Shown: one piece after another, positions 1 to 64,000 of the stretch
How the letters are laid out: every line of letters begins with the position of its first letter
How positions within the stretch are numbered: the first letter of the stretch is position 1
Source: Thermoactinomycetaceae bacterium
GTDB lineage: Bacteria; Bacillota; Bacilli; Thermoactinomycetales; Thermoactinomycetaceae
DNA: 64,000 bases
Assembly: GCA_025449975.1 (NCBI GenBank)
Contig: JANWIG010000054.1
Location: 1-64,000 of the forward strand
Direction: 5' to 3'
Notes under the pieces: generated by a model
What the model was told of the DNA's origin: nothing
The model's input: only the letters and a program-made list of their open reading frames with translations
Databases searched by the model: none
Position numbers and translations under genes: made by a program

Positions 1-278
1 AGGCGAAAGTACACCCTGAACGACCTGCTTCTTCTTTAAAGCCAGATGAAGTTAAGCGGCTCTATCATGCCATTCGGCAAACATTGTCGCGAGCGATTCA
101 GGCAGGAGGATCCTCGATTCGTTCTTACCTCAATGGGAGTGGGGAAATGGGGATGTTCCAGATGCAACTTAAAGTGTACGGAAGGAAAGGAGAACCTTGT
201 CTAAACTGCGGTCATCCCCTGACTCGTCTCGTTGTTGCGGGAAGAGGAACACATGTCTGTAGACAATGTCAAAAATAA
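1..278 (+). CDS. mutM: Formamidopyrimidine-DNA glycosylase, C-terminal part (5' end outside window)
   Basis: Base-excision repair glycosylase/AP lyase that removes oxidised purines such as 8-oxoG. Only the last 91 codons are present, read from base 3 to the TAA at 276-278. Visible are the family's C-terminal helices with HPERPASSL and the GGSSIRSYLNGSGEMG stretch, then VYGRKGEPCLNCGHPL and THVCRQCQK, which form the CxxC...CxxC zinc finger that contacts DNA. It is followed by ytaF and coaE, the same order as in Bacillus subtilis downstream of polA. The protein is not broken; it is simply cut by the window edge. Confidence 0.96.
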   Translation, partial: AKVHPERPASSLKPDEVKRLYHAIRQTLSRAIQAGGSSIRSYLNGSGEMGMFQMQLKVYGRKGEPCLNCGHPLTRLVVAGRGTHVCRQCQK

Positions 279-344
279 AATCAACCATGGTTCATTCCTT
301 CATAAGATAGATAATATCTCTATCTGAATGAAGGAGTGTCTGTT

Positions 345-998
345 ATGTCGCAAGTCTTATGGATTATTTGGCTGGCTTTGGCAGTTAGTATAGATAGTTT
401 TGGTGTGGGGATCACATATGGGATACGTAAAATTCGGATTCCGTTTTTATCGATTATGATCATTGGGATTTGTTCGGGATTGATGATTTATGTCATGATG
501 AGATTGGGAAACTGGATCGCTCTATGGTTTACACCGGAAATCGCACAGTTGACAGGGGCCATTTTGCTGATTTGTCTGGGGATCTGGACTCTCTTTCAAC
601 CCTATGCTTATGCTTTATCTAAAGAAAAAAGAAAGAAGGAGAGAAAGATCATCCCACCAGAAGGATGGACCTTTCATCTCCGGGCATTGGGGCTCATGAT
701 TCAAATTTTGCGAACCCCTGACGTTGCGGATTTGGATGAGTCAGGGGTGATTTCGATAAAGGAAGCCCTCATCTTAGGAGGAGCTCTCTCGTTGGATGCA
801 ACGGGAGCAGGTTTAGGGGCTGCTTTTTTAACCCTGCCAGCGGATCTGGTCGCATTGACGATTGCATTGATGAGCATTCTTTTTTTATGGTTGGGCATGG
901 GGCTGGGCTTTCGCCTGTTTCGAAATCAAGAGTCTCGTTGGATCTCTATTCTTCCCGGTATTTTATTGATTTTTATCGGTGTATTACGTCTATTTTAA
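345..998 (+). CDS. ytaF: Sporulation membrane protein YtaF (MntP-like fold)
   Basis: Polytopic membrane protein of about 217 residues related to the MntP manganese-exporter superfamily; the Bacillus orthologue is sporulation-associated, but the transported substrate is not established. N-terminal helices carry the family pattern LALAVSIDSFGVGITYGIRKI, and a second half with a matching LGGALSLDATGAGLGAAF motif gives the usual internal duplication, joined by a charged cytoplasmic loop (residues about 90-125). I prefer ATG 345, 8 nt after AAGGAG (331-336), to the GTG at 336 that overlaps that SD. It lies between mutM and coaE as in B. subtilis. Confidence 0.85.
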   Translation: MSQVLWIIWLALAVSIDSFGVGITYGIRKIRIPFLSIMIIGICSGLMIYVMMRLGNWIALWFTPEIAQLTGAILLICLGIWTLFQPYAYALSKEKRKKERKIIPPEGWTFHLRALGLMIQILRTPDVADLDESGVISIKEALILGGALSLDATGAGLGAAFLTLPADLVALTIALMSILFLWLGMGLGFRLFRNQESRWISILPGILLIFIGVLRLF

Positions 999-1023
999 GA
1001 TTGGCGTAGAGAGGAGAGAGAGA

Positions 1024-1626
1024 ATGCGTGTTGGTTTAACTGGCGGGATCGCGTCTGGAAAAAGTACTGTCACAGCGATGCTACAACGTTATGGAGCTTA
1101 TATTGTGGATGCCGATCAGATTGCCCGTGAAGTGGTCGAGCCGGGTGCGGAGGGAGCAAGGCGCGTTCGTGAGGAGTTTGGAGATCAAGTATTTTTTCCA
1201 GATGGACGGCTTAATCGGGCGGCTTTAGGTGAAATCGTCTTTCGAGATGAGACTGCGAGGAAGAGATTGAACCGTATCTTACATCCTTTAATTCGCAAAG
1301 AGATGATTCGGCGCTCCGATTATTTTGAGTCACAAAATGTTCATGCGATTGTCATTTGGGATGTCCCTTTGTTGATTGAACAAAAATTGACCAATTACGT
1401 GGAAAAGGTTATTGTTGTATATGTACCAGAAAACGTTCAGTTAGAAAGACTAATGAAACGGAATCAACTTAGCGAAGAGGAAGCTCGTCGCCGTATCGAC
1501 GCACAATTGTCAATTGAAGAGAAGAAGAAATGGGCGGATTATTTAATTGACAATAGTGGCTCAATCGAAAATACGGAAAGACAGGTTGGTCAATTATGGA
1601 GCGATCTAAAGTTAAAGAATGGGTGA
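1024..1626 (+). CDS. coaE: Dephospho-CoA kinase
   Basis: Catalyses the last step of coenzyme A synthesis, ATP-dependent phosphorylation of the 3'-OH of dephospho-CoA, in the cytosol. The N-terminus MRVGLTGGIASGKST is the P-loop (Walker A), followed by VDADQIAREVVEPG, the conserved DAD substrate/Mg2+ site, and the CoaE pattern VWDVPLLIE. Its 200 residues match the family. The start is ATG 1024 behind a GAGGAGAGAGAG purine tract; the reading frame stays open upstream into ytaF but has no SD there. The 3' end overlaps the next gene by 31 nt, suggesting translational coupling. Confidence 0.95.
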   Translation: MRVGLTGGIASGKSTVTAMLQRYGAYIVDADQIAREVVEPGAEGARRVREEFGDQVFFPDGRLNRAALGEIVFRDETARKRLNRILHPLIRKEMIRRSDYFESQNVHAIVIWDVPLLIEQKLTNYVEKVIVVYVPENVQLERLMKRNQLSEEEARRRIDAQLSIEEKKKWADYLIDNSGSIENTERQVGQLWSDLKLKNG

Positions 1627-2222
1627 AACCCGTTTTAGATGCGATGCCGTCACGAAAGGTTCAGTTGATAGTGATTGGTATCTTACTATGTTACCTGGTT
1701 TTTATGACTCCCATCTTAAATAAATGGATGTATCCTTTAGAATATGAAGAATACATTTTTAATAGTGCCAAACAATATGATACAGATCCCTATTTGATCA
1801 TGTCGGTGATTCGAGTAGAGACGAAGTTTGATCCCGAAGAGCAATCGCGTGTAGGGGCCAAAGGGCTCATGCAAATTATGCCTTCTACCATGGATTGGGC
1901 GATTACCAGTGGAAACTTTTCTCTATCGATGAAAAATTATATTCATGATCCAGCGACAAATATTCAGGTAGGTAGTTGGTATCTTTCATTTTTAATGAAA
2001 AGATACAATGGAAATAAAGTGGCAGCGACAGCCGCTTACAATGCTGGACAAGGAAATGTGGATAAGTGGTTAAGGGAAAAAATTTGGGATGGAACGAGAC
2101 AAAATGCAGACCAAATCCCTTTTCCAGAGACAAGAGATTATGTGGAACGTGTCAGCTATTACTATGATAAATACAAAGATTTGTATGGGGATCTTTCTAA
2201 AAAGTATAATTTCAATCAGTGA
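1596..2222 (+). CDS. Membrane-anchored lytic transglycosylase (SLT domain)
   Basis: Predicted peptidoglycan lytic transglycosylase, 208 residues. Residues about 22-42 form one membrane anchor, leaving the catalytic domain outside. The Slt70-type domain shows the catalytic Glu75 in SVIRVETKFDPEEQS, then GAKGLMQIMP (about 86-95) and AAYNAGQGNV (about 148), the three signatures of this family. The ATG at 1596 lies inside the 3' end of coaE with only a weak SD (GGTTGG), so translation probably depends on coupling to coaE. The same neighbour follows coaE in many Bacillales. A strong hairpin terminator follows at 2270-2306. Confidence 0.9.
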   Translation: MERSKVKEWVKPVLDAMPSRKVQLIVIGILLCYLVFMTPILNKWMYPLEYEEYIFNSAKQYDTDPYLIMSVIRVETKFDPEEQSRVGAKGLMQIMPSTMDWAITSGNFSLSMKNYIHDPATNIQVGSWYLSFLMKRYNGNKVAATAAYNAGQGNVDKWLREKIWDGTRQNADQIPFPETRDYVERVSYYYDKYKDLYGDLSKKYNFNQ

Positions 2223-2264
2223 AAACATATCTTATGTATGTTGCATAATGTAAGTCTTTTTCTT

Positions 2265-2380
2265 AAAAAGGGGGTGGCTCAAAAGGTGAAGAGCTACCCC
2301 TTTTTTGTGAAATCGATCGATCTTCAATGCATCAAACTCCTGAATATTCCACATATTATGCTTGAGCCACCCTGCTTTTT
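2265..2380. repeat. Inverted-repeat-bounded intergenic segment (possible MITE or IS remnant)
   Basis: AAAAAGGGGGTGGCTCAA at 2265-2282 is repeated in inverted orientation at 2362-2380 (TTGAGCCACCC plus TGCTTTTT), 11 bp perfect and about 17 of 19 overall. The left copy also supplies the 5' arm of the terminator at 2270-2306. The enclosed 80 bp has no ORF. Such ends resemble those of small non-autonomous elements, but I cannot see a clear target duplication. Confidence 0.4.
2270..2306 (+). terminator. Rho-independent terminator after the transglycosylase gene
   Basis: GGGGTGGCTC (2271-2280) pairs with GAGCTACCCC (2291-2300) with one G-U pair, followed by TTTTTT. It closes the mutM-ytaF-coaE-transglycosylase unit. 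Confidence 0.85.
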
Positions 2381-2483
2381 GCTTTCAGACCCGCCCTATT
2401 TTTTTTAGATAGACGGATGAAGAGGGATTTTTTGTCGAAAAGGTTCTTTTTTGTTGTTCGGGTCTGTTTTTTTGTTTATTTTA

Positions 2484-2511
2484 TTGCAAAATGTGTCATA
2501 CTGATTATAAT
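2484..2511 (+). promoter_or_regulatory. Sigma-A-type promoter of gapB
   Basis: TTGCAA (2484-2489), 16 nt spacer, TATAAT (2506-2511), about 50 bp ahead of the gapB ATG. I see no obvious CcpN-type site, but I cannot exclude one by eye. Confidence 0.6.
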
Positions 2512-2561
2512 ATTAAGGGATGAATAGTATGGATGATAAAATGGGAAGGGGAACATAAAAT

Positions 2562-3596
2562 ATGAAAATTCGGATTGCAATAAATGGATTTGGTCGAATC
2601 GGGAGAATGGTGTTTAGAAAAGCGATTCTAGATCCTTCCTTTGAAGTTGTTGCCATTAATGCAAGTTATCCTGCGAAGACTTTGGCCCATTTAGTGAAAT
2701 ATGATTCTGTTCATGGGATTTTCAATGAAGAAGTAGAAGCGGTTGATGAGGGTATTCGCGTGAATGGTCACCTTGTTCGCTTGGTTTCCAACCGTGATCC
2801 GAAACAGCTCCCATGGAAAGAGTTAAACATAGATGTCGTTGTAGAAGCAACTGGAAAGTTCCGCGATCGTGAAGGTGCTGGGCTTCATTTGCAAGCCGGT
2901 GCAAAAAAAGTGGTGATCACCGCTCCAGGTAAAGATGTCGATGCGACGATCGTGATGGGTGTCAATGAGGAAATCTACCAAGCGGAGAACCACCATATTA
3001 TTTCCAATGCTTCCTGCACAACCAACTGTTTAGCTCCTGTTGTCAAAGTGATTCATGAGAAATTTGGAATCAAGCATGGCTTGATGACCACAGTACATGC
3101 TTATACCAATGATCAAAAGAACTTAGATAACCCGCATAAAGACTTGCGTCGAGCTCGTGCGTGCGCACAATCGATCATTCCCACCAAAACCGGAGCCGCC
3201 AAAGCGATTGGCATCGTAATGCCGGAGCTAGAAGGAAAACTAAACGGAATGGCTCTCCGTGTACCTACTCCAAATGTTTCTGTCGTGGATCTTGTGGTGG
3301 ATCTCGATACCAATGTGACAGCAGAAGAAGTAAATGAGGCCCTTCGCCAAGCTGCAGAGACCTCCATGAAAGGGTACATTCACTACTGTGAAGAACCACT
3401 GGTCTCCACTGATTTTAACGGTAGTTCCTACTCCTCGATTGTGGATGCCTTGTCCACCATGTCGATTGGCGATAATCAAGTAAAAGTATTGATCTGGTAT
3501 GACAACGAGTGGGGTTATTCCTGCCGCGTACTGGATTTGGTTAAACTGGTGGGTTCTGCGTTGATTGAGAAACAAGGAGAAACGGTTACCGCCTAA
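2562..3596 (+). CDS. gapB: Glyceraldehyde-3-phosphate dehydrogenase, gluconeogenic NADP type
   Basis: Phosphorylating GAPDH of 344 residues. The Rossmann motif INGFGRIGR (residues 8-15) and active-site SNASCTTNC with Cys152, plus His179 in TVHAYTNDQ, are intact. The coenzyme loop reads AINASYPAKT, lacking the Asp that selects NAD in glycolytic GapA (which has an NDLTD-type loop); this and the genomic position next to nrdR-dnaB match B. subtilis GapB, the NADP-dependent gluconeogenic enzyme. Start ATG 2562 follows AAGGGGAAC. It has its own promoter and a symmetrical terminator, so it is probably monocistronic. The speD that follows gapB in Bacillus is absent; a TetR gene is there instead. Confidence 0.94.
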   Translation: MKIRIAINGFGRIGRMVFRKAILDPSFEVVAINASYPAKTLAHLVKYDSVHGIFNEEVEAVDEGIRVNGHLVRLVSNRDPKQLPWKELNIDVVVEATGKFRDREGAGLHLQAGAKKVVITAPGKDVDATIVMGVNEEIYQAENHHIISNASCTTNCLAPVVKVIHEKFGIKHGLMTTVHAYTNDQKNLDNPHKDLRRARACAQSIIPTKTGAAKAIGIVMPELEGKLNGMALRVPTPNVSVVDLVVDLDTNVTAEEVNEALRQAAETSMKGYIHYCEEPLVSTDFNGSSYSSIVDALSTMSIGDNQVKVLIWYDNEWGYSCRVLDLVKLVGSALIEKQGETVTA

Positions 3597-3608
3597 TGAA
3601 ATAACATA

Positions 3609-3646
3609 AAAAAACCGCTACTTTGGAGCAAAAGTAGCGGTTTTTC
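3609..3646. terminator. Bidirectional terminator between gapB and the TetR gene
   Basis: ACCGCTACTTT (about 3613-3624) pairs with AAAGTAGCGGT, with an A-run before and a T-run after, so it can serve both convergent genes. Confidence 0.9.
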
Positions 3647-3659
3647 ACGTTCGGAAAAG

Positions 3660-4220
3660 TCAGTTTTTTTGCAAACCGCGGATCATCATTTCCACATAAG
3701 GCTCAGCTAATTTGGAAAGCGTTTCCCATGATTTCGGTTCGGCGATATTTTGGGAGATAAAGCCATGAGCAGCCATAAAAATCATCCAGGCAATATGATG
3801 GGCGGGTAAGTCTTGAAACTCATCTTTGCATTGGGACACAACCGTTAATAAGATCTGGAAGGTTCGCTCCGATTCATGAAGCTGGAATAAGGCGAAGTCT
3901 GGGTCTTTTTCAATAAACATCAACCGATAGTGATGTGGATTTTCAATGCCAAATTGAATCAATCGATGTATGATAATACGGAGATGTTCCAAAGGAGAGG
4001 TTTTCTCCTCCAATACATGGCGGAGTTGTTCTCGCATTTGGGAGAAATCTTGTTGTAAGATTTCATGAATAAGATTGGCTTTATCCTTAAAATGATAATA
4101 AAGAGTTCCATGGGAGTATCCTAAGCAGCGTGCAATTTTTCTCATTGTAACTTGTTGGTAACCCTCGACTACAAAAAGTGAACGAGCTACTTGAATGACT
4201 TTTTCATGTTGGAACTTCAT
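3660..4220 (-). CDS. TetR/AcrR-family transcriptional regulator
   Basis: 186-residue one-component regulator. The N-terminal HTH (about residues 10-55) has the TetR signature VTMRKIARCLGYSHGTLYYHFKDKANLIHEI; the C-terminal half is the variable ligand-binding/dimer domain. I start it at ATG 4220, 5 nt after GAGGTG, not at the longer open frame to 4283, which would run into the promoter. A TTGACA-17-TATTGT promoter (4263-4291) and a perfect 14-bp palindrome (4307-4320) lie upstream, suggesting autoregulation. There is no adjacent divergent target gene, so its regulon is unknown. FadR, later in the window, is a different TetR protein. Confidence 0.85.
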   Translation of the reverse strand: MKFQHEKVIQVARSLFVVEGYQQVTMRKIARCLGYSHGTLYYHFKDKANLIHEILQQDFSQMREQLRHVLEEKTSPLEHLRIIIHRLIQFGIENPHHYRLMFIEKDPDFALFQLHESERTFQILLTVVSQCKDEFQDLPAHHIAWMIFMAAHGFISQNIAEPKSWETLSKLAEPYVEMMIRGLQKN

Positions 4221-4262
4221 TATACACCTCATATTGACCGTTGGATAATTTTTTATAGTTAG

Positions 4263-4320
4263 ACAATAAATCAAATTAATCAATTTGTCAATAATTAAAC
4301 GTTAAATTGAATTAATTCAA
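4263..4320 (-). promoter_or_regulatory. Promoter and candidate operator of the TetR gene
   Basis: On the minus strand TTGACA (4291-4286), 17 nt, TATTGT (4268-4263). Immediately upstream lies TTGAATTAATTCAA (4307-4320), a perfect 14-bp palindrome flanked by two copies of ATTAAACG (4294-4301, 4323-4330). The palindrome is a plausible TetR-type operator; that role is inference. Confidence 0.55.
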
Positions 4321-4699
4321 CCATTAAACGCAAAGATAGCTTCCCCCTTTGATGAGGGCGCGATGGAGTTTTTTACGTTGGATGAAGGAAAAGCCATGAT
4401 TTCGCGAAATAGTTAGTATATACGTCTAGACACTTCACACGGCTTTCGCCGTAGGATTCTCGGGGAGTTAGCACCGCTCATGCGTTCGATTATACAGAAA
4501 GTGCTTGCTCTAAGCAATCCCATAAAGGGATTGCTTAGAGCAAGCGTCGTCTTTTATTCCACGATTCAAACTGTAGGCGTTCAGACAGCATTTTTCTGTA
4601 ACAGAGAGTAGCAGAAACCATTTGAAAAGAGAAGATTGTTTCTTGTATTTTACAGGCATTAGAATAAAAATATGTTAAAATATATTATTCTATCGAGAT
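4321..4699. other. Gene-free stretch ahead of nrdR
   Basis: No convincing ORF on either strand. It holds a short hairpin CGGCTTTCGCCG (about 4440-4451) and the large 43-bp palindrome listed separately. The last 60 bp are AT-rich and may carry the nrdR promoter. Confidence 0.6.
4503..4545. repeat. Perfect 19-bp inverted repeat (orphan hairpin)
   Basis: GCTTGCTCTAAGCAATCCC (4503-4521), loop ATAAA, then its exact reverse complement (4527-4545). No immediate T-run follows on the + strand (GTCGTCTTTT) and no ORF ends nearby, so it is not an ordinary terminator for a recognised gene. It could end a small RNA or be a dispersed repeat. Confidence 0.75.
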
Positions 4700-4717
4700 T
4701 TGGGGAGGAGGAAGCAG

Positions 4718-5209
4718 ATGAGATGCCCACATTGTGGATTCAATGGCTCACGAGTACTTGATTCGCGCCCGATTCATGAAGGCAAAGCGATTCGACGCCG
4801 AAGAGAGTGTGAAGATTGTTCACAACGTTTTACCACTTTTGAAATGATCGAGGAAAAACCAGTCATTGTGATTAAAAAAGATGGCAGTCGTGAAGAATTT
4901 AATCGCGAAAAAATATTGCGTGGTCTGATGCGTGCCTGTGAGAAAAGACCTGTACCGATCGAACGTTTGGAAGAGTTGGTAATGAATATTGAACGAACCT
5001 TGCGTGAAAGGGATCAGCTGGAGATTTCCACTAGTCAGATCGGTGAAATGGTTTTGGATCGGTTGATCGATGTCGACGAAGTGGCCTATGTTCGCTTTGC
5101 CTCTGTGTATAGGCAGTTTAAAGATATGAATATGTTCGTTAAGGAATTAGAAGATTTGTTGAACCGGTCTCGACGGACGTCTGAGAAGGAAAAAAGTAAG
5201 GATTCTTAG
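4718..5209 (+). CDS. nrdR: Transcriptional repressor NrdR of ribonucleotide reductase genes
   Basis: 163-residue Zn-ribbon/ATP-cone repressor that senses ATP/dATP and represses nrd genes by binding NrdR boxes. The zinc ribbon uses Cys3, Cys6 (RCPHCGF) and Cys31, Cys34 ([14 protein letters not shown]); the ATP-cone follows (about residues 45-135, [20 protein letters not shown] onwards). The start is ATG 4718 right after GGGGAGGAGGAAGC; an upstream in-frame TTG would place the SD inside the gene. Its position immediately upstream of dnaB-dnaI is conserved in Bacillus and links nucleotide supply to replication initiation. Confidence 0.96.
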
Positions 5210-5303
5210 GTCTCATTGGTTAAATATAACGTTTGTATCTCAATAGGTTCCCTATGGTACAATGTACAAACAATGCATGGACCTGTTAGAGGAGGACCTA
5301 TTC

Positions 5304-6743
5304 ATGGCAATGTTTTGGCAGGGATACGGTTGGCGTTGTCGGACACATCGACCGCTACATAGTATGGATTTGTTGGTGCTAACTCATTTATATCAGCCGA
5401 TCATCGGGACAACAGCCGTTAGTTTATATATCACCCTGTGTCATCAGATACCCCTCCATCGCGCTGGTGTATCTGAGATTTATCCGCAATCATATCTATT
5501 GAAAATGCTTTCTTTGTCAGCGAAGCAGTTGACAGAAGCTCGTCATCTGCTCGAAGGAGTGGGCTTGCTTAATACTTATGAAAAGAAAGATTTTAAGAAT
5601 GGTTCATTTTATGAGTTTGAGTTGATTCCTCCACTCACACCAATGAAATTTTTCCAGAGTGAAGTATTTAGCTTGACGGTCTATCACTTATTGGGCAAAG
5701 AGCGTTATGCTGAATTACAAAAGATGTTTATTCAACAGAAATCAGTTGAGACAATTCAAGTGAATAAAAATATTACGAAATCGTTTACTGAAGTCTTCGG
5801 CAAATTGTCGCCCGAAGATATGCAAAAAGCAGCAGAGCTACAGACAGACCAATTGGCACTTTGGAATCAAGGAGAAGAAGAGCAAAGCGAAGGAAAGTAT
5901 CCAGAGTGGACGCAAGATGATATGTCACTGGTCAAAATGCGCTTAGGTTCCCAAATCAATCCAAGCACCTGGAATAAGGAATTGGAGTCGGAACTAAAAG
6001 AAATCTGCTTTTTATATCAACTGGATCTATGGGATCTGATTAAGGTGTTACAGGACCCTACCATTACGAAACAAGGAGTGATCGATATTGATCGGTTGCG
6101 TTCCTTTGTGAAAAGTGAGTTTCAATTGCGTTCAAGTGGTCCTCCTGTCGCGAGACGAATTGATCCTAGACACTTAGAAAGTAGTAAACCGGAAACCAAA
6201 GAATTGCCCTCACCAGAGAACTTAACAGAAGAAGAACGATATTTTAGGCAATTGGCTACGATCTCTCCTCTTGAATTACTTTCTTATTATCATGATGGTT
6301 CACGGATCGCAGATAGTGACGTTTTATTGGTGGAATCCTTAATTCGGGATTATGCTTTGCCACACGGTGTAGTCAATGTTTTACTTGATTATGTTTTACA
6401 AAAACATGATCGGAAACTACCTCGTTCACTTGTTCAGAAGATTGCTGGTCATTGGAAACGGCTAGGGATTAAGACCGTGGAGCAAGCGAGAGAACAAGCT
6501 TGCAAAGAGTTGCGCAACAGTCGGCAGAAGAGACAAAGTCAAAAGAAAGTAGAGCAAAAGGCGATTATTCCACTTACCAAAAGCAAACAATCGGAACGCT
6601 CTTACAAATTGCAGTCGTTTGTTGAGCCCAAACCGATGACAGATGAAGATCTGGTAAGAAGACAAGCGCAAATCAGAGCCAAACTAACATTGATGCGTGA
6701 ACAACAGAAACGAATGTGGCGGGAAGAGGAGAATACACCATGA
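5304..6743 (+). CDS. dnaB: Replication initiation/membrane attachment protein DnaB
   Basis: Gram-positive primosomal protein (not the E. coli helicase of the same name). With DnaD and DnaI it loads the replicative helicase at oriC and at restart sites, and it associates with the membrane. It has 479 residues, near the 472 of B. subtilis, with a winged-helix N-terminal domain and a DnaB/DnaD-type C-terminal region (about residues 300-400, ending in HWKRLGIKTVEQAREQA), then a basic charged tail. ATG 5304 is preceded by AGAGGAGGA; the longer frame from 5262 has no SD. The stop overlaps the dnaI start (ATGA), so the two are coupled. Confidence 0.93.
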   Translation: MAMFWQGYGWRCRTHRPLHSMDLLVLTHLYQPIIGTTAVSLYITLCHQIPLHRAGVSEIYPQSYLLKMLSLSAKQLTEARHLLEGVGLLNTYEKKDFKNGSFYEFELIPPLTPMKFFQSEVFSLTVYHLLGKERYAELQKMFIQQKSVETIQVNKNITKSFTEVFGKLSPEDMQKAAELQTDQLALWNQGEEEQSEGKYPEWTQDDMSLVKMRLGSQINPSTWNKELESELKEICFLYQLDLWDLIKVLQDPTITKQGVIDIDRLRSFVKSEFQLRSSGPPVARRIDPRHLESSKPETKELPSPENLTEEERYFRQLATISPLELLSYYHDGSRIADSDVLLVESLIRDYALPHGVVNVLLDYVLQKHDRKLPRSLVQKIAGHWKRLGIKTVEQAREQACKELRNSRQKRQSQKKVEQKAIIPLTKSKQSERSYKLQSFVEPKPMTDEDLVRRQAQIRAKLTLMREQQKRMWREEENTP

Positions 6744-7663
6744 AATCAATAGGTGAAGTTGTGAAACCATGGTTGAGTCGTGGTGGGCGTGGTGCGGAGA
6801 ACGAGTGGAAGAAAATGATGAATCATCCCGTTGTCCGAGCGATTCAGCGGGAATATCCCGATATTCCACTCGAATTCTATAAACGATCAGGCAATGCTTT
6901 TCGTCAAATGTTAATGGAAAAAGAAAATTGTGGACGTTGTCGAGGGTTGAATGCTTGCCCCAACCTGATGAAAGGACATTTTACGAAGCTAACAGATGCC
7001 TTTGGCTATCCGGAGTTTCGTATGCAGCCCTGCCGCCATCTAAAAGTGCATCAAGAGAACTTGCAGGCTCAATCGTTAATAAGCAGTTATCGTATTCCTC
7101 AGGATATTTTAAATTCTTCATTTGAAACGCTGGATTATGATATGGGACGGATTGATGCCATTGATGCCGCGATTGACTTCTGCAATCAATTTGCTACAGG
7201 GAAGCCAAAAAAAGGGTTATACCTTTATGGCCCATTTGGCGTGGGCAAGAGTCGGATTGCCGGGGCCATTATGAATGAGATTATTCAATATAAAAAGAGA
7301 TCTTATATGGTATATTTTCCAGACTTTATGCGGGAGCTCAATGACTCGATCGCTGAGAAGACATTAAATGAAAAAGTAGATTATCTAAAGCAGGTAGACG
7401 TTCTTATTCTCGATGACATTGGGGCGGAATACCTAACCCCATGGAAACGTGACGAAGTACTTGGAGCGATTCTTCATTATCGCTATGCGGAGCGACTTCC
7501 AACCATTTACACTTCGAATTTATCATTAGATCAACTGGAAGAACACTTGGCTAACTCCGTAAAAGGGGATGCTGATTGGATGAAAGCGAAGAGGATTATG
7601 GAACGGATTCGTCATTATGTCATCTCTCTAACTGTGATCGGGCCTAATCGCCGAAAAAATTAG
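6740..7663 (+). CDS. dnaI: Primosomal protein DnaI (helicase loader)
   Basis: AAA+ ATPase that loads the replicative helicase onto DNA. 307 residues. An N-terminal zinc-binding region carries Cys64, Cys67, Cys73 and Cys98 (CGRCRGLNAC...PCRHLK). The AAA+ core has Walker A GPFGVGKS (about 164-171) and Walker B VLILDDIG (about 209-216), followed by a YTSNLSLDQLEEHL sensor-1 region. Start ATG 6740 overlaps the dnaB stop. In B. subtilis ytxB, ytxC and thrS follow; here a tRNA cluster, a nitroreductase and mqnC separate dnaI from ytxC. Confidence 0.95.
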   Translation: MKSIGEVVKPWLSRGGRGAENEWKKMMNHPVVRAIQREYPDIPLEFYKRSGNAFRQMLMEKENCGRCRGLNACPNLMKGHFTKLTDAFGYPEFRMQPCRHLKVHQENLQAQSLISSYRIPQDILNSSFETLDYDMGRIDAIDAAIDFCNQFATGKPKKGLYLYGPFGVGKSRIAGAIMNEIIQYKKRSYMVYFPDFMRELNDSIAEKTLNEKVDYLKQVDVLILDDIGAEYLTPWKRDEVLGAILHYRYAERLPTIYTSNLSLDQLEEHLANSVKGDADWMKAKRIMERIRHYVISLTVIGPNRRKN

Positions 7664-7686
7664 GCCCTAAATTTTTAAAAAAACTA

Positions 7687-7715
7687 TTGCTTCAGGTAGA
7701 TAACCATGCTATAAT
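7687..7715 (+). promoter_or_regulatory. Promoter of the tRNA cluster
   Basis: TTGCTT (7687-7692), 17 nt, perfect TATAAT (7710-7715), ending 10 bp before the first tRNA base. Confidence 0.7.
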
Positions 7716-7725
7716 GGGTCTCGTC

Positions 7726-7801
<76 letters not shown>

Positions 7802-7804
7802 GTT

Positions 7805-7879
7805 GCGGAAGTGGCTCAGGGGTAGAGCATCGCCTTGCCAAGGCGAGGGTCGCGGGTTCGAATCCCGTCTTCCGCTCCA
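7805..7879 (+). tRNA. tRNA-Gly (anticodon GCC)
   Basis: 75 nt with encoded CCA. Acceptor GCGGAAG pairs with CTTCCGC; anticodon stem CGCCT/AGGCG with loop TTGCCAA giving GCC; T arm GGGTTCGAATCCC. Three nucleotides separate it from tRNA-Phe. Confidence 0.97.
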
Positions 7880-7887
7880 ATCTTTTT

Positions 7888-7976
7888 GCCTGGGTGGCGG
7901 AATAGGCAGACGCACAGGACTTAAAATCCTGCGGTAGGTAACTACCGTGCCGGTTCGAGTCCGGCCCTAGGCACCA
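7888..7976 (+). tRNA. tRNA-Leu (anticodon UAA)
   Basis: 89 nt class II tRNA with encoded CCA. Acceptor GCCTGGG pairs with CCTAGGC (one G-U); anticodon stem AGGA/TCCT with loop CTTAAAA giving TAA; long variable arm GGTAGGTAACTACC; T arm CGGTTCGAGTCCG. Confidence 0.97.
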
Positions 7977-7995
7977 AAAGAGTGTCAAGCGGAGG

Positions 7996-8032
7996 AAGAG
8001 GATGATCCTATTTGGATCATCCTCTTTTTTCT
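7996..8032 (+). terminator. Terminator of the tRNA cluster
   Basis: AAGAGGATGATCC (7996-8008) pairs with GGATCATCCTCTT (8014-8026) around a 5-nt loop, then a T-run. Confidence 0.95.
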
Positions 8033-8140
8033 TTATGAAGATAGCTGTTTTCATCCAATTCAATTTGTTTATTTGCAAGTTTTCGAAAAAGCAGTACTTT
8101 GATTGAGGATGGATATTCAGGGAAAAATAGATGGAACGAT

Positions 8141-8198
8141 TTGACAGAATCATATTTTAAACGTACAATTAAATTGATCGATAATGATTATCATTTTA
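8141..8198 (+). promoter_or_regulatory. Sigma-A promoter overlapped by a Fur box (nitroreductase gene)
   Basis: TTGACA (8141-8146), 17 nt, TACAAT (8164-8169) is near-consensus. GATAATGATTATCATTTTA (8180-8198) matches the 19-bp Fur box GATAATGATTATCATTATC at 17 positions and sits at about +4 to +22, a repressing position. It therefore predicts iron-dependent repression. Confidence 0.85.
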
Positions 8199-8218
8199 AG
8201 AGAAGGCTGGTGTCAATC

Positions 8219-8794
8219 ATGAATCTTTTGGAGGCGATTCGTACAAGACGCAGTATCCAAAAGATGAAACCGGATCCTGTTCCGCAATCGATGATTGAAC
8301 AGATCTTGGAAGCAGCTACTTGGGCTCCGAATCATTTTTTAACTGAACCTTGGCGATTTATCGTTTTACAAGGAGAAGGTCGTAAGCAACTGGGAAAGGT
8401 TTTTGCAGCGCTTTATGTGGACAAGCAAAGGGACGAAGGAATCAACCCTGATCTCTTAGAGAAGCAGGCAGAAAGAGCCTTGCGTGCGCCTGTGGTCATC
8501 TTGGTGATCGCAACACCCTCTCCCAAAAAACATATCCTTCCGCGCGAAGAGTTTGCTGCTTGTTGTGCGGGAGTACAAAATATGTTGCTTACAGCACATG
8601 CTTTGGGATTAGGAGCGATTTGGAGCACAGGTCCAGCTGCTACTCATCCCCGAACGAGAGAACTATTTTTATTAGAAGAGAGAGAAGAAGTAGTCGGTTT
8701 TATCTATATCGGCTATCCGGATCAATCTTTACCCAAAGGAAAAAGAACTCCATTTCAGCATAAAACGTTATGGTTAAATGATAAAATGACGTAA
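8219..8794 (+). CDS. Nitroreductase-family FMN oxidoreductase, Fur-regulated
   Basis: About 191 residues of the nitroreductase (PF00881) family, which bind FMN as dimers and reduce nitro compounds, quinones or flavins with NAD(P)H. Visible signatures are the N-terminal FMN-phosphate pattern AIRTRRSIQKMK, the AATWAPNHFLTEPWRFIV segment, and the mid-domain AACCAGVQNMLLTAHALGLGAIWSTG stretch (here split across lines of the protein). The in-frame GTG 8210 is an alternative start, lying 3 nt after AGAAGG; ATG 8219 has a 12-nt spacing. Starts further upstream are excluded because they would lie in the promoter and Fur box. The Fur site suggests a role in iron handling, for example as a ferric or flavin reductase; the true substrate is unknown. 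Confidence 0.85.
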   Translation: MNLLEAIRTRRSIQKMKPDPVPQSMIEQILEAATWAPNHFLTEPWRFIVLQGEGRKQLGKVFAALYVDKQRDEGINPDLLEKQAERALRAPVVILVIATPSPKKHILPREEFAACCAGVQNMLLTAHALGLGAIWSTGPAATHPRTRELFLLEEREEVVGFIYIGYPDQSLPKGKRTPFQHKTLWLNDKMT

Positions 8795-8795
8795 T

Positions 8796-8830
8796 CTCTC
8801 CATCTTCTTCGTCAGAGATGGAGGTTTTTT
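8796..8830 (+). terminator. Terminator after the nitroreductase gene
   Basis: CTCCATCT (8798-8805) pairs with AGATGGAG (8816-8823), followed by a run of T. Confidence 0.85.
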
Positions 8831-8930
8831 TATCTCTTTAAGATGTGATAACATAAGTGTGATAGATGATGAGATGGTTTTTTTCGACTGATTTGCTTAG
8901 GATTGGATGTTAATGATGGTGGTGACCAAA

Positions 8931-10043
8931 ATGGCAAAGATTGATTCAATTTTACAGCGAGCACTAAGTGGTGAACGCCTTGGTTTAGAAGATGGAATTG
9001 CCCTCTGGGAAAGTGATGAGATAGAGAAGATGGGCTCCGTGGCGAATCAGCTGATGTTACGGCGTCATCCTGAACCGATCACGACTTTTATCATCGGTCG
9101 GAATGTCAATTATTCCAATGTATGTGACACGTATTGTCGCTTTTGTGCTTTTTATCGTCGCCCGGGGCATGAAGAAGGATATGTGCTTTCGAACGAGGAG
9201 ATCTTCCAAAAAATTCAAGAGACTGTTGACGTTGGGGGAACGGAGATTTTGATGCAAGGAGGGACCAATCCGGATCTACCGTTTTCCTATTATACGAATC
9301 TATTGCGGGAAATTAAAAAACGTTTTCCAACGATCCATATGCACTCCTTTTCGCCGGCAGAGATCGTGAAGATGTCGGAGGTATCGGGTTTAAGCATCAA
9401 AGAAGTGATTCAAGAGTTAAAAGAGGCTGGTTTGGACTCGATTCCAGGGGGTGGTGCGGAAATTCTCGATGATCGCATTCGGATGAAAATTAGCCGTCTA
9501 AAAGGTTCGTGGCGTCAATGGATGGATGTGATGCAAACCGCTCATCGCTTGGGAATGTCAACAACAGCTACAATGGTGATCGGTTTTGGTGAAACGATTG
9601 AAGAGCGAATCAAACATTTGCTCCGGATTCGCCAGGCTCAAGATGAGACAAAAGGATTCTTAGCCTTTATCGTCTGGACTTTCCAACCAGATAATACCTA
9701 TTTAAAAAGAGAAAAGCTACCGCCTGAAGAATATTTAAAAGCGGTGGCGATTTGTCGCATCATGCTGGACAATATCGAGAACTTCCAATCTTCGTGGGTT
9801 ACGATGGGTCCGGAAATCGGAAAGCTCTCTTTGCATTATGGTTGCAATGATTTTGGCAGTACGATGATTGAAGAAAATGTGGTTTCAGCCGCTGGAACAG
9901 CCCATAAGGTAAACAATAATTTAGCGATTCAGCTGATTCGCGAAGCAGGTAAGATTCCTGCGCAGCGCAATACCAAATATGAGATTTTACGTGTGTTTGC
10001 GGAAGGTCAAATGGCGGAGAAGGATTTTATAATGCAAAATTGA
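8931..10043 (+). CDS. mqnC: Cyclic dehypoxanthinyl futalosine synthase (radical SAM)
   Basis: Radical-SAM enzyme of the futalosine route to menaquinone; it cyclises dehypoxanthine futalosine. The 370-residue protein has the cluster motif CDTYCRFC (Cys65, Cys69, Cys72) in the MqnC-type context NVNYSNVCDTYCRFCAFYRRP, then EILMQGGTNPDLPFSYY and MHSFSPAEI. The related MqnE has a different spacing context, so MqnC is the better call. I chose ATG 8931, 6 nt after GGTGGTGA; in-frame ATG codons at 8907, 8913 and 8916 are alternatives. It is flanked by terminators on both sides and so is probably transcribed alone. No other mqn genes are in the window. Confidence 0.92.
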   Translation: MAKIDSILQRALSGERLGLEDGIALWESDEIEKMGSVANQLMLRRHPEPITTFIIGRNVNYSNVCDTYCRFCAFYRRPGHEEGYVLSNEEIFQKIQETVDVGGTEILMQGGTNPDLPFSYYTNLLREIKKRFPTIHMHSFSPAEIVKMSEVSGLSIKEVIQELKEAGLDSIPGGGAEILDDRIRMKISRLKGSWRQWMDVMQTAHRLGMSTTATMVIGFGETIEERIKHLLRIRQAQDETKGFLAFIVWTFQPDNTYLKREKLPPEEYLKAVAICRIMLDNIENFQSSWVTMGPEIGKLSLHYGCNDFGSTMIEENVVSAAGTAHKVNNNLAIQLIREAGKIPAQRNTKYEILRVFAEGQMAEKDFIMQN

Positions 10044-10052
10044 CCATCATTG

Positions 10053-10091
10053 CCACTTGTGAGAGATGTTTTTCTTCACGAGTGGTTTTTT
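10053..10091 (+). terminator. Terminator after mqnC
   Basis: CCACTTGTGA pairs with TCACGAGTGG (one G-U) and is followed by TTTTTT. Confidence 0.85.
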
Positions 10092-10224
10092 AGATAGGTC
10101 AGATGAGTAGATCATTATTAAAAAAAGACAGGATCCCCTTTTAGAGGCGTGGGATGTATAACTAGGAGGAAATATCCATATAATAACAAAAATAACTGAC
10201 GTGGGTAGGAAAGGAGTGGGGAGA

Positions 10225-11121
10225 ATGGATTATTTCCTATCCATACCCCAACGGGATCCAGATATCATTACCAAATTACGTCGACGTTTATCTGCACTGA
10301 TCATATATTTACGCGAATTGGGTCTGTATTGTTGGTATGAGGAATATGAGAACAAAATCCGCCATTTTTTTTATTGGCAGACGGTCAACCATGGGGAAAA
10401 AGCAAATCAAAAAATCCGGGAGGAACTGGGAAAAGTTTTGGCTTGTTTTATCTGTGAGGTGGAAGAGCCATTTGTGATCAGAAAAATGATTCAAAAAATG
10501 CTACCATTTCCTTATCAACCGGATGTGATTCAAATCGAAGCACGTACAAGGAAAATGCTCGAGAAAAACAACTACCAGCTATCACCCGATCTTCGTTCAC
10601 TCGATTATCGTGAAGTTCTTGGCGAGCAAATTGCAACATTTTTATCTAAAAACAGTCAACTGGCTTTAGATGGGTATGCTTGTTTTCGTATGGGGCTTCG
10701 ACGAAAAGAAATGACAGACTTGATCAAACAAGAGATAGAAGATTATTTGCTAAATAAAGAGTATAACGAGTTTATTCAGCTTCTACGCTATTTTGTATCG
10801 GTGCAAACATCGCGAATCGCTCTGGTACATGTGATTCATCGGGGGAATAAAAGATTTCAACTACTACATGCAGATGGATTTCCTTTGAAGCTCAAAGATG
10901 TAGATGGGGTTTGGCAAGAAGTAGCAGAGCAAACCGCGTCTTATGAGGATTTTATTGTTAGCACCTTGCTTACCATTGCCCCTGAACGTGTTATTTTACA
11001 TACCAAATATCCCGAAGAAAATGTGATCCGTACTTTATTACAAATTTTTGAAGGACGGATTATGGTTTGCCATGGGTGCAATGAATGTGAGCTGTCCATC
11101 AATTTCCCTGAGGATGCTTGA
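10225..11121 (+). CDS. ytxC: Putative sporulation protein YtxC
   Basis: 298-residue protein of the YtxC family, known from endospore formers and located between dnaI and thrS in B. subtilis. The biochemical function is unknown. It looks soluble and mostly helical, with a C-terminal segment FIVSTLLTIAPERVILHTKYPEENVIRTL followed by a Cys-containing tail (CHGCNECEL) that is worth noting. The start is ATG 10225 after GGAAAGGAGTGGGGAGA; the GTG at 10201 is in frame but less well placed. The end of the gene contains the -35 element of the next leader. Confidence 0.82.
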   Translation: MDYFLSIPQRDPDIITKLRRRLSALIIYLRELGLYCWYEEYENKIRHFFYWQTVNHGEKANQKIREELGKVLACFICEVEEPFVIRKMIQKMLPFPYQPDVIQIEARTRKMLEKNNYQLSPDLRSLDYREVLGEQIATFLSKNSQLALDGYACFRMGLRRKEMTDLIKQEIEDYLLNKEYNEFIQLLRYFVSVQTSRIALVHVIHRGNKRFQLLHADGFPLKLKDVDGVWQEVAEQTASYEDFIVSTLLTIAPERVILHTKYPEENVIRTLLQIFEGRIMVCHGCNECELSINFPEDA

Positions 11122-11276
11122 CGGTGAGGTGACTTTTAATATAAAATAACCATGATACAAGAGTGATTTTTTTAAAAGCCATTGTCATCAACGACCATGG
11201 ACGATGCGTTAAGATGATAATCAATAAGGGTGGAACCACAGACACTCCGTCCCAATAGGGAGGGGTGTTTTTTTGT
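11118..11276 (+). promoter_or_regulatory. Truncated T-box-like attenuator with its own promoter (thrS leader remnant?)
   Basis: TTGACG (11118-11123), 16 nt, TATAAA (11140-11145) gives a promoter at the ytxC stop. The transcript would form a hairpin (TTGTCATC 11182-11189 with GATGATAA 11213-11220), then the T-box core AGGGTGGAACC (11227-11237), then a terminator (ACACTCCGTCCC 11242-11253 with GGGAGGGGTGT 11258-11268, T7). This is the tail of a T-box leader, but the roughly 200-nt Stem I/II part and the thrS gene expected here are missing. It now stands 230 bp upstream of infC. Confidence 0.65.
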
Positions 11277-11360
11277 TATTTTTTTGTTAAAATGAATCCA
11301 AATGGCAGAAGCTTGTTGCTTGACTAGATTGTTTTACCATGATAAGATAATGTCATTGTT

Positions 11361-11470
11361 GTAAGTAGAAGCGCCCGCTTCTCACCTGGTCGACGCGAAA
11401 GGCTGTTGCTAGGTTCCCAGTATACATCCATTGACTAGGGTAAAGTGTGGGCGCATGCCCGCTTTTTTTT
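11361..11470 (+). promoter_or_regulatory. Ribosomal protein L20 leader of infC-rpmI-rplT
   Basis: Structured leader ending in an intrinsic terminator (GTGGGC 11447-11452 with GCCCGC 11457-11462, then T8). An upstream hairpin AGAAGCGCCCGCTTCT (11367-11382) contains GCGCCCGC, which is complementary to the terminator's 5' arm GTGGGCGC (11447-11454), giving an antiterminator alternative. In Bacillus this leader binds L20 for autogenous control; the same logic is inferred here. Confidence 0.85.
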
Positions 11471-11504
11471 GTTCTCAAAAATTTTTAGAGGTAGGTGGCA
11501 AGTT

Positions 11505-12020
11505 ATCAGCAAGGAACAGCAACTGGTCAACGAAGCGATTCGTGCACGTGAAGTTCGGTTGATCGGTCCCAATGGAGATCAGTTAGGTATTAAGCCATTG
11601 AAAGAGGCTCTTCGGCTAGCTCAGGAGATAAACCTGGATCTTGTGAATGTAGCTCCACAAGCGAAACCGCCTGTCTGTCGGATTATGGACTATGGTAAGT
11701 ATCGTTATGAACAAAGCAAACGGGAAAAGGAAGCGCGCAAAAAACAGAAAACCATTCAAGTAAAAGAGATTCGTCTTAGTCCCACGATCGATGAGAACGA
11801 TGTGCGTACCAAGCTGAACTCAGTCAAAAAGTTTTTGAAAAAAGGGGATAAAGTAAAGCTGAGCATTCGCTTTCGCGGACGAGAAATCACTCATCAAGAG
11901 ATCGGGAGAAAAGTTTTAGATCGGATTGCTGAGTCAGTCAAAGATCTATCTGAAATTGAACGTTTACCAAAAGTTGAAGGTCGACAAATGATTATGATCT
12001 TAACACCGAAACAGCAGTAG
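11505..12020 (+). CDS. infC: Translation initiation factor IF-3, probable AUC start
   Basis: IF-3 binds the 30S subunit, prevents premature 50S joining and checks start-codon selection. The frame encodes [21 protein letters not shown], matching the Bacillus N-terminus, with the [16 protein letters not shown] core and the C-terminal domain ([13 protein letters not shown]). No ATG/GTG/TTG lies at the right place: the codon 6 nt after the SD-like AGGTGG (11493-11498) is ATC at 11505 (GTT at 11502 is adjacent). A non-canonical AUU/AUC/AUA start used for autoregulation by IF-3 is well known for infC. An upstream GTG at 11445 lies inside the terminator. First gene of infC-rpmI-rplT. Confidence 0.93.
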
Positions 12021-12040
12021 TCATGAGGAGGAAGCAGTTT

Positions 12041-12238
12041 ATGCCTAAAATGAAAACCAAGCGCGCCGCTGCAAAGCGCTTTAGTAAAACTGGCTCCGGA
12101 AAAATCAAACGGAATCATGCTTTTCATCGTCACTTGCTGGAAGGAAAAACGATGAAGCGGAAACGCAAACTTCGTAAGAGCGGAATCATGAGCCCTGGCG
12201 ATGTAAAACGTATTAAGGATCTAATCACTTATAAATAG
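12041..12238 (+). CDS. rpmI: 50S ribosomal protein L35
   Basis: 65-residue basic protein bL35: [24 protein letters not shown], with the typical Lys/Arg-rich C-terminus ending [15 protein letters not shown] 12041 is preceded by ATGAGGAGGAAGC, which is a strong SD, so the in-frame ATG at 12023 is not used. It lies 20 nt after infC and 31 nt before rplT, in one operon under the L20 leader. Confidence 0.97.
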
Positions 12239-12269
12239 AACGAATGGAAGTTAGCAGGAGGGATTCACT

Positions 12270-12623
12270 GTGGCAAGAGTAAAGGGTGGAACGGTAACCC
12301 GTCGTCGTCGTAAAAAAGTACTAAAGCTTGCACGTGGTTACTTTGGTTCAAAACATAGATTATTCCGTACAGCGAAGCAGCAAGTTATGAAATCGTGGAT
12401 GTACGCTTATCGTGATCGCCGTCAACGCAAACGCGATTTCCGTAAACTATGGATTACCCGGATCAATGCTGCTGCACGGATGCATGGTCTTTCTTATAGC
12501 CGGTTTATGCATGGTTTAAAGCTTGCAGGAGTAGATATTAATCGTAAAATGCTCGCTGAGTTAGCTGTCTCAGATGAAAAAGCATTTGCTGAACTAGCGA
12601 ATGTAGCAAAAAACAGCAAGTAA
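12270..12623 (+). CDS. rplT: 50S ribosomal protein L20
   Basis: 117-residue bL20, an early 23S rRNA-binding assembly protein and, in Bacillus, the repressor of its own operon through the leader. The N-terminus [29 protein letters not shown] is the extended rRNA-binding arm (basic, no hydrophobic core), followed by the globular domain [23 protein letters not shown] start at 12270 after GGAGGG. A terminator follows at 12670-12710. Confidence 0.97.
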
Positions 12624-12669
12624 ATCGTCGAAAAGAGATTGGATCTCTTTGGAGATGACCAGCTTTGTG

Positions 12670-12710
12670 CAAAAGAGGGTGACTCTTTCCTTTTGGGTCA
12701 CCCCCTTTTG
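12670..12710 (+). terminator. Terminator of infC-rpmI-rplT
   Basis: CAAAAGAGGGTGAC (12670-12683) pairs with GTCACCCCCTTTTG (12697-12710), 13 of 14 bp. Confidence 0.85.
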
Positions 12711-12787
12711 CATGAGATCGCAACATACGAGCAAAAACCACCTTCTCAGGTGGCACGGGATCCTCTTCTTTAAGAACGAGGGATTTC

Positions 12788-13204
12788 TTATTTGAGTTTA
12801 TTAAAAATATCTAATAAAATCTGTAGCTCTTCGGTGGATAAGTCATTAAACTTTTCTTGGAAGTATTTTCGTTTTTTCTTATTGATTCGCTGGATTTTGG
12901 AGGATCCTTCTTTGGTTATATATACTTCTACTACTCGTTTGTCTAATGAAGAACGTTGTCTTCGAACCAAGTCTTTTTTTTCCAGTTGATCGACAACATG
13001 GGTAATATGACTGACAGATACATGAAAGTCTTGTGCTAATTCCGTAATGGTCTGGGGATTTTTGATCGATAAGCAGTAAAGAAGGTTGTCTTCAGCACCC
13101 GTAATGTCATCTTGTAGAATTCGTTTCATATCTTTTTTAAACTCACGAAAGACACGTAAAAGGGTCTTCTCAAGTTCAAGGAAGATTTTCATTCGTGTTG
13201 CCAT
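12788..13204 (-). CDS. MarR-family transcriptional regulator
   Basis: 138-residue winged-helix regulator. The wHTH segment reads TITELAQDFHVSVSHITHVVDQLEKKDLVRRQRSSLDKRVVEVYITKEG (wing DKR, given here as its key residues in context), flanked by helices that make the dimer. The frame stays open to 13243, but none of the ATGs (13243, 13204, 13192) has a nearby SD. A consensus TTAGGAGGT lies at 13339-13331, and an inverted repeat between it and ATG 13204 would bring the two together, so I choose ATG 13204. The promoter and a palindromic operator lie upstream. Ligand and regulon are unknown; no co-transcribed gene is present. Confidence 0.85.
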   Translation of the reverse strand: MATRMKIFLELEKTLLRVFREFKKDMKRILQDDITGAEDNLLYCLSIKNPQTITELAQDFHVSVSHITHVVDQLEKKDLVRRQRSSLDKRVVEVYITKEGSSKIQRINKKKRKYFQEKFNDLSTEELQILLDIFNKLK

Positions 13205-13339
13205 GGTGATGTTGATTGCTAAAGATATAGACAGCGGATTCATAACAAAAATAGAATCATGATGATAATGTTATAATTTCATCGAGTAATTTATAAAACT
13301 AGGTTGTCTATATGCTGATTAGCAATAAAAACCTCCTAA
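13202..13339 (-). promoter_or_regulatory. Structured marR leader bridging a distant SD to the start codon
   Basis: SD TTAGGAGGT (13339-13331), then TTTT, then TTAGCAAT/GTCTATAT (+ strand 13319-13326 and 13306-13313), which pair with ATTGCTAA (13215-13222) and ATATAGAC (13225-13232). That is 8 + 8 bp around a small internal loop, enclosing 73 nt. The 3' arm ends 10 nt before ATG 13204. Folded, the SD-to-ATG spacing is about 14 nt instead of about 126. A 5-codon ORF (TTG 13325, TAG) could also use the SD. Confidence 0.6.
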
Positions 13340-13345
13340 ATATAT

Positions 13346-13404
13346 ACTAGTAGACTAGTTTAAATTTTGAAATAAAATATAACATATATAGAGTGAAAAT
13401 ACAA
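13346..13404 (-). promoter_or_regulatory. marR promoter and candidate operator
   Basis: Minus strand TTGTAT (13404-13399), 17 nt, TATATT (13381-13376). ACTAGTAGACTAGT (+ strand 13346-13359), with two ACTAGT half-sites, lies at about +10 to +23 of the transcript, a position suited to autorepression. Confidence 0.5.
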
Positions 13405-13594
13405 TAACTCTCATAAGATAATATTTAATTATTTTATGGAAAATTTACTTGTTAAGAAGTCTTATTTTTATCTGTATGGGCTTTTCTATCATTGGAAATG
13501 AGACTGTTTTTGTGTTTTCTTAAAGGATCAGGTTTGCAGAGAAAGTAAAAAATAGAAGTTCATTAAATGAATAATAGAAATTTCCTTTATGCTA
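13405..13594. other. AT-rich spacer between divergent marR and the leu operon
   Basis: No ORF, tRNA or convincing hairpin seen. It separates the divergent promoters at 13376-13404 (minus) and 13595-13624 (plus). Confidence 0.6.
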
Positions 13595-13985
13595 TTGACA
13601 ACATTAAAATCATATGGATATAATAACATCTAAATAAAAGAAAAACTGTTTTGTTCTAACATTGATGAGCGAAATCATTTTTAAATCCATACATGTTGAA
13701 GACAATGAAGAGGACAGGTGGTTAATTGGCGTGATTCAGAGAGTCCGGGGGTGGTGAAACCGGAACCGCAATTCTCCACAACTCACCTCTGAGTCGGGGA
13801 TCGAAAAGTCTTCTGACCTAGTAGATTGCTTCCGGTGGTTCCGTTATAACTAAAGTCTAGGATTTTATTCTGGACTTACGGAGGTCGTCTCCCGCGAGGG
13901 AGCGGCGAAGTTGGGTGGTACCGCGAACCTTTTTCGCCCCAATTACATCAAGCTGGTGTAGTTGGGATGGAAAAGGTTTTTTATT
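13595..13985 (+). promoter_or_regulatory. Promoter and leucine T-box leader of leuABCD
   Basis: TTGACA (13595-13600), 18 nt, TATAAT (13619-13624). The leader has the Stem I region from about 13700, a specifier context AACTCACC with codon CTC (13782-13784, Leu; same A-NNN-AC context as the Phe leader in this window), the T-box core TGGGTGGTACCGCG (13912-13925) and a terminator (CCCCAATTACATC with GGTGTAGTTGGG, then T-run to 13985). Uncharged tRNA-Leu should allow read-through into leuA. Confidence 0.93.
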
Positions 13986-14098
13986 TCCTGCAATTTTTTG
14001 GAACTAAGAAACCTTTATTTAAATGATAAATAAAAAATTCACGATCTACGATTTCAAACCATGTTTACAGACTAAAATGAAGAGAGGGAATATTCGGT

Positions 14099-15640
14099 AT
14101 GGGAAAAGTTCAAATTTTTGATACAACGTTGCGCGATGGTGAACAATCTCCAGGTGTCAATTTGAGTCCAGAAGAAAAAGTCGAGATCGCGGTTCAATTG
14201 GAAAGATTGGGTGTCAATATTATTGAGGCCGGATTTGCAGCCTCTTCTCCTGGTGACTTCCATTCGGTAAAAATGATTGCGGATCGCTTAAAAGATACCT
14301 CCGTTTGTAGCTTGTCTCGCTCGGTAAAACGAGATATGGATCAAGCTTGGGAAGCATTGAAAGGGGCCGTTTTCCCTCGCTTACACGTTTTTATCGCTAC
14401 TTCTCCGATTCACCGTGAATACAAATTGCGGATGGATCAAGATCAGATTTTAGAACGGGTGGACCAAGTGGTTCGCTATGGTAAAAAACTGTTTCCAGTC
14501 GTACAGTTTTCGGCTGAAGATGCAGGACGAACCGAGATTGAATTTTTGTGTCGGGTTGTCGATAAAGCGATTCGCGCTGGAGCAGATGTGATCAATATTC
14601 CGGATACCGTCGGTTATTTGACACCGATTGAGTATGCCAATATCTTTACCCAACTGCAACAAAATGTGCCTGATATCGATAAGGTGATTTTAAGTTGCCA
14701 TTGTCATGACGATTTGGGCATGGCAGTCGCCAATAGCTTGGCTGCGGTGCAAGCTGGAGCAAGACAAGTAGAAGGAACGATTAATGGAATTGGTGAAAGA
14801 GCAGGAAATGCGGCGATTGAAGAAGTCGTGATGGCTTTGAAAACACGGGAAGCCTTTTTTAAAAAGCAGACGACGATCAAACATCAAGAAATCGCCCGCA
14901 CGAGTCGCTTAGTAAGCAAATTGACTGGTATGACTGTTCAACGGAATAAAGCGATTGTTGGAGACAATGCTTTTGCTCATGAGTCGGGCATCCACCAAGA
15001 CGGAATGCTTAAAAACAAAGAGACTTATGAGATCATGACTCCGGAAACAGTCGGAATTGATGAAAGTCGTTTGGTTTTAGGGAAGCACTCTGGGCGTCAT
15101 GCCTTTAAGAAACGGTTAGAAATTTTGGGTTATCCGCAGAGCGAAGAACAAATCAATGTTTTGTTTGCTCGTTTTAAAGAATTGGCAGACCGGAAAAAAG
15201 AGATTAATGATGAAGATTTGATTGCTCTAGTGGAAGAAAGAGTCGGCGAAGGAACCGAATATTATAAGCTGGAATCTTTCCAAGTCTCCTATGGTAGCCA
15301 CACTGTACCGACGGCATCCATCCAAGTGAGAAACCAAGTGGATAATACGATCATGGAAGAAGCTGCTTGTGGCAATGGTTCCGTTGATGCCATTTTTAAA
15401 ACAGTCGATCGGATGATCGGGGAAAAAGTAGAGCTTACTGATTTTAAAATTCACTCTGTTACGCAAGGAAAAGATGCTTTGGGAGAAGTTTCTGTCCAGC
15501 TGCAACAAGATGAGATCACTGTTCGTGGTCGCGGCGTAAGTACGGATATATTGGAAGCATCCGCACGGGCGTATATCGATGCCATCAATCGGCTGAAGAG
15601 AAGAAAAGAAGCCATGAAAACAGTAGATTATTCAAGATAA
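14099..15640 (+). CDS. leuA: 2-Isopropylmalate synthase
   Basis: First committed enzyme of leucine synthesis: acetyl-CoA + 2-oxoisovalerate gives 2-isopropylmalate. The 513 residues start with VQIFDTTLRDGEQSPGV, the metal-binding HMGL-like TIM barrel signature; the second motif VEGTINGIGERAGNAAIEEV and the metal-binding HCHDDLGMAVAN are intact. The C-terminal LeuA regulatory domain (about residues 385-500) is present, so leucine feedback inhibition is expected. ATG 14099 follows GAGAGGGA. First gene of leuABCD under the T-box; the ilv genes that precede leu in B. subtilis are not here. Confidence 0.97.
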   Translation: MGKVQIFDTTLRDGEQSPGVNLSPEEKVEIAVQLERLGVNIIEAGFAASSPGDFHSVKMIADRLKDTSVCSLSRSVKRDMDQAWEALKGAVFPRLHVFIATSPIHREYKLRMDQDQILERVDQVVRYGKKLFPVVQFSAEDAGRTEIEFLCRVVDKAIRAGADVINIPDTVGYLTPIEYANIFTQLQQNVPDIDKVILSCHCHDDLGMAVANSLAAVQAGARQVEGTINGIGERAGNAAIEEVVMALKTREAFFKKQTTIKHQEIARTSRLVSKLTGMTVQRNKAIVGDNAFAHESGIHQDGMLKNKETYEIMTPETVGIDESRLVLGKHSGRHAFKKRLEILGYPQSEEQINVLFARFKELADRKKEINDEDLIALVEERVGEGTEYYKLESFQVSYGSHTVPTASIQVRNQVDNTIMEEAACGNGSVDAIFKTVDRMIGEKVELTDFKIHSVTQGKDALGEVSVQLQQDEITVRGRGVSTDILEASARAYIDAINRLKRRKEAMKTVDYSR

Positions 15641-15652
15641 GGTGGTAGAACG

Positions 15653-16738
15653 ATGAATCAAGTAAAAAAGATTGCCGTCATCCCGGGGGATGGAATTGGT
15701 CCTGAGATTGTCGCAGAAGCAGTCAAGGTACTGCGCCAAATTGAAAAAATGTTTGGCTATACCTTTGATTTTCAATATGTCATCGCTGGTGGTTCAGCCA
15801 TTGATCAGGTAGGGAATCCCCTACCTGAGGAAACCCTCTCTACTTGCCTAGCGGCAGATGCAGTTTTACTTGGGGCAGTGGGAGGACCCAAATGGGATCA
15901 AAATCCACCGGAGCTAAGACCGGAAAAGGCTTTGCTCGCGTTACGAAAAGAGCTAGGTCTCTACGCTAATCTGCGGCCGGTCAGCTTGATTGAAGGATTA
16001 GAAAAGCGCTCTACTTTGCGTCCCGATGTCGTCGAAGGGGTGGATCTCATCGTCGTTCGGGAATTGACAGGTGGAATCTATTTTGGAGAGAAACAACGGA
16101 ATCAGTCGGAGCAAGGGGAATTCGCGAGCGACTTGCTGATCTATTACGATTATGAAATCGAGCGGATTGTCCGCCTGAGCTTTGAAATGGCGATGAAGCG
16201 GAGAAAATTCCTTACTTCAGTAGATAAAGCCAATGTGCTTGAAAGTTCGCGTTTATGGCGGTCTGTGGTCGAGCGGGTGGCTAAAGATTATCCAGAAGTG
16301 ACCGTCGAGCATATGCTTGTGGACAATTGTGCGATGCAAATTGTTCGCCAACCCGCTCATTTCGATGTCGTCGTTACAGAAAATATGTTTGGTGATATTT
16401 TAAGTGATGAAGCGGCTGTCATTACCGGCTCAATCGGCTTGTTGCCATCGGCTAGCCTCGGGGAAGGACAAATGGCTTTATACGAACCGATTCACGGTTC
16501 AGCCCCAGATATTGCTGGAAAAGGAATTGCCAATCCAAGTGCTACTATTTTATCTACGGCGATGATGATGCGTTACTCTTTTGGTGATGAAAAAGCAGCT
16601 CAGGCGATTGAAGAAGCGGTCAAAGCGGTAATTGGTCGTGGGGAGGTTACGGTCGATCTAGCTCCTGCTGGTCAACAAGCGTTAAGTACGGCGGAGTTTG
16701 GGGATCGCGTGGTTGAGCAGTTGGTACAAAGAAAGTAG
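15653..16738 (+). CDS. leuB: 3-Isopropylmalate dehydrogenase
   Basis: NAD-dependent oxidative decarboxylation of 3-isopropylmalate. 361 residues with the N-terminal [22 protein letters not shown], the substrate loop [22 protein letters not shown] (Arg residues for the isopropylmalate carboxylates), and the signature [19 protein letters not shown] with catalytic Asp residues. The Lys/Tyr pair is covered by [10 protein letters not shown] and SVDKANVL. It starts 12 nt after leuA behind AAGGTGGT and is followed by leuC after 17 nt. Confidence 0.97.
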
Positions 16739-16755
16739 AAACCGAGGTGAAGCAA

Positions 16756-18195
16756 ATGAAGCCACGTACGATGTTTGAGAAAATTTGGGATCAACATGTG
16801 GTTGAACAAAAAGAGGGAAAACCAGCTATTATCTATATCGACTTGCATCTGGTTCACGAAGTCACTTCTCCGCAAGCATTTGAGGGACTTCGCTTAGCCG
16901 GACGGAAGTTGCGCCGTCCTGATTTGACAATGGCGGTCATGGATCACAATGTGCCGACCACAGACCGCAGTCTTCCGATTCAGGATCCGATTGCGAAAAA
17001 ACAAATCGATACCTTAGCGAAAAACTGTAAAGACTTCGGAGTGACGTTATTTGATTTGCATAGTCCGAAGCAAGGGATTGTCCATGTTGTCGGACCAGAA
17101 CTCGGTCTAACCCTTCCGGGAAAAACGATTGTTTGTGGCGATAGCCATACTTCAACTCATGGCGCTTTTGGGGCGCTAGCATTTGGAATTGGGACCAGTG
17201 AAGTGGAGCATGTGATGGCCACCCAATGTTTGCAACAACATAAGCCCAAAACGATGGAAGTTCATTTTAAAGGATCTCTTCAGCCAGGAGTAACCGCGAA
17301 AGATGCGATTCTCGCTTTAATCGCGCAAATTGGAACCGCTGGAGCGACCGGTTATGTGATTGAGTATACGGGTGAAGCGATTCGTTCGATGTCGATGGAA
17401 GAGCGGATGACGATCTGCAATATGTCGATTGAAGCAGGAGCTCGTGCTGGGTTGATCGCACCGGATGAAACCACTTTTGCCTATTTAGAAGGAAGACCTT
17501 ATGCTCCGAAAGGGGAGCTATTTAAACAAGCGGTGGAAGACTGGAAGAAGTTAGCTACTGATGAAGGGGCAGAATTTGATGCACGAGTAGTGGTGGATCT
17601 CGATCAGGTTGCGCCACAAGTTACTTGGGGCACGAGCCCAGGGATGGGAATGGCGATTACGGATACCATTCCAGACCCCAATTCCTTTGCGACAGAGACA
17701 GAACAACAAGCGGCCAAATTGGCTCTGGAATATATGGGGCTGAAAGCGGGCCAATCGATGACGGAAGTCAAAGTAGATCGGGTCTTTATCGGCTCCTGTA
17801 CCAACTCACGCATTGAGGATTTACGTGCTGCTGCTCGTGTAGCGCAAGGATATCAAGTAGCGCCACATGTCCAAGCGCTGGTTGTGCCCGGTTCGCAGCA
17901 GGTGAAAAAGCAAGCAGAAGAAGAAGGACTGGATCAAATCTTTAAAGAGGCAGGTTTTGAATGGCGCGAAGCAGGCTGTAGCATGTGTTTGGGGATGAAT
18001 CCGGACATTTTATCACCTGGTGAACGGTGTGCGTCGACGTCGAATCGCAACTTTGAAGGACGGCAAGGACGTGGAGGTCGTACCCATCTGGTCAGTCCAG
18101 AAATGGCAGCCGCTGCGGCCATCAAAGGGCATTTTGTCGATGTGCGGAAATGGCAGTTTAAGCAGAAAGGAGGAAAATCCTATGCAACCGTTTAA
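16756..18195 (+). CDS. leuC: 3-Isopropylmalate dehydratase, large subunit
   Basis: Aconitase-family subunit holding a [4Fe-4S] cluster; with LeuD it isomerises 2- to 3-isopropylmalate. 479 residues. Cluster ligands are in [12 protein letters not shown] and the [10 protein letters not shown] pair; substrate motifs [25 protein letters not shown] and [13 protein letters not shown] are present. ATG 16756 is preceded by GAGGTGA at a 5-nt spacing; the GTG at 16747 overlaps that SD. The 3' end overlaps leuD by 14 nt, which fits stoichiometric coupling of the two subunits. Confidence 0.96.
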
Positions 18196-18787
18196 GCAAC
18201 ATACCGGAGTGGTCGCTCCACTGGATCGAGCCAATGTAGATACCGATGCGATTATACCTAAACAATTTTTAAAACGGATTGAGCGTTCCGGATTTGGACA
18301 GTTTTTGTTTTATGATTGGCGTTTTGAAGAGGACGGAAAGCCCAACCCCTCTTTTGTATTAAACCAAGATCCATATAATCAGGCGACGATTCTCCTCGCC
18401 CGTGAAAACTTTGGCTGTGGTTCCTCACGGGAACATGCCCCATGGGCGTTGCTCGACTTTGGCTTTCGTGCCATCATCGCTCCGTCGTTTGCTGATATTT
18501 TTTATAATAACTGCTTTAAAAATGGTATTCTTCCGATTCGATTGACGGAAGAACAAGTGGCTGAGTTATTTGAACGAACCTATCAGACCCAAGGATATCC
18601 GTTGACAATTGATCTGGAGCAGCAGGTAGTGACCGATACAAACGGTTTGCGCTTCTCCTTTGAAGTGGATGAATATCGCCGCTATTGTCTCCTCAACGGG
18701 CTAGACGATATTGGAATTACTTTGCAATCCGAAGCAGCCATTGCGGCTTATGAACAAAAAAGACCTCTCTATTATGAAAATAGATAA
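18182..18787 (+). CDS. leuD: 3-Isopropylmalate dehydratase, small subunit
   Basis: 201-residue swivel-domain partner of LeuC. It begins [31 protein letters not shown], the standard LeuD start, and has [15 protein letters not shown], the conserved active-site loop, then [19 protein letters not shown] 18182 follows AAAGGAGGAAAATCC inside the last codons of leuC; the much longer open frame upstream is a shadow of leuC. A terminator at 18791-18830 closes the operon. Confidence 0.97.
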
Positions 18788-18790
18788 AAG

Positions 18791-18830
18791 ATAAAGACCG
18801 CCAAATGAAATAAGGCGGTCTTTTGTCTTT
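18791..18830 (+). terminator. Terminator of leuABCD
   Basis: AAAGACCGCC (18793-18802) pairs with GGCGGTCTTT (18814-18823) followed by TTTG and further T. Confidence 0.85.
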
Positions 18831-19084
18831 CGATCCTTCCACAGGCGAAAGTCAAGCCAATTCTCTGATAGTGAGCGGTTGAACCCGTTGCTGTTTTTCC
18901 AAGTGATGGAGATGATCTCCCCAAGAATCTCTCTAGGCAGTTAGAATCGACCCAAATGGGGGCCGATTAAGCGTGTGGGTGATTGGGCTCCAAACGATGG
19001 AACATTGCTCGCATGTTCCTTTACACAGAAGGTACGCTTAGCTATCCCATCCCGCTGGTAATGTAGCTTTTAAGCCGTGGGCTT
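18831..19084. other. Gene-free, hairpin-rich stretch (candidate structured RNA or decayed element)
   Basis: No ORF with a ribosome site on either strand. At least four local hairpins occur: GGAGATGATCTCC (18908-18920), AATCGACCC/GGGGGCCGATT (18945-18968), GGAACATTGCTCGCATGTTCC region (18999-19019, arms of 7 bp plus GC) and AAGCCGTGGGCTT (19072-19084). The last abuts the thiE stop and resembles end hairpins of IS200/IS605-type elements; that resemblance is only suggestive. Confidence 0.4.
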
Positions 19085-19723
19085 TCAGATCGTGTTTTCT
19101 GCCATTTGCTTTCTAAAAGCTTGCGCTGCTTGATAAGGGGATGGTGCTCTGGTAATGGCTGAAATCACAGATACCCCATTTGCTCCTGCGGAAATAACAG
19201 CTGGAGCGCGCTCGGGCGTAATTCCACCAATCCCAACGATCGGAAGGGAAGGAAGCTGTTGCCGAATTTCTGTGATCACTGCGGGTCCTTTGGGCAGATC
19301 TGCATCCGGTTTGGAAGAAGTAGCGTAAATGGGGCCCACTCCGATATAATCCGCTCCATTTTGGAGAGCCTGCTGGGCTTCATGCGGCGTTTTCGCCGAG
19401 ACACCGAGGATCCGTTTTTCCCCGATCAGCTTGCGCACGTCCTGTGCAGGGAAATCTTGTTGACCGACATGGATTCCATCGGCATCGAGCAACAAACCCA
19501 AATCGACCCGATCATTTACGATAAAAGGGATTTGGTGTTCGCGGCAGATCTGGCGCAGTTCTCGCCCCAACTGAATGATTTCAGACCAAGAACGTCCGGA
19601 ATTTTTTTCCCGAAATTGAAAACAAGTGATTCCGCCTTCGATTGCTTCACGCAACACTTGAACGGGGTCTTTCTTAAGACAATCTTGACTGCCCATAATG
19701 AGATAAAGCGAAAGATCGATCAT
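19085..19723 (-). CDS. thiE: Thiamine-phosphate synthase
   Basis: Joins HMP-pyrophosphate and the thiazole phosphate to give thiamine phosphate. 212-residue TIM barrel with FQFREKNSGRSWSEI, the diphosphate-binding IPFIVNDRVDLGLLLDADGIHVGQQD and the C-terminal VGIGGITPERAPAVISAGANGVSVISAI. ATG 19723 follows TTGGAGGAAAAG and overlaps the thiD stop by 4 nt (ATGA). The frame open to 19753 would enter thiD. The pair thiD-thiE supplies the pyrimidine arm and coupling step; the thiazole genes are elsewhere. Confidence 0.95.
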   Translation of the reverse strand: MIDLSLYLIMGSQDCLKKDPVQVLREAIEGGITCFQFREKNSGRSWSEIIQLGRELRQICREHQIPFIVNDRVDLGLLLDADGIHVGQQDFPAQDVRKLIGEKRILGVSAKTPHEAQQALQNGADYIGVGPIYATSSKPDADLPKGPAVITEIRQQLPSLPIVGIGGITPERAPAVISAGANGVSVISAITRAPSPYQAAQAFRKQMAENTI

Positions 19724-20532
19724 TCTTTTCCTCCAAATCGGCGATAAGCCCAATGATTGGTCGGACCATGTCCGGAGCCGAGTCCAAGAGTGTGCTTAAT
19801 CGCTAAGGTAATAAATTGTTTTGCCTGTTCTACTGCTTGAAGAACGGGATAACCTTTGGCTAGAAAAGCGGTAATCGCGGCGGAAAACGTACAACCTGTT
19901 CCATGGGTATGGGCTGTCTGAAAACGGGGGGAAGGTAAGGAAGTAAAGGTTTGTCCATCATACAAGAGATCGTCGGCGTTAGATGGATCATCGGCATGCC
20001 CCCCTTTAATGACGACATGTTTAGCACCGAGTTCGATAAAAAAGCGCGCAGCCTCTTGGCGATCTGACATCGTTCGGATCGGTTTTCCCAGCAAAACCTC
20101 TGCTTCAGGCAGATTGGGAGTGACGACCATCGCGAGCGGGATCAAGTACTCTTTGATCGCGATCCGAGCCTCTTCATCTAATAAAGAATGACCACTTTTT
20201 GAAATCATGACTGGATCAATGACGAGGTTTGTTATCTGATAGTCGTTAATCTTATTGGCGATAATTTGCATGATGTCTACATTGGAAATCATTCCTGTTT
20301 TAACGGCATGGACACCCAAGTCAGTAATCACCGCGTCAATCTGTTTGGTAACCAGATCAGGAGAGATTTCTTGAACACCGTAAACGCCCAACGTGTTTTG
20401 GGCAGTGATCGCTGTAATGGCACTCATTCCAAACACTTCTAACTCTTGAAAAGTTTTTAAGTCGGCTTGAATGCCTGCGCCACCACCACTGTCGGAACCA
20501 GCGATCGTGAGAGCACGGGCGATTACATTCAT
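19720..20532 (-). CDS. thiD: Hydroxymethylpyrimidine/phosphomethylpyrimidine kinase
   Basis: Phosphorylates HMP and HMP-P for thiamine synthesis. 270-residue ribokinase-fold protein: ALTIAGSDSGGGAGIQADLKTF at the N-terminus, VIDPVMISKSGHSLL in the middle, and the anion-hole/catalytic motif HTHGTGCTFSAAITAFLAKG near residue 215, with Asp in the GTGC context replaced as usual by Cys for this family. ATG 20532 behind AAAGGAGTGCCACG. I find no THI-box riboswitch in the 190 bp upstream, so control of this pair is probably not by TPP riboswitch. Confidence 0.95.
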   Translation of the reverse strand: MNVIARALTIAGSDSGGGAGIQADLKTFQELEVFGMSAITAITAQNTLGVYGVQEISPDLVTKQIDAVITDLGVHAVKTGMISNVDIMQIIANKINDYQITNLVIDPVMISKSGHSLLDEEARIAIKEYLIPLAMVVTPNLPEAEVLLGKPIRTMSDRQEAARFFIELGAKHVVIKGGHADDPSNADDLLYDGQTFTSLPSPRFQTAHTHGTGCTFSAAITAFLAKGYPVLQAVEQAKQFITLAIKHTLGLGSGHGPTNHWAYRRFGGKE

Positions 20533-20564
20533 CGTGGCACTCCTTTCTGTGGATAATCAATTTG

Positions 20565-20593
20565 ATTATAACAGGGAAGTAAAAAGTTGTCTG
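20565..20593 (-). promoter_or_regulatory. Probable promoter of thiD-thiE
   Basis: Minus strand CAGACA (20593-20588), 17 nt, perfect TATAAT (20570-20565), about 33 bp ahead of the thiD start. Confidence 0.5.
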
Positions 20594-20720
20594 GCGTGCT
20601 CGTCAAGTATCGGCAAGCAACATGACAAGGTGTTTCTAGCAAATGAAATATTTATTGATAGCTGATATAATATCAACTATGTAGATTTATTTTAACGGAA
20701 TTATCTGGAGGGATATGGAG

Positions 20721-21419
20721 ATGGGCAATCAAAAGAAACGAGGACCCGATCTATCAATGATTACAATGGTCACTGTCTTGATTCTGATGGTGGGATTAGG
20801 AATATATGCCTTGGTAGCGAATTTTGTAGATGACGACTCTTCCAATCAAGCTGGCTCAGAAAATACAGCAACAACCGCCTCACTTACCGAAAACCAACCA
20901 TCGATCGGAAAGGCTGATGCGCCCGTCAAGCTGGTCGAGTTTGGTGATTATAAATGTCCGAGTTGTCGGCAATTTACACTTGAAACATTTCCAAAGCTAA
21001 AACAAGAGTATATTGATACAGGGAAAGTACAATTCTTTTTCGTTAACTTTGCTTTTCTAAGTCAAGATTCATTGGCTGCCGCGATCGCCAGTGAAGCGAT
21101 CTATAGCCAAAATCCTGAATCCTTCTGGAAATTCCATGAGTTGCTATATCAAAATCAGGACGCAAAGGAAAGTTGGTCCGAAACCAACTATCTAGTCGAT
21201 TTAGTGAAGAAACATTTACCGGAGATTGACGCAAATAAGCTGAGTGAAGACTTGAAAAATGAAACGTATAAAAACGTTGTTGCCAATGAGAATCGGTTGG
21301 CAACCGCAAAGCTGGTTGAGTATGTTCCAACCGTTTTTGTAAATGGTAAGAAGACGGATGCGGCTTTGGATTATGAGGAACTAAAAAAAGTCATTGAGGA
21401 TGAGTTAAAGAAAAAATGA
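20721..21419 (+). CDS. bdbD: Membrane-anchored thiol-disulfide oxidoreductase (DsbA family, BdbD-like)
   Basis: 232 residues: one N-terminal membrane anchor (about 13-33), a Ser/Thr/Asn-rich linker, then a DsbA-type thioredoxin domain with the redox motif Cys79-Pro-Ser-Cys82 in GDYKCPSCRQF and the cis-Pro loop VEYVPTVFVNGK. It should oxidise cysteine pairs in exported proteins on the outer face of the membrane. ATG 20721 is 8 nt from GGAGGG; ATG 20715 is the in-frame alternative. The stop overlaps the next gene, its probable quinone-linked reoxidase, by 4 nt (ATGA). Confidence 0.9.
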   Translation: MGNQKKRGPDLSMITMVTVLILMVGLGIYALVANFVDDDSSNQAGSENTATTASLTENQPSIGKADAPVKLVEFGDYKCPSCRQFTLETFPKLKQEYIDTGKVQFFFVNFAFLSQDSLAAAIASEAIYSQNPESFWKFHELLYQNQDAKESWSETNYLVDLVKKHLPEIDANKLSEDLKNETYKNVVANENRLATAKLVEYVPTVFVNGKKTDAALDYEELKKVIEDELKKK

Positions 21420-21832
21420 GTACCACATTTCAGCGCTTCGGACTTTATTTCGCTTGGATTGTTGCGCTTGTAGCTACTCTTGGGAGTCTCTATTTTAGTG
21501 AAATCGCTCGATATGTTCCATGCACTTTGTGTTGGTATCAGCGAATTTTTATGTATCCGCTTGTGATTTTGTTGGGAATCGCTTCCTACCGAAGTGATGC
21601 GCGCATTGTGACTTATGCGTTACCTCTCTCCGTGACCGGTGGTTTGATTTCGTTGTATCACTATTTGATACAGAAAGTTCCTTTCTTAAAAGAGACGGAA
21701 CCATGTAAAGTAGGCATTCCATGTACCGAGGATTATATCAATTGGCTTGGGTTTATTACCATTCCGTTGCTTGCACTTATCGCCTTTATCTTGATTACCC
21801 TGTTTTTGATTTTGTATAAAAGAAATCAGTAA
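21416..21832 (+). CDS. bdbC: Disulfide bond formation protein, DsbB/BdbC type
   Basis: 138-residue four-helix membrane protein that reoxidises the DsbA-type partner and passes electrons to quinone. It carries the DsbB redox pair Cys36-Thr-Leu-Cys39 in PCTLCWYQRI, and the second extracytoplasmic pair Cys97/Cys103 in PCKVGIPC. The length matches BdbC. The gene is translationally coupled to bdbD. The pair can support disulfide formation in competence or secreted proteins; the sequence does not show which substrates. Confidence 0.93.
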   Translation: MSTTFQRFGLYFAWIVALVATLGSLYFSEIARYVPCTLCWYQRIFMYPLVILLGIASYRSDARIVTYALPLSVTGGLISLYHYLIQKVPFLKETEPCKVGIPCTEDYINWLGFITIPLLALIAFILITLFLILYKRNQ

Positions 21833-21933
21833 TTTGCTAAGTCCAAAAGAAAATCCACTTATAGGTGTCCATACCGACAGAACCCTTTCGACATACATTG
21901 GTGGAGTAGAAGCCAATCGGAAGGGGGATGTAG

Positions 21934-22080
21934 ATGGATCCTATAAAAAGCAAAGGTTTTTTTGGATTTGGACTGGGATGGTGGGCTGTCCTCGCCGTGA
22001 TTGTCGTATTGTTTCTCTTCTTTGCCTTTTACTGGTGGGGAGGTCTTTATGGTGGATTTGGTGGCGGTGTTTATTATTAA
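21934..22080 (+). CDS. Small membrane protein of 48 residues (unknown)
   Basis: Short ORF starting MDPIKSKGFFGFGLGWW, with one membrane helix (about residues 17-34, AVLAVIVVLFLFFAFYW) and a Gly/Tyr-rich tail GGLYGGFGGGVYY. SD AAGGGGG lies 4-9 nt ahead of ATG 21934, and a long hairpin follows at 22093, so it looks like a real transcription unit. The Gly-rich tail recalls the tiny YjcZ-type sporulation peptides, but I cannot claim homology. It lies between bdbC and the convergent sspI. Confidence 0.6.
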   Translation: MDPIKSKGFFGFGLGWWAVLAVIVVLFLFFAFYWWGGLYGGFGGGVYY

Positions 22081-22092
22081 ACATATATCAGC

Positions 22093-22134
22093 AAAGAGTC
22101 CCTCTACTTGCTTCACAGTGGAGGGACTCTTTGT
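22093..22134 (+). terminator. Hairpin terminator between the small membrane ORF and sspI
   Basis: AAAGAGTCCCTCTAC (22093-22107) pairs with GTGGAGGGACTCTTT (22118-22132), with one G-U pair. The T-run is short; it may act in both directions. Confidence 0.7.
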
Positions 22135-22176
22135 GCTAGCCGGCGAAATGCCGTTTGACGATGCTAAACCATATCT

Positions 22177-22413
22177 TCACTTCAAGTTGGGAGCAGGTAC
22201 GGGATTTTGGGTTAACCGTTGATGTAAAATGGAAATCATCTGCTGTTGGAGTCTGGGATCACACTGGGTCCAGATCGCTTCAAAAATCACACCTAAACCA
22301 GGAAGGTATTTTTCCTCTCCCTGTCGGATGGAATCTTCAACGAGATCGGTCAACTCTTGGGTACTCAGCTTTTGGATGTTATGGATGACAGCGCCGCGAA
22401 TATTGAAGCTCAT
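22177..22413 (-). CDS. sspI: Small acid-soluble spore protein SspI
   Basis: 78-residue minor SASP. It keeps the family pattern: N-terminal MSFNIRGAVIHNIQ, then VEDSIRQGEEKYLPGLGVIFEAIWTQCD, matching B. subtilis SspI ([24 protein letters not shown]). Such proteins are made in the forespore under sigma-G and degraded at germination. ATG 22413 follows AAAGGAGAAA. It lies divergent from the K+ transport subunit and next to the ysgA-pheST block, as in B. subtilis. I could not find a clear sigma-G promoter by eye. Confidence 0.92.
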   Translation of the reverse strand: MSFNIRGAVIHNIQKLSTQELTDLVEDSIRQGEEKYLPGLGVIFEAIWTQCDPRLQQQMISILHQRLTQNPVPAPNLK

Positions 22414-22572
22414 GATGTGCCGTTTCTCCTTTCAAAAGATCTCATCGACTTGCTGTGGCAGTTCTGGTTACTCTTAGTGAGGCAGATTTTTATCAATAAT
22501 ATTTACAGAATCACGTTACTCTATTCAAAAAATACTTGGATATAATGAATGATATATGCTGGAGGTGCTACA

Positions 22573-23244
22573 ATGAGTAAACAGTTTGCCGTCATTGGTT
22601 TGGGCAGATTTGGTTCCAGTGTTGCTAAAACACTTCATTCCATGGGATATGAAGTACTGGCAATCGATCGAGATTCCGGACGAGTTCAAGATTTAGCACA
22701 AATTCTGATGCATGTCATCGAAGCGGATTCAACCGATGAGATGGCTTTAAAAGCGCTAGGCATTCGCAACTTTGATGTGGTCGTGGTGGCCATTGGCGAA
22801 GATATCCAAGCGAGTATTATGACCACCTTGATTTTAAAAGAGATGGGTGTAAAGAAAGTAGTTGTGAAAGCACAAAACGACTTGCATGGCAAAGTGTTAG
22901 AAAAAATCGGGGCTGATAAAGTGGTTTACCCTGAACGAGATATGGGAATTCGTCTTGTCCACAACTTGATTTCTCCGAATATCCTCGACTATGTCGAATT
23001 ATCGAACGACTATAGTATTATTGAAGTAAAAGCGAGCAAGTTTTTTGATGGTGAAACGCTTCAATCGCTAAATATTCGTCAACGTTTTGGCTGTAATGTG
23101 ATGGCAATCAAACGAAATGATAAGTATAATATTACTCCATCCGCCAAAGATGTGGTTCGAACAGGTGATACGTTGGTCGTGATCGGTCATAATGATGATT
23201 TGCAAAAATTAGAAGAAGTGTGTGTAAATGATTATGAAGCATAA
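22573..23244 (+). CDS. K+ uptake regulatory subunit, RCK/TrkA type (KtrA/KtrC-like)
   Basis: 223-residue cytosolic gating ring subunit of Ktr-type K+ transporters. RCK_N Rossmann domain with FAVIGLGRFGSSVAKTL (nucleotide-binding GxGxxG) and acidic Asp at the end of the second strand (AIDRDSGRV); RCK_C domain from about residue 140. It binds ATP/ADP or c-di-AMP in relatives. ATG 22573 after TGGAGGTG. No KtrB/KtrD channel gene is adjacent, which fits the KtrC-type orphan arrangement. The 3' end overlaps the next gene by 17 nt. Confidence 0.9.
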   Translation: MSKQFAVIGLGRFGSSVAKTLHSMGYEVLAIDRDSGRVQDLAQILMHVIEADSTDEMALKALGIRNFDVVVVAIGEDIQASIMTTLILKEMGVKKVVVKAQNDLHGKVLEKIGADKVVYPERDMGIRLVHNLISPNILDYVELSNDYSIIEVKASKFFDGETLQSLNIRQRFGCNVMAIKRNDKYNITPSAKDVVRTGDTLVVIGHNDDLQKLEEVCVNDYEA

Positions 23245-24040
23245 ATTTATTCAGCTAACCTCTCCACAAAATGAGCAGTTTAAAAAATGGAAAAAATTAA
23301 AAACACGGAAAGGTCGCGAGAAAAGCCGATCATTGCTAGTGGAAGGTGAACATCTTGTCCAAGAAGCGGTTCGTGCCCAAGTACCGATCCGTGCCCTGAT
23401 CATCGATCGAAAGCAAAAAGAGAAAGTGAAAGCGTGGAATCTCTCTTCTCCTACATATGAACTTCCCACTGAATTGTTTAACCAGCTGGTGGATACAGAA
23501 TCACCGCAAGGGGTGATCGCAGAGATCGAAATCAAATTTTGGCAGGTGGAAGAACTGCTGCCGATCCAAGCGGAACAATGGACGTTTTTGTTATTGGATG
23601 AAGTACAAGACCCTGGAAACTTGGGAACGATCTTGCGAACAGCTGAGTCTGCAGGTGTAAAGGGCATTTTTCTTGGGAAAGGGACAGTCGATCCATACAA
23701 TCCGAAAGTGGTGCGAGCAGCGATGGGATCCGTTTTTCGCTTGCCGTTGATTTCGTTACCGCTTCCGGAGGTATTCTCGCTGCTGCAAAAGTGGGATGTG
23801 CAATTGATTGGAACGTCACCTCATGCGGGGAAGATGCCATTTGAACTGCGTTTTCCTAGCAAAGTCGCTTTTGTCTTAGGCAATGAAGGGCGGGGGATTG
23901 CTCCTGGGCATCTTGCGATGCTAGATACCCATGTGATGATTCCCATGCCGGGGAAGACAGAGTCGCTAAATGTTGCCGTGACGGGGGCGATTCTGTTATA
24001 TGAACGAATTCGTCAACAGATGGCAGGTTGCAACGTATAA
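23228..24040 (+). CDS. SpoU/TrmH-family RNA 2'-O-methyltransferase (YsgA-like)
   Basis: 270 residues with an N-terminal L30e-like substrate-binding domain (about 10-105) and a C-terminal trefoil-knot SPOUT domain. Motif 1 LDEVQDPGNLGTILRTAESAGV, motif 2 VLGNEGRGI and motif 3 IPMPGKTESLNVAVTGAILLYE are all intact. Likely target is 23S rRNA, position unknown. ATG 23228 lies within the end of the RCK gene; ATG 23234 is an alternative. The pheST promoter begins inside its last codons. Same neighbours as ysgA in B. subtilis. Confidence 0.9.
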   Translation: MIMKHKFIQLTSPQNEQFKKWKKLKTRKGREKSRSLLVEGEHLVQEAVRAQVPIRALIIDRKQKEKVKAWNLSSPTYELPTELFNQLVDTESPQGVIAEIEIKFWQVEELLPIQAEQWTFLLLDEVQDPGNLGTILRTAESAGVKGIFLGKGTVDPYNPKVVRAAMGSVFRLPLISLPLPEVFSLLQKWDVQLIGTSPHAGKMPFELRFPSKVAFVLGNEGRGIAPGHLAMLDTHVMIPMPGKTESLNVAVTGAILLYERIRQQMAGCNV

Positions 24041-24332
24041 ATATTTTGGATATAATGGAGTCAAAATTTTTATATCATGATGCGATGACAGAGATAAGTA
24101 AACAGTGAACGCCTTCTAGGGAGGGGATGTCGTGACTGGAAGCATCTCTAAGGTAGTTGCTGTTGAAATTCACTCTGGAGCTGACCCTTGAACTGCATTT
24201 GTGCAAAGTAGAGGTGTACCGGTTTACGCCGATATCGGAATGAAGTGAGAAAGAAAGTTTTTTTGTGCTGCTTTCTTTCTAATGTAGGGTGGTACCGCGA
24301 ATCTCTCGTCCCTCAGGGCGTGAGATTTTTTT
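24028..24332 (+). promoter_or_regulatory. Promoter and phenylalanine T-box leader of pheST
   Basis: TTGCAA (24028-24033), 17 nt, TATAAT (24051-24056). The leader has Stem I from about 24085, a specifier context AAATTCAC with codon TTC (24169-24171, Phe), the T-box core AGGGTGGTACCGCG (24286-24299) and a terminator (ATCTCTCG... pairing with ...GTGAGAT, 24301-24326, then T7). Uncharged tRNA-Phe should induce pheST. Confidence 0.95.
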
Positions 24333-24370
24333 ATTTGCATAAATAAGATCGAGCAGAAAGGAGACACGGC

Positions 24371-25372
24371 ATGCAAAAGAAACTGATGGAGCTGAAGAAC
24401 TTAGCAGAGAAAAAAATTCAAACAGCCAAGGATCTTCAAGCTCTCAAAGAGATTCGAGTAGCGCTTTTAGGAAAAAAAGGTGAACTGACCAGTGTGCTGA
24501 GAGGGATGGGGAAGTTATCTCCGAAAGAACGTCCACAGATCGGAGCGTTAGCCAATAAAATTCGCAGCCAATTGGAGGCATGGATAGAAGCGAAAAGAGA
24601 GGAGCTCGAAGAAGCCAAATTTGTACAGCAATTAGCGACGGAGAAAATCGATGTGACGTTGCCTGGTGCCCCCATCACCGTCGGTGGCGTTCATCCTCTT
24701 CAGGCGGTGATTGAAGAAGTTGAAGATATTTTTATCGGAATGGGCTTTGAGGTGGCAGAAGGACCCGAAGTGGAGACGGACAAATTTAACTTTGAAATGA
24801 TGAACTTCTTAAAAGATCATCCTGCACGTGATATGCAAGATTCATTTTATATTACACCGGAAATTTTATTGCGGACGCATACTTCCGGGGTTCAGGCACG
24901 GGAGATGTTAGCCAAACAGGGTGAAGTACCTTTGCGCATTATTTGTCCGGGGAAAGTATATCGGCGTGATCAAGACGATATGACTCACTCCCATCAATTT
25001 ATGCAGATTGAGGGATTAGCGGTCGATCATAATGTGACCATGAGCGAATTAAAAGGAGTGCTCCTCACCTTTATTCATAAAGTGTTTGGAGAAGAGACAG
25101 AAGTGCGTCTGCGTCCAAGTTTCTTCCCATTTGTTGAGCCTGGTATGGAAGTGGATATTTATGATCCTCAAAAGGGATGGCTTGAAATTTTAGGTGCCGG
25201 AATGGTTCATCCACGTGTTTTAGAGAAGGCGGGCTATAACCCAGAGCGTTATACCGGCTTTGCATTTGGTCTTGGAGTTGAGCGGATTGCTATGTTGAAG
25301 TATGGAATTGATGATATCCGTCATTTCTATAACAACGATTTACGCTTCTTGCGTCAATTTCAGTCAGTTTAG
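24371..25372 (+). CDS. pheS: Phenylalanine-tRNA ligase, alpha subunit
   Basis: Catalytic subunit of the (alpha-beta)2 class II synthetase. 333 residues: an N-terminal coiled-coil (about 1-85), then the class II core with motif 2 [20 protein letters not shown] and motif 3 [41 protein letters not shown] is typical of PheS. ATG 24371 behind GAAAGGAGACACG. It is followed by pheT after 12 nt, and expressed through the T-box. Confidence 0.97.
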
Positions 25373-25384
25373 GAGGATCGAAGA

Positions 25385-27811
25385 ATGCTGGTATCATATG
25401 AATGGCTGAGTCAATATGTCGATTTAACAGGGATTTCCCCTGAAAAGATCGCTGAAGAGTTTACACGGACTGGAATCGAAGTGGAAGTTATTTATACCCG
25501 TGACAATGGGGTAAAAAACGTGGTCGTGGGCGAAGTGCTAGCCGTTGAACCCCATCCGGATGCGGATCGCCTAAAAGTTTGTTCAGTGATGGTCAAAGAT
25601 GGAGAGCTTTTGCAAATCGTCTGTGGTGCCCCCAATGTTGCTGAGGGACAGCAGGTTCCGGTCGCTTTGATCGGAGCTAGGTTGCCTGGAGGAATTAAGA
25701 TTAAGCGCTCCAAGATCCGCAAAGTCGAATCACAAGGGATGATCTGTTCCGCTAAAGAGCTGGGTTTACCAGAGAAAATGATGATGAAAGAAGATATGGA
25801 AGGCATTTTAGTTTTGGGCAAAGATGCGCCCGTTGGAGAAGATGTCAAGGAATATCTCGGAATGAATGATCAAGTGATTGAGTTAGAACTAACGCCCAAT
25901 CGTTCGGACTGTTTAAGTATGATCGGTGTTGCTTTTGAAGTAGGAGCTGTCTTCGATCGGGAATTGAACTTACCCGATGTGGTCGAACAAAAAGCAAAAG
26001 GCAAACAGGCTCCGATCAGCATTCGTTTAGAAGCAGAAGAAGATTGTCCATTCTTTGCTGGTCAGGTGATTCACAATATAAAAGTAGGACCATCGCCGCA
26101 GTGGTTAAAAAATAGACTGATTTCCGCAGGCATCCGACCGATCAACAACGTTGTGGATATTACCAACTATGTCATGATTGAAACAGGTCAACCGTTGCAT
26201 GCATATGATTATGGGCATGTCAAAAACGGGAATATTGTCGTGCGTCGGGCAAAAGAAGGGGAAGAGGTTGTTACATTGGATGGGGTGACCCGGGTCTGTG
26301 ATCAGGAGACTTTGTTGATCACCGATGGCGAAAATCCGCTAGGAATTGCCGGAGTAATGGGAGGAAAATCCTCGGAGGTAACCAATTATACGACCTCGAT
26401 CTTGCTTGAATCCGCCTTCTTTGATCCTGTGATTGTGCGGAAAGCGGTTCGGAAATTAGGACTTCGTTCCGAAGCGAGTCATCGCTTTGAGCGGGGAGTC
26501 GATCCGGAGCGAATTATACCGGCGTTGACGCGAGCAGTTCAATTAATTCAACAACTAGCAGGGGGAACGGTCGCTTCTGATCTCACTGTCGAGCGGATTG
26601 GCGATGTGGAAGATGTGGTGATTCGTTTGCGGCATGAGCGCCTGGTTCGTCTCCTCGGGGTAGAGATTGAGAAAGAAGAAGTATTAAATATTTTTAAACG
26701 TCTCAACCTTCCTGCTGAGTTGGATGACGAGCACGAGGAGTATATTGTTCAAGTCCCTACCCGTCGTCAAGATCTAACGATCGAAGTGGATTTGATCGAG
26801 GAGATTGCGCGGCTATATCGGTATGATCGCCTTCCCTCTTCGCTGATCTATGGTCAAACCACACGTGGAAAGCGGACGAAAGAACAGGAAATCCGCCGTA
26901 AAATTCGCCATACATTATGCAGTTTGGGATTAAATGAAGTAGTGACTTATAGCTTAACGACACCCGAGAACAATCGTTCCATGGCTTCTTTTCATCCGGA
27001 AGCGAAGCCCATTGCGCTCAGCATGCCGATGAGTAGCGAACGCTCTGTTTTACGGACGACTTTACTGCCACAACTATTGGAAACAGCGCGGTACAATTTA
27101 CATCATGGCACGCAGGATATCGCGATCTTCGAAATCGGTTCAACCTATATCACCACTGAGAAAAAGCTAACGCAACTCCCGTCGGAGCATCTGGAGCTGG
27201 GAATCTTATTAACAGGGGCTTATCAACCGGAAGGATGGAATACACAAGCGGTGGAAGGGGGCGACTTCTTCGTTCTGAAAGGGATTTTAGAAGCCTTGTT
27301 CCGGAAATTGGGTCTTCGCCAATATGAGTATAAAGCAGCTGCCCCCACAGGCTTCCATCCGGGACGAACGGCGGAAATTCTCGTTGATGGAAAAAGGCTG
27401 GCACTATGTGGACAATTGCATCCAAAGTTGGCAAAGGAATATGATTTAAATCCGACCGTCGTTTGTCAGATCGACTTACAGTTGTTATGTGATTCGGTTG
27501 AAAGTGAGTTAATGTATCAGTCATTGCCACGTTATCCTGCAGTAACAAGGGATTTGGCAGTCATTGTGCCTCAAGATGTTATTTCGCAAGAATTAGAAGC
27601 AGGAATTAAAGAGGCAGCCGGTGAATTGTTAGAGTCTGTGAGATTATTTGATGTCTTTAGTGGTAAACAAATTGGTGAAGGAAAGAAAAATCTCGCCTAT
27701 TCTTTGGTATATCGGGCGAAAGATCGGACATTAACCGATGATGAAGTTCAAGCTGTTCATCAGCGTGTCATTCGTAGTTTGGAAGAAAAAGTAGGGGCAA
27801 AGTTAAGATAA
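25385..27811 (+). CDS. pheT: Phenylalanine-tRNA ligase, beta subunit
   Basis: 808 residues. Order of domains: tRNA-binding/OB domain (about 40-150, VVVGEVLAVEPHPDADRLKVC), B3/B4 domain with the editing site (about 210-390), B5 DNA-binding-like domain (about 405-475), class II-like core, and C-terminal ferredoxin-fold anticodon-binding FDX-ACB domain (about 715-808, YPAVTRDLAVIVP). It edits Tyr-tRNA(Phe) and binds the anticodon. Length and domain order are those of the family. SD AGGAGGATCG precedes ATG 25385. A terminator follows at 27822. Confidence 0.97.
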   Translation: MLVSYEWLSQYVDLTGISPEKIAEEFTRTGIEVEVIYTRDNGVKNVVVGEVLAVEPHPDADRLKVCSVMVKDGELLQIVCGAPNVAEGQQVPVALIGARLPGGIKIKRSKIRKVESQGMICSAKELGLPEKMMMKEDMEGILVLGKDAPVGEDVKEYLGMNDQVIELELTPNRSDCLSMIGVAFEVGAVFDRELNLPDVVEQKAKGKQAPISIRLEAEEDCPFFAGQVIHNIKVGPSPQWLKNRLISAGIRPINNVVDITNYVMIETGQPLHAYDYGHVKNGNIVVRRAKEGEEVVTLDGVTRVCDQETLLITDGENPLGIAGVMGGKSSEVTNYTTSILLESAFFDPVIVRKAVRKLGLRSEASHRFERGVDPERIIPALTRAVQLIQQLAGGTVASDLTVERIGDVEDVVIRLRHERLVRLLGVEIEKEEVLNIFKRLNLPAELDDEHEEYIVQVPTRRQDLTIEVDLIEEIARLYRYDRLPSSLIYGQTTRGKRTKEQEIRRKIRHTLCSLGLNEVVTYSLTTPENNRSMASFHPEAKPIALSMPMSSERSVLRTTLLPQLLETARYNLHHGTQDIAIFEIGSTYITTEKKLTQLPSEHLELGILLTGAYQPEGWNTQAVEGGDFFVLKGILEALFRKLGLRQYEYKAAAPTGFHPGRTAEILVDGKRLALCGQLHPKLAKEYDLNPTVVCQIDLQLLCDSVESELMYQSLPRYPAVTRDLAVIVPQDVISQELEAGIKEAAGELLESVRLFDVFSGKQIGEGKKNLAYSLVYRAKDRTLTDDEVQAVHQRVIRSLEEKVGAKLR

Positions 27812-27821
27812 TAAAAAATAA

Positions 27822-27852
27822 GAGGGGTCACGATGGTAGATCCCTCCTTTTT
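27822..27852 (+). terminator. Terminator of pheST
   Basis: GAGGGGTC (27822-27829) pairs with GATCCCTC (27839-27846) with one G-U pair, then CTTTTTT. Confidence 0.8.
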
Positions 27853-27978
27853 AGATAAAAGGTTATGACAACTGAAACGGTTGACAAAAAACATGAAGAA
27901 TGTTTCTATTCTTTTGTATATATTTATTGTCGCAAGTAAGGGTCTTTCTTGATGGCAAAAAAAGGGGGTCGGCGGCAT

Positions 27979-28230
27979 ATGACCAAAAATCGTTTGAGTG
28001 TTGAGATTTATGGTCAGCATTACCAAATTGTTGGGAAAGTAAGCCCTAGTTATATGAGAGAGGTAGCAAATCATGTAGATGAAAAGATGCGTGAAATTGC
28101 AAATGTCAATCCACGTTTGGATACGACGCGAATCGCGGTCTTATCGGCTGTAAATATTGCCGATGAATATCTACGTTTAAAACAAGAATATGATGAAATA
28201 TTACATTTGGTGGAAGATGAAACACCATGA
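27979..28230 (+). CDS. zapA: Cell division protein ZapA
   Basis: 83-residue Z-ring-associated protein that bundles FtsZ filaments. It reads MTKNRLSVEIYGQHYQIVG, the standard N-terminal beta-strand module, then the VSPSYMREVANHVDEKMREIA motif and a C-terminal helix for coiled-coil dimerisation. Start ATG 27979 has AAAAGGGGGT 9 nt upstream; ATG 27952, nine codons earlier, is also in frame with a weaker site. The order pheT-zapA-cvpA matches B. subtilis pheT-zapA-yshB (rnhC is absent here). Confidence 0.88.
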   Translation: MTKNRLSVEIYGQHYQIVGKVSPSYMREVANHVDEKMREIANVNPRLDTTRIAVLSAVNIADEYLRLKQEYDEILHLVEDETP

Positions 28231-28242
28231 GGAATGGAAAAA

Positions 28243-28761
28243 ATGATGATTGATCTCCTCTGTATCGTCATTTTGTTTGGCGCAGCGATCATGGGATTTC
28301 GCCAAGGTTTACTTGTTCAGCTTTTTTCGCTGATCTCATGGATTGTGGCTTTATGGATGGCCTATCAATGGTCAGATGATCTAGCTCCATTCATAAAAGA
28401 TTGGCTGTTTAAAGGAGATGGTTGGCTCTCTTTTGTATCGATAGATCAATTGGTTGCCTCACTGATCGCCTTTTTGCTTCTCTTTTTTGTCGTTCGTTTC
28501 TTATTGCGGTTGATTCAGCCACTGTTGGGTGTAATTGGTAAGTTGCCGATTGTCCTTCAGTTGGACCAACTGGGTGGATTGTTTTTCTCTATTATAAAGA
28601 GCTTTGTCCTAATGATCATCATGGTAAATCTTTTACATCTCCTGCCATGGGAAGATGGACAACAGATGATAGAAAACTCTTTTGTAGCTCAAAAAATTTT
28701 ATCGATTACCCCTCATTTAACCCAAGAATTAAAAGAACGATTTATCGGTTCTTCTTTCTAG
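28243..28761 (+). CDS. CvpA-family membrane protein (YshB-like)
   Basis: 172 residues with four predicted membrane helices. The CvpA pattern is visible in IDLLCIVILFGAAIMGFRQGLL at the N-terminus and in FFVVRFLLRLIQPLLG in the third helix. CvpA is linked to colicin V production in E. coli; in Bacillales its role is not settled. ATG 28243 is 8 nt from TGAGGAA; ATG 28234 is too close to that SD. It runs 12 nt after zapA in the same operon. In B. subtilis polX would follow; it is missing here. Confidence 0.82.
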   Translation: MMIDLLCIVILFGAAIMGFRQGLLVQLFSLISWIVALWMAYQWSDDLAPFIKDWLFKGDGWLSFVSIDQLVASLIAFLLLFFVVRFLLRLIQPLLGVIGKLPIVLQLDQLGGLFFSIIKSFVLMIIMVNLLHLLPWEDGQQMIENSFVAQKILSITPHLTQELKERFIGSSF

Positions 28762-28770
28762 TCTCCCTTA

Positions 28771-28805
28771 AAACTCCTTTACGTATTGAGAAGGGAGTTT
28801 TTTTT
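28771..28805 (+). terminator. Terminator of zapA-cvpA
   Basis: AAACTCC.TTT (28771-28780) pairs with AAGGGAGTTT (28791-28800), T-run to 28805. Confidence 0.8.
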
Positions 28806-28892
28806 AATGAAAAGGAAAAACGAATAGTGAAGAAGTGAATCAACACATAATAGTGATAGCATTCCAACCTGAGAAAGGGTTGAGATACTATC

Positions 28893-29882
28893 ATGATGAA
28901 AAAGCATTATGTTGTCATTTCGTTGTTTGTCTTGATTTTGGCACTTGGCGGAGGTTATTTTTCGCAAGTGCAGGCGTCGTCAAGTCTATATCAGTCATTT
29001 GGATCCGGTACCTTAAAGTACGGCTCTCGTGGGAAAGATGTGGTTGAATTACAAGGACGGCTCAATCTGTTAGGCTATTATCATGATCGATTGGATGGTC
29101 ATTTTGGAAACCGGACGCTCGATTCGGTTCGCCGATTTCAAAAAATGTTTGGGCTTCGGGTAGATGGCATTGTCGGAGCGCGTACGAAACAAAAATTGGT
29201 GCAGGTAACCAAAGGATGGAAACCAGGAACAGCCAAAGTCTCCCATTCCCTGAAGAAGGGAGCCGTCGGTGGCTATGTTTGGGAGATGCAAAATCGTTTG
29301 AAGTTTCTCGGCTTCTATACAGGACCTGTCCATGGGAAATTTGATCAGCGTACAGAAAATGCTGTCCGGTTATTTCAGTATCGTTTTGGCTTAACAGTCG
29401 ATGGAGCTGTCGGTCCCATTACCAAGAATAAACTTTACTTAGCTACGAAAAACTGGAAGCAATCGACAGCACAGAAACAATCTAGCAATCCATCGAAAAA
29501 TACATTGGTGAAAAGTTCGTCGGGGTTATCGCAAAACGATATTCATATGTTGGCTCGGACCGTTTATGCCGAAGCACGCGGTGAACCATATGTAGGTCAA
29601 GTCGCTGTCGCGGCTGTTCTCCTCAATCGGCTGGAAAGTGAGATGTTCCCCAATACGGTGACGGGGATTGTGTTTCAACCTTTGGCTTTTGAAGCGGTAG
29701 CCGATGGGCAGATTTGGTTGGAACCCGATGAAACAGCGAAAAAAGCTGTAGCGGATGCGCTTAATGGTTGGGATCCTTCAGAAGGAGCTGTCTACTACTT
29801 TAACCCTGATCGGGCGACATCGAAATGGATTTGGAGCCGTCCGCAAATTAAACGCATAGGTAAACATATCTTTTGTAAGTAG
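28893..29882 (+). CDS. sleB: SleB-type spore cortex-lytic enzyme with two peptidoglycan-binding domains
   Basis: 329-residue secreted hydrolase. Signal peptide at about 1-29 (VVISLFVLILALGGGYF...VQASS). Two PG_binding_1 repeats follow (about 41-95, KYGSRGKDVVELQGRLNLLGYY, and about 122-178, KKGAVGGYVWEMQNRLKFLGFY), then a Ser/Lys linker and the Hydrolase_2 catalytic domain (about 215-329) with Glu in LARTVYAEARGEPYVGQ and the YYFNPDRATSKWIW motif. SleB degrades muramic-lactam-containing cortex during germination. B. subtilis SleB has one binding repeat and depends on an adjacent ypeB; neither the single repeat nor ypeB is found here, so CwlJ-like or other roles remain possible. The SD (AAGGG) lies in a small hairpin. 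Confidence 0.85.
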   Translation: MMKKHYVVISLFVLILALGGGYFSQVQASSSLYQSFGSGTLKYGSRGKDVVELQGRLNLLGYYHDRLDGHFGNRTLDSVRRFQKMFGLRVDGIVGARTKQKLVQVTKGWKPGTAKVSHSLKKGAVGGYVWEMQNRLKFLGFYTGPVHGKFDQRTENAVRLFQYRFGLTVDGAVGPITKNKLYLATKNWKQSTAQKQSSNPSKNTLVKSSSGLSQNDIHMLARTVYAEARGEPYVGQVAVAAVLLNRLESEMFPNTVTGIVFQPLAFEAVADGQIWLEPDETAKKAVADALNGWDPSEGAVYYFNPDRATSKWIWSRPQIKRIGKHIFCK

Positions 29883-29888
29883 GAGAAG

Positions 29889-29916
29889 CCACTTCTGATC
29901 TCAGAAGTGGTTTTTT
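29889..29916 (+). terminator. Terminator after the SleB-type gene
   Basis: CCACTTCTGA (29889-29898) pairs with TCAGAAGTGG (29901-29910), then TTTTTT. Confidence 0.9.
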
Positions 29917-29931
29917 CAAACATAAACCAAC

Positions 29932-29973
29932 TAAAAATGGCTTAGGAGAAAATGTCTATTTCCTAAGCCATTT
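29932..29973 (-). terminator. Terminator of the 4-TM protein gene
   Basis: On the minus strand AAATGGCTTAGGA pairs with TCCTAAGCCATTT (+ strand 29961-29973 and 29935-29947) and is followed by TTTAG. Perfect 13-bp stem. Confidence 0.85.
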
Positions 29974-29981
29974 ATCGTGAT

Positions 29982-30326
29982 TCAATAGGATCGGGCTTTC
30001 GAAGGAATAAATAGGTCGACAATACCGACGACCAAAGCAGTGATCATTACGCCAAAGAAGGTGATTTTCACGTTTGGGATGATCGATGCAGCAATAAAGA
30101 TGACACTCGCCGTGACAGCAAAGCCTACGACCCCTCGGGCAAAGGGAGAGATATCTTTAACGATGGTCGATTCGATGATCCATCCCAAAACAGCAATGAC
30201 GATCGAGGCAAAGAAAGAGACCCAGAAGCCAATGAAAGAGAAACCGGGTACCAAAGTGCTAACCGTCCATAACATCGATACTGCGACAATAAATCGAGAG
30301 ATATGACGAACCCAAGTCCATAGCAT
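29982..30326 (-). CDS. Small four-helix membrane protein (phage-holin-like superfamily, YvlD type)
   Basis: 114 residues, four hydrophobic segments (about 8-27, 33-55, 63-85, 88-107) separated by short charged turns; ends in DLFIPSKARSY. Proteins of this kind are annotated as 'phage holin family', but there is no prophage here, and a chromosomal membrane-stress role as for YvlD is as likely. ATG 30326 has no nearby SD; a consensus AGGAGGTG lies at 30421-30414, joined to the ATG by a long inverted repeat (see leader). The family members start at the same place, so I do not think the gene is 5'-truncated. Confidence 0.7.
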   Translation of the reverse strand: MLWTWVRHISRFIVAVSMLWTVSTLVPGFSFIGFWVSFFASIVIAVLGWIIESTIVKDISPFARGVVGFAVTASVIFIAASIIPNVKITFFGVMITALVVGIVDLFIPSKARSY

Positions 30327-30421
30327 TTAGAAATGACTGTTACGAAAACATACAGGAAGATGTCCATTTCATTCTGAAGAAGCATTTTGGATGTTTGTTT
30401 CAGTAACAGTCTGCACCTCCT
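30324..30421 (-). promoter_or_regulatory. Structured leader bridging a distant SD to the 4-TM protein start
   Basis: Minus strand: AGGAGGTG (30421-30414), CA, then GACTGTTAC (30411-30403) pairing perfectly with GTAACAGTC (30343-30335), extended after one mismatch by GAAACA with TGTTTT. Then ATTTCTAA and ATG 30326. About 15 bp of stem enclose roughly 45 nt. Folded, SD to ATG is 10 nt; unfolded it is 87 nt. Confidence 0.65.
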
Positions 30422-30560
30422 ATTCTAAAAAAAGACTAATCTTATTTTGTGCAGATGATGCGGATTTAGTCAGAAATAGTGGATGGTAAAAAGACATGAT
30501 ATAATGATGAAGATTGTGATGGGGATCCATCGGACTACATAAGAACGGGGAGATCGAGGC

Positions 30561-32921
30561 GTGAATGATTGGACACTCAAGTCATTGGAATATAATCAAG
30601 TAAAAGAGATGGTAAAGCAATATACATCCTCTTCTTTAGGTCAAGAAAAAATAGAACAAATTACGCCTTCAGCCGATTTCTTAGAAGTGGAAAAACGTTT
30701 GCAAGCAACAGCTGAAGGGATCGATTTACTTCGGTTAAAAGGAGATATTTCCTTAGGTGGAATTCGTGATATAAGAAGTTTTGTCAATCGAGCGCAGAGA
30801 GGAGGCATGTTGTACGAAAACGAGCTGTTGGATATTGCTAGTACGATTCGGTCGTCACGGAAAAGCAAGTCCCTCTGCAAATCGATTTCGGAAGAAGAAG
30901 CAGCACTACCGATTGTAAGAGGACTGCTGGAGCGATTGATCGATTTAAGTGAAATAGCTGATCGGATTGAAAGTTGTATTGATGAGACAGGGGTGGTGCT
31001 CGATCGAGCAAGCGTGTCGTTAGCGAGAATCCGGCAAGAGATGAATCGGGTCAAACAAGCGATCAATCAGACATTGCAACAGATAATTCGTAACACGAAT
31101 TATCAAAAAATGATGCAAGAACAGATTATTACCAAGCGACAGGATCGTTATGTTATTCCGATCAAGCAGGAATACCGGGGAGCGTTTCGCGGGATTATTC
31201 ACGATCAGTCCTCCTCGGGAGCAACCTTGTTTATTGAGCCTGAATCTGTTGTCCAATTAAATAATCGCTTAAAAGAGTTGGAGCTAAAAGAAAAGAGCGA
31301 AATCGAACGGATCCTAAGGGAGTTGACCGTCGCCGTAGCAGAAGAAGCCGAAGCATTGATGATCAATACAGAAGTGTTGGCAGAACTGGACTTTATTTTT
31401 GCTAAGGCTTATTTTGCCAAAGCGATGCAAGCGGTCGTTCCAAGATTATCATCGGATCGATCATTAAAATTAATGCAAGCTCGCCATCCGTTGATTCCTG
31501 CTGAGCAGGTGGTTCCGATTGATATTCGGATGGGAAATCCGTACCAAGCGATCGTGATTACTGGTCCCAATACAGGTGGGAAAACGGTTTCGTTAAAAAC
31601 CGTTGGTTTGCTTGCTTTGATGACGCAAACGGGCTTTCCGATTCCAGCACAAGAAGATAGCGTCATTCCGGTATTTAGTGGTGTTTTTGCTGATATCGGG
31701 GACGAACAGAGCATTGAGCAGAATCTGAGTACCTTTTCAAGTCATATGACCAATATCATCACCATCTTAAATCAACTTGATGAGCAAAGTTTGGTTTTAT
31801 TTGATGAGCTAGGAGCAGGAACCGATCCGACTGAGGGAGCGGCATTGGCAATCGCCATTTTGGAACAGATCCTGTCATTGGGCTGCTCAGTGATCGCTAC
31901 GACGCATTACAATGAGTTAAAATTATTTGCCCATTCCCATCCGCTAGCTGTCAATGCCAGCATGGAATTTGATGTGGAAACATTAAAGCCAACTTATCGC
32001 CTTTTGATCGGTGTCCCGGGAAGAAGCAATGCCTTTGCCATTTCAAAGCGCTTGGGTTTACCTGATTCGATTATTCAAGCAGCGAAATCTCATTTATCTC
32101 AAGATGAAAGTCAGCTAGAAGAGATGATCAAATCGCTCACTACGGAACGAAAAGCGGCTGAAGTGGACCGCCAAGAAGCGGCGCGTCTACGGGAGGAAGC
32201 AGAGCAATATACTAAAGAGCTTGAGAAAAAGCTAAAACGGTTGGAAGAAGAAAAAGGAAAGATCAAAGAGAAAGCGCGTCAAGAGGCAATGGGGATTGTC
32301 CGAAAAGCAGAACGAGAGGCGGAAGAAGTGCTAAAACAGTTGCGCGAATGGATGAAGCAGGGTCCGCAAAAAGTGAAAGAACACCAGCTCTTTGAAGTGA
32401 AAAAAAGGCTAGAAAAGGCTATGCCAAAAACAAAAGTTTTAAAGCCAGTAAGAGAGAACTCGGCTCGTAAGCAAAAATTGAAGTTAGGGGATGAAGTTTA
32501 CGTTCCTCAGTTTCAACAAAAAGGGACGATTGTCGAGGTGCTCGGAAAAGGGGAGTATCAAGTTCAGATCGGGATCATGAAGATGAAGCTTCACCGAAAT
32601 CAACTGGAAAAACGGGAAAGCTCGCAAAAGAAGGAAACACAAAAAATGGTTACGTCGCTGCGGAAGCAATCTTTGGATGTAAAACCGGAGTTGGATTTAC
32701 GTGGAAAGTTGGTGGAAGAAGCGATTGTTGAAATTGACCAATATCTTGATCGTTCTTTGCTAGCTGGATTAAAAAGGGTCTTTTTGATTCATGGGAAAGG
32801 AACAGGAGCCTTGCGCACCGGTGTTCAAGGATTCTTAAAGACCCATCGTCATGTTCAGTCGTTTCGCCTTGGTTCCCATGGAGAAGGGGGAGCGGGTGTA
32901 ACGGTGGTAGAATTGCGATAA
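30561..32921 (+). CDS. mutS2: Endonuclease MutS2
   Basis: 786-residue MutS2, an ATPase that acts on branched DNA and, in B. subtilis, splits collided ribosomes (RqcU). Core and clamp domains come first, then the ABC ATPase with Walker A GPNTGGKT (335-342) and the signature/Walker B region STFSSHMTNI...LVLFDELGAGTDPTEGAAL, a long charged coiled coil (about 515-630), a KOW-like segment and a C-terminal Smr nuclease domain (LDLRGKLVEEAI, HGKGTGALR). GTG 30561 follows GGGGAGA. In B. subtilis polX precedes it; that gene is absent here. Confidence 0.95.
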   Translation: MNDWTLKSLEYNQVKEMVKQYTSSSLGQEKIEQITPSADFLEVEKRLQATAEGIDLLRLKGDISLGGIRDIRSFVNRAQRGGMLYENELLDIASTIRSSRKSKSLCKSISEEEAALPIVRGLLERLIDLSEIADRIESCIDETGVVLDRASVSLARIRQEMNRVKQAINQTLQQIIRNTNYQKMMQEQIITKRQDRYVIPIKQEYRGAFRGIIHDQSSSGATLFIEPESVVQLNNRLKELELKEKSEIERILRELTVAVAEEAEALMINTEVLAELDFIFAKAYFAKAMQAVVPRLSSDRSLKLMQARHPLIPAEQVVPIDIRMGNPYQAIVITGPNTGGKTVSLKTVGLLALMTQTGFPIPAQEDSVIPVFSGVFADIGDEQSIEQNLSTFSSHMTNIITILNQLDEQSLVLFDELGAGTDPTEGAALAIAILEQILSLGCSVIATTHYNELKLFAHSHPLAVNASMEFDVETLKPTYRLLIGVPGRSNAFAISKRLGLPDSIIQAAKSHLSQDESQLEEMIKSLTTERKAAEVDRQEAARLREEAEQYTKELEKKLKRLEEEKGKIKEKARQEAMGIVRKAEREAEEVLKQLREWMKQGPQKVKEHQLFEVKKRLEKAMPKTKVLKPVRENSARKQKLKLGDEVYVPQFQQKGTIVEVLGKGEYQVQIGIMKMKLHRNQLEKRESSQKKETQKMVTSLRKQSLDVKPELDLRGKLVEEAIVEIDQYLDRSLLAGLKRVFLIHGKGTGALRTGVQGFLKTHRHVQSFRLGSHGEGGAGVTVVELR

Positions 32922-32976
32922 GAGGTAAAAGGAATTGCCAAAGCACCAGAAAATTTCTCGCAAATATCACATGAAT

Positions 32977-33117
32977 AAGGAGGGAAACCGTTACCGAAAA
33001 ACGTGAAACAAGATAAAACTCGAAAAGAGAATCACGTAATGAAGACGGGATCATCTGATGAGTCCAGACAAAAAAGCGTCTCTTTGCGAGGTTTTATAAG
33101 TTTTTCGTAACGGAAGT
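32977..33117 (+). promoter_or_regulatory. Structured leader bridging a distant SD to a 26-codon ORF
   Basis: SD AAGGAGGG (32977-32984), AAA, then CCGTTACCGAAAAAC (32988-33002) pairing with GTTTTTCGTAACGG (33100-33113): 14 bp with one bulged C, enclosing 97 nt. Then AAGT and ATG 33118. Folded spacing is 7 nt, optimal; unfolded it is 133 nt. The arms match those of the leader at 30324-30421 (GTTAC-N-GAAA and TTTTCGTAAC). Confidence 0.65.
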
Positions 33118-33198
33118 ATGAAATATTTACCTAAAATATTAGGCTTGGTCAGTGCGGTCTTTTTTCTCGTTGGCTTATTCTGGTTACTATCAAAATAA
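33118..33198 (+). CDS. 26-residue hydrophobic peptide (unknown)
   Basis: MKYLPKILGLVSAVFFLVGL and then FWLLSK: Lys-flanked single membrane helix, N-terminal basic residues, C-terminal Lys. No close SD, but the preceding leader supplies one through a 14-bp stem, and a hairpin terminator follows at 33209. Together these argue that this very short ORF is translated. It could be a toxin-like or regulatory membrane peptide; there is no evidence to choose. It lies downstream of mutS2. Confidence 0.5.
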   Translation: MKYLPKILGLVSAVFFLVGLFWLLSK

Positions 33199-33208
33199 AT
33201 ATTTTATT

Positions 33209-33247
33209 AGATAGCCAATTGCTTTTTATGGATTGGCTATCTTGTTT
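33209..33247 (+). terminator. Terminator after the 26-codon ORF
   Basis: AGATAGCCAAT (33209-33219) pairs perfectly with ATTGGCTATCT (33232-33242), followed by TGTTT. The next 280 bp are AT-rich and gene-free. Confidence 0.75.
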
Positions 33248-33525
33248 AATAAAAAGATAATCTTTTGTAAAAAATGCTGTTTTGTGTCTACTTTTAAACA
33301 TAGTTGGAAATTCGTTGACCTCTTCTTTTTTAAAAGTATATATTATAGACAAATAAATCGTTTTTATGCTTCTATCATTATTTTGGAAGTAGTCAATCAT
33401 GGCGATGTGATGACTTCTAATGAGAAATCTCATATTTACTTTTTTATGCTCACTTCATCATGACAATCCATTTTGTTGTGATTGATGCTATATCTCCGTG
33501 GGAAAAAGATTGGAAGGTGTAGTGA

Positions 33526-34167
33526 ATGAAACGTAAATTGCTTTTTACTAGTGTGATCATCTTTGCTATGATATTGTCTTCGGGTTGTGGCTTTTTATTT
33601 TCTGGCAACAATCAAGGGTCTCAAAGGACAGTTGCTCAGGATGACTACCAAGATGACCGAAACGATGACCAAAATCGGAATTCCATTGATTCGGAAGATG
33701 GTAATGATGCAGACGAAGATAAGAATGGCAATCGGGATAACAACTCTTCAAATGCGAAGGGTGTAAGTGCAAAATATCAAGGTAAGGAACTCGGCTTCCG
33801 TGCCCTTACATATGATCCATACGGTCATCCCGCTCTATCAAGCCCTGGTATTCGCATTCATACGGAAGAGCGTCATGCAGGTAGCTTGGAAAGTACAATG
33901 AAATATAGTTGGGATCGGGAAGATCTGGTCGAAGTGCAAGTGGGAGATAAGGATCTCTACGGTAAGATTTTAAAAATCATTCGTGTGGAAGTAGATGGCA
34001 ATTTATATCGAATCGTTGTACGTCCTGAAGAAAGACAATTTTCTACTAACAAAGATAAAGATATTCCTGCTCGCGCTTTCTTCTATGTAAATAAAGGTTC
34101 CATTGATCCAGATGTAGCTAAATTTATTGTTGAGACGGAAGACGGAGAACAATTGAAGTTACAATAA
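33526..34167 (+). CDS. Putative lipoprotein of unknown function
   Basis: 213 residues. Signal sequence MKRKLLFTSVIIFAMILSSG followed by Cys21, a usable lipobox, so it is probably lipid-anchored outside the membrane. Residues about 35-75 are an Asp/Asn/Glu-rich disordered linker (DDYQDDRNDDQNRN, then EDGNDADEDKNGN). The C-terminal 130 residues look folded and beta-rich (VEVQVGDKDLYGKILKI, YRIVVRPEERQF) but match no family I recognise. ATG 33526 is preceded by GGAAGGTG. It has its own terminator shared with the convergent protease gene. Confidence 0.75.
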   Translation: MKRKLLFTSVIIFAMILSSGCGFLFSGNNQGSQRTVAQDDYQDDRNDDQNRNSIDSEDGNDADEDKNGNRDNNSSNAKGVSAKYQGKELGFRALTYDPYGHPALSSPGIRIHTEERHAGSLESTMKYSWDREDLVEVQVGDKDLYGKILKIIRVEVDGNLYRIVVRPEERQFSTNKDKDIPARAFFYVNKGSIDPDVAKFIVETEDGEQLKLQ

Positions 34168-34206
34168 AAGATGGTCCACCAGAAAACGGTGGACCATCTT
34201 TTATTT
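34166..34206. terminator. Bidirectional terminator between the lipoprotein and protease genes
   Basis: AAAAGATGGTCCACC (34166-34180) pairs with GGTGGACCATCTTTT (34188-34202), perfect 15 bp; A-run and T-run on either side. Confidence 0.92.
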
Positions 34207-35337
34207 TTTGACCGCTTTGGCGGCATTCACACGTCCATGATTCCAATACAGCCCTGTACCCGTGATCGGATCAGCTGTCTGTTTTAATATTTGCTCAATT
34301 TGCTGGGGGCTTTTTCCTTCTGAAGCAAGCAAGCCAGCAATTCCGGCTACGAATGGTGTAGACATCGAAGTACCAGAGAGGTTCTGATAATTGTTATTTA
34401 ACCAGGTGGAAATAATATCTACTCCAGGTGCCGCTAGGTCCACCCAATGACCATAATTTGAAAAAGATGCTTTTCGATCGTTTTTGTCTGTCGCTGCGAC
34501 AGCGATGACGTTGGAATAATAGGCTGGGTAAGTTGGTAAGGAAGTCCCGTCGTTGCCGGCCGCGGCAATGATGATACTCCCTTTCTCTTTCGCATATTGA
34601 ATCGCTCTTTGTAAAGTGTGGCTTCCTCTAGATGAACCTAAGCTGAGGCTGATTACCTTTGCTCCACGATCAGCGGCATAGGTAATTCCATTTGTTACAT
34701 CCGCTAGATATCCATCTCCATCTGCATTTAATACCCGAACAGCGAGGACTTTTACTTTAGGGGCCATACCCGCAATGCCAATTTGATTGTTGGTAATCGC
34801 TGCGGAAATTCCTGAGCAGTGAGTTCCATGACCATTCTCATCCATCGGGTCCTCATCTTGGTCGACAAAGTCTTTCCCTTTGATCACTTGTCCTTTTAAA
34901 TCAGGGTGATTATAATCAACACCTGTATCGATGACCGCAATCATGGTTTGCGGAGATCCTTGAGTGGTTTTCCAAGCTTTTGTTGCGTTAACTCGCTTTA
35001 GTCCATATTGTTCTTTAAATAAAGGATCATTTGGAAAGGTTTTTTTGTTATTTAGGGATAAAATCATGTTTTCTTCAGCATATTCGATAAAGGGTTGTTG
35101 ATTAAGCTGTTGGAGGACTTTAGCAATAGGGTATTTGCTCTGGATTTGAAGGACGTAAAAACCAAGCTCTTTGTTGTAACTCTTGATTTGACCAAAAGTA
35201 GAGAGTGGGGCATTGAGCTGTTTTGGTTTTACAATGATTTCGTAACTTTGCGTTGCGGATACTCCTTGTCCACTAATTCCAGCGATGAGCAGACCAAAAG
35301 CGGTTAGCAAAGAGATAAAAAAACGCAAAAAAATCAC
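34201..35337 (-). CDS. Secreted subtilisin-family serine protease (thermitase-like)
   Basis: 378-residue S8 peptidase. Signal peptide about 1-29, an I9-like propeptide (about 31-92), then the catalytic domain with Asp137 (VIDTGVDYNHPDL), His170 (ENGHGTHCSG), oxyanion Asn262 (AAAGNDG) and Ser324 (GTSMSTPF): a full triad. It resembles thermitase and the Thermoactinomyces proteases in its short propeptide-plus-domain layout. The frame begins at GTG 35337, which overlaps the SD AAAGGGTGA; TTG 35328, about 5 nt after that SD, is probably the real start. It should be exported and self-processed. Confidence 0.92.
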   Translation of the reverse strand: MIFLRFFISLLTAFGLLIAGISGQGVSATQSYEIIVKPKQLNAPLSTFGQIKSYNKELGFYVLQIQSKYPIAKVLQQLNQQPFIEYAEENMILSLNNKKTFPNDPLFKEQYGLKRVNATKAWKTTQGSPQTMIAVIDTGVDYNHPDLKGQVIKGKDFVDQDEDPMDENGHGTHCSGISAAITNNQIGIAGMAPKVKVLAVRVLNADGDGYLADVTNGITYAADRGAKVISLSLGSSRGSHTLQRAIQYAKEKGSIIIAAAGNDGTSLPTYPAYYSNVIAVAATDKNDRKASFSNYGHWVDLAAPGVDIISTWLNNNYQNLSGTSMSTPFVAGIAGLLASEGKSPQQIEQILKQTADPITGTGLYWNHGRVNAAKAVKK

Positions 35338-35460
35338 CCTTTATGTAAAAATTTTGTAATCTATGTAAACTATTCATGTTTGGTTATGTAAAATCCTGCT
35401 AGACTCGTTCATACAAATCTGACCATTTTGTGTGGCCTGGTGCGTGAAAAAGTGAATTTT

Positions 35461-35489
35461 TTGCGATAAATGGTTTCTTGCATTACAAT
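35461..35489 (+). promoter_or_regulatory. Promoter of the ArAE-type gene
   Basis: TTGCGA (35461-35466), 17 nt, TACAAT (35484-35489), 45 bp ahead of the ATG. Confidence 0.55.
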
Positions 35490-35534
35490 AATATAGACAT
35501 TTAGCGAACTATTGATTTCAGACTAGGTGATGAG

Positions 35535-36533
35535 ATGAAAATTGGTTTTCGCATTATAAAAACGGCAGTAGGGGCGGGAATAGCCATTGCATTGGCGCAA
35601 TGGCTTGGCTTGGCGTTTTTTACTACTGCGGGAATGCTGACCATTTTATGTATTAAGGAGACAAAAAAAAGATCGATTCACAGTGCATTGGAAAAGTTTG
35701 TAGCCACTGCAGTCGGTGGATTGTTTGCTGCTGCTTTTTTTCAGCTGTGCGGTTTCCAGCCATGGGTGATTGCACTGATCTTATTAACGCTGATCCCGAT
35801 CTTGGTGAAGATTCAGGCAAAAGATTCGGTGGCAACCAGTTCGGTTGTGATTCTTCATCTTTATATGTTTAACGAAATCACTCCTTCCATTTTGTTAAAT
35901 GAGTTGGGAATCATCGTCGTTGGAATTGGCATCGCCTTGATTATGAATGTGGTGATGCCAAGTGTGGAGGAAGATCTAAAAGCATATCAAGAGCGCTTGG
36001 AAAAAAATTTTAAGAAGATTTTTAGTGAGTTTGTGGTTTATCTGCGTTATGGAGAAAGCGATTGGGATGGCAAAGAGATTATTGAAACAGGAGAGTTGCT
36101 CAAGGAAGCAAAAGATTTGGCATTAAGGGATATAGAGAATAGTTTCCAGGCTACGGATAATCATTATTTTCATTACTTTGAGATGCGGGAAAAGCAATGG
36201 GAGATTATTCAACGGATTCTTCCTTTGGTGAGCTCATTGGACAAAACCTATCGACAAAGTCATCAGGTTGCCGACTTTTTGGAGCGATTAGCAAATGGGA
36301 TCCATCCGGGGAATACGGTTGATATACATCTAGATCAATTGCAAGAAATAAAAAAGGAATTTAAAGAATCTCCCTTACCCAAAGATCAAACGGAGTTTGA
36401 AGTGCGTGCTTCCTTGTATCATTTTTTAAAAGAGATGCAGCGCTATTTGCTAATTAAAAAAGAATTGTTTGACCAACATCAGAAGCAGAAAAAAAGAAAT
36501 TGGAAAATCTTTTCATGGAAGAAAGAGACATGA
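35535..36533 (+). CDS. Aromatic acid exporter family protein (ArAE type, YqjA-like)
   Basis: 332 residues: an N-terminal membrane half with about five helices (to residue 140) starting MKIGFRIIKTAVGAGIAIALAQWLGL, the ArAE_1 pattern with its KRS.HSALEKFVATAVGG loop, then a cytoplasmic helical domain (about 145-310) typical of Bacillus YqjA. The substrate is unproven; ArAE proteins are named after aromatic carboxylic acid efflux in E. coli. ATG 35535 lies after AGGTGATGAG. It stands alone with its own promoter and a terminator shared with the convergent feo genes. Confidence 0.8.
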   Translation: MKIGFRIIKTAVGAGIAIALAQWLGLAFFTTAGMLTILCIKETKKRSIHSALEKFVATAVGGLFAAAFFQLCGFQPWVIALILLTLIPILVKIQAKDSVATSSVVILHLYMFNEITPSILLNELGIIVVGIGIALIMNVVMPSVEEDLKAYQERLEKNFKKIFSEFVVYLRYGESDWDGKEIIETGELLKEAKDLALRDIENSFQATDNHYFHYFEMREKQWEIIQRILPLVSSLDKTYRQSHQVADFLERLANGIHPGNTVDIHLDQLQEIKKEFKESPLPKDQTEFEVRASLYHFLKEMQRYLLIKKELFDQHQKQKKRNWKIFSWKKET

Positions 36534-36557
36534 TCCACATCTTTCATCTTTAAATAG

Positions 36558-36590
36558 AGAAGCGGAAGTCAAGTGACTTCCGTTTCTTTG
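36558..36590. terminator. Hairpin between the ArAE-type gene and the feo genes
   Basis: GCGGAAGTCA pairs with TGACTTCCGT (about 36562-36582), followed by TTTCTTTGTTT on the + strand; it overlaps the stop of the convergent gene. Confidence 0.7.
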
Positions 36591-36775
36591 TTTGGAACGG
36601 TATGGGAAGCGTCTTGAGTGGATGGTAGGGAAGGAGTGCAAGCACAAGAAACGGAACAACTTTCTTGTGTAGAGCAACCAATGCATTTTCCTTCTTTGGT
36701 TTTTTGGACATAGCGGTAGAGAGCCCAGCCAGCATATCCAAAAATCAAAGCACCGATGATGAAACTCACTATCAT
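36569..36775 (-). CDS. FeoB-associated Cys-rich membrane protein
   Basis: 68 residues: a single N-terminal membrane helix (about 2-22, IVSFIIGALIFGYAGWALYRYV), then KTKEGKCIGCSTQESCSVSCAC, a cluster of six Cys within 17 residues. This matches the small Cys-rich partners found downstream of feoB in Firmicutes, thought to assist FeoB as FeoC does elsewhere, possibly as a redox or iron sensor. ATG 36775 has AAGGAGGG upstream and is 14 nt from feoB. Function in detail is unknown. Confidence 0.85.
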   Translation of the reverse strand: MIVSFIIGALIFGYAGWALYRYVQKTKEGKCIGCSTQESCSVSCACTPSLPSTQDASHTVPNKETEVT

Positions 36776-36789
36776 TGGGAGAACCCTCC

Positions 36790-38787
36790 TTAAAATCCTA
36801 GTAGTTTACCACCTTGGTAAATGATGAGCGAAATGAGGTAAGCCACGACCATCGAATACAGCACGGAAAACCAAGTCCATTTGGCAGAGGCTGTTTCTTT
36901 ACGAATGACAGCAATGGTTGCCAAGCAAGGGATATATAAAAGGATAAATGCCATAAAACTATATGCCTGAAGCGGCGTGAAAAATTGCGGTAGAATCGTT
37001 TGAAGAGCGTCTTCATCAGCCACAGAATAAATAATGCTCATAGTGGAAACGACGACTTCTTTTGCTAAAAAGCCAGTTAGCAAGGCGGCACCTGCTTGCC
37101 ATGTACCAAATCCGAGCGGAATAAGCAGAGGAGCGATCACACCGCCGATCATGGCAAGGAAACTTTCGTCCATTTCAACTGCAAATCCACTGGGTCCCGC
37201 GTAGCTGAGTAGCCATATGATAATCGAACCGGCAAAAATAAAGGTTCCTGCTTTTCGCAAAAATCCTTTTCCTTTTTCCCAAGTATGACGAGCGAGGGAA
37301 GCCAACCTGGGTGCTCGATAAGGAGGAAGTTCGACAACAAAAACCGATTTTTCATGTTTTAGAATGGTTGATGAAAAGATCTTAGCTAAAATGAGAGCCA
37401 GAACAATTCCTAGTACATAAAGAGAAAGGATGATGATCGCCTGATTTTCTTCAAAAAAGACCGAAACGAATAAAGCATATGCGGCTAAACGAGCAGAGCA
37501 AGACATCAGAGGGTTTAAAATAATCGTCAATAAATGTTCCTTAGGTTGTTCGATCGTCCGAGCAGCCATGACTCCAGGTACATTACAACCAAAACCGATA
37601 ATCATCGGGATGAAGGCTTTCCCATTTAAACCGACACTTTCCATTAGACGGTCCATCACAACACTGACTCGAGCCATATAGCCTGAATCCTCAATAAAAG
37701 AGATGAGTAAAAATAACATGAAGATTTGTGGTACGAAGACGAGTACGCCACCTACACCTGCAATGATTCCTTGAGTGATAAGGTCTTGAATAAACGTGGA
37801 AGCACCGATTGCTTGGAGCCATAATAGTACGGTTTCGGTCAAGGGACCTTCCATCCATTCTCCTAGGAGATCAGATAAAGGACTGCCTACCCATTCAAAG
37901 GTAAGTTTGAAAGTGAGATACATGATCAATAAAAAGACCGGAATGCCTAGTAAACGGTGAGAAACAATTTGATCAATGCGATCCGTCAAGGTTTTTTCTG
38001 GCTTTTTGCTTTGAGTGACAGACTCTTGGAAGACCTGGTCAAGCCATTGGCTTCGCCGCAGATGAATGTATTGTGGAAGTGATTTTACTTCTGTTTTAAT
38101 CTTTTCTTCCAATTCTTGATAGAGAGAGTCCAGTTTTTCTTTATCGATATGTTTCGTTAAGGTCTCTTGAACCAGCTGATTTCCCTCAAAAAACTGGATT
38201 GCTAGCCAACGACGGGGGAGGGAGAGATCATCGGGCAGCAAGTTGATCAAACGTTCGATCGCCTCTTCGAGTAAATGACCGTAGTCGATGCGAAAGTCGA
38301 CTGCTTGATCGGTCTTCAATTTCGTAAGTTCTTTGATTACTTCTTCACAACCCTTTCCAGTACGAGCGATGATCGGAAGGACTGGGCAAGAGAGTTTTTG
38401 CGCCAACTTGGTAGGATCCACTTCGATCCCACGCGATTTAGCTACATCGATCATATTTAGACAAATGAGCAAAGGTTTTCCGTATTCCAATAATTGAAGA
38501 GTTAAAAAAAGATTTCGCTTTAATTGGGAGGAATCAACAATATTTAAGATCATCGAAATTTCTTCATTTAATAGATAATTGGTCGCAACCCCTTCGTCCT
38601 TGGAAAGAGGATTTAGAGAGTAGATTCCTGGCAGATCCACAAGTAGACCGAGATCTCCTTTGAGTTTACCCACTTTTTTCTCTACCGTAACTCCAGACCA
38701 GTTTCCAACATATTCATATGAGTTGGTAAGATAGTTAAATAATGATGTTTTTCCCGTATTCGGATTTCCTGCTAAAGCAATATTCAT
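36790..38787 (-). CDS. feoB: Ferrous iron transport protein B
   Basis: 665-residue GTP-gated Fe2+ transporter. G-protein domain: G1 ALAGNPNTGKTSLFN (residues 4-18), G3 VDLPGIYSL, G4 NMID; then a GDI-like helical region, two Gate domains and the FeoB core (CSARLAAYALFVSVFF; FGCNVPGVMAARTI, with Cys residues). Start ATG 38787: the SD AAGGAGG (38814-38808) lies 20 nt upstream, with an 11-nt hairpin GGGC-ACT-GCCC in between that reduces the effective spacing to 9 nt. Cotranscribed with feoA and the Cys-rich gene under Fur. Confidence 0.96.
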   Translation of the reverse strand: MNIALAGNPNTGKTSLFNYLTNSYEYVGNWSGVTVEKKVGKLKGDLGLLVDLPGIYSLNPLSKDEGVATNYLLNEEISMILNIVDSSQLKRNLFLTLQLLEYGKPLLICLNMIDVAKSRGIEVDPTKLAQKLSCPVLPIIARTGKGCEEVIKELTKLKTDQAVDFRIDYGHLLEEAIERLINLLPDDLSLPRRWLAIQFFEGNQLVQETLTKHIDKEKLDSLYQELEEKIKTEVKSLPQYIHLRRSQWLDQVFQESVTQSKKPEKTLTDRIDQIVSHRLLGIPVFLLIMYLTFKLTFEWVGSPLSDLLGEWMEGPLTETVLLWLQAIGASTFIQDLITQGIIAGVGGVLVFVPQIFMLFLLISFIEDSGYMARVSVVMDRLMESVGLNGKAFIPMIIGFGCNVPGVMAARTIEQPKEHLLTIILNPLMSCSARLAAYALFVSVFFEENQAIIILSLYVLGIVLALILAKIFSSTILKHEKSVFVVELPPYRAPRLASLARHTWEKGKGFLRKAGTFIFAGSIIIWLLSYAGPSGFAVEMDESFLAMIGGVIAPLLIPLGFGTWQAGAALLTGFLAKEVVVSTMSIIYSVADEDALQTILPQFFTPLQAYSFMAFILLYIPCLATIAVIRKETASAKWTWFSVLYSMVVAYLISLIIYQGGKLLGF

Positions 38788-38820
38788 TTTATTGGGGCAG
38801 TGCCCTCCCTCCTTCCTACG

Positions 38821-39057
38821 CTATATCGATGTGACTTCAATTTTTTCCGCATCTCGTCTGCGAATACCGATTTGTTGTCCATTTACTTCGATCGAGACCG
38901 GACCACCAAAAGGGAACTTACGAATCATTTTTACAACAGTTCCTTCTAAAATATCTAAATCAAGTAAGCGTCGATATGTTTCTGAGGGCATTTGTTTAAT
39001 ATCAATGATTTGTCCTATTTGTCCAGCAGGCAAATCGGCTAGTAAGTATGTGCTCAT
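38821..39057 (-). CDS. feoA: Ferrous iron transport protein A
   Basis: 78-residue SH3-like protein that supports FeoB. Pattern: LADLPAGQIGQIIDIKQMP, LLDLDILEGTVVKMIRKFPFGGPVSIEVNGQQIGIRRRDAEKIEV (read as a run of beta strands), the usual FeoA fold with the GGP-substrate loop. ATG 39057 after CTAGGAGGGATC. First gene of the feoA-feoB-Cys-rich operon, 33 nt ahead of feoB, with a Fur-controlled promoter directly upstream. Confidence 0.93.
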   Translation of the reverse strand: MSTYLLADLPAGQIGQIIDIKQMPSETYRRLLDLDILEGTVVKMIRKFPFGGPVSIEVNGQQIGIRRRDAEKIEVTSI

Positions 39058-39084
39058 AGATCCAGATCCCTCCTAGAGTATTAC

Positions 39085-39139
39085 TGATAATAATTATCAT
39101 CTTCAACAACATTATAGTGAAGTCCGCGGAGCTTGTAAA
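39085..39139 (-). promoter_or_regulatory. feo promoter with a perfect Fur box
   Basis: Minus strand TTTACA (39139-39134), 17 nt, TATAAT (39116-39111). TGATAATAATTATCA (39085-39099), the perfect 7-1-7 Fur palindrome, covers about +6 to +20. Repression by iron-loaded Fur follows from this position. Confidence 0.93.
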
Positions 39140-39424
39140 TAGGTTTTTTAATAAAACTTTATAATACTATAAGAACTGGTTTAACTTGTTGGTTACTTTT
39201 GCCAACGATCGCAGTAGAATATAGAAGATTTAATTAAAAAATATAGTGATTGATAAAGTATCATTATAGATTAATCGATTAAACTTTTTAAAATTATAAA
39301 TGATGCACTTAAAAATGAGGGGATCATGTAGTGTTGTGGGTAAGTGACGTCTCAGGAAGGGAATGTCTAAGAAAAAGTGATTGGGGCTCTTTTTTCTTAA
39401 GAAAGAGCCCGATTAGATGAAGAG
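39140..39424. other. Gene-free spacer between feo and the FMN-protein pair
   Basis: AT-rich, no ORF seen. Contains a hairpin GGGCTCTTT (from 39384) with AAAGAGCCC (to 39410), which may terminate the minus-strand gene ending at 39425, although its T-run is imperfect. Confidence 0.5.
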
Positions 39425-40834
39425 TTAGGAGTGATTTTGGATTGAGGAAGGAGTCCATTGATAGGCGAGAGGCACATTGGTAAATCGGGAGGTTTCGGGA
39501 TCAAGGGCGACCAAGTCTTCTCTACTTACTTCCATGATCGACTTTTTTCCTAAACACATCGTAGCGATCTTCATTTCTTCGATCGAAGATTTCAGGAGAT
39601 TAGCGGTATGTTTGGCTGCTTTTTCGACATCGAGTTGGTCGGCAAAGTTCCCTGAGGACCAAGCTAGCTGGGAAAGAGGTTCCCAAGGAAGTACTTTGGT
39701 AATCTGTGTATGAAGCGCGCCGATGAGAATGACGGTTCCGAGTGCGACCGCATCCGCGCCTAAAGCGATCGCTTTTAAGTACTCTCCAGGTGAATAAAGG
39801 CCTCCTGAAACAATGATGCTGATCCGATTTTGAACATTGTGTTCGCTTAAGACCTGAACAGCACGAACAAGTCCTCTTAATGTGGGAAGACCAAAGTCAT
39901 CTTGTAAAATAGGTGCTGATTCTCTAATCCCTGCTTGTGCTCCATCGATGGTAATAAAATCCACTCCGGCTTCAATGGCACAGCGCACATCTTCTTCAAC
40001 GCGTGCGGGGACAATCTTGACACCGATCGGAACACCATCCGTAACCGTACGCAGATGATTGACAAGTTCATGCCAGTCAGAGGGGTCGTTGATCTTTGGA
40101 ACGCGTGCGTGGATCATTGCCGGTTCTCCAGAAGTTAGTTCCATCTCGTGTTGCATCGTTCCTGACAAATCTTGTGGATGGATCACATAAGGTGTGCTAG
40201 CCGATGCACCATTTCCAACAGCAATTTCAATCATATCCGCTTGCTTTAAGATGTTTGGGTCTTTGGACCATTTCGCCCGACTATATTGGAGAATCAGCTT
40301 TTTGGCATGTTTTCGCTCCTCGGACCAAAAAGGGCCTTCTCCCGTATTGGAAGCAGTGCCTACAGCAGCAGCTCCTTTTGTAATCGCTAGCTTCAGTTTT
40401 TTACTAATCCCTACCCCGACTCCCATCCCACTGACCAGAAGGGGGATCTCCAAATGGAGTGGACGCTTGGCTTTGGGACCAATACACGTCTTAGTTTGAA
40501 TCTTAATACTTTCTTTGGTTGGTAAAACCGACAATTGAGCCGGTAAAAACATCAATCCGTCAAAGCGGAGCATCTTTTTGGGACTACCCCATGTTCGAGA
40601 AATGGCTTCATCATTCTCACAGCGTAATGCTGTATCCACAATGTTTTGTGAAGTATATCGAGTGCCGGATGAGACGATCTCCCAAACATTTTTGAGATAG
40701 GTATCGGTAAAAAGGATTTGGATCCGTTTGCCAATCCAACGTTTGAGGATGCTCCGAAAGGAGAAGAGAAAAGCGATGAAAAAGAGGATCATCCCTAAAA
40801 TACATGCGGATAAAGTTAGCCAAAACGCTTCCAT
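39425..40834 (-). CDS. FMN-binding glutamate-synthase-like protein, membrane-anchored (paralogue 1)
   Basis: 469 residues. One N-terminal membrane helix (about 5-28), then a Glu_synthase-type FMN TIM barrel: PLLVSGMGVGVGISKKLKLAITKGAAAVGTASNTGEGPFW, MIEIAVGNGASASTPYV, GVDFITIDGAQAGIRESAP and SGGLYSPGEYLKAIALGADAVALG. It lacks the glutaminase domain and the Fe-S cysteines of full GOGAT, so it is not a complete glutamate synthase; B. subtilis YerD is the nearest type I know. ATG 40834 is 6 nt from AGAAGG. Divergent from its paralogue at 40942; function unknown. Confidence 0.82.
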   Translation of the reverse strand: MEAFWLTLSACILGMILFFIAFLFSFRSILKRWIGKRIQILFTDTYLKNVWEIVSSGTRYTSQNIVDTALRCENDEAISRTWGSPKKMLRFDGLMFLPAQLSVLPTKESIKIQTKTCIGPKAKRPLHLEIPLLVSGMGVGVGISKKLKLAITKGAAAVGTASNTGEGPFWSEERKHAKKLILQYSRAKWSKDPNILKQADMIEIAVGNGASASTPYVIHPQDLSGTMQHEMELTSGEPAMIHARVPKINDPSDWHELVNHLRTVTDGVPIGVKIVPARVEEDVRCAIEAGVDFITIDGAQAGIRESAPILQDDFGLPTLRGLVRAVQVLSEHNVQNRISIIVSGGLYSPGEYLKAIALGADAVALGTVILIGALHTQITKVLPWEPLSQLAWSSGNFADQLDVEKAAKHTANLLKSSIEEMKIATMCLGKKSIMEVSREDLVALDPETSRFTNVPLAYQWTPSSIQNHS

Positions 40835-40941
40835 GATCATCCTTCTCTCTCTTGAATTTAATGGGTAGTATGTCCAATAGATAGGATTATTTTTCCAAAA
40901 ATGGATCATATTAAAGATGAAGCAAAACTAAAGACATTGGG

Positions 40942-42324
40942 GTGTTGGGTTTGCAATTTGTCTGGGCTTTGTTCGGTATGATCATTGCCTTTTCCTTGGC
41001 GATCGGAATAGCACTTTTCTTTTTCCGCTCGTCTGTGAAGAAATTGTGGGTGAAGTTTATTGATGTCTTTGAAAGAGATCCTTATGCTGAGAACTTATGG
41101 GAACTAGTCATTCTTTCGATGCGGATGCACCCACAAAAAATCATTGAGAACAATATGCGCGCAGCTGGTGGCGTCATCATAAAAAGGCCGATGGGAAGTT
41201 CTCGCCCGATGCCAGACTTTAGAGGATTAATGTTTTTGCCAAATCAAATGGCGAAATTGCCTACAGAAGAAGGAATCGAGATCGATACCCGTACGATTAT
41301 TGGACCTGGCGCGAAACGCCCTTTGGAATTGGACATTCCCCTTATGATTTCTGGCTTAGGAGTCGGGCTAGGGATAAGCAATGAATTGAAACTGGCGTTA
41401 GCAAAGGGTTCGGCGATGGTGGGAACTGCAACCAATACAGGAGAAGGTCCCTTTTGGTCCGAGGAGCGAAAATACGCTAAAAAGCTGATTCTCCAATACA
41501 GTCGAGCGAAATGGGCTAAAGATCCAAACATTTTAAAGCAAGCGGATATGATTGAAATTCATATTGGACAAGGAGCGTCTGGACCGGCTCCTAGCCAAGT
41601 TCCAGCCAAGCATTTAAAGGAGAGAGAAAGAAAACTACTCGGTGTTCCTCCACGAGGTCGAGCAGAAATTTTGAGTCGTATGCCAGGAGTGACCAAAAAA
41701 CAGGACTGGCGGAATCTGGTTGAGAAACTACGCAAATTGACTGGAGGCGTACCGATTGGGATGAAGATGATTCCCAGTCGGGTAGAGGAAGATATTGAAA
41801 TCGCTCTTTATGCTGGAGTTGACTTTATTACGTTAGATGGTGCGCAGGCTGGTACCAAGGGAACCGCTCCGATCCTTCAGGATGATCTCGGTTTACCAAC
41901 GATTATCGGACTTTGCCGAGCGGTGGATTATTTAGAGAAAAAGAAAAAGAAGGATGAAGTGAGTCTGATTATTTCTGGGGGATTTAAAAACCCCGGAGAG
42001 CATTTAAAGGCGCTTGCTCTCGGAGCAGACGCGGTCGCCCTCGGGGTGCCAGCCGTGATTGCTGCGAGCCACCTACAGGGAAGTCATAAGATGTTGCCGT
42101 GGGAGGCTCCAACCCAATTGGTATGGTACGAAGGAGATATGACAGATCAATTTGATATTGAACAGGGAGCCAAACATTTGGCCTATTACCTACAATCATG
42201 TGTCGAAGAAATGTGCTTGGCGGCAATTGCTTTGGGAAAAACCTCGTTGCGTGAAGTAAATAAAGAAGATTTAGTAGCGATGGACCAACAAACAGCGATG
42301 ATTGCTAAGGTGCCATTGATGTAA
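40942..42324 (+). CDS. FMN-binding glutamate-synthase-like protein, membrane-anchored (paralogue 2)
   Basis: 460 residues with the same architecture as the divergent neighbour: N-terminal helix (about 5-28), the LMISGLGVGLGISNELKLALAKGSAMVGTATNTGEGPFW barrel segment, DMIEIHIGQGASGPAPSQV, GVDFITLDGAQAGTKGTAP. The insert around PAKHLKERERKLLGVPPRGRAE differs from paralogue 1. Frame starts at GTG 40942; TTG 40951 is 6 nt behind GGGGTG and equally possible. The spacer of 107 bp must hold both promoters. Terminator at 42323-42371. Confidence 0.82.
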   Translation: MLGLQFVWALFGMIIAFSLAIGIALFFFRSSVKKLWVKFIDVFERDPYAENLWELVILSMRMHPQKIIENNMRAAGGVIIKRPMGSSRPMPDFRGLMFLPNQMAKLPTEEGIEIDTRTIIGPGAKRPLELDIPLMISGLGVGLGISNELKLALAKGSAMVGTATNTGEGPFWSEERKYAKKLILQYSRAKWAKDPNILKQADMIEIHIGQGASGPAPSQVPAKHLKERERKLLGVPPRGRAEILSRMPGVTKKQDWRNLVEKLRKLTGGVPIGMKMIPSRVEEDIEIALYAGVDFITLDGAQAGTKGTAPILQDDLGLPTIIGLCRAVDYLEKKKKKDEVSLIISGGFKNPGEHLKALALGADAVALGVPAVIAASHLQGSHKMLPWEAPTQLVWYEGDMTDQFDIEQGAKHLAYYLQSCVEEMCLAAIALGKTSLREVNKEDLVAMDQQTAMIAKVPLM

Positions 42325-42371
42325 AGACCCTTCCTCTCCTGTTGGGACGAGTGAGAGGAGGGGTCTTTTTA
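42323..42371. terminator. Terminator between paralogue 2 and the convergent methylase gene
   Basis: AAAGACCCTTCCTCTC pairs with GAGAGGAGGGGTCTTT (42354-42367) followed by TTTT; probably acts in both directions. Confidence 0.85.
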
Positions 42372-42372
42372 T

Positions 42373-43746
42373 TTATTTGTCCCAACGAAGCTTTTTGGGA
42401 TAATGATTTTTTAAAAGGCCATTGGATGCTTTGCCCCAGCCCAAGGGGAAACCATCTACGGTGATTATTGTCCATCCCTTACCGGAAAAAGGGAGGGACT
42501 CTCCTTGTAAATAAAGAGATAATTCAGGCTGGTCTGAAGAGAAGTTGATCACTTGTTTGACACTGCTTGGCTTTAAGGAGAGAGCCAAGGCATGAGAGGG
42601 TAAAAAATGGCGTTTCTTTGCTTGTCCCAGATAACGCCCGGGTCTCTCGACACGAAGTCCGCGCAAAGAGGGAAGTTGATCAGGAACGAAGTAGAGATGC
42701 TCACCATAAAGCGTAAAAGTACCTTCGGGAAGCTCAGTTGTCAAGTTTTCTTTTTGAAAGGATGACCACAGCTGTTTTGCATCCCGATGAACAGGAGGAA
42801 ATTTCCCGATCTTTTGCTTGCGGACCTCCCCATCTGTTTTCTCTAAGACAGCGACAAAATGACCTTCTCCACGTAACCGATGGGGCCAAAGACGAGCAGT
42901 CTTTGCTACTTCGTTATGCGGTGAGGGAATCCAAACGGGGTTCCCGCTCTGATAATGTGTCTGCTTGGGAACGGGAAGCAAGCGAAATTCGGGATGATTA
43001 GTAAGAAAAGTAGCGATCACCTGTTCATTTTCCACCGGATTAAAGGTACAAGTAGAGTAGACCAATCGTCCGCCAACTTTAAGCATTTGGGCAGCGGAAT
43101 ATAAAATATCCAATTGTAGTGTTGCGCATTTTTCTACGGCACGAAGACTCCAACGTTCGCAAACAGCGGGGTCTTTGCGAAACATTCCTTCGCCGGAACA
43201 AGGGGCATCCACCAAGATCCGATCAAAAAAGTCGGTAAAACGAGGAGCCAGATGCTCTGGATATTCATTGAGGACAACGGCATTGGTCACCCCGCATCGT
43301 TCTAAGTTTTCGACCAATGCTTTGATCCGCTTTGCATCCACTTCATTGGCGACCAAAATGCCTTCCCCATTCATTTTGGCAGCGATCTGAGTAGTCTTGC
43401 CACCTGGGGCGGCGCATAGATCGAGGATTTTTTCTCCTGGTTGTGGCTGAAGTGCTTCAGCAGGAGACATCGCACTCGCTTCTTGAATATAGTACAGTCC
43501 CGCAGCATGATAGACATGCTTGCCTGGACGATCGATATCATGGTTATAGTAAAAACCCTCCGCACACCAAGGGATGGGATCAAGTTGAAACGGGACAAGC
43601 TCTAAAAATTTTTCTTTGCTCACTTTTAAGGTATTGACACGCAATGAGCGGATCGGTGCTTCGTGATATGTTTGCTTAAAAGCAGGAAAGTCCTCGCCGA
43701 GCAAACTTTTCATTTTTTCCATAAAAACCGGGGGTAACTGATTCAT
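42373..43746 (-). CDS. RsmF/NOP-family RNA (cytosine-5)-methyltransferase
   Basis: 457 residues. N-terminal PUA-like/RsmB-type portion, then the SAM-dependent core: ILDLCAAPGGKTTQIA (motif I), VDAPCSGEGMFRKDP with a catalytic Cys, and VYSTCTFNPVENEQVI with the nucleophilic Cys. A C-terminal RsmF-type tail (about 290-457, LYGEHLYFVP) is present. Target is probably 16S rRNA m5C; site unknown. The gene's ATG (43746) overlaps the stop of the upstream flavoprotein by 4 nt. Terminates at the shared hairpin. Confidence 0.9.
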   Translation of the reverse strand: MNQLPPVFMEKMKSLLGEDFPAFKQTYHEAPIRSLRVNTLKVSKEKFLELVPFQLDPIPWCAEGFYYNHDIDRPGKHVYHAAGLYYIQEASAMSPAEALQPQPGEKILDLCAAPGGKTTQIAAKMNGEGILVANEVDAKRIKALVENLERCGVTNAVVLNEYPEHLAPRFTDFFDRILVDAPCSGEGMFRKDPAVCERWSLRAVEKCATLQLDILYSAAQMLKVGGRLVYSTCTFNPVENEQVIATFLTNHPEFRLLPVPKQTHYQSGNPVWIPSPHNEVAKTARLWPHRLRGEGHFVAVLEKTDGEVRKQKIGKFPPVHRDAKQLWSSFQKENLTTELPEGTFTLYGEHLYFVPDQLPSLRGLRVERPGRYLGQAKKRHFLPSHALALSLKPSSVKQVINFSSDQPELSLYLQGESLPFSGKGWTIITVDGFPLGWGKASNGLLKNHYPKKLRWDK

Positions 43747-45017
43747 CGTTTTCTTCCTTTCACTTGTTCAGCCGCACTTTTTCCAGCGACGTAACCTGTA
43801 CACATCGCTGCGGTAATGTTGTATCCACCGGTGTAGCCATGGATATCTAAGATTTCGCCACAGAAATAAAGACCTTGCATCTGTTTGGACTCCATCGTTT
43901 GGGGATGAATTTCTTTAATATGAACACCGCCACCTGTGACGAACGCCTTTTCCAATGGAAGGGTTCCATCGACTTGGACGACAAACGATTTCAGTGATTT
44001 TCCGAGCTGATGGATCGCCAAATGATTGAATTGGCTAGCGGGTTGTTGGGAATCCAGCTGGAGCTTTTCAAGAACGAGAGAAGCGAAACGCTCGGGAATT
44101 AGCATCTTTAAGATCGATTTCATCGTCTTTTTCGGATGTTGTTGAATCCGTTGTTTTAAAGTGTGGAGCAGCTCATCGATGGATCGATCTGGAAAGAGGT
44201 CGATTTGAATCGGAACGGAACTTCCCTTTTCTTTTTTTTGTATTTTAACTACAAATTGGCTACAGCGTAAAGCAGCCGGTCCGGACAGACCAAAATGGGT
44301 AAAAATCATATCACCGCGGTGAGTGATCACTTTTTTCCCATTGGGACGAGAGACAGTTAAGTTGACGTCATACAAGGAAAGTCCTTGCACTTTTCGTGAA
44401 CGGATAAAAGATTCATTGGAGGTAAGTGGTACCTCTGTTGGGAATAGCTCCGTAATCCGATGTCCTGCTTCTTTTGCCCAAACATACCCATCCCCAGTGG
44501 AACCCGTGTATGGAGCCGATTTTCCCCCTGTAGCGATAATCACTGCAGGAGCGAAAAAGCGTTTGCCTGACGCTGTTTCAACACCGATCACCTGTCCATC
44601 TTGATATAACACTTGCTTGACAGGGGTATGAACTTCGATCTTTGTTCCAAGAGAGCGAACATGTCGAATTAAGGCTTCTACTACAGACTGGGCTTTTCCA
44701 GAAACGGGAAACATCCTCCCGTTGTCTTCTTCTTTTAATTTCACTCCGATCTTCTCAAAAAAGCGGATGAGATCATGGTTATTAAAGGTTGAGAAAACAC
44801 TGTATAGAAAACGACCATTTCCGGGGATTTGTTTGATTAATTCATCCACTTCTTTTCGGTTGGTCACGTTGCAGCGACCTCCTCCAGAGATCGCGAGTTT
44901 GCGTCCCAATTGATCTCCTTTGTCAAGGAGCAATACGCGCGCACCATGCTGACTAGCGGAGGCGCTTGCGAGTAAACCAGCTGGTCCTCCACCGATTACA
45001 ATTACGTCGATCTGCAT
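43743..45017 (-). CDS. HI0933-family NAD(P)/FAD-dependent oxidoreductase (YtfP-like)
   Basis: 424-residue flavoprotein. N-terminal dinucleotide fold VIVIGGGPAGLLASASASQ, then LGRKLAISGGGRCNVTN, the HI0933 signature, and the C-terminal FAD motif GLYFCGEILDIHGYTGGYNITAAMCTGYVAG. BaiN-like function is possible, but the physiological substrate is not known for the Bacillus proteins. ATG 45017 follows GGGAG; the 48 extra codons up to 45161 have no start signal. Coupled by ATGA to the methylase gene. Confidence 0.88.
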   Translation of the reverse strand: MQIDVIVIGGGPAGLLASASASQHGARVLLLDKGDQLGRKLAISGGGRCNVTNRKEVDELIKQIPGNGRFLYSVFSTFNNHDLIRFFEKIGVKLKEEDNGRMFPVSGKAQSVVEALIRHVRSLGTKIEVHTPVKQVLYQDGQVIGVETASGKRFFAPAVIIATGGKSAPYTGSTGDGYVWAKEAGHRITELFPTEVPLTSNESFIRSRKVQGLSLYDVNLTVSRPNGKKVITHRGDMIFTHFGLSGPAALRCSQFVVKIQKKEKGSSVPIQIDLFPDRSIDELLHTLKQRIQQHPKKTMKSILKMLIPERFASLVLEKLQLDSQQPASQFNHLAIHQLGKSLKSFVVQVDGTLPLEKAFVTGGGVHIKEIHPQTMESKQMQGLYFCGEILDIHGYTGGYNITAAMCTGYVAGKSAAEQVKGRKR

Positions 45018-45277
45018 ACAAAAACTCCCTATGTTTTTACCTTTATTTTTCCTAACTTTTTTTATTGTAGGCAATCGTTTACTCGTTGAAAAGAGAGCAG
45101 TGTTGAGTGGGGAGCAAAATGCCCCTGATGAGCATAACAAAGAGGATAACTTTTGATTCATAAACGAAGCAAATTTTTTCTAAATAAATTTATAGTAGAT
45201 ATGAAAATAGGCATTTAAAAATAGTTGTATATTAGATAAAATAAAGATAAACACATCGTTTCTCTTTTTTGCCATTT

Positions 45278-45295
45278 TGAATGAACAATCATTCA
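45278..45295 (+). promoter_or_regulatory. FadR operator upstream of fadD
   Basis: TGAATGAACAATCATTCA matches the Bacillus FadR consensus TGAATGAMTANTCATTCA almost fully. It is 19 bp ahead of the fadD start codon, so FadR binding should block fadD expression. No near-consensus promoter is evident; a weak TTGTAT...TAAACA pair lies at 45225-45253. Confidence 0.9.
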
Positions 45296-45314
45296 TTATG
45301 TTAGGAGGATGTCC

Positions 45315-47009
45315 ATGGGAGAAGATCAAAAGCGTTGGCTGAAGCATTATCCCAAACAAGTTCCAACTTCGATTGATTATCCCGAGATCCCGATTCCTCA
45401 AATGCTTGTAGAAGCGGTTAACGATTTTCCAAATCATGAAGCACTTCTTTTTATGGGAAATAGCATGACGTATCAAGAACTATTTGATCAGGTGCAGCGT
45501 TTTGTAAGCGCTTTAAAAAATGTAGGAGTCGCTAAGAACGAAAAAGTTTCGATCATGTTGCCAAATTGTCCTCAAGCCGTCATCGCCTATTATGCTGTTT
45601 TAATGATGGGAGCGATTGTCGTTCAAACCAACCCCCTTTATATGGAAAGGGAATTGGAACATCAACTGAACGATGCCGATGCCGAGACGATTATTTGTGT
45701 CGATTTGGTTTTACCAAAAGTAGTCAATATTAAGGACAAAACTAAAATTAAAAGAGTGATTGTAACAGGTATTAGTGACTTCTTATCTTTTCCTAAAAGT
45801 TGGTTATACAAACTAAAATTGTTTGTGGAAGGAACAAAAATTAGCATCCCCAATCAACCAAGCTATTATCAAATGAAAAAGCTGATCGGACAAGCATCTC
45901 TTCCGTCCACTCCATATGTGCCTGAATTTGACTCACCGGACAGTTTGGCCGTATTGCAATATACAGGAGGCACAACTGGGTTGGCAAAAGGAGCGATGCT
46001 AACTCATCGCAATCTGATTAGTAATACGTATCAAATGGAAGCCATTATGTATAAAGCGAAGAAGGGCAGAGAAAAGATGTTAGCTGTTCTACCATTTTTC
46101 CATGTATATGGCTTAACAACTTTGATGAATTTTGCTGTCTATATGGCTGCGACGATGATTTTAATTCCGCGTTTTGATGCGACGTTAATTTTAAAGGAGA
46201 TCCAGCGACATCGCCCCACTCTCTTCCCTGGAGCACCAACGATGTATATCGGGCTGATCAATCATCCAGACATTTCGAAGTATGATCTCTCTTCGATTGA
46301 AGCCTGTATCAGTGGAGCTGCTCCATTGCCAGTTGAAGTACAAGAAAAATTTGAAGCATTGTCAGGTGGGAAATTGATCGAAGGATATGGATTAACTGAA
46401 GCTTCTCCCGTTACACATGTCAATCTGATCTATGACCGGGTAAAATTATCTACAATCGGTCTTCCTCTCCCCGATACGGATTGTCGGATTGTCGATCTCC
46501 AAACGAAAAAGGAGCTACCAGTCGGTGAAGTGGGTGAGCTGCTCATCAAAGGTCCTCAGGTGATGAAAGGATATTGGAAACGTCCGAATGAGACAGAAAA
46601 TGTATTGCGAGATGGCTGGCTGGCAACAGGGGACTTGGCAAAGATGGACGAGGATGGTTACTTTTATATCATTGATCGGCAAAAGGATGTGATCATTGCA
46701 GGAGGATACAATGTTTATCCAAGGGAAGTCGAAGAAGTGCTATATGAACATCCTGCTGTAAAGGAAGCATGCGTCTTGGGGGTACCGCATGATTATCGAG
46801 GGGAAACGGTGAAAGCATTTATCGTTTTAAAGCCTGGAGCACAGTGGTCAGCCGAAGAAGTGACCAGTTATTGTCGAGGAAAGTTAGCCGCTTATAAGAT
46901 TCCACGTCTTGTAGAGTTTCGCAGCGAATTGCCGAAATCCAATACGGGCAAAATTTTACGTCGTGTATTGCGCGAAGAAGAGCAGCAAGAGAATAAAAAC
47001 AATAATTAG
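45315..47009 (+). CDS. fadD: Long-chain fatty-acid-CoA ligase
   Basis: 564-residue AMP-forming acyl-CoA synthetase (LcfA in Bacillus). Adenylation motif LQYTGGTTGLAKGAMLTH, then EGYGLTEASPVTH, LATGDLAKMDEDGYFYIIDR and the C-terminal Lys in SNTGKILRRVLREEE. It activates fatty acids for beta-oxidation. ATG 45315 is 6 nt behind AGGAGG; ATG 45309 touches the SD. The FadR operator upstream and fadR-etfBA downstream repeat the B. subtilis fad cluster, except that fadB (enoyl-CoA hydratase) is absent. Confidence 0.95.
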   Translation: MGEDQKRWLKHYPKQVPTSIDYPEIPIPQMLVEAVNDFPNHEALLFMGNSMTYQELFDQVQRFVSALKNVGVAKNEKVSIMLPNCPQAVIAYYAVLMMGAIVVQTNPLYMERELEHQLNDADAETIICVDLVLPKVVNIKDKTKIKRVIVTGISDFLSFPKSWLYKLKLFVEGTKISIPNQPSYYQMKKLIGQASLPSTPYVPEFDSPDSLAVLQYTGGTTGLAKGAMLTHRNLISNTYQMEAIMYKAKKGREKMLAVLPFFHVYGLTTLMNFAVYMAATMILIPRFDATLILKEIQRHRPTLFPGAPTMYIGLINHPDISKYDLSSIEACISGAAPLPVEVQEKFEALSGGKLIEGYGLTEASPVTHVNLIYDRVKLSTIGLPLPDTDCRIVDLQTKKELPVGEVGELLIKGPQVMKGYWKRPNETENVLRDGWLATGDLAKMDEDGYFYIIDRQKDVIIAGGYNVYPREVEEVLYEHPAVKEACVLGVPHDYRGETVKAFIVLKPGAQWSAEEVTSYCRGKLAAYKIPRLVEFRSELPKSNTGKILRRVLREEEQQENKNNN

Positions 47010-47070
47010 CATATTATGCAATATTGGAATGATAAGATTGTTTTTTCTATTATTTCTCTGCCTAAAAGAG

Positions 47071-47123
47071 TTGACAAACGATATATATCAATTTAAACTT
47101 ATGAATGAATGATTATTCATTCA
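47071..47123 (+). promoter_or_regulatory. fadR promoter and FadR operator
   Basis: TTGACA (47071-47076), 17 nt, TAAACT (47094-47099). TGAATGATTATTCATTCA (47106-47123) overlaps the likely start of transcription. Autoregulation by FadR, with fadR-etfB-etfA as target, is predicted. Confidence 0.9.
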
Positions 47124-47154
47124 TTCTTTTTTATTGATGAGAGAGGAATTGAAA

Positions 47155-47745
47155 ATGGCTAAAAGAACGGGTGAAAAATACGAAGCAATTATTAACGCTG
47201 CTATTCGAGTGATTGCGCAATATGGGTATCATAATGCACAGGTTTCGAAAATTGCTCGCGAAGCAAAAGTAGCTGATGGGACGATCTACCTCTATTTTGA
47301 TAATAAAGATGACGTCCTCGTTTCTGTGTTTACGGAAAAAATGGGGGCTTTTATCTCCGAAGCAGAACGACAGCTAAGCAAATTGTCCTCCGCTGCGGAA
47401 AAGTTAGAGCATTTGATTCGCCTCCATTTTTCACAGTTTGAACAAGATCGCGAACTAGCGATTGTTACTCAAATTGAGCTGAGACAGTCTAATCCATATG
47501 TTCGAAAAGGAATTCGCAATACATTACGACGTTATACGGAGATTATTGATCAAGTGATCGAAGCAGGGATCCATCAAGGGATTTTTCGTGCGGATCTCGA
47601 TGTTCGGATCGTTCGCCGCATGATATTTGGAACCCTTGATGAAATGGTAACCTCTTGGATTATGAACAATTATAAATATAGTTTGTTGGAACAAGTGGAA
47701 GTAATTCATAGTTTATTTATCCAAGGGATTGGGGAATCAAAATAA
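47155..47745 (+). CDS. fadR: Fatty-acid metabolism regulator FadR (TetR family)
   Basis: 196-residue repressor that releases DNA when it binds long-chain acyl-CoA. HTH: YGYHNAQVSKIAREAKVADGTIYLYFDNKDDVLVSVF (residues about 27-62). C-terminal acyl-CoA domain follows, with LIRLHFSQFEQDRELAIVTQIELRQSNPY as in B. subtilis FadR/YsiA. ATG 47155 is 6 nt from GAGAGGAA; in-frame ATGs a few codons upstream lack an SD. Two matching operators in the window support the name. Confidence 0.92.
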   Translation: MAKRTGEKYEAIINAAIRVIAQYGYHNAQVSKIAREAKVADGTIYLYFDNKDDVLVSVFTEKMGAFISEAERQLSKLSSAAEKLEHLIRLHFSQFEQDRELAIVTQIELRQSNPYVRKGIRNTLRRYTEIIDQVIEAGIHQGIFRADLDVRIVRRMIFGTLDEMVTSWIMNNYKYSLLEQVEVIHSLFIQGIGESK

Positions 47746-47775
47746 TTGAACTGAAATGAAAGGGGATCCAAATGG

Positions 47776-48555
47776 ATGGATATTTTGGTCTGTTTAAAAC
47801 AAACCTTTGATACCGAAGAAAAGATTGTGATTGAAGATGGATGTATCAATGAAGATGGTGCCGAATTTGTGATCAACCCCTACGATGAATATGCAGTGGA
47901 AGAAGCTGTTCGCCTGAAAGAAAAGTTTGGTGGACAAATTACCGTGATCTCGATTGGCCCCGATCGTGCAGAGCAAGCGATCCGTACAGCGATGGCGATG
48001 GGTGTCGATAAGGGAGTGATTGTCGACATCGAAGATTTGGAAGATGACGTAGATGAACATACGATTGCACAAGTAATCGCTGCAGCTATCGAAGAAGAAG
48101 ATTTGTCATATGACTTAATTCTCTGTGGTGCCGTCGCCGTTGATGATGGGTCCGCTCAAGTAGGTCCTCGTCTAGCTGAATTATTAGGCATTCCCCATAT
48201 ATCGACTGTAACGGAAGTAAATATAACTGGTGATAAAGTAACGGTAAACAAAGATGTGGAAGGAGACCTAGAGGTCATCGAGTCCACGCTACCGATCTTA
48301 TTGACAGCCCAACAAGGACTCAATGAGCCTCGTTATCCTTCATTACCAGGCATTATGAGAGCCAAAAGAAAACCCCTTAGCCGTTTGGATTTAGATGATT
48401 TAGATCTGGATGAAGATGAAATTGCAGCAAAGACGGAAACGGTTGAACTTTTTTTACCACCTAAAAAGGATGCCGGAAAAATACTGCAAGGAGAAGTAGC
48501 TGACCAAGTAAAAGAACTGGTTCAATTGCTTCGCAGTGAAGCCAAAGTGATCTAA
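47776..48555 (+). CDS. etfB: Electron transfer flavoprotein, beta subunit
   Basis: 259 residues; AMP-binding small subunit of ETF. Pattern: MDILVCLKQTFDTEEKI, then the signature AEFVINPYDEYAVEEAVRLKE, GVDKGVIVDIEDLEDD, and the loop LNEPRYPSLPGIMRAKRKPL (the ETF beta signature). It accepts electrons from acyl-CoA dehydrogenases. ATG 47776 follows AAAGGGGATCC. 24 nt ahead of etfA; third gene of fadD-fadR-etfBA. Confidence 0.95.
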   Translation: MDILVCLKQTFDTEEKIVIEDGCINEDGAEFVINPYDEYAVEEAVRLKEKFGGQITVISIGPDRAEQAIRTAMAMGVDKGVIVDIEDLEDDVDEHTIAQVIAAAIEEEDLSYDLILCGAVAVDDGSAQVGPRLAELLGIPHISTVTEVNITGDKVTVNKDVEGDLEVIESTLPILLTAQQGLNEPRYPSLPGIMRAKRKPLSRLDLDDLDLDEDEIAAKTETVELFLPPKKDAGKILQGEVADQVKELVQLLRSEAKVI

Positions 48556-48579
48556 ATCGATTGTTAAGGGGGAACAAAA

Positions 48580-49563
48580 ATGAGCAAAAATGTGTTGGTA
48601 TTGGCAGATGTGCGGGATCAAGCATTACGTAATGTCACATTGGAGTGTTTAGCGGTAGCGCGTGCGCTAGCAGAGGATGGCAAGGTGACAGTCGCTGTTT
48701 TTGGTAGTTTTGCCTCTAACTTAGTGGAGAAATTAGCACAATATGGAGCAGACCGTGTGGTCATTGTACCCAATGCGCAATTGGATCAATATACAACCGA
48801 TGGATATTTTCAAGCTTTTAAACAAGTGATTGATCAGGTCGAGCCGGATGCCATCTTTACGGGCCATACAGCTGTTGGAAGAGACCTTTGTCCGCGGATT
48901 GCCGCTCGCTTGGGATTGGGACTGATCTCAGATTGTACAAAGGTGGAAGTGGTCGATGGACAAGCTGTTTTTACCCGTCCAATCTATTCTGGAAAGGCAT
49001 TCGCCAAAAAAGTGGTGAAAGAGGGAACTGTTTTTGCAACGATTCGTCCCAACAATATTGCGGCATTATCCCCCGATTCAAGCCGGACAGCAGAAGTGAA
49101 AGAAATGCAAGTTGCGTTGGGAGAGGATGTCTTGCGGACAGTTGTAAAAGAGATCGTTAGAAAAACGACGGATGGGGTTGACCTTTCTGAAGCGCGAGTG
49201 GTGATCGCCGGAGGTCGTGGAATGAAAAGTGCCGATGGCTTTGCGATGTTACAAGAGCTGGCTGACTTGTTAGGAGGTGCTGTGGGAGCTTCTCGCGCAG
49301 CATGTGATGCAGAATATTGCGATTATAGTCTGCAAATTGGGCAAACAGGTAAAGTCGTTACACCAGACTTATATATTGCGTGCGGAATCTCTGGAGCGAT
49401 TCAACATGTGGCAGGAATGTCGAACTCCAAAGTGATTGTCGCGATCAACAAAGATCCTGAAGCGGAGATCTTCCAAATCGCCGATTATGGCATTGTTGCG
49501 GATCTATTCCAAGTTGTACCATTGTTGATTCAGGAATTAAAACAGGTACTCGGGAAACAATAG
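48580..49563 (+). CDS. etfA: Electron transfer flavoprotein, alpha subunit
   Basis: 327 residues; binds FAD and passes electrons to the quinone-linked dehydrogenase. The C-terminal FAD domain is complete: ARVVIAGGRGMKSADGF, VGASRAACDAEYCDYSLQIGQTGKVVTPDLYIACGISGAIQHVAGM and the family signature IVAINKDPEAEIFQIADYGIVADL. SD AAGGGGG ahead of ATG 48580. It ends the operon with a terminator at 49683. Confidence 0.95.
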   Translation: MSKNVLVLADVRDQALRNVTLECLAVARALAEDGKVTVAVFGSFASNLVEKLAQYGADRVVIVPNAQLDQYTTDGYFQAFKQVIDQVEPDAIFTGHTAVGRDLCPRIAARLGLGLISDCTKVEVVDGQAVFTRPIYSGKAFAKKVVKEGTVFATIRPNNIAALSPDSSRTAEVKEMQVALGEDVLRTVVKEIVRKTTDGVDLSEARVVIAGGRGMKSADGFAMLQELADLLGGAVGASRAACDAEYCDYSLQIGQTGKVVTPDLYIACGISGAIQHVAGMSNSKVIVAINKDPEAEIFQIADYGIVADLFQVVPLLIQELKQVLGKQ

Positions 49564-49682
49564 GTTTAGACATGGAAAAGAGTACTCGTCCATAACATGA
49601 CCAGAGCAAAGGATAAAAGTCAATGGAAAAGGGGACTCGATGCCGAGTGAGCGCTAGTTTGTTTTAAAAAGCTTCAGTAAAT

Positions 49683-49724
49683 GGGGATCATTTTCTATTC
49701 TGAGGAAATGAAATCCCCTTTTTC
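49683..49724 (+). terminator. Terminator of the fad/etf unit
   Basis: GGGGATCATTT pairs with AATGAAATCCCC (2-nt bulge), then TTTTT. Confidence 0.75.
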
Positions 49725-49760
49725 ATTCCTAATGAATCGCACTTTTGCCTTCCGAAATAC

Positions 49761-49789
49761 TTGGAAGTTTTGAAATCAAATGCTATACT
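49761..49789 (+). promoter_or_regulatory. trxA promoter
   Basis: TTGGAA (49761-49766), 17 nt, TATACT (49784-49789). It gives trxA a leader of about 60 nt and expression apart from etfA. Confidence 0.6.
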
Positions 49790-49858
49790 AACACTGATAA
49801 TATTTCGTATTGGCTTGTTTTGGCTGTCTGTAATGGCAGAAATAAGGAGGATGTTTTC

Positions 49859-50185
49859 ATGTCAATTTTAGAAGTAACAGATCAAAACTTTAAAACAGTG
49901 GTAGAATCCAGTGATTCTGGAGCTGTATTAGTGGATTTTTGGGCTCCTTGGTGTCCTCCATGTCGGATGCTTGCGCCAGTTTTAGATGAAATTGATCAAG
50001 AGATGGGCGATCAAGTAAAAGTAGTAAAGTTGAATGTGGATAATAATCAGGATACAGCAGCTCGCTTTGGAGTAATGGGTATTCCTACCCTGATCCTGTT
50101 TAAAGATGGAAAAATGTTAAGCAAAGTGACTGGCTTTCAGCCAAAAGAAAGCTTAATCCAATGGATCAACGATTCTCAGCGGTAA
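49859..50185 (+). CDS. trxA: Thioredoxin with an atypical WCPPC active site
   Basis: 108-residue thioredoxin: MSILEVTDQNFKTVVE, then VDFWAPWCPPCRMLAPVL with Cys32 and Cys35, cis-Pro in MGIPTLILFKDG, and KVTGFQPKESL. The fold is complete. The active site reads Trp-Cys-Pro-Pro-Cys rather than the usual WCGPC of TrxA, which would change its redox potential. ATG 49859 is 7 nt from AAGGAGG; the open frame upstream to 49745 crosses the promoter and is not coding. Own promoter and terminator. Confidence 0.93.
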   Translation: MSILEVTDQNFKTVVESSDSGAVLVDFWAPWCPPCRMLAPVLDEIDQEMGDQVKVVKLNVDNNQDTAARFGVMGIPTLILFKDGKMLSKVTGFQPKESLIQWINDSQR

Positions 50186-50200
50186 GCATGAATGAATACA

Positions 50201-50230
50201 AAAAAGCGGCGGATCTACCGCCGCTTTTTT
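50201..50230. terminator. Terminator after trxA
   Basis: AAAAAGCGGCGG (50201-50212) pairs with CCGCCGCTTTTT around loop ATCTA, then T. A-run and T-run make it bidirectional. Confidence 0.93.
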
Positions 50231-50310
50231 GTATAGAGCTGGGAAATTAGACCCAAAAGGGAGCAAATAAAACTTTTTTACTTTGCGCCTCGTTTGCAAA
50301 AATAAATGAG

Positions 50311-51189
50311 TTAATTTTTTTTAATAGGGAGCCAACTCGAAGTTGTGGAGATGGGAGGAGGAAGTTCGTGTTTAATTCTTTTTCTTAAATGGTAGAAGTA
50401 GAGAAATAGCATAAAAAAGCTAGTGATAAACATTTGAGGTGGATCGATCAGCAGTCGAATTAAGAGATCATTAACGGGGGAAGTGATAAACTCTTGAAAA
50501 CTGCTAATTCCCGTATCAGCTTGGCTTTCCAACAACAAATCGAGGGCAATCAGAGGCGCGAAAATGATCCCTACGGATAAAACCTTCCAGAAATCGCGAA
50601 AAAGCAGTTTAAAAGATAGCTCGATCGATTTTAACACTCTCGTTTTTTCGGCAATTAAGATGACGACAGCATATAAACTCCCCAGTAAATAGCCAATCAT
50701 CACAAGACCGATGATCACTTGGAAGCTAATAACTAACCAGGAGATCTTAAGGAGTGGGATCAGATCTAACAATAAGATAAAAAGCAAACTAAAGCCAGCA
50801 AAGATGACAAAAAAGAGCAACGTCGCTCGGTGTAAAAAGTCAAAGCCATATTGGAAATAGTGATAGATTTTTCCTTGACCATCCCGCAGGGCTTCAATGC
50901 ATATTCCAAGAGAACCGCTCTGCGCAAAGATAAAAAGCAATAAATAAATGAACGTATGTATGATTTCCCATAATAAAATACCATAACTCATTTCTGGAAG
51001 TTGAAGAAAGAAGAGCACGTTTGAACTATTTGTATGATTAGCGCTCGATAAGTCCAATAAATACTCTTGTACTAAAGAGTCAGATAGCTCGATAAAAAGC
51101 TCTATAGGTAATAGAGCGATATTTGCAAGGATATGAGCAACCAATAAGATCCCAATGTGCTTTTTTAAAGCCGTAAAAAACGAGGACAA
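50311..51189 (-). CDS. Multi-pass membrane protein of unknown function (tandem paralogue B)
   Basis: 292 residues with about six membrane helices. The N-terminus LSSFFTALKKHIGILLVAHILAN resembles that of the upstream gene (YRFFTTFKKHGFKLWLANLLGL), and both have a mid-protein ETRVLKSIELSFKLLFRDFWKVL / QTGVFKSFSLSFRLLKNSFGKVL segment, so they are paralogues. The second segment recalls the repeat region of glycerophosphodiester phosphodiesterase membrane domains and DUF975-like proteins; function unknown. TTG 51189 is the start, 9 nt after AGGAGGT; the longer frame to 51294 has no SD. Confidence 0.7.
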   Translation of the reverse strand: MSSFFTALKKHIGILLVAHILANIALLPIELFIELSDSLVQEYLLDLSSANHTNSSNVLFFLQLPEMSYGILLWEIIHTFIYLLLFIFAQSGSLGICIEALRDGQGKIYHYFQYGFDFLHRATLLFFVIFAGFSLLFILLLDLIPLLKISWLVISFQVIIGLVMIGYLLGSLYAVVILIAEKTRVLKSIELSFKLLFRDFWKVLSVGIIFAPLIALDLLLESQADTGISSFQEFITSPVNDLLIRLLIDPPQMFITSFFMLFLYFYHLRKRIKHELPPPISTTSSWLPIKKN

Positions 51190-51271
51190 ACGAATTCTAC
51201 CTCCTGTTTGTAGTAATACACAACAAATTATAAATGATTTTTGATAGATTAACATATTTTTTTCACAGCAG

Positions 51272-51303
51272 CAAAAAGGAGACGTACAATCCACGTCTCC
51301 TTG
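51272..51303 (-). terminator. Hairpin between the tandem membrane genes
   Basis: On the minus strand AAGGAGACGT pairs with ACGTCTCCTT (51293-51302 and 51276-51285), then TTTT. Partial read-through would still allow expression of the second gene. Confidence 0.8.
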
Positions 51304-51312
51304 AAAAAGGGA

Positions 51313-52395
51313 TTAAGAGTAAAAAGGTGGTTGTTGATTCGGCGGTTGCGGGTTCGGTGATGAATAATTCGGTGGTTGGGAATAGGGATTTTGATTTGGA
51401 CGATAGACAAAGGGGGGTTGATTGGGTTGTTGTGGAGCTGGATACGGTTGCTGAGGGTAACCTCCTCCGCCATGAAAACCACCATCGGGTCGAAGAAACG
51501 GACGCATATATTTAAAGTAGCGATAGACAATAATGAGATAAGTTAGTGCTAGATAGAGCGGTAAAAGAACAAGGCTGAAGACAAAAAATCCGAGATCGGA
51601 TCCACTAGCAAGCGCAGGGGGATCGCTATAGTAATAAGGGTCAGATACGTCATATGGCTCTAGATAAGCGTCGGGCATGAAAAGGAGTGGGATGAGAAAG
51701 AACAAAAAGGTTAAACCAATTAAGTAAAGAATCGTAACAAGTACTTTTCCAAAAGAGTTCTTTAATAAGCGGAAAGAGAGGGAAAAGGACTTAAAAACCC
51801 CTGTTTGCTCGACGATGGCGATCACGGGAGCATTTAGGGTGATCGCGCAATAGACCAATAGAAATAGTAAGGACAGGAATCCTGAAAGCAGCAATCCTTC
51901 TGCACTAGGTGTACCACTGGCGGAATAACCGAAAAGGAGTTCTAATGCTAGAGAGAAAAAAACAAAAAGAATCGTACTTAAAAAGAGATAACCGAACATT
52001 TTTCCCAGACTTTTTAAGCCGTATTTGAAATAACTACTGATGGGCGAGCGGTTGTTAGCGATCGCTTCTGCAGTGATTCCGATTCCTCCTCCGATTGAGA
52101 AAGAAATGATAAGGACGCTGATCGCAAGCATGACGAGTAAAAAGAGCAGTAGGATCAAGCCGCCTTCGACAATCATTTCACCGAGCTGATATGGAAAATC
52201 GGGTTGTGCCATCAATATGGGGTCAAATTCGATTCCGTTCGCATCGATAAAAGAAGAGATGAGGAAACCAGCAGCGATGATGATAGAAAAAAACATAACG
52301 ATGAAATAAAGAATAAAGGTGGTGATTAAGCCAAGTAGATTCGCTAGCCAGAGCTTGAATCCATGCTTTTTAAAGGTAGTGAAAAAACGATACAC
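51313..52395 (-). CDS. Multi-pass membrane protein with Pro/Gln-rich tail (tandem paralogue A)
   Basis: 360 residues: six or so membrane helices (first about 14-46, last about 263-287), then a cytoplasmic or external low-complexity tail of about 60 residues, rich in Pro, Gln, Asn and Tyr (GGGGYPQQPYPAPQQPNQPP...). The mid segment QTGVFKSFSLSFRLLKNSFGKVL is shared with the next gene. GTG 52395 follows AAGGAGAG. No known domain can be claimed. The tail resembles those of proteins that form condensates or bind SH3/WW-like domains, but that is speculation. Confidence 0.7.
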   Translation of the reverse strand: MYRFFTTFKKHGFKLWLANLLGLITTFILYFIVMFFSIIIAAGFLISSFIDANGIEFDPILMAQPDFPYQLGEMIVEGGLILLLFLLVMLAISVLIISFSIGGGIGITAEAIANNRSPISSYFKYGLKSLGKMFGYLFLSTILFVFFSLALELLFGYSASGTPSAEGLLLSGFLSLLFLLVYCAITLNAPVIAIVEQTGVFKSFSLSFRLLKNSFGKVLVTILYLIGLTFLFFLIPLLFMPDAYLEPYDVSDPYYYSDPPALASGSDLGFFVFSLVLLPLYLALTYLIIVYRYFKYMRPFLRPDGGFHGGGGYPQQPYPAPQQPNQPPFVYRPNQNPYSQPPNYSSPNPQPPNQQPPFYS

Positions 52396-52707
52396 ATCGA
52401 TTCTCTCCTTAGCTATATTATTTTTCTAAAATAGTATAACATCAGTTATGTGTTAGCTATATATTTTAGATTTGTTTTAACGAATTTTCCTTTTAAATGT
52501 TAAAAAAATTACTCATAATCGTTGCGTTAAATGATGAAGAAATGTTGAATGATGTGTAATTTTAGTAGAAGAGAGATTCAAAGGGGAATGCGTAGATAAA
52601 TATTTTATAAGAAAAATTGGTTGGTACCAGTTTACAATAAGATCAAGACGGATCATCTTAACATTCGTTGAACTTTACAAAAAACAGATAGAATGGAGAG
52701 GTCCAAG
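52396..52707. other. Spacer between divergent membrane protein and uvrC genes
   Basis: AT-rich, with two copies of TAGCTATAT (about 52413 and 52453) but no ORF. Candidate uvrC -35 TTGAAC (52668-52673) lies just upstream; the -10 is not clear. Confidence 0.5.
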
Positions 52708-54474
52708 ATGGCATTGCGAGAAAAATTGGCTCTCTTGCCAGATCAGCCAGGTTGCTATTTGATGAAAAATAAAGAGCAAAAAGTGATCTATGTTGGGAAA
52801 GCCAAGAATTTGCGCAATCGGGTACGTTCCTATTTTTCAGGGGCTCATGATGCCAAAACCGAACGGTTGATTGCTGAGATCGCTGATTTTGAGTATATTG
52901 TTACATCCAGTGCAGCAGAAGCCCTGATTTTGGAATGCAATTTAATAAAAAAGCATCGACCTTATTACAATATTTTGTTAAAGGATGACAAGTCCTACCC
53001 ATATATTCGTCTTACAAAAGAGGAGCATCCGCGACTTGAGGTTACCCGTAAGGTGATCAAGGATGGATCGAGATACTTTGGACCTTATCCACATGTTGGG
53101 GCAGCCAATCAAACAAAAAAGTTAATTGACCGTCTTTTTCCTTTACGTAAGTGCCGCCACATTCCCAAGAGGGTTTGTCTCTACTATCATCTCGGACAGT
53201 GTGTCGCTCCATGCGAGTTTCCCGTTTCTAAAGAAGAGTATGCTGAAATGTGTAAAAAAATTATTAGCTTCTTAAATGGTGGTTATCCGGAGATTCAGAA
53301 AGAACTGCGGAAACAGATGGAAGAAGCCGCTGCTGCCTTACAATTTGAAAAGGCAAAAGAATTACGGGACTTGATTCGTGATATTCAAACAGTGATGGAA
53401 AAGCAAACGATTGTTTTTACCGATCAAATGGATCGGGATGTATTTGGCTATGTGGCCGACAAAGGTTGGATGTGCGTACAGGTCTTCTTTGTGCGCCAAG
53501 GAAAGCTAATCGAACGAGAGGTGTCTGTTTTTCCTCATTATCATCAGGAAGAAGAAGATTTTTTATCATTTGTTGCGCAATTTTATCACGAGAATGCCCT
53601 TTTGCCGAAAGAGATTTTATTGCCATTGGGAACGGACTACGAGATCATTCGACCGTTGGTTCCCGGCGTTCATATCGTGACCCCGCGACGTGGGCTAAAG
53701 AAAAGCTTGGTTGAAATGGCGACCAAAAATGCTCGGTTGGCACTTCAAGAACAGTTTGCTCTGATGGAAAAAGATGAGGAAAAAACGATTCAAGGGGTTC
53801 AAGGTTTGGGAGAAGCGTTGGGAATGAAGATGCCTTTACGTATTGAGGCCTTTGACAACTCCAATATCCAAGGAGCAGATCCTGTGTCGGCGATGGTGGT
53901 TTTTTTGAACGGAAAACCAGCCAAAAAGGAGTATCGAAAATTTAAGATTCGTTCTGTCGAAAAGCCCGATGATTATGAAACGATGCGGGAAGTCATTCGG
54001 CGTCGCTATACCCGAGTGCTAAAAGAGAGTTTACCCCTTCCGGATCTTATTTTGGTGGATGGAGGAAAAGGGCAGATCCGGGCAGCCTTGGATGTTTTGG
54101 AGAATGAACTGGGCTTATATATCCCCGTCGGTGGGATGGTAAAAGATGAAAAGCATCGTACTGCTAAATTATTGATCGGTGATCCGCCCCAAGAAGTACC
54201 TTTGGAGAAAGGGAGCCAAGCTTTTTATCTGTTGCAGCGGATTCAAGAAGAAGTACATCGTTTTGCCATCCAATTTCATCGTCAAACGAGAGGGAAAAAC
54301 ATGGTGCGCTCCGTATTGGATGAGATCCCGGGGGTCGGTCCGAAGCGAAAACAACTGCTGTATCGCCACTTTGGTTCGATCGAAAAAATGAAAAAGGCGA
54401 AAATAGAAGAGTTCATTCAAGCAGGGATTGGGGAAAAGTTGGCTCAGAAGATTGTAGAGCATTTAAAAAGCTAA
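52708..54474 (+). CDS. uvrC: Excinuclease ABC subunit C
   Basis: 588-residue dual nuclease of nucleotide excision repair. N-terminal GIY-YIG domain ([29 protein letters not shown]), Cys-rich region ([24 protein letters not shown]), UVR domain for UvrB contact ([24 protein letters not shown]), RNase H-like C-terminal nuclease ([29 protein letters not shown]) and two HhH motifs at the end. ATG 52708 is 5 nt behind GGAGAGG; ATG 52693 precedes that SD. In Bacillus it also follows trxA. Confidence 0.97.
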
Positions 54475-54551
54475 TAAAAAATGGTCAGCCCGTCTTGGGT
54501 GACCAGATTCATTTTGATCATCTGTTTTGTGAAATTTCCTAAGGAATGATC

Positions 54552-54734
54552 CTATTTTGTTTTTTGTTCTTTGTCCGAGTCGGTGTCATCGTCCTTACCA
54601 GTGATTCCTTTGCGGAATGAACGGATCGTTTCACCAGTGGCTTTACCTAACTCGGGCAGTTTTTTCGCACCAAATAACAGCAATACGACGACTAAGATCA
54701 AGACCAGTTCAAGTACACCGATGCTCCCAAACAT
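54552..54734 (-). CDS. tatA: Sec-independent translocase protein TatA
   Basis: 60 residues: one N-terminal membrane helix (about 8-22, VLELVLILVVVLLLFG), the hinge Phe-Gly-x-x-Lys-Leu-Pro-Glu (FGAKKLPELG), an amphipathic helix and a charged tail (KDDDTDSDKEQKTK). It forms the pore of the Tat system for folded, often cofactor-bearing proteins. ATG 54734 is preferred over GTG 54743. No tatC is adjacent, so the partner must be encoded elsewhere. Confidence 0.9.
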   Translation of the reverse strand: MFGSIGVLELVLILVVVLLLFGAKKLPELGKATGETIRSFRKGITGKDDDTDSDKEQKTK

Positions 54735-54972
54735 GCCAATCACGTCCTAAAATGAATTTGCTTGGAGTCTAAGACAAGTCATCTTATTATATATTGAAAT
54801 AGACTTTCTATCTAGAGTCTGTCTAAAGTTACTATAACTGGTTTTTTCAAATTTCTTGTGCTATTTTTTATTTAGATGTTTTTTCCTGTTATGGATATAA
54901 AAAAAGGGAATAATATAGCCTATATTTATAGAAATAATGAAAGGTAAAAGTTGGATTATAGGAGGATCATAT

Positions 54973-56049
54973 ATGGACCGCTTGACGAATATGTTGAAAA
55001 CATTGACAGAAGCTGACGGGGTTCCCAGTTATGAAGGGGAAGTGAAGCGGATCGTAGAACAATATTTACTTCCGCTGTCGAGTGAAATCAAACGAGACCG
55101 ACTGGGGAGCATCGTTGGAAAAAAGGTAGGAAATGCAGATGGTCCACGGATTTTGCTAGCTGGTCATCTCGATGAAGTTGGATTTATGGTTACCCATATT
55201 ACGGAACAAGGATTTCTTCGTTTCCAACAGTTAGGTGGTTGGTGGCCGCATACATTGTTATCGCAGAGAGTGAAAGTGAAAACGCGAAAAGGAGATTATA
55301 TCGGGTTGATCGGCTCGAAAGCCCCTCATGTCCTCAAAGCAGAAGAACGGAAGAAAGTATTGGAATTAAAAGATTTATTTATCGATGTCGGGGCAAAAGA
55401 TCGGGAAGATGCTGAAGAAATGGGAATTCGTCTAGGCGATCCAATTGTTCCAGTATCTGAGTTTTTTACGATGCGTGATGGAGAGCTATGGGTAGGGAAA
55501 GCATTAGACAATCGCGCTGGATGTGCGCTCGCAATTGAAGTGATGCATCGACTTCAAGATGAGGAGCATCCGAATACCGTTTATGCGGGAGCGACTGTTC
55601 AAGAAGAGGTTGGACTTCGTGGAGCGCAAACCTTAGCCAATCTGATACAACCTGAAATTGCCTTTGCCCTTGATGTCGGGATTGCCAACGATACTCCAGG
55701 GTTTGATCGGGATCAGTCCCCCAACCATGTCGGAAAGGGTCCATTGATGGTATTGGCTGATGCGACAATGGTTGGTCATCCTAGGTTGCGTCGCTTGGTT
55801 CTAGATGTGGCAGAGGAAAAAGAGATTCCGATTCAGTTTGATACGCTGATGGGTGGCGGAACAGATGGAGGAAGGTTTCATATAGCGGGCATTGGTTGCC
55901 CCACGGTTGTGATCGGTTTTGCTACGAGATATATACATAGTCACAATGCGATTATGTCGCGGAAAGATTTTGAACAGGCCGCTTCCTTGCTAACCGAAGT
56001 GATTAGACGATTGGATCGGAAAACCGTAGAGGAGATCATCTATCGCTAA
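54973..56049 (+). CDS. M42-family aminopeptidase/endoglucanase-like metallopeptidase (YsdC type)
   Basis: 358-residue dinuclear metallo-aminopeptidase. Metal ligands and catalytic residues: AGHLDEVGFMV (His, with catalytic Asp), KALDNRAGC (bridging Asp), QEEVGLRGA (catalytic and ligand Glu), ALDVGIAND (Asp) and YIHSHNAIM (His). The mid PDZ-like domain (about 70-165) forms the large assembly. YsdC and FrvX relatives have broad aminopeptidase activity. ATG 54973 follows ATAGGAGGATC; the frame upstream lacks an SD. Own terminator. Confidence 0.92.
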   Translation: MDRLTNMLKTLTEADGVPSYEGEVKRIVEQYLLPLSSEIKRDRLGSIVGKKVGNADGPRILLAGHLDEVGFMVTHITEQGFLRFQQLGGWWPHTLLSQRVKVKTRKGDYIGLIGSKAPHVLKAEERKKVLELKDLFIDVGAKDREDAEEMGIRLGDPIVPVSEFFTMRDGELWVGKALDNRAGCALAIEVMHRLQDEEHPNTVYAGATVQEEVGLRGAQTLANLIQPEIAFALDVGIANDTPGFDRDQSPNHVGKGPLMVLADATMVGHPRLRRLVLDVAEEKEIPIQFDTLMGGGTDGGRFHIAGIGCPTVVIGFATRYIHSHNAIMSRKDFEQAASLLTEVIRRLDRKTVEEIIYR

Positions 56050-56070
56050 TAAAGGATGATGATCGTTGTC

Positions 56071-56096
56071 GCCCTATTTTAGATAGGGCTTTTTTT
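56071..56096 (+). terminator. Terminator after the M42 peptidase gene
   Basis: GCCCTAT (56071-56077) pairs with ATAGGGC (56083-56089), then T7. Confidence 0.88.
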
Positions 56097-56249
56097 ATGC
56101 CGGTTTCTTGCGGAAGGATTGTTTGTTTTAAGAAGTTAGGGGTATTATGTAATGGTATTGGAATCTAATTTCTTATAGGAAGTTTCCGTGAATTGTGAAA
56201 TAAACATACATAGATGGACAAGGAAGTCGACTGAAAGGGGTGTGAGTCC

Positions 56250-57206
56250 ATGGAAAATGATCACATGATTCGAGAGATTGTCGACCATATCCAAACCAAT
56301 TTTTCTTTTTCCATTGAGCAGATTGAGCCATTTCCTTATTCATCATCCACACGTCGGTGGGTGGTTACTACGGATCAGGAGAATAAATTATTTATTGAAA
56401 ATTATCATCTGAATCACATAGAGTCATTAAAAACAGCGTTGAAGATACAAAATCAGTTAAATGATGCTGGTGTTGTGTGTCCACAGGTTTATCATCAAGA
56501 CGATCAGTTTGTCTTTATTACTCACTCCGGATATGTATATTATTTGATGAGTTTTTGGGAAGGAGAGCCAATCGAATCCGGAGAAGCCAGTTGGCTACAG
56601 ATGTATGATTTGGGACGAGTCATCGGATATATGCATTATGTTTTAGCTGATTTGCCTTCCGGACGTCAAGATTGGACACCTTCTCGGTTAACGCTATTAC
56701 ATAGATGGAGAACCGAATGGGAAAAGTCACAATCGGAGGAAACTTCCATTCGAATCCGTTTTTTATTAAAAAGACAACGAGAGTTGATCGATGAGATCGA
56801 TATGAAACTTTTGCAGTCTTGCCAAAGTGGTTGGGCTCATAACAATTTAAGAGCAGAAAACATTTTTTATCTAGGAAATTTGGTTTCAGGAATGATTGGT
56901 TTTGATCAGGTGAAGTATGTCTATCCTCATTTGGATATAGCTAGGATGATCTTAACAGGGGCATTTTCGATGGAATCGGGGATGGACCTTGAGAAAGCAG
57001 CAGCTTTTTTGGCTGGGTATCGTTTATATCGTTCGTTATCGCTCAAACAAGTGGCTTGTGCGTTTCAATTGCTTTGGTGTTTGGAAGCGCCACAATGTTT
57101 TACAGCAGACATTGAAACAAAAAGCATAAAAGAGCAAAGGCTTTTTGAGGAAAATTGCTGGATTATGGAGCATTGGTGGGACTTAGAAGAAGTTTTAGAT
57201 ATATAA
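56250..57206 (+). CDS. CotS-like, kinase-fold protein with degraded active site
   Basis: 318 residues of the aminoglycoside-phosphotransferase/CotS fold, as in spore coat proteins of Bacillus. The catalytic loop is GWAHNNLRAENIFY: His197 and Asn204 are kept, but the Asp of the usual HGDLHxxN is Asn199. The metal motif IDF reads IGFD (Gly217 in place of Asp). Both catalytic acids are thus replaced, so it is probably a pseudokinase with a structural or sensing role. ATG 56250 follows AAAGGGGTGTGAG. It stands alone with its own terminator. A coat-associated role is inference. Confidence 0.7.
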   Translation: MENDHMIREIVDHIQTNFSFSIEQIEPFPYSSSTRRWVVTTDQENKLFIENYHLNHIESLKTALKIQNQLNDAGVVCPQVYHQDDQFVFITHSGYVYYLMSFWEGEPIESGEASWLQMYDLGRVIGYMHYVLADLPSGRQDWTPSRLTLLHRWRTEWEKSQSEETSIRIRFLLKRQRELIDEIDMKLLQSCQSGWAHNNLRAENIFYLGNLVSGMIGFDQVKYVYPHLDIARMILTGAFSMESGMDLEKAAAFLAGYRLYRSLSLKQVACAFQLLWCLEAPQCFTADIETKSIKEQRLFEENCWIMEHWWDLEEVLDI

Positions 57207-57208
57207 CT

Positions 57209-57238
57209 AGCTGGATCAAGATCTGGCTTTCTTTTTTA
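57209..57238 (+). terminator. Terminator after the CotS-like gene
   Basis: AGCTGGATC pairs with GATCTGGCT (two G-U pairs), then TTCTTTTTT. Confidence 0.65.
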
Positions 57239-57434
57239 TCCTAATGAATCCCCAATATTAGATGTGATAAGATTATATCGAATGGTGTGAATAGGTTCTC
57301 GTTAAAGAATAATCGTATATCGTAGGCAATGAAGGCAATAAGAAAAGACTCCCAGACCCACTATGATATTTTGAAAAAAACAGAGTTACTTGAGGAGCTA
57401 TTTTTCAAATATATCGATTTTGAAAGGATTATGT

Positions 57435-57551
57435 ATGATGTTGTTTATTGGGATCTTTGTTGTCCTGGTCGTGGTTATTGGAACAACAGGTATTCTGGGC
57501 ATTAAGGGAGCAAAAAACAGAAATGAAAACAAGAAGGATGGTAATAATTAG
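57435..57551 (+). CDS. Small single-helix membrane protein of 38 residues (unknown)
   Basis: MMLFIGIFVVLVVVIGTTGI, one membrane helix, then LGIKGAKNRNENKKDGNN, a basic, Asn-rich tail. SD GAAAGGA is 6 nt from ATG 57435. It is too short for most gene finders. A hairpin precedes it (TTTGAAAAA with TTTTTCAAA, about 57370-57412). No homology can be claimed; it could be a small sporulation or stress peptide. Confidence 0.5.
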   Translation: MMLFIGIFVVLVVVIGTTGILGIKGAKNRNENKKDGNN

Positions 57552-57576
57552 ATTCTCTTTGAATGATGAAAAAAGT

Positions 57577-57890
57577 TTGCTTGCTACAGATAGACTGTGA
57601 TATGATTGAGTAGATAATTTAATCATTTTGCTCGCAATGTGAGGTAGAGGTGCGAACTTTCAGGAGTACTTGTTTTGAGACGAAGGGGTCGATGAAAAGC
57701 AAGGAAAGAGGGAGATCGCCGAAGTTCTTTCAGATCCCTTCATTTGAAAGAGCTGGGGTTGTACCCGAATAGGGGCAACACTGTCACAGAAGTCGCTGCT
57801 TTTGTGGAGCACTATCTTTACGAAGAGAGCATGCATGGCGGTCGTGAATAAAACTGGCGACAGCAGGCGTTCTCTGCTGTTGCCTTTTTG
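57577..57890 (+). promoter_or_regulatory. Promoter and lysine riboswitch (L box) of lysC
   Basis: TTGCTT (57577-57582), 18 nt, TATGAT (57601-57606). The aptamer shows the L-box hallmarks GAGGTAGAGGTGCG (57641-57654) and AGGAGTA, then a terminator GGCGACAGCAG (57856-57866) with CTGCTGTTGCC (57874-57884) and T5. Lysine binding should stop transcription ahead of lysC. Confidence 0.96.
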
Positions 57891-57942
57891 TTTTGGATGA
57901 GTGCACTTTAAGCGACGTGCGAGAGAACAAGGAGGAAGTAAG

Positions 57943-59181
57943 ATGGGCATCTTGGTTATGAAATTTGGTGGAACCTCCGTTGCCAATGTAGAACGAATTC
58001 AGCATGTGGCTGAGAAAGTAGCCCAAGCAGTCAAAGAAGGAAATCGCTGTGTCGTGGTGGTCTCAGCGATGGGAAAGTCAACCGATGAGCTGGTTGCCTT
58101 AGCGAATGAAATTACGAGCGCTCCTTCTCCAAGAGAAATGGATATGTTACTTGCGACCGGTGAACAGGTGACGATTTCTTTGTTGACGATGGCTTTGCAA
58201 AGCAAAGGTTTTGCTGCCTGTTCGTTGACCGGCTGGCAAGCTGGAATTCAAACGGATGCCGCCCATGGGAAATCACTGGTGAAACATGTAGACACATCGA
58301 CGCTTCGAGAGCATTTGGAGCGGGATGAAGTGGTCGTCGTCGCTGGATTCCAAGGGATTACCGACGAAGGGGAGATTACGACACTGGGACGAGGCGGTTC
58401 AGATACAACGGCCGTTGTTTTGGCAGCTGCTCTGGGAGCAGATCGCTGTGAAATTTATACCGATGTTACTGGTGTCTACACAACCGACCCACGAGTCGTA
58501 TCCAAAGCACAAAAGTTATCTGAGGTTTCGTATGAAGAGATGCTAGAATTAGCTCGTTTAGGAGCGGGCGTATTGCATCCACGCTCTGTGGAATGCGCGT
58601 TAAATCATGGCATTCCGCTGGTTGTTCGGTCCAGTTTTGTTGATGAACCAGGTACTTGGGTGAAGGAGGCAAATCAAATGGAATTAACATTAAATGTCCG
58701 TGGACTAGCGCATGATATGGATGTAGCTTGTATTCGAGTAAGTAAATTGCCCAATGAAAAAGGAACCTTGGCAATGATCTTCCAAGCATTGGCGAAGGAA
58801 AATGTCAATGTCGATATGATCGTCCAGAATGAACAAAATGAACAGTTCTTTGATCTCGTCTTTAGTGTAGAAGAAGCAGATAGTAAACAAGCGGTAGAAG
58901 TGTTGGAAAAATTAGCAGATGAATTAAAGTATCAAAGCATTCGTTGCGAAACAGGGCTAGCCAAAGTTTCCGCTGTTGGGGTTGGAATGATGAAACAACC
59001 TGGCGTTGCCGCACAAATGTTTCAGACATTGAGTGAAGAAGGAATTCAAATTAAATTGGTCAGTACATCGGAAATTAAAATTTCTTGTGTTGTTGCGCGG
59101 GAACTAGCTTATCAAGCTGTTCAGCGGCTTCATACAGTATTTGGGTTGGATGTGAAAGAAGAACAAGCCGTAACATCATAG
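57943..59181 (+). CDS. lysC: Aspartokinase (lysine-sensitive type, with internal beta-subunit start)
   Basis: 412-residue aspartokinase that starts the aspartate family (Lys, Thr, Met). MGILVMKFGGTSVANVERI kinase motif, then SAMGKSTDEL, EVVVVAGFQGITDEGEITTLGRGGSDTTAV, and two C-terminal ACT domains (about 262-410). ATG 57943 follows AAGGAGGAAGTAAG. Inside the gene, AAGGAGG (58663-58669) is followed after 8 nt by ATG 58678 (Met246), which would give a 167-residue product with both ACT domains. B. subtilis lysC makes its beta subunit in this way. Control by the upstream riboswitch. Confidence 0.96.
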   Translation: MGILVMKFGGTSVANVERIQHVAEKVAQAVKEGNRCVVVVSAMGKSTDELVALANEITSAPSPREMDMLLATGEQVTISLLTMALQSKGFAACSLTGWQAGIQTDAAHGKSLVKHVDTSTLREHLERDEVVVVAGFQGITDEGEITTLGRGGSDTTAVVLAAALGADRCEIYTDVTGVYTTDPRVVSKAQKLSEVSYEEMLELARLGAGVLHPRSVECALNHGIPLVVRSSFVDEPGTWVKEANQMELTLNVRGLAHDMDVACIRVSKLPNEKGTLAMIFQALAKENVNVDMIVQNEQNEQFFDLVFSVEEADSKQAVEVLEKLADELKYQSIRCETGLAKVSAVGVGMMKQPGVAAQMFQTLSEEGIQIKLVSTSEIKISCVVARELAYQAVQRLHTVFGLDVKEEQAVTS

Positions 59182-59191
59182 AATCTTGTAG

Positions 59192-59235
59192 GCCGCAAGA
59201 TATTTTTTGAGCTGGATGATAAAATATCTTGCGGC
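59192..59235 (+). terminator. Hairpin after lysC
   Basis: GCCGCAAGATATTTT (59192-59206) pairs perfectly with AAAATATCTTGCGGC (59221-59235). No good T-run follows, so termination may depend on the strength of the stem. Confidence 0.65.
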
Positions 59236-59373
59236 TCCTTACCCACTTGAAAATGGGATTTCTGGTAATAATAAAAAAGAAAAATAAATAACAAAAAAAT
59301 TACTTGTATTGAGAAAAGGCAAGCTAGATAAATATAAAATGAAGAAATTTTCAAATCCATTGGTGACGTTTTC

Positions 59374-59403
59374 TTGACGATTTCACATTATAGGGAGTAC
59401 AAT
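59374..59403 (+). promoter_or_regulatory. Promoter of sdhCAB
   Basis: TTGACG (59374-59379), 18 nt, TACAAT (59398-59403), about 90 bp before sdhC. Confidence 0.65.
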
Positions 59404-59494
59404 AAGCATTGATATTTAAATAAACTCTTTCCGAAGAATAATATTATTTTGAGGAAAGTGTTTTCAACCAAAAAACATGGAATGGAGGAACATG

Positions 59495-60172
59495 ATGAGC
59501 AGTCAGCGAAGTTTTGTTAACCGTCGGCTACACTCCCTTTTAGGTGTAATACCGGTGGGCTTTTTTTTGCTAGAGCACCTCTACACCAACTACCTCGCCT
59601 CCAAGGGAGCTGAAGAGTTTCTCGGTCAAGTTATGTGGCTTTGGAATTTGCCATTCTTATTGATTTTGGAGATTTTCTTTATCATCTTACCACTTTTATA
59701 TCATGGAATTTATGGTGTTTATATCGCGATTCAGGCTAAGTCGAACCCGGGTCAATTTAGTACATTCCGCAACTGGATGTTTACATTACAACGGATTACT
59801 GGTGTCATTACTCTGGTTTTTGTCCTTTGGCATGTCTGGGATACGCGGATCCGCGTTGTAGGTTTTGGTAAAGAATCTACGTTAGAGCTAGCCAAAGAGA
59901 TGACAGTTGCCCAAGCAGAGACCATTCAGAATCCGATTTTTTTCTGGGTATTTATCATTGGAACGGTTGCAGCCGTTTTCCACTTATGCAATGGAATGTG
60001 GGCTTTCTTAGTAAGTTGGGGAATCACGGTTGGACCACGTGCGCAAAGAATTTCGACCTATGTATGGATGGCAGTCTTTGTGATCGTTTCGATTATGGGC
60101 GTACAAGCTGCATTGGGATTTGCTGATGATAGTTTCATTCAAGAAGTTGAAAAAATCAACGCACTGCAGTAG
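59495..60172 (+). CDS. sdhC: Succinate dehydrogenase cytochrome b558 subunit
   Basis: 225-residue membrane anchor of complex II with five helices. Conserved His residues for two hemes b occur in FVNRRLHSLLGVIPVGFFLLEHLYTN, LYHGIYGVYIA and ALVFVLWHVWDTR-type segments (VFVLWHVWDT; HLCNGMWAF). It passes electrons to menaquinone. ATG 59495 is 6 nt behind GGAGG; ATG 59492 is a close alternative. First gene of sdhCAB, 17 nt ahead of sdhA. Confidence 0.94.
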   Translation: MSSQRSFVNRRLHSLLGVIPVGFFLLEHLYTNYLASKGAEEFLGQVMWLWNLPFLLILEIFFIILPLLYHGIYGVYIAIQAKSNPGQFSTFRNWMFTLQRITGVITLVFVLWHVWDTRIRVVGFGKESTLELAKEMTVAQAETIQNPIFFWVFIIGTVAAVFHLCNGMWAFLVSWGITVGPRAQRISTYVWMAVFVIVSIMGVQAALGFADDSFIQEVEKINALQ

Positions 60173-60189
60173 AAGGGAGCTTTAGTCAT

Positions 60190-61956
60190 ATGAATGAAAA
60201 ACTGATTGTTGTCGGTGGCGGTCTCGCCGGTCTGATGGCGACCATCAAGGCTGCTGAGTCCGGGGCAAATGTGCAACTTTTCTCGATTGTTCCCGTTAAG
60301 AGATCCCACTCCGTTTGTGCACAAGGTGGTATCAACGGTGCGGTGAATACGAAGGGGGAAGGGGACTCACCTTGGGAACACTTTGACGATACGATTTACG
60401 GTGGAGACTTTTTAGCGAACCAACCTCCTGTTAAGGCGATGTGTGAAGCGGCGCCAGGTATTATTTATCTATTGGATCGGATGGGAGTACCGTTTAACCG
60501 TACACCTGAAGGATTGATTGATTTCCGTCGCTTTGGTGGTACACAACACCATCGGACGGCTTTTGCTGGAGCAACGACAGGACAGCAATTGCTCTATGCT
60601 TTGGATGAGCAAACTCGTCGTTATGAAGTGGAAGGAAAAGTGACGAAGTACGAACATTGGGAGTTTCTTTCCATCTTACAGGACGATGAAGGACGTTGTC
60701 GTGGGATTGTAGCACAAGATTTACGTAGTGGTCGAATTGAAAGTTTCCCTGCAGATGCGGTCATTCTGGCAACAGGTGGTCCTGGAATTATCTTTGGACG
60801 TTCGACCAACTCGGTTATTAACACAGGGAATGCTGCTAGTTCGGTTTATCAACAAGGCGCTTACTATGCGAATGGGGAATTTATCCAGGTGCATCCAACA
60901 GCAATTCCTGGAGATGACAAATTGCGTTTGATGTCAGAGTCCGCTCGTGGTGAAGGTGGACGTGTTTGGACGATGAAAGATGGAAAACCTTGGTATTTCC
61001 TAGAGGAATGGTATCCAGCGTACGGAAACCTAGTGCCTCGAGACATTGCTACACGGGCGATCTTCAAAGTTTGTGTGGATATGAAGTTGGGAATTAATGG
61101 GGAAAACATGGTTTACTTGGATCTATCTCATAAGGATCCGAAAGAACTTGATATTAAATTAGGTGGAATCATTGAAATTTATGAGAAGTTTATGGGTGAA
61201 GACCCACGTAAAATTCCAATGAAGATCTTCCCTGCTGTTCACTACTCGATGGGAGGACTATGGGTAGACTTTAATCAAATGACCAATATTCCGGGTCTGT
61301 TTGCTGCTGGTGAAGCAGATTACCAATACCATGGTGCAAACCGTCTGGGCGCTAACTCGCTCTTATCCTGTATTTTTGGCGGTATGGTCGCTGGACCGAA
61401 CGCGATTCGTTATATTCGTGGTTTGGAGAAATCAGTGGATGATCTCGATAAATCTGGTTTTGAATCACAGCGGAAAAAAGAAGAAGTGAAATACGAAGAT
61501 ATTCTCAAAATGGATGGAACCGAGAACGCTTATGTGATTGGTAAAGAGCTCGGTGAGTGGATGACTGATAATGTGACTGTCGTTCGTTATAATGATCGTC
61601 TGAAGAAAACAGATGAGAAGATCCAAGAGTTAATGGAACGTTATAAGAAAATCAATGTCGTCGATACCAGCAAGTGGAGCAACCAAGCTGTGATGTATAC
61701 TCGTCAGCTTTGGGGAATGCTGCAATTGGCTCGGGTGATCACCCTCGGTGCTTATAATCGGAATGAAAGTCGTGGTGCGCACTATAAACCAGAATTCCCT
61801 GACCGTAATGATGAAGAATGGCTCAAAACAACCAAGGCCCGCTATACTCCTGATGGACCTGCTTTTGAGTATGAAGAAGTCGATACCTCATTGATTAAAC
61901 CACGCCCACGTCGTTACGATGTGAAGAAAGATGAGAAAGCGGGTGATAAAAAATGA
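60190..61956 (+). CDS. sdhA: Succinate dehydrogenase flavoprotein subunit
   Basis: 588 residues. N-terminal FAD fold IVVGGGLAGLMATIKAAESG, the covalent FAD region RSHSVCAQGGINGAVNTKGEGDS, active-site HPTAIPGDDKLRLMSESARGEGG and HYSMGGLWVD, FAGGE-type AAGEADYQYHGANRLGANSLL. All catalytic motifs are present. Oxidises succinate in the TCA cycle at the inner face of the membrane. The stop overlaps the sdhB start by 4 nt (ATGA). Confidence 0.97.
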   Translation: MNEKLIVVGGGLAGLMATIKAAESGANVQLFSIVPVKRSHSVCAQGGINGAVNTKGEGDSPWEHFDDTIYGGDFLANQPPVKAMCEAAPGIIYLLDRMGVPFNRTPEGLIDFRRFGGTQHHRTAFAGATTGQQLLYALDEQTRRYEVEGKVTKYEHWEFLSILQDDEGRCRGIVAQDLRSGRIESFPADAVILATGGPGIIFGRSTNSVINTGNAASSVYQQGAYYANGEFIQVHPTAIPGDDKLRLMSESARGEGGRVWTMKDGKPWYFLEEWYPAYGNLVPRDIATRAIFKVCVDMKLGINGENMVYLDLSHKDPKELDIKLGGIIEIYEKFMGEDPRKIPMKIFPAVHYSMGGLWVDFNQMTNIPGLFAAGEADYQYHGANRLGANSLLSCIFGGMVAGPNAIRYIRGLEKSVDDLDKSGFESQRKKEEVKYEDILKMDGTENAYVIGKELGEWMTDNVTVVRYNDRLKKTDEKIQELMERYKKINVVDTSKWSNQAVMYTRQLWGMLQLARVITLGAYNRNESRGAHYKPEFPDRNDEEWLKTTKARYTPDGPAFEYEEVDTSLIKPRPRRYDVKKDEKAGDKK

Positions 61957-62702
61957 GTAATCAAACCATCCATTTAATCATTACTCGTCAAGACGGTCCG
62001 GATTCACAGCCATATAAAGAAGAGTTTAAGATTCCTTATCGTCCAAATATGAATGTGATTTCTGCGCTCATGGAGATTCAACGCAATCCTGTCAATGCGG
62101 AAGGAAAAAAAGTTTCTCCTGTGGTTTGGGAATCCAACTGTCTCGAAGAAGTTTGCGGTGCTTGTTCTATGGTGATCAATGGTCGCCCACGTCAGTCCTG
62201 TACGGCATTGATCGATCATTTGGAGCAACCGATTCGACTCGAACCAATGAGTACCTTCCCTGTCCTACGTGACTTGATTATCGATCGCGGTCGGATGTTT
62301 GATGCCTTGAAGAAAGTGAAAGCTTGGATTCCGATCGATGGAACATATGATCTCGGTCCTGGTCCTCGTTTGGCAGAGATCGATCGCCAATGGCGTTATG
62401 AGTTATCTAAGTGTATGACCTGTGGTGTCTGTTTAGAATCTTGTCCAAACGTAAATAGCAAATCCAACTTTATGGGACCATTTGTGGTTGGACAAGTGGA
62501 TCTGTTTAACTCTCATCCAACGGGTGCGATGAATAAGGGAGAACGGATTGAAGCTTTGATCAGTGACGGTGGTTTACAAGAATGCGGAAACTCGCAAAAC
62601 TGTGTGCGAGCTTGCCCGAAAGGAATTCCGCTGACAACGGCTATTGCGAAAATGAATAAAGAAGCAACGAAGCATTCATTCAAAAAATGGTTGTCCTTCT
62701 AA
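61953..62702 (+). CDS. sdhB: Succinate dehydrogenase iron-sulfur subunit
   Basis: 249 residues. [2Fe-2S] ligands in NCLEEVCGACSMVINGRPRQSC, then the C-terminal ferredoxin domain CMTCGVCLESCPN and CGNSQNCVRACPKGIP for [4Fe-4S] and [3Fe-4S] clusters. It links SdhA to the heme subunit. ATG 61953 overlaps the end of sdhA. A symmetrical terminator follows at 62717. Confidence 0.97.
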   Translation: MSNQTIHLIITRQDGPDSQPYKEEFKIPYRPNMNVISALMEIQRNPVNAEGKKVSPVVWESNCLEEVCGACSMVINGRPRQSCTALIDHLEQPIRLEPMSTFPVLRDLIIDRGRMFDALKKVKAWIPIDGTYDLGPGPRLAEIDRQWRYELSKCMTCGVCLESCPNVNSKSNFMGPFVVGQVDLFNSHPTGAMNKGERIEALISDGGLQECGNSQNCVRACPKGIPLTTAIAKMNKEATKHSFKKWLSF

Positions 62703-62716
62703 CTATAGTGAGCAAA

Positions 62717-62761
62717 TAAAAAATCCTTCCTAAGCTTTACAGACTTAGGAAGGATTTTTAT
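62717..62761. terminator. Bidirectional terminator between sdhB and the YpuA-like gene
   Basis: AAATCCTTCCTAAG (62721-62734) pairs with CTTAGGAAGGATTT (62744-62757), flanked by A- and T-runs. Confidence 0.93.
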
Positions 62762-63649
62762 TTATTTATTTGAGAAGAAGTCCCCAATTGCTTTGAAGAG
62801 ATCTTCAAACCATTTAAAGATCGTTTCGAAAAATCCTTGTGCTTCCGATGAGGAAAGGATGTCACTGATTTTTCCACGCAATTGGTTTAATTGTTCGCTT
62901 AGCTGATCAAAGTCGATATCGAGGCTGGCAAAGTTTTGTGCGTAGGTGACTAAGTTGTTTATTGTTTCATTATTAAGGTTAATATTGAACTCATTGGAAA
63001 TATTGACAATGATCGCTTTATATTCTTCGATGGTTTCAGGTTTTTCTTTGGCAATTTCTTCTTTTAGACGATTTATAAATTGAGCTGCTTTGTTCCCATC
63101 TCCCAGTTCTTCAGCTAATTCCGTTGTACGAACGATTTCTTCACTCGCTACATTCTTTTTGTTTTCGTCGATTTTTTGTCCTGTAGCCTGCTCAAACGCT
63201 TTGATAATCCCGGTTAGACCAGCTGTTCCAGAGACAGGGAATGGAGCAGTAATATAGATATCAGCGTCTTCAATACCCGCGGTAATAGCTGCGTTGGCAT
63301 ACATACTTTCGGTTACAACCGTTATATTTTTCGTTTCGACAGCAATTCCTTTTTCTTCTTTGTTAATTGAGATTTTCGCTGAGGAGATCGCTCGTGTACC
63401 GATGGTTTGTTTGTCTAAGTATTTGCCAAGATATTGATGTTCTTCATCATTGGTCACTTCAATGACTTGCACTTGATTTTCAGTGACACCCATTTCGGAA
63501 AGGATCGCGTTACGTTGTTCTTGTGTGAGATCCTTACCTAAAGTTACAACTGTGTCTGCTTGGTCAGCGGAGACAGTGGCAGGAAGCAATAGCACGATGG
63601 CTAAAAATAATGTTAGCCCAATCCTACCTAGCTTTTTAAAATGTTTCAT
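62762..63649 (-). CDS. ypuA: Secreted DUF1002 protein (YpuA-like)
   Basis: 295 residues. Signal peptide about 1-28 (KKLGRIGLTLFLAIVLLLPATVSA), then the DUF1002 region: VVTLGKDLTQEQRNAILSEMGV, SSAKISINKEEKGIAVETKNITVVTESMYANAAITAGIEDADIYITAPFPVSGTAGLTGI and a C-terminal helical part ending FEDLFKAIGDFFSNK. Found in many Firmicutes, function unknown, probably at the cell envelope. ATG 63649 has AGGGGG 12 nt upstream; the frame further upstream lacks a start signal. Confidence 0.85.
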   Translation of the reverse strand: MKHFKKLGRIGLTLFLAIVLLLPATVSADQADTVVTLGKDLTQEQRNAILSEMGVTENQVQVIEVTNDEEHQYLGKYLDKQTIGTRAISSAKISINKEEKGIAVETKNITVVTESMYANAAITAGIEDADIYITAPFPVSGTAGLTGIIKAFEQATGQKIDENKKNVASEEIVRTTELAEELGDGNKAAQFINRLKEEIAKEKPETIEEYKAIIVNISNEFNINLNNETINNLVTYAQNFASLDIDFDQLSEQLNQLRGKISDILSSSEAQGFFETIFKWFEDLFKAIGDFFSNK

Positions 63650-63864
63650 TTTGTGAAACCCCCTAATTTGTGAAAGATATACTCGGTTTGTAGTACATGT
63701 AACCATAGACAAATCTGTCAATAGTTGTGCATAATGGGCTCAACTCGCAACTTATAGCAAGACGTACCCAGACGTATCACTCTCTATATACCCGTTTTTC
63801 ATTGTAACGCTTCTACTAATTTCTGTGAATAAGGAATTGGCTGGGATAACATGAATAAAAAATA

Positions 63865-63907
63865 CTCTTCTTTTCATGGATGACCATCGCCATTATGAAA
63901 AGAAGAG
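63865..63907. terminator. Bidirectional hairpin near the right edge
   Basis: CTCTTCTTTTCAT (63865-63877) pairs perfectly with ATGAAAAGAAGAG (63895-63907); T-run follows on the + side (CGTTTTT) and, on the minus side, GTATTTTTT. Confidence 0.8.
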
Positions 63908-63923
63908 CGTTTTTATAAAAGTT

Positions 63924-64000
63924 TATTTAAAAACAGTCTCTTTAAATTGGGCTAGTTTTTCTAAAGAAGTTTTGTCCACATCCGCATGTAGACTGTTGCC
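63924..64000 (-). CDS. Possible 3' end of a minus-strand gene (frame uncertain)
   Basis: Minus strand, a stop (63926-63924) sits 17 nt before the hairpin at 63907, with 24 open codons before it ending KLAQFKETVFK. The first half reads better in the neighbouring frame (HADVDKTSLEN), so either a frameshift in an A-run or a wrong choice of frame is possible. Too short to identify. Confidence 0.3.

Follow-up and report, generated by a model that had tools for sequence, protein, structure and literature searches.

The locus examined here raises the question of how a gene could be translated when its Shine-Dalgarno sequence (SD) stands almost 90 nt from its start codon, and of where the hairpin that fills the space between them came from. 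The gene lies on the minus strand of a 64,000-nt stretch of DNA from a Thermoactinomycetaceae bacterium (contig JANWIG010000054.1; hereafter the window) and was assigned to PF04020 (Phage_holin_4_2) with an E-value of 3e-10. The features of this locus, and of a second one in the same window, are collected in the table below.

A distant SD and a hairpin before the PF04020 gene

Read along the minus strand from 30421 to 30324, AGGAGGTG (30421-30414) is followed by CA and the 5' arm of the stem, and the 3' arm is followed by ATTTCTAA and the ATG (30326-30324), which begins 89 nt after AGGAGG and 87 nt after AGGAGGTG and has an in-frame stop codon (TAA) immediately 5' of it. The outer stem consists of 9 bp between GACTGTTAC (30411-30403) and GTAACAGTC (30343-30335). 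After one mismatch GAAACA (30401-30396) pairs with TGTTTT (30350-30345) over six pairs, one of them G-U, and three further pairs lie beyond a second mismatch. The remote SD and the spacer-filling stem described in the initial annotation were confirmed at these exact coordinates, as was the additional pairing after the mismatch, and its statement that the SD has no usable start of its own also held, with no ATG, GTG or TTG at a usable distance. A CTG 6 nt behind AGGAGG was considered as a start and rejected, since the conserved arm begins with this codon and the frames it opens are not conserved.

Of 2000 dinucleotide shuffles, 3 gave an equally good inverted repeat in the spacer and 1 had it in the same framing position; the total folding energy was ordinary (z -1.0). 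The stem was predicted to be formed from 37 to 65°C with pair probabilities of about 0.95-1 except at the outermost pairs, and the predicted fold with the stem formed leaves 6 + 10 unpaired nt and one helix end between SD and start. AGGAGG paired weakly with AUUUCU in the predicted folds, with the SD only about 31% unpaired at 55°C. The locus combines the features of a split ribosome-binding site, namely a distant SD, no nearer SD and a stem between SD and start. A promoter scan of 30300-30600 on both strands returned no site anywhere, upstream of the SD included, and is uninformative for that reason.

Features of the two loci in the window at which an SD, a hairpin and a start codon follow one another
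Feature	Position	Strand	Remark
Shine-Dalgarno AGGAGG	30416..30421	-	contains AGGAG, the published TAM of IS607-family TnpB (PMC11061315)
Putative element remnant inserted between SD and start-codon spacer, ~79 nt	30337..30415	-	orthologues without insert
5' arm GACTGTTAC	30403..30411	-	conserved core CTGTTAC 30409-30403
Inner 5' arm GAAACA	30396..30401	-	family consensus AAACATAG
Inner 3' arm TGTTTT	30345..30350	-	family consensus CTATGTTTTT
3' arm GTAACAGTC	30335..30343	-	conserved core GTAACAG 30343-30337, the element right end
Box CACAAAATAA	30442..30451	-	20 nt upstream of SD; 22 nt in T. daqui; short match, by eye
Downstream gene, 114 aa, 4-TM PF04020 (Phage_holin_4_2) protein	29982..30326	-	divergent from mutS2
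Second element, SD	13332..13337	-	
Second element, 5' arm ATTGCTAA	13319..13326	-	
Second element, 3' arm TTAGCAAT	13215..13222	-	
Gene after second element, 138 aa, MarR-like by sequence	12788..13204	-	ATG 13204

Orthologues of the window gene were collected from many genomes by a protein search of relatives. The initial annotation had suggested checking whether orthologues keep the SD and the arms; nearly all of them, including those of Thermoflavimicrobium daqui and T. dichotomicum, have instead AGGAGG or a close variant at the ordinary distance of 5-9 nt from the start and no insert, and the element recurs before other genes. Relative to these orthologues the SD-start interval of the window species is longer by about 80 nt. 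The start codon itself is placed two codons farther upstream than in the orthologues, and the new ATG may therefore have come with the insert. The presence of the CACAAAATAA box at a similar distance upstream in T. daqui suggests that the window SD is the ancestral one. One orthologue (L023, genome G025) has AGGGAGGG about 60 nt from its start, where a 7-bp stem or an upstream ORF of 5 codons is possible; its predicted fold did not contain the stem. In four PF04020 orthologues (L012, L015, L018, L030) a CACACTAA/CATACTAA box recurs upstream of the SD and may be a promoter of the sporulation type.

A family of hairpins between SD and start codon

A 444-kb scan of the same genome for AGGAGG, a stem and a start codon identified two more real genes, one DUF423-like and one TlpA-like; the arrangement was also found at the TlpA orthologues of both sister species and was absent at their DUF423 orthologues. 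Over 1.36 Mb of the window genome about 20 genes displayed it, the best matches having arms CTGYTACT..AAACATAG and CTATGTTTTT..AGTARCAG and loops of 5 to about 140 nt, and across the window genome, T. daqui and T. dichotomicum it precedes dozens of genes, with the shared arms CTGYTAC...GTARCAG. These genes, named from the N-terminal sequences of the ORFs, include pyrG, hup, serS, an Asp23-like gene, fba, purA, odhB, hemL and tdk as well as rpmB, proA, gpsA, trxB, ahcY and tlpA, and the starts that bear the element have no SD of their own.

The combination GGAGG-N3-9-CTGYTAC occurred 17, 21 and 21 times in the three genomes of the genus compared to 5, 3 and 4 times for the reversed control, a three- to seven-fold enrichment that was less clear in some other genera of the family and was not seen across the remaining order and class. 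The partner arm GTANCAG was located 3-14 nt before an ORF start in 58 of the 78 distinct matches examined. Arm-to-start distance had a median of 8, compared to a mode of 7 for ordinary GGAGG-ATG spacing in the window genome, the agreement that insertion immediately behind AGGAGG would produce. Outside the SD-start setting the strict arm pattern was, in the window genome, at background level and no commoner than control arms. A search across relatives with the exact pattern CTGTTACN{3,33}GTAACAG was discarded: it did not rise above its control, since many loops exceed the length allowed and the middle pair is variable. When the window insert was compared with its own genome by BLAST, a single copy was returned, which at first argued against a mobile element; this result is explained by the copies sharing only their arms. 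Neither the insert nor its 16-nt arm gave anything beyond chance matches among phages, plasmids and viral contigs. A covariance model (R1) built from 38 copies, with the window genome left out, placed the window copy as the sole locus in the 64 kb (E = 2e-4 on the gene's strand, 4e-5 on the other strand); in 1.36 Mb it returned mostly SD-start elements, with one match (L280) outside such a setting.

Evidence for pairing came from the positions that are free to vary. Among 58 elements the free pair Y4-N was C-G in 42, U-G in eight, U-A in seven, C-A in none and another combination in one. This covariation (Fisher 2e-5; shuffle p 0.0002) counts as support and not as proof since related copies are not independent, and it was measured in a sample partly selected for pairing, with the outer bases fixed by the search pattern. 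For 55 of 59 elements the 7-bp foot of the stem was predicted to form at 55°C with a probability of more than 0.9; pairing beyond it is not general and is kept only in part. At hup the loops of the orthologues in three species measure 54, 9 and 8 nt, with an unchanged foot.

A second and older SD-hairpin-start element was observed in the window at 12788-13337 (minus strand). In T. dichotomicum the orthologue of its MarR-like gene (77% identical) is preceded, at the same position, by a well-preserved element, and the arms read TTGCTAA/TTAGCAA in the window compared to CTGTTAC/GTAGCGG in T. dichotomicum, two pairs having changed on both sides.

Full-length copies and their relation to IS607-type elements

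Matches without a near partner arm were longer copies. Eight of these, from T. dichotomicum and from a genome of another genus (G012), are 78-95% identical to one another over about 290-330 nt and contain the Rfam family RAGATH-18 (RF03064; E = 1e-9 to 6e-15), with the arms enclosing this core. RAGATH-18 is the guide-RNA scaffold of IS607-family TnpB; measurements in 22 strains gave AGGAG as the TAM in 18 and GAGGG in four (PMC11061315). AGGAG being also the core of the Shine-Dalgarno sequence, such elements would be expected to land between SD and start. In agreement with this, AGGAGG stands directly 5' of the left end TRRTTAACAG in six full-length copies (TAGTTAACAG and close variants, one with C for T); the left end lies about 84 nt upstream of the searched motif and played no part in finding the copies. 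In five of the six, the flanks joined across the copy read AGGAGG, a spacer of 7, 7, 8, 9 or 10 nt and the beginning of a long ORF; the sixth (L371) is not clearly before a gene.

The full-length copies L368, L371 and L399-L402 have AAAGGAGG-RAAA a second time, immediately 5' of the terminal stem, where it looks like an SD of the element's own. The stem of full-length copies would join this inner SD to the start, and only the short copies, which have one SD, the window's included, seem to use the original one. Before ahcY-like genes a full-length RAGATH-18 element in G012 (L402) has its counterpart at the same place in the window genome as a 71-nt hairpin (L082:7677-7745).

The window copy has the terminal arms and AGGAG next to its left end, whereas its full-length relatives have both AGGAG before the left end and the RAGATH-18 core; an Rfam scan of the window gave no match to that core (RF03064) or to any other family at the hairpin at gathering score. 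As the core has been lost, we filed the window copy as a remnant and not as a member, and we infer its descent from a full-length element from its arms, its position and the intermediates. Judged from sequence, an IS607-type origin of the hairpin is well supported. A search for TnpB motifs in part of the DNA of the genus found none. The window's own genome also contains a Group II intron domain (RF00029; L090:16620-16709).

Outside the genus, RAGATH-18-like DNA was found on plasmids and phages of Anoxybacillus, Peptoclostridium, Finegoldia, Levilactobacillus, Clostridiaceae and others, adjoining TnpB or transposase genes in most annotated records. The right end lay 6-13 nt before an ORF start in nine of ten Firmicutes plasmid or phage loci, as AGTAGCAG in about half and as a variant in the rest, and AAGGAGG precedes the left end in Lactobacillus phage 521B. 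Elements of this IS607 type thus seem generally to land between SD and start. A complementary 5' arm next to an SD was not seen in the autonomous plasmid and phage elements examined, and this arm may be an adaptation of the non-autonomous copies. Autonomous IS607 TnpB elements (L451-L458) part genes from their SD by as much as 2 kb, an Anoxybacillus response regulator being one example.

A proposed split ribosome-binding site, its rivals and known systems

The reading we prefer, at a probability of roughly 0.8, is that the window hairpin is a decayed non-autonomous element of IS607 type (TnpB/RAGATH-18) at an SD, the terminal stem of which brings SD and start codon together. An element of this kind sits directly 3' of AGGAG, and its insertion would fall between the SD and the start codon. 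Its two ends would base-pair in the transcript (CTGYTAC...GTARCAG, extended by inner pairs), leaving the insert as a loop, and the ribosome would initiate on a split binding site of which the two parts are brought near each other by the stem. After insertion the core could be lost and the loop would be free to vary, and the terminal stem would persist, being needed for translation of the gene. Rescue of translation by the stem is suggested by its retention, by compensatory changes, by free variation of the loop and by the essential genes concerned. The proposal of the initial annotation that the stem joins the remote SD to the start gains support from this comparison, through recurrence, preserved arms and compensatory changes; the origin of the hairpin as a degenerate element had gone unseen. 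Somewhat less firmly, we favor the wider view that a class of TnpB-associated elements targets the SD and has evolved ends which can base-pair in the transcript, full-length copies also having an inner SD, so that the insertion is silent for translation even before essential genes. Such an insert would in effect be an intron bridged by the ribosome-binding site without splicing, and over time many split ribosome-binding sites could accumulate per genome.

An origin from the same element might be accepted while the stem is denied any use in translation, the insertion having weakened or silenced the gene and left a neutral fossil. At the window locus this fits a gene that is not obviously essential, orthologues without the insert and an SD that is partly paired in the model, but the same arrangement is kept before pyrG, hup, serS, fba, purA, hemL and rpmB, and most bacteria cannot do without several of these; with hup loops that differ between orthologues, from 54 to 9 nt, while the arms stay, and with compensatory changes in the arms, we regard a fossil as unlikely. 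Low probability attaches to a regulatory RNA hairpin, riboswitch-like or protein-bound, that is not a mobile element and sets access to the SD for a regulon. The stem foot is indeed conserved in sequence as well as in pairing, the hairpin is present at many genes and AGGAGG can pair with AUUUCU in the model; the genes are however functionally unrelated, the loops are unrelated in both length and sequence, no Rfam cis-regulatory family matched at the hairpins, and near-identical copies of 290-310 nt with defined ends, whose flanks restore a normal SD, speak of mobility.

Transcription could also start inside the insert, the ATG being read from a leaderless or SD-less mRNA to which the upstream SD is irrelevant. 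A mostly unpaired start-codon region in the predictions would suit this, but the CACAAAATAA box upstream of the SD is common to T. daqui at a similar distance, and the same explanation would need to apply to dozens of genes; we find it improbable. The least probable account has the insert removed from the mRNA like an intron, making SD and start adjacent. The spacing that would result is workable, but RAGATH-18 is a TnpB guide scaffold and no known splicing ribozyme (PMC11061315), and the short copies without a core keep just a simple hairpin.

If insertion followed by bridging through the terminal stem is the correct reading, a mobile element would neutralize its own insertion at the level of translation by RNA folding. 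It would suggest a reason for the IS607-type TAM AGGAG, the SD core being a landing site that tolerates a looped-out insert, and the family would offer a natural set of dozens of split ribosome-binding sites from which to gauge the SD-start separation that can be tolerated when a stem joins the two. Annotation of genomes from this bacterial family would, moreover, readily go wrong over the start sites and SDs of many genes.

The family resembles the IS607 TnpB/RAGATH-18 elements of ISFba1 type (Ren et al., 2024, PMC11061315) in its right end ...AGTAGCAG with a conserved 3' flank, its position directly 3' of AGGAG, the RAGATH-18 of its full-length relatives and the arrangement of right end and start. 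It differs in that the copies of the genus, at full length about 290-312 nt, lack TnpA and TnpB and have an SD inside the element and a 5' arm that can pair with the right end, and in that most of them, the window's included, lack the RAGATH-18 core. A term search of the text of PMC11061315 gave no mention of ribosome-binding sites or start codons, and a search of an incomplete literature collection for earlier reports linking IS607/TnpB insertion with the SD gave one unrelated match. In bacteriophage T4 a stem between SD and AUG shortens the spacing from 27 to 11 nt in gene 25 and from 22 to 5 nt in gene 38, and mutations that weaken the stem reduce initiation (PMC3014915). As in these two genes, the stem of the family would shorten an over-long spacing, here by prediction; unlike their small local hairpins it is formed by the two ends of a mobile element, bridges 21 to more than 300 nt and is met at dozens of genes. 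Palindromic elements and MITEs are likewise short, dispersed palindromic insertions that the host tolerates within genes. The present family, unlike these, sits at the SD, apparently because its target motif is the SD core, and would derive from a TnpB guide-RNA element.
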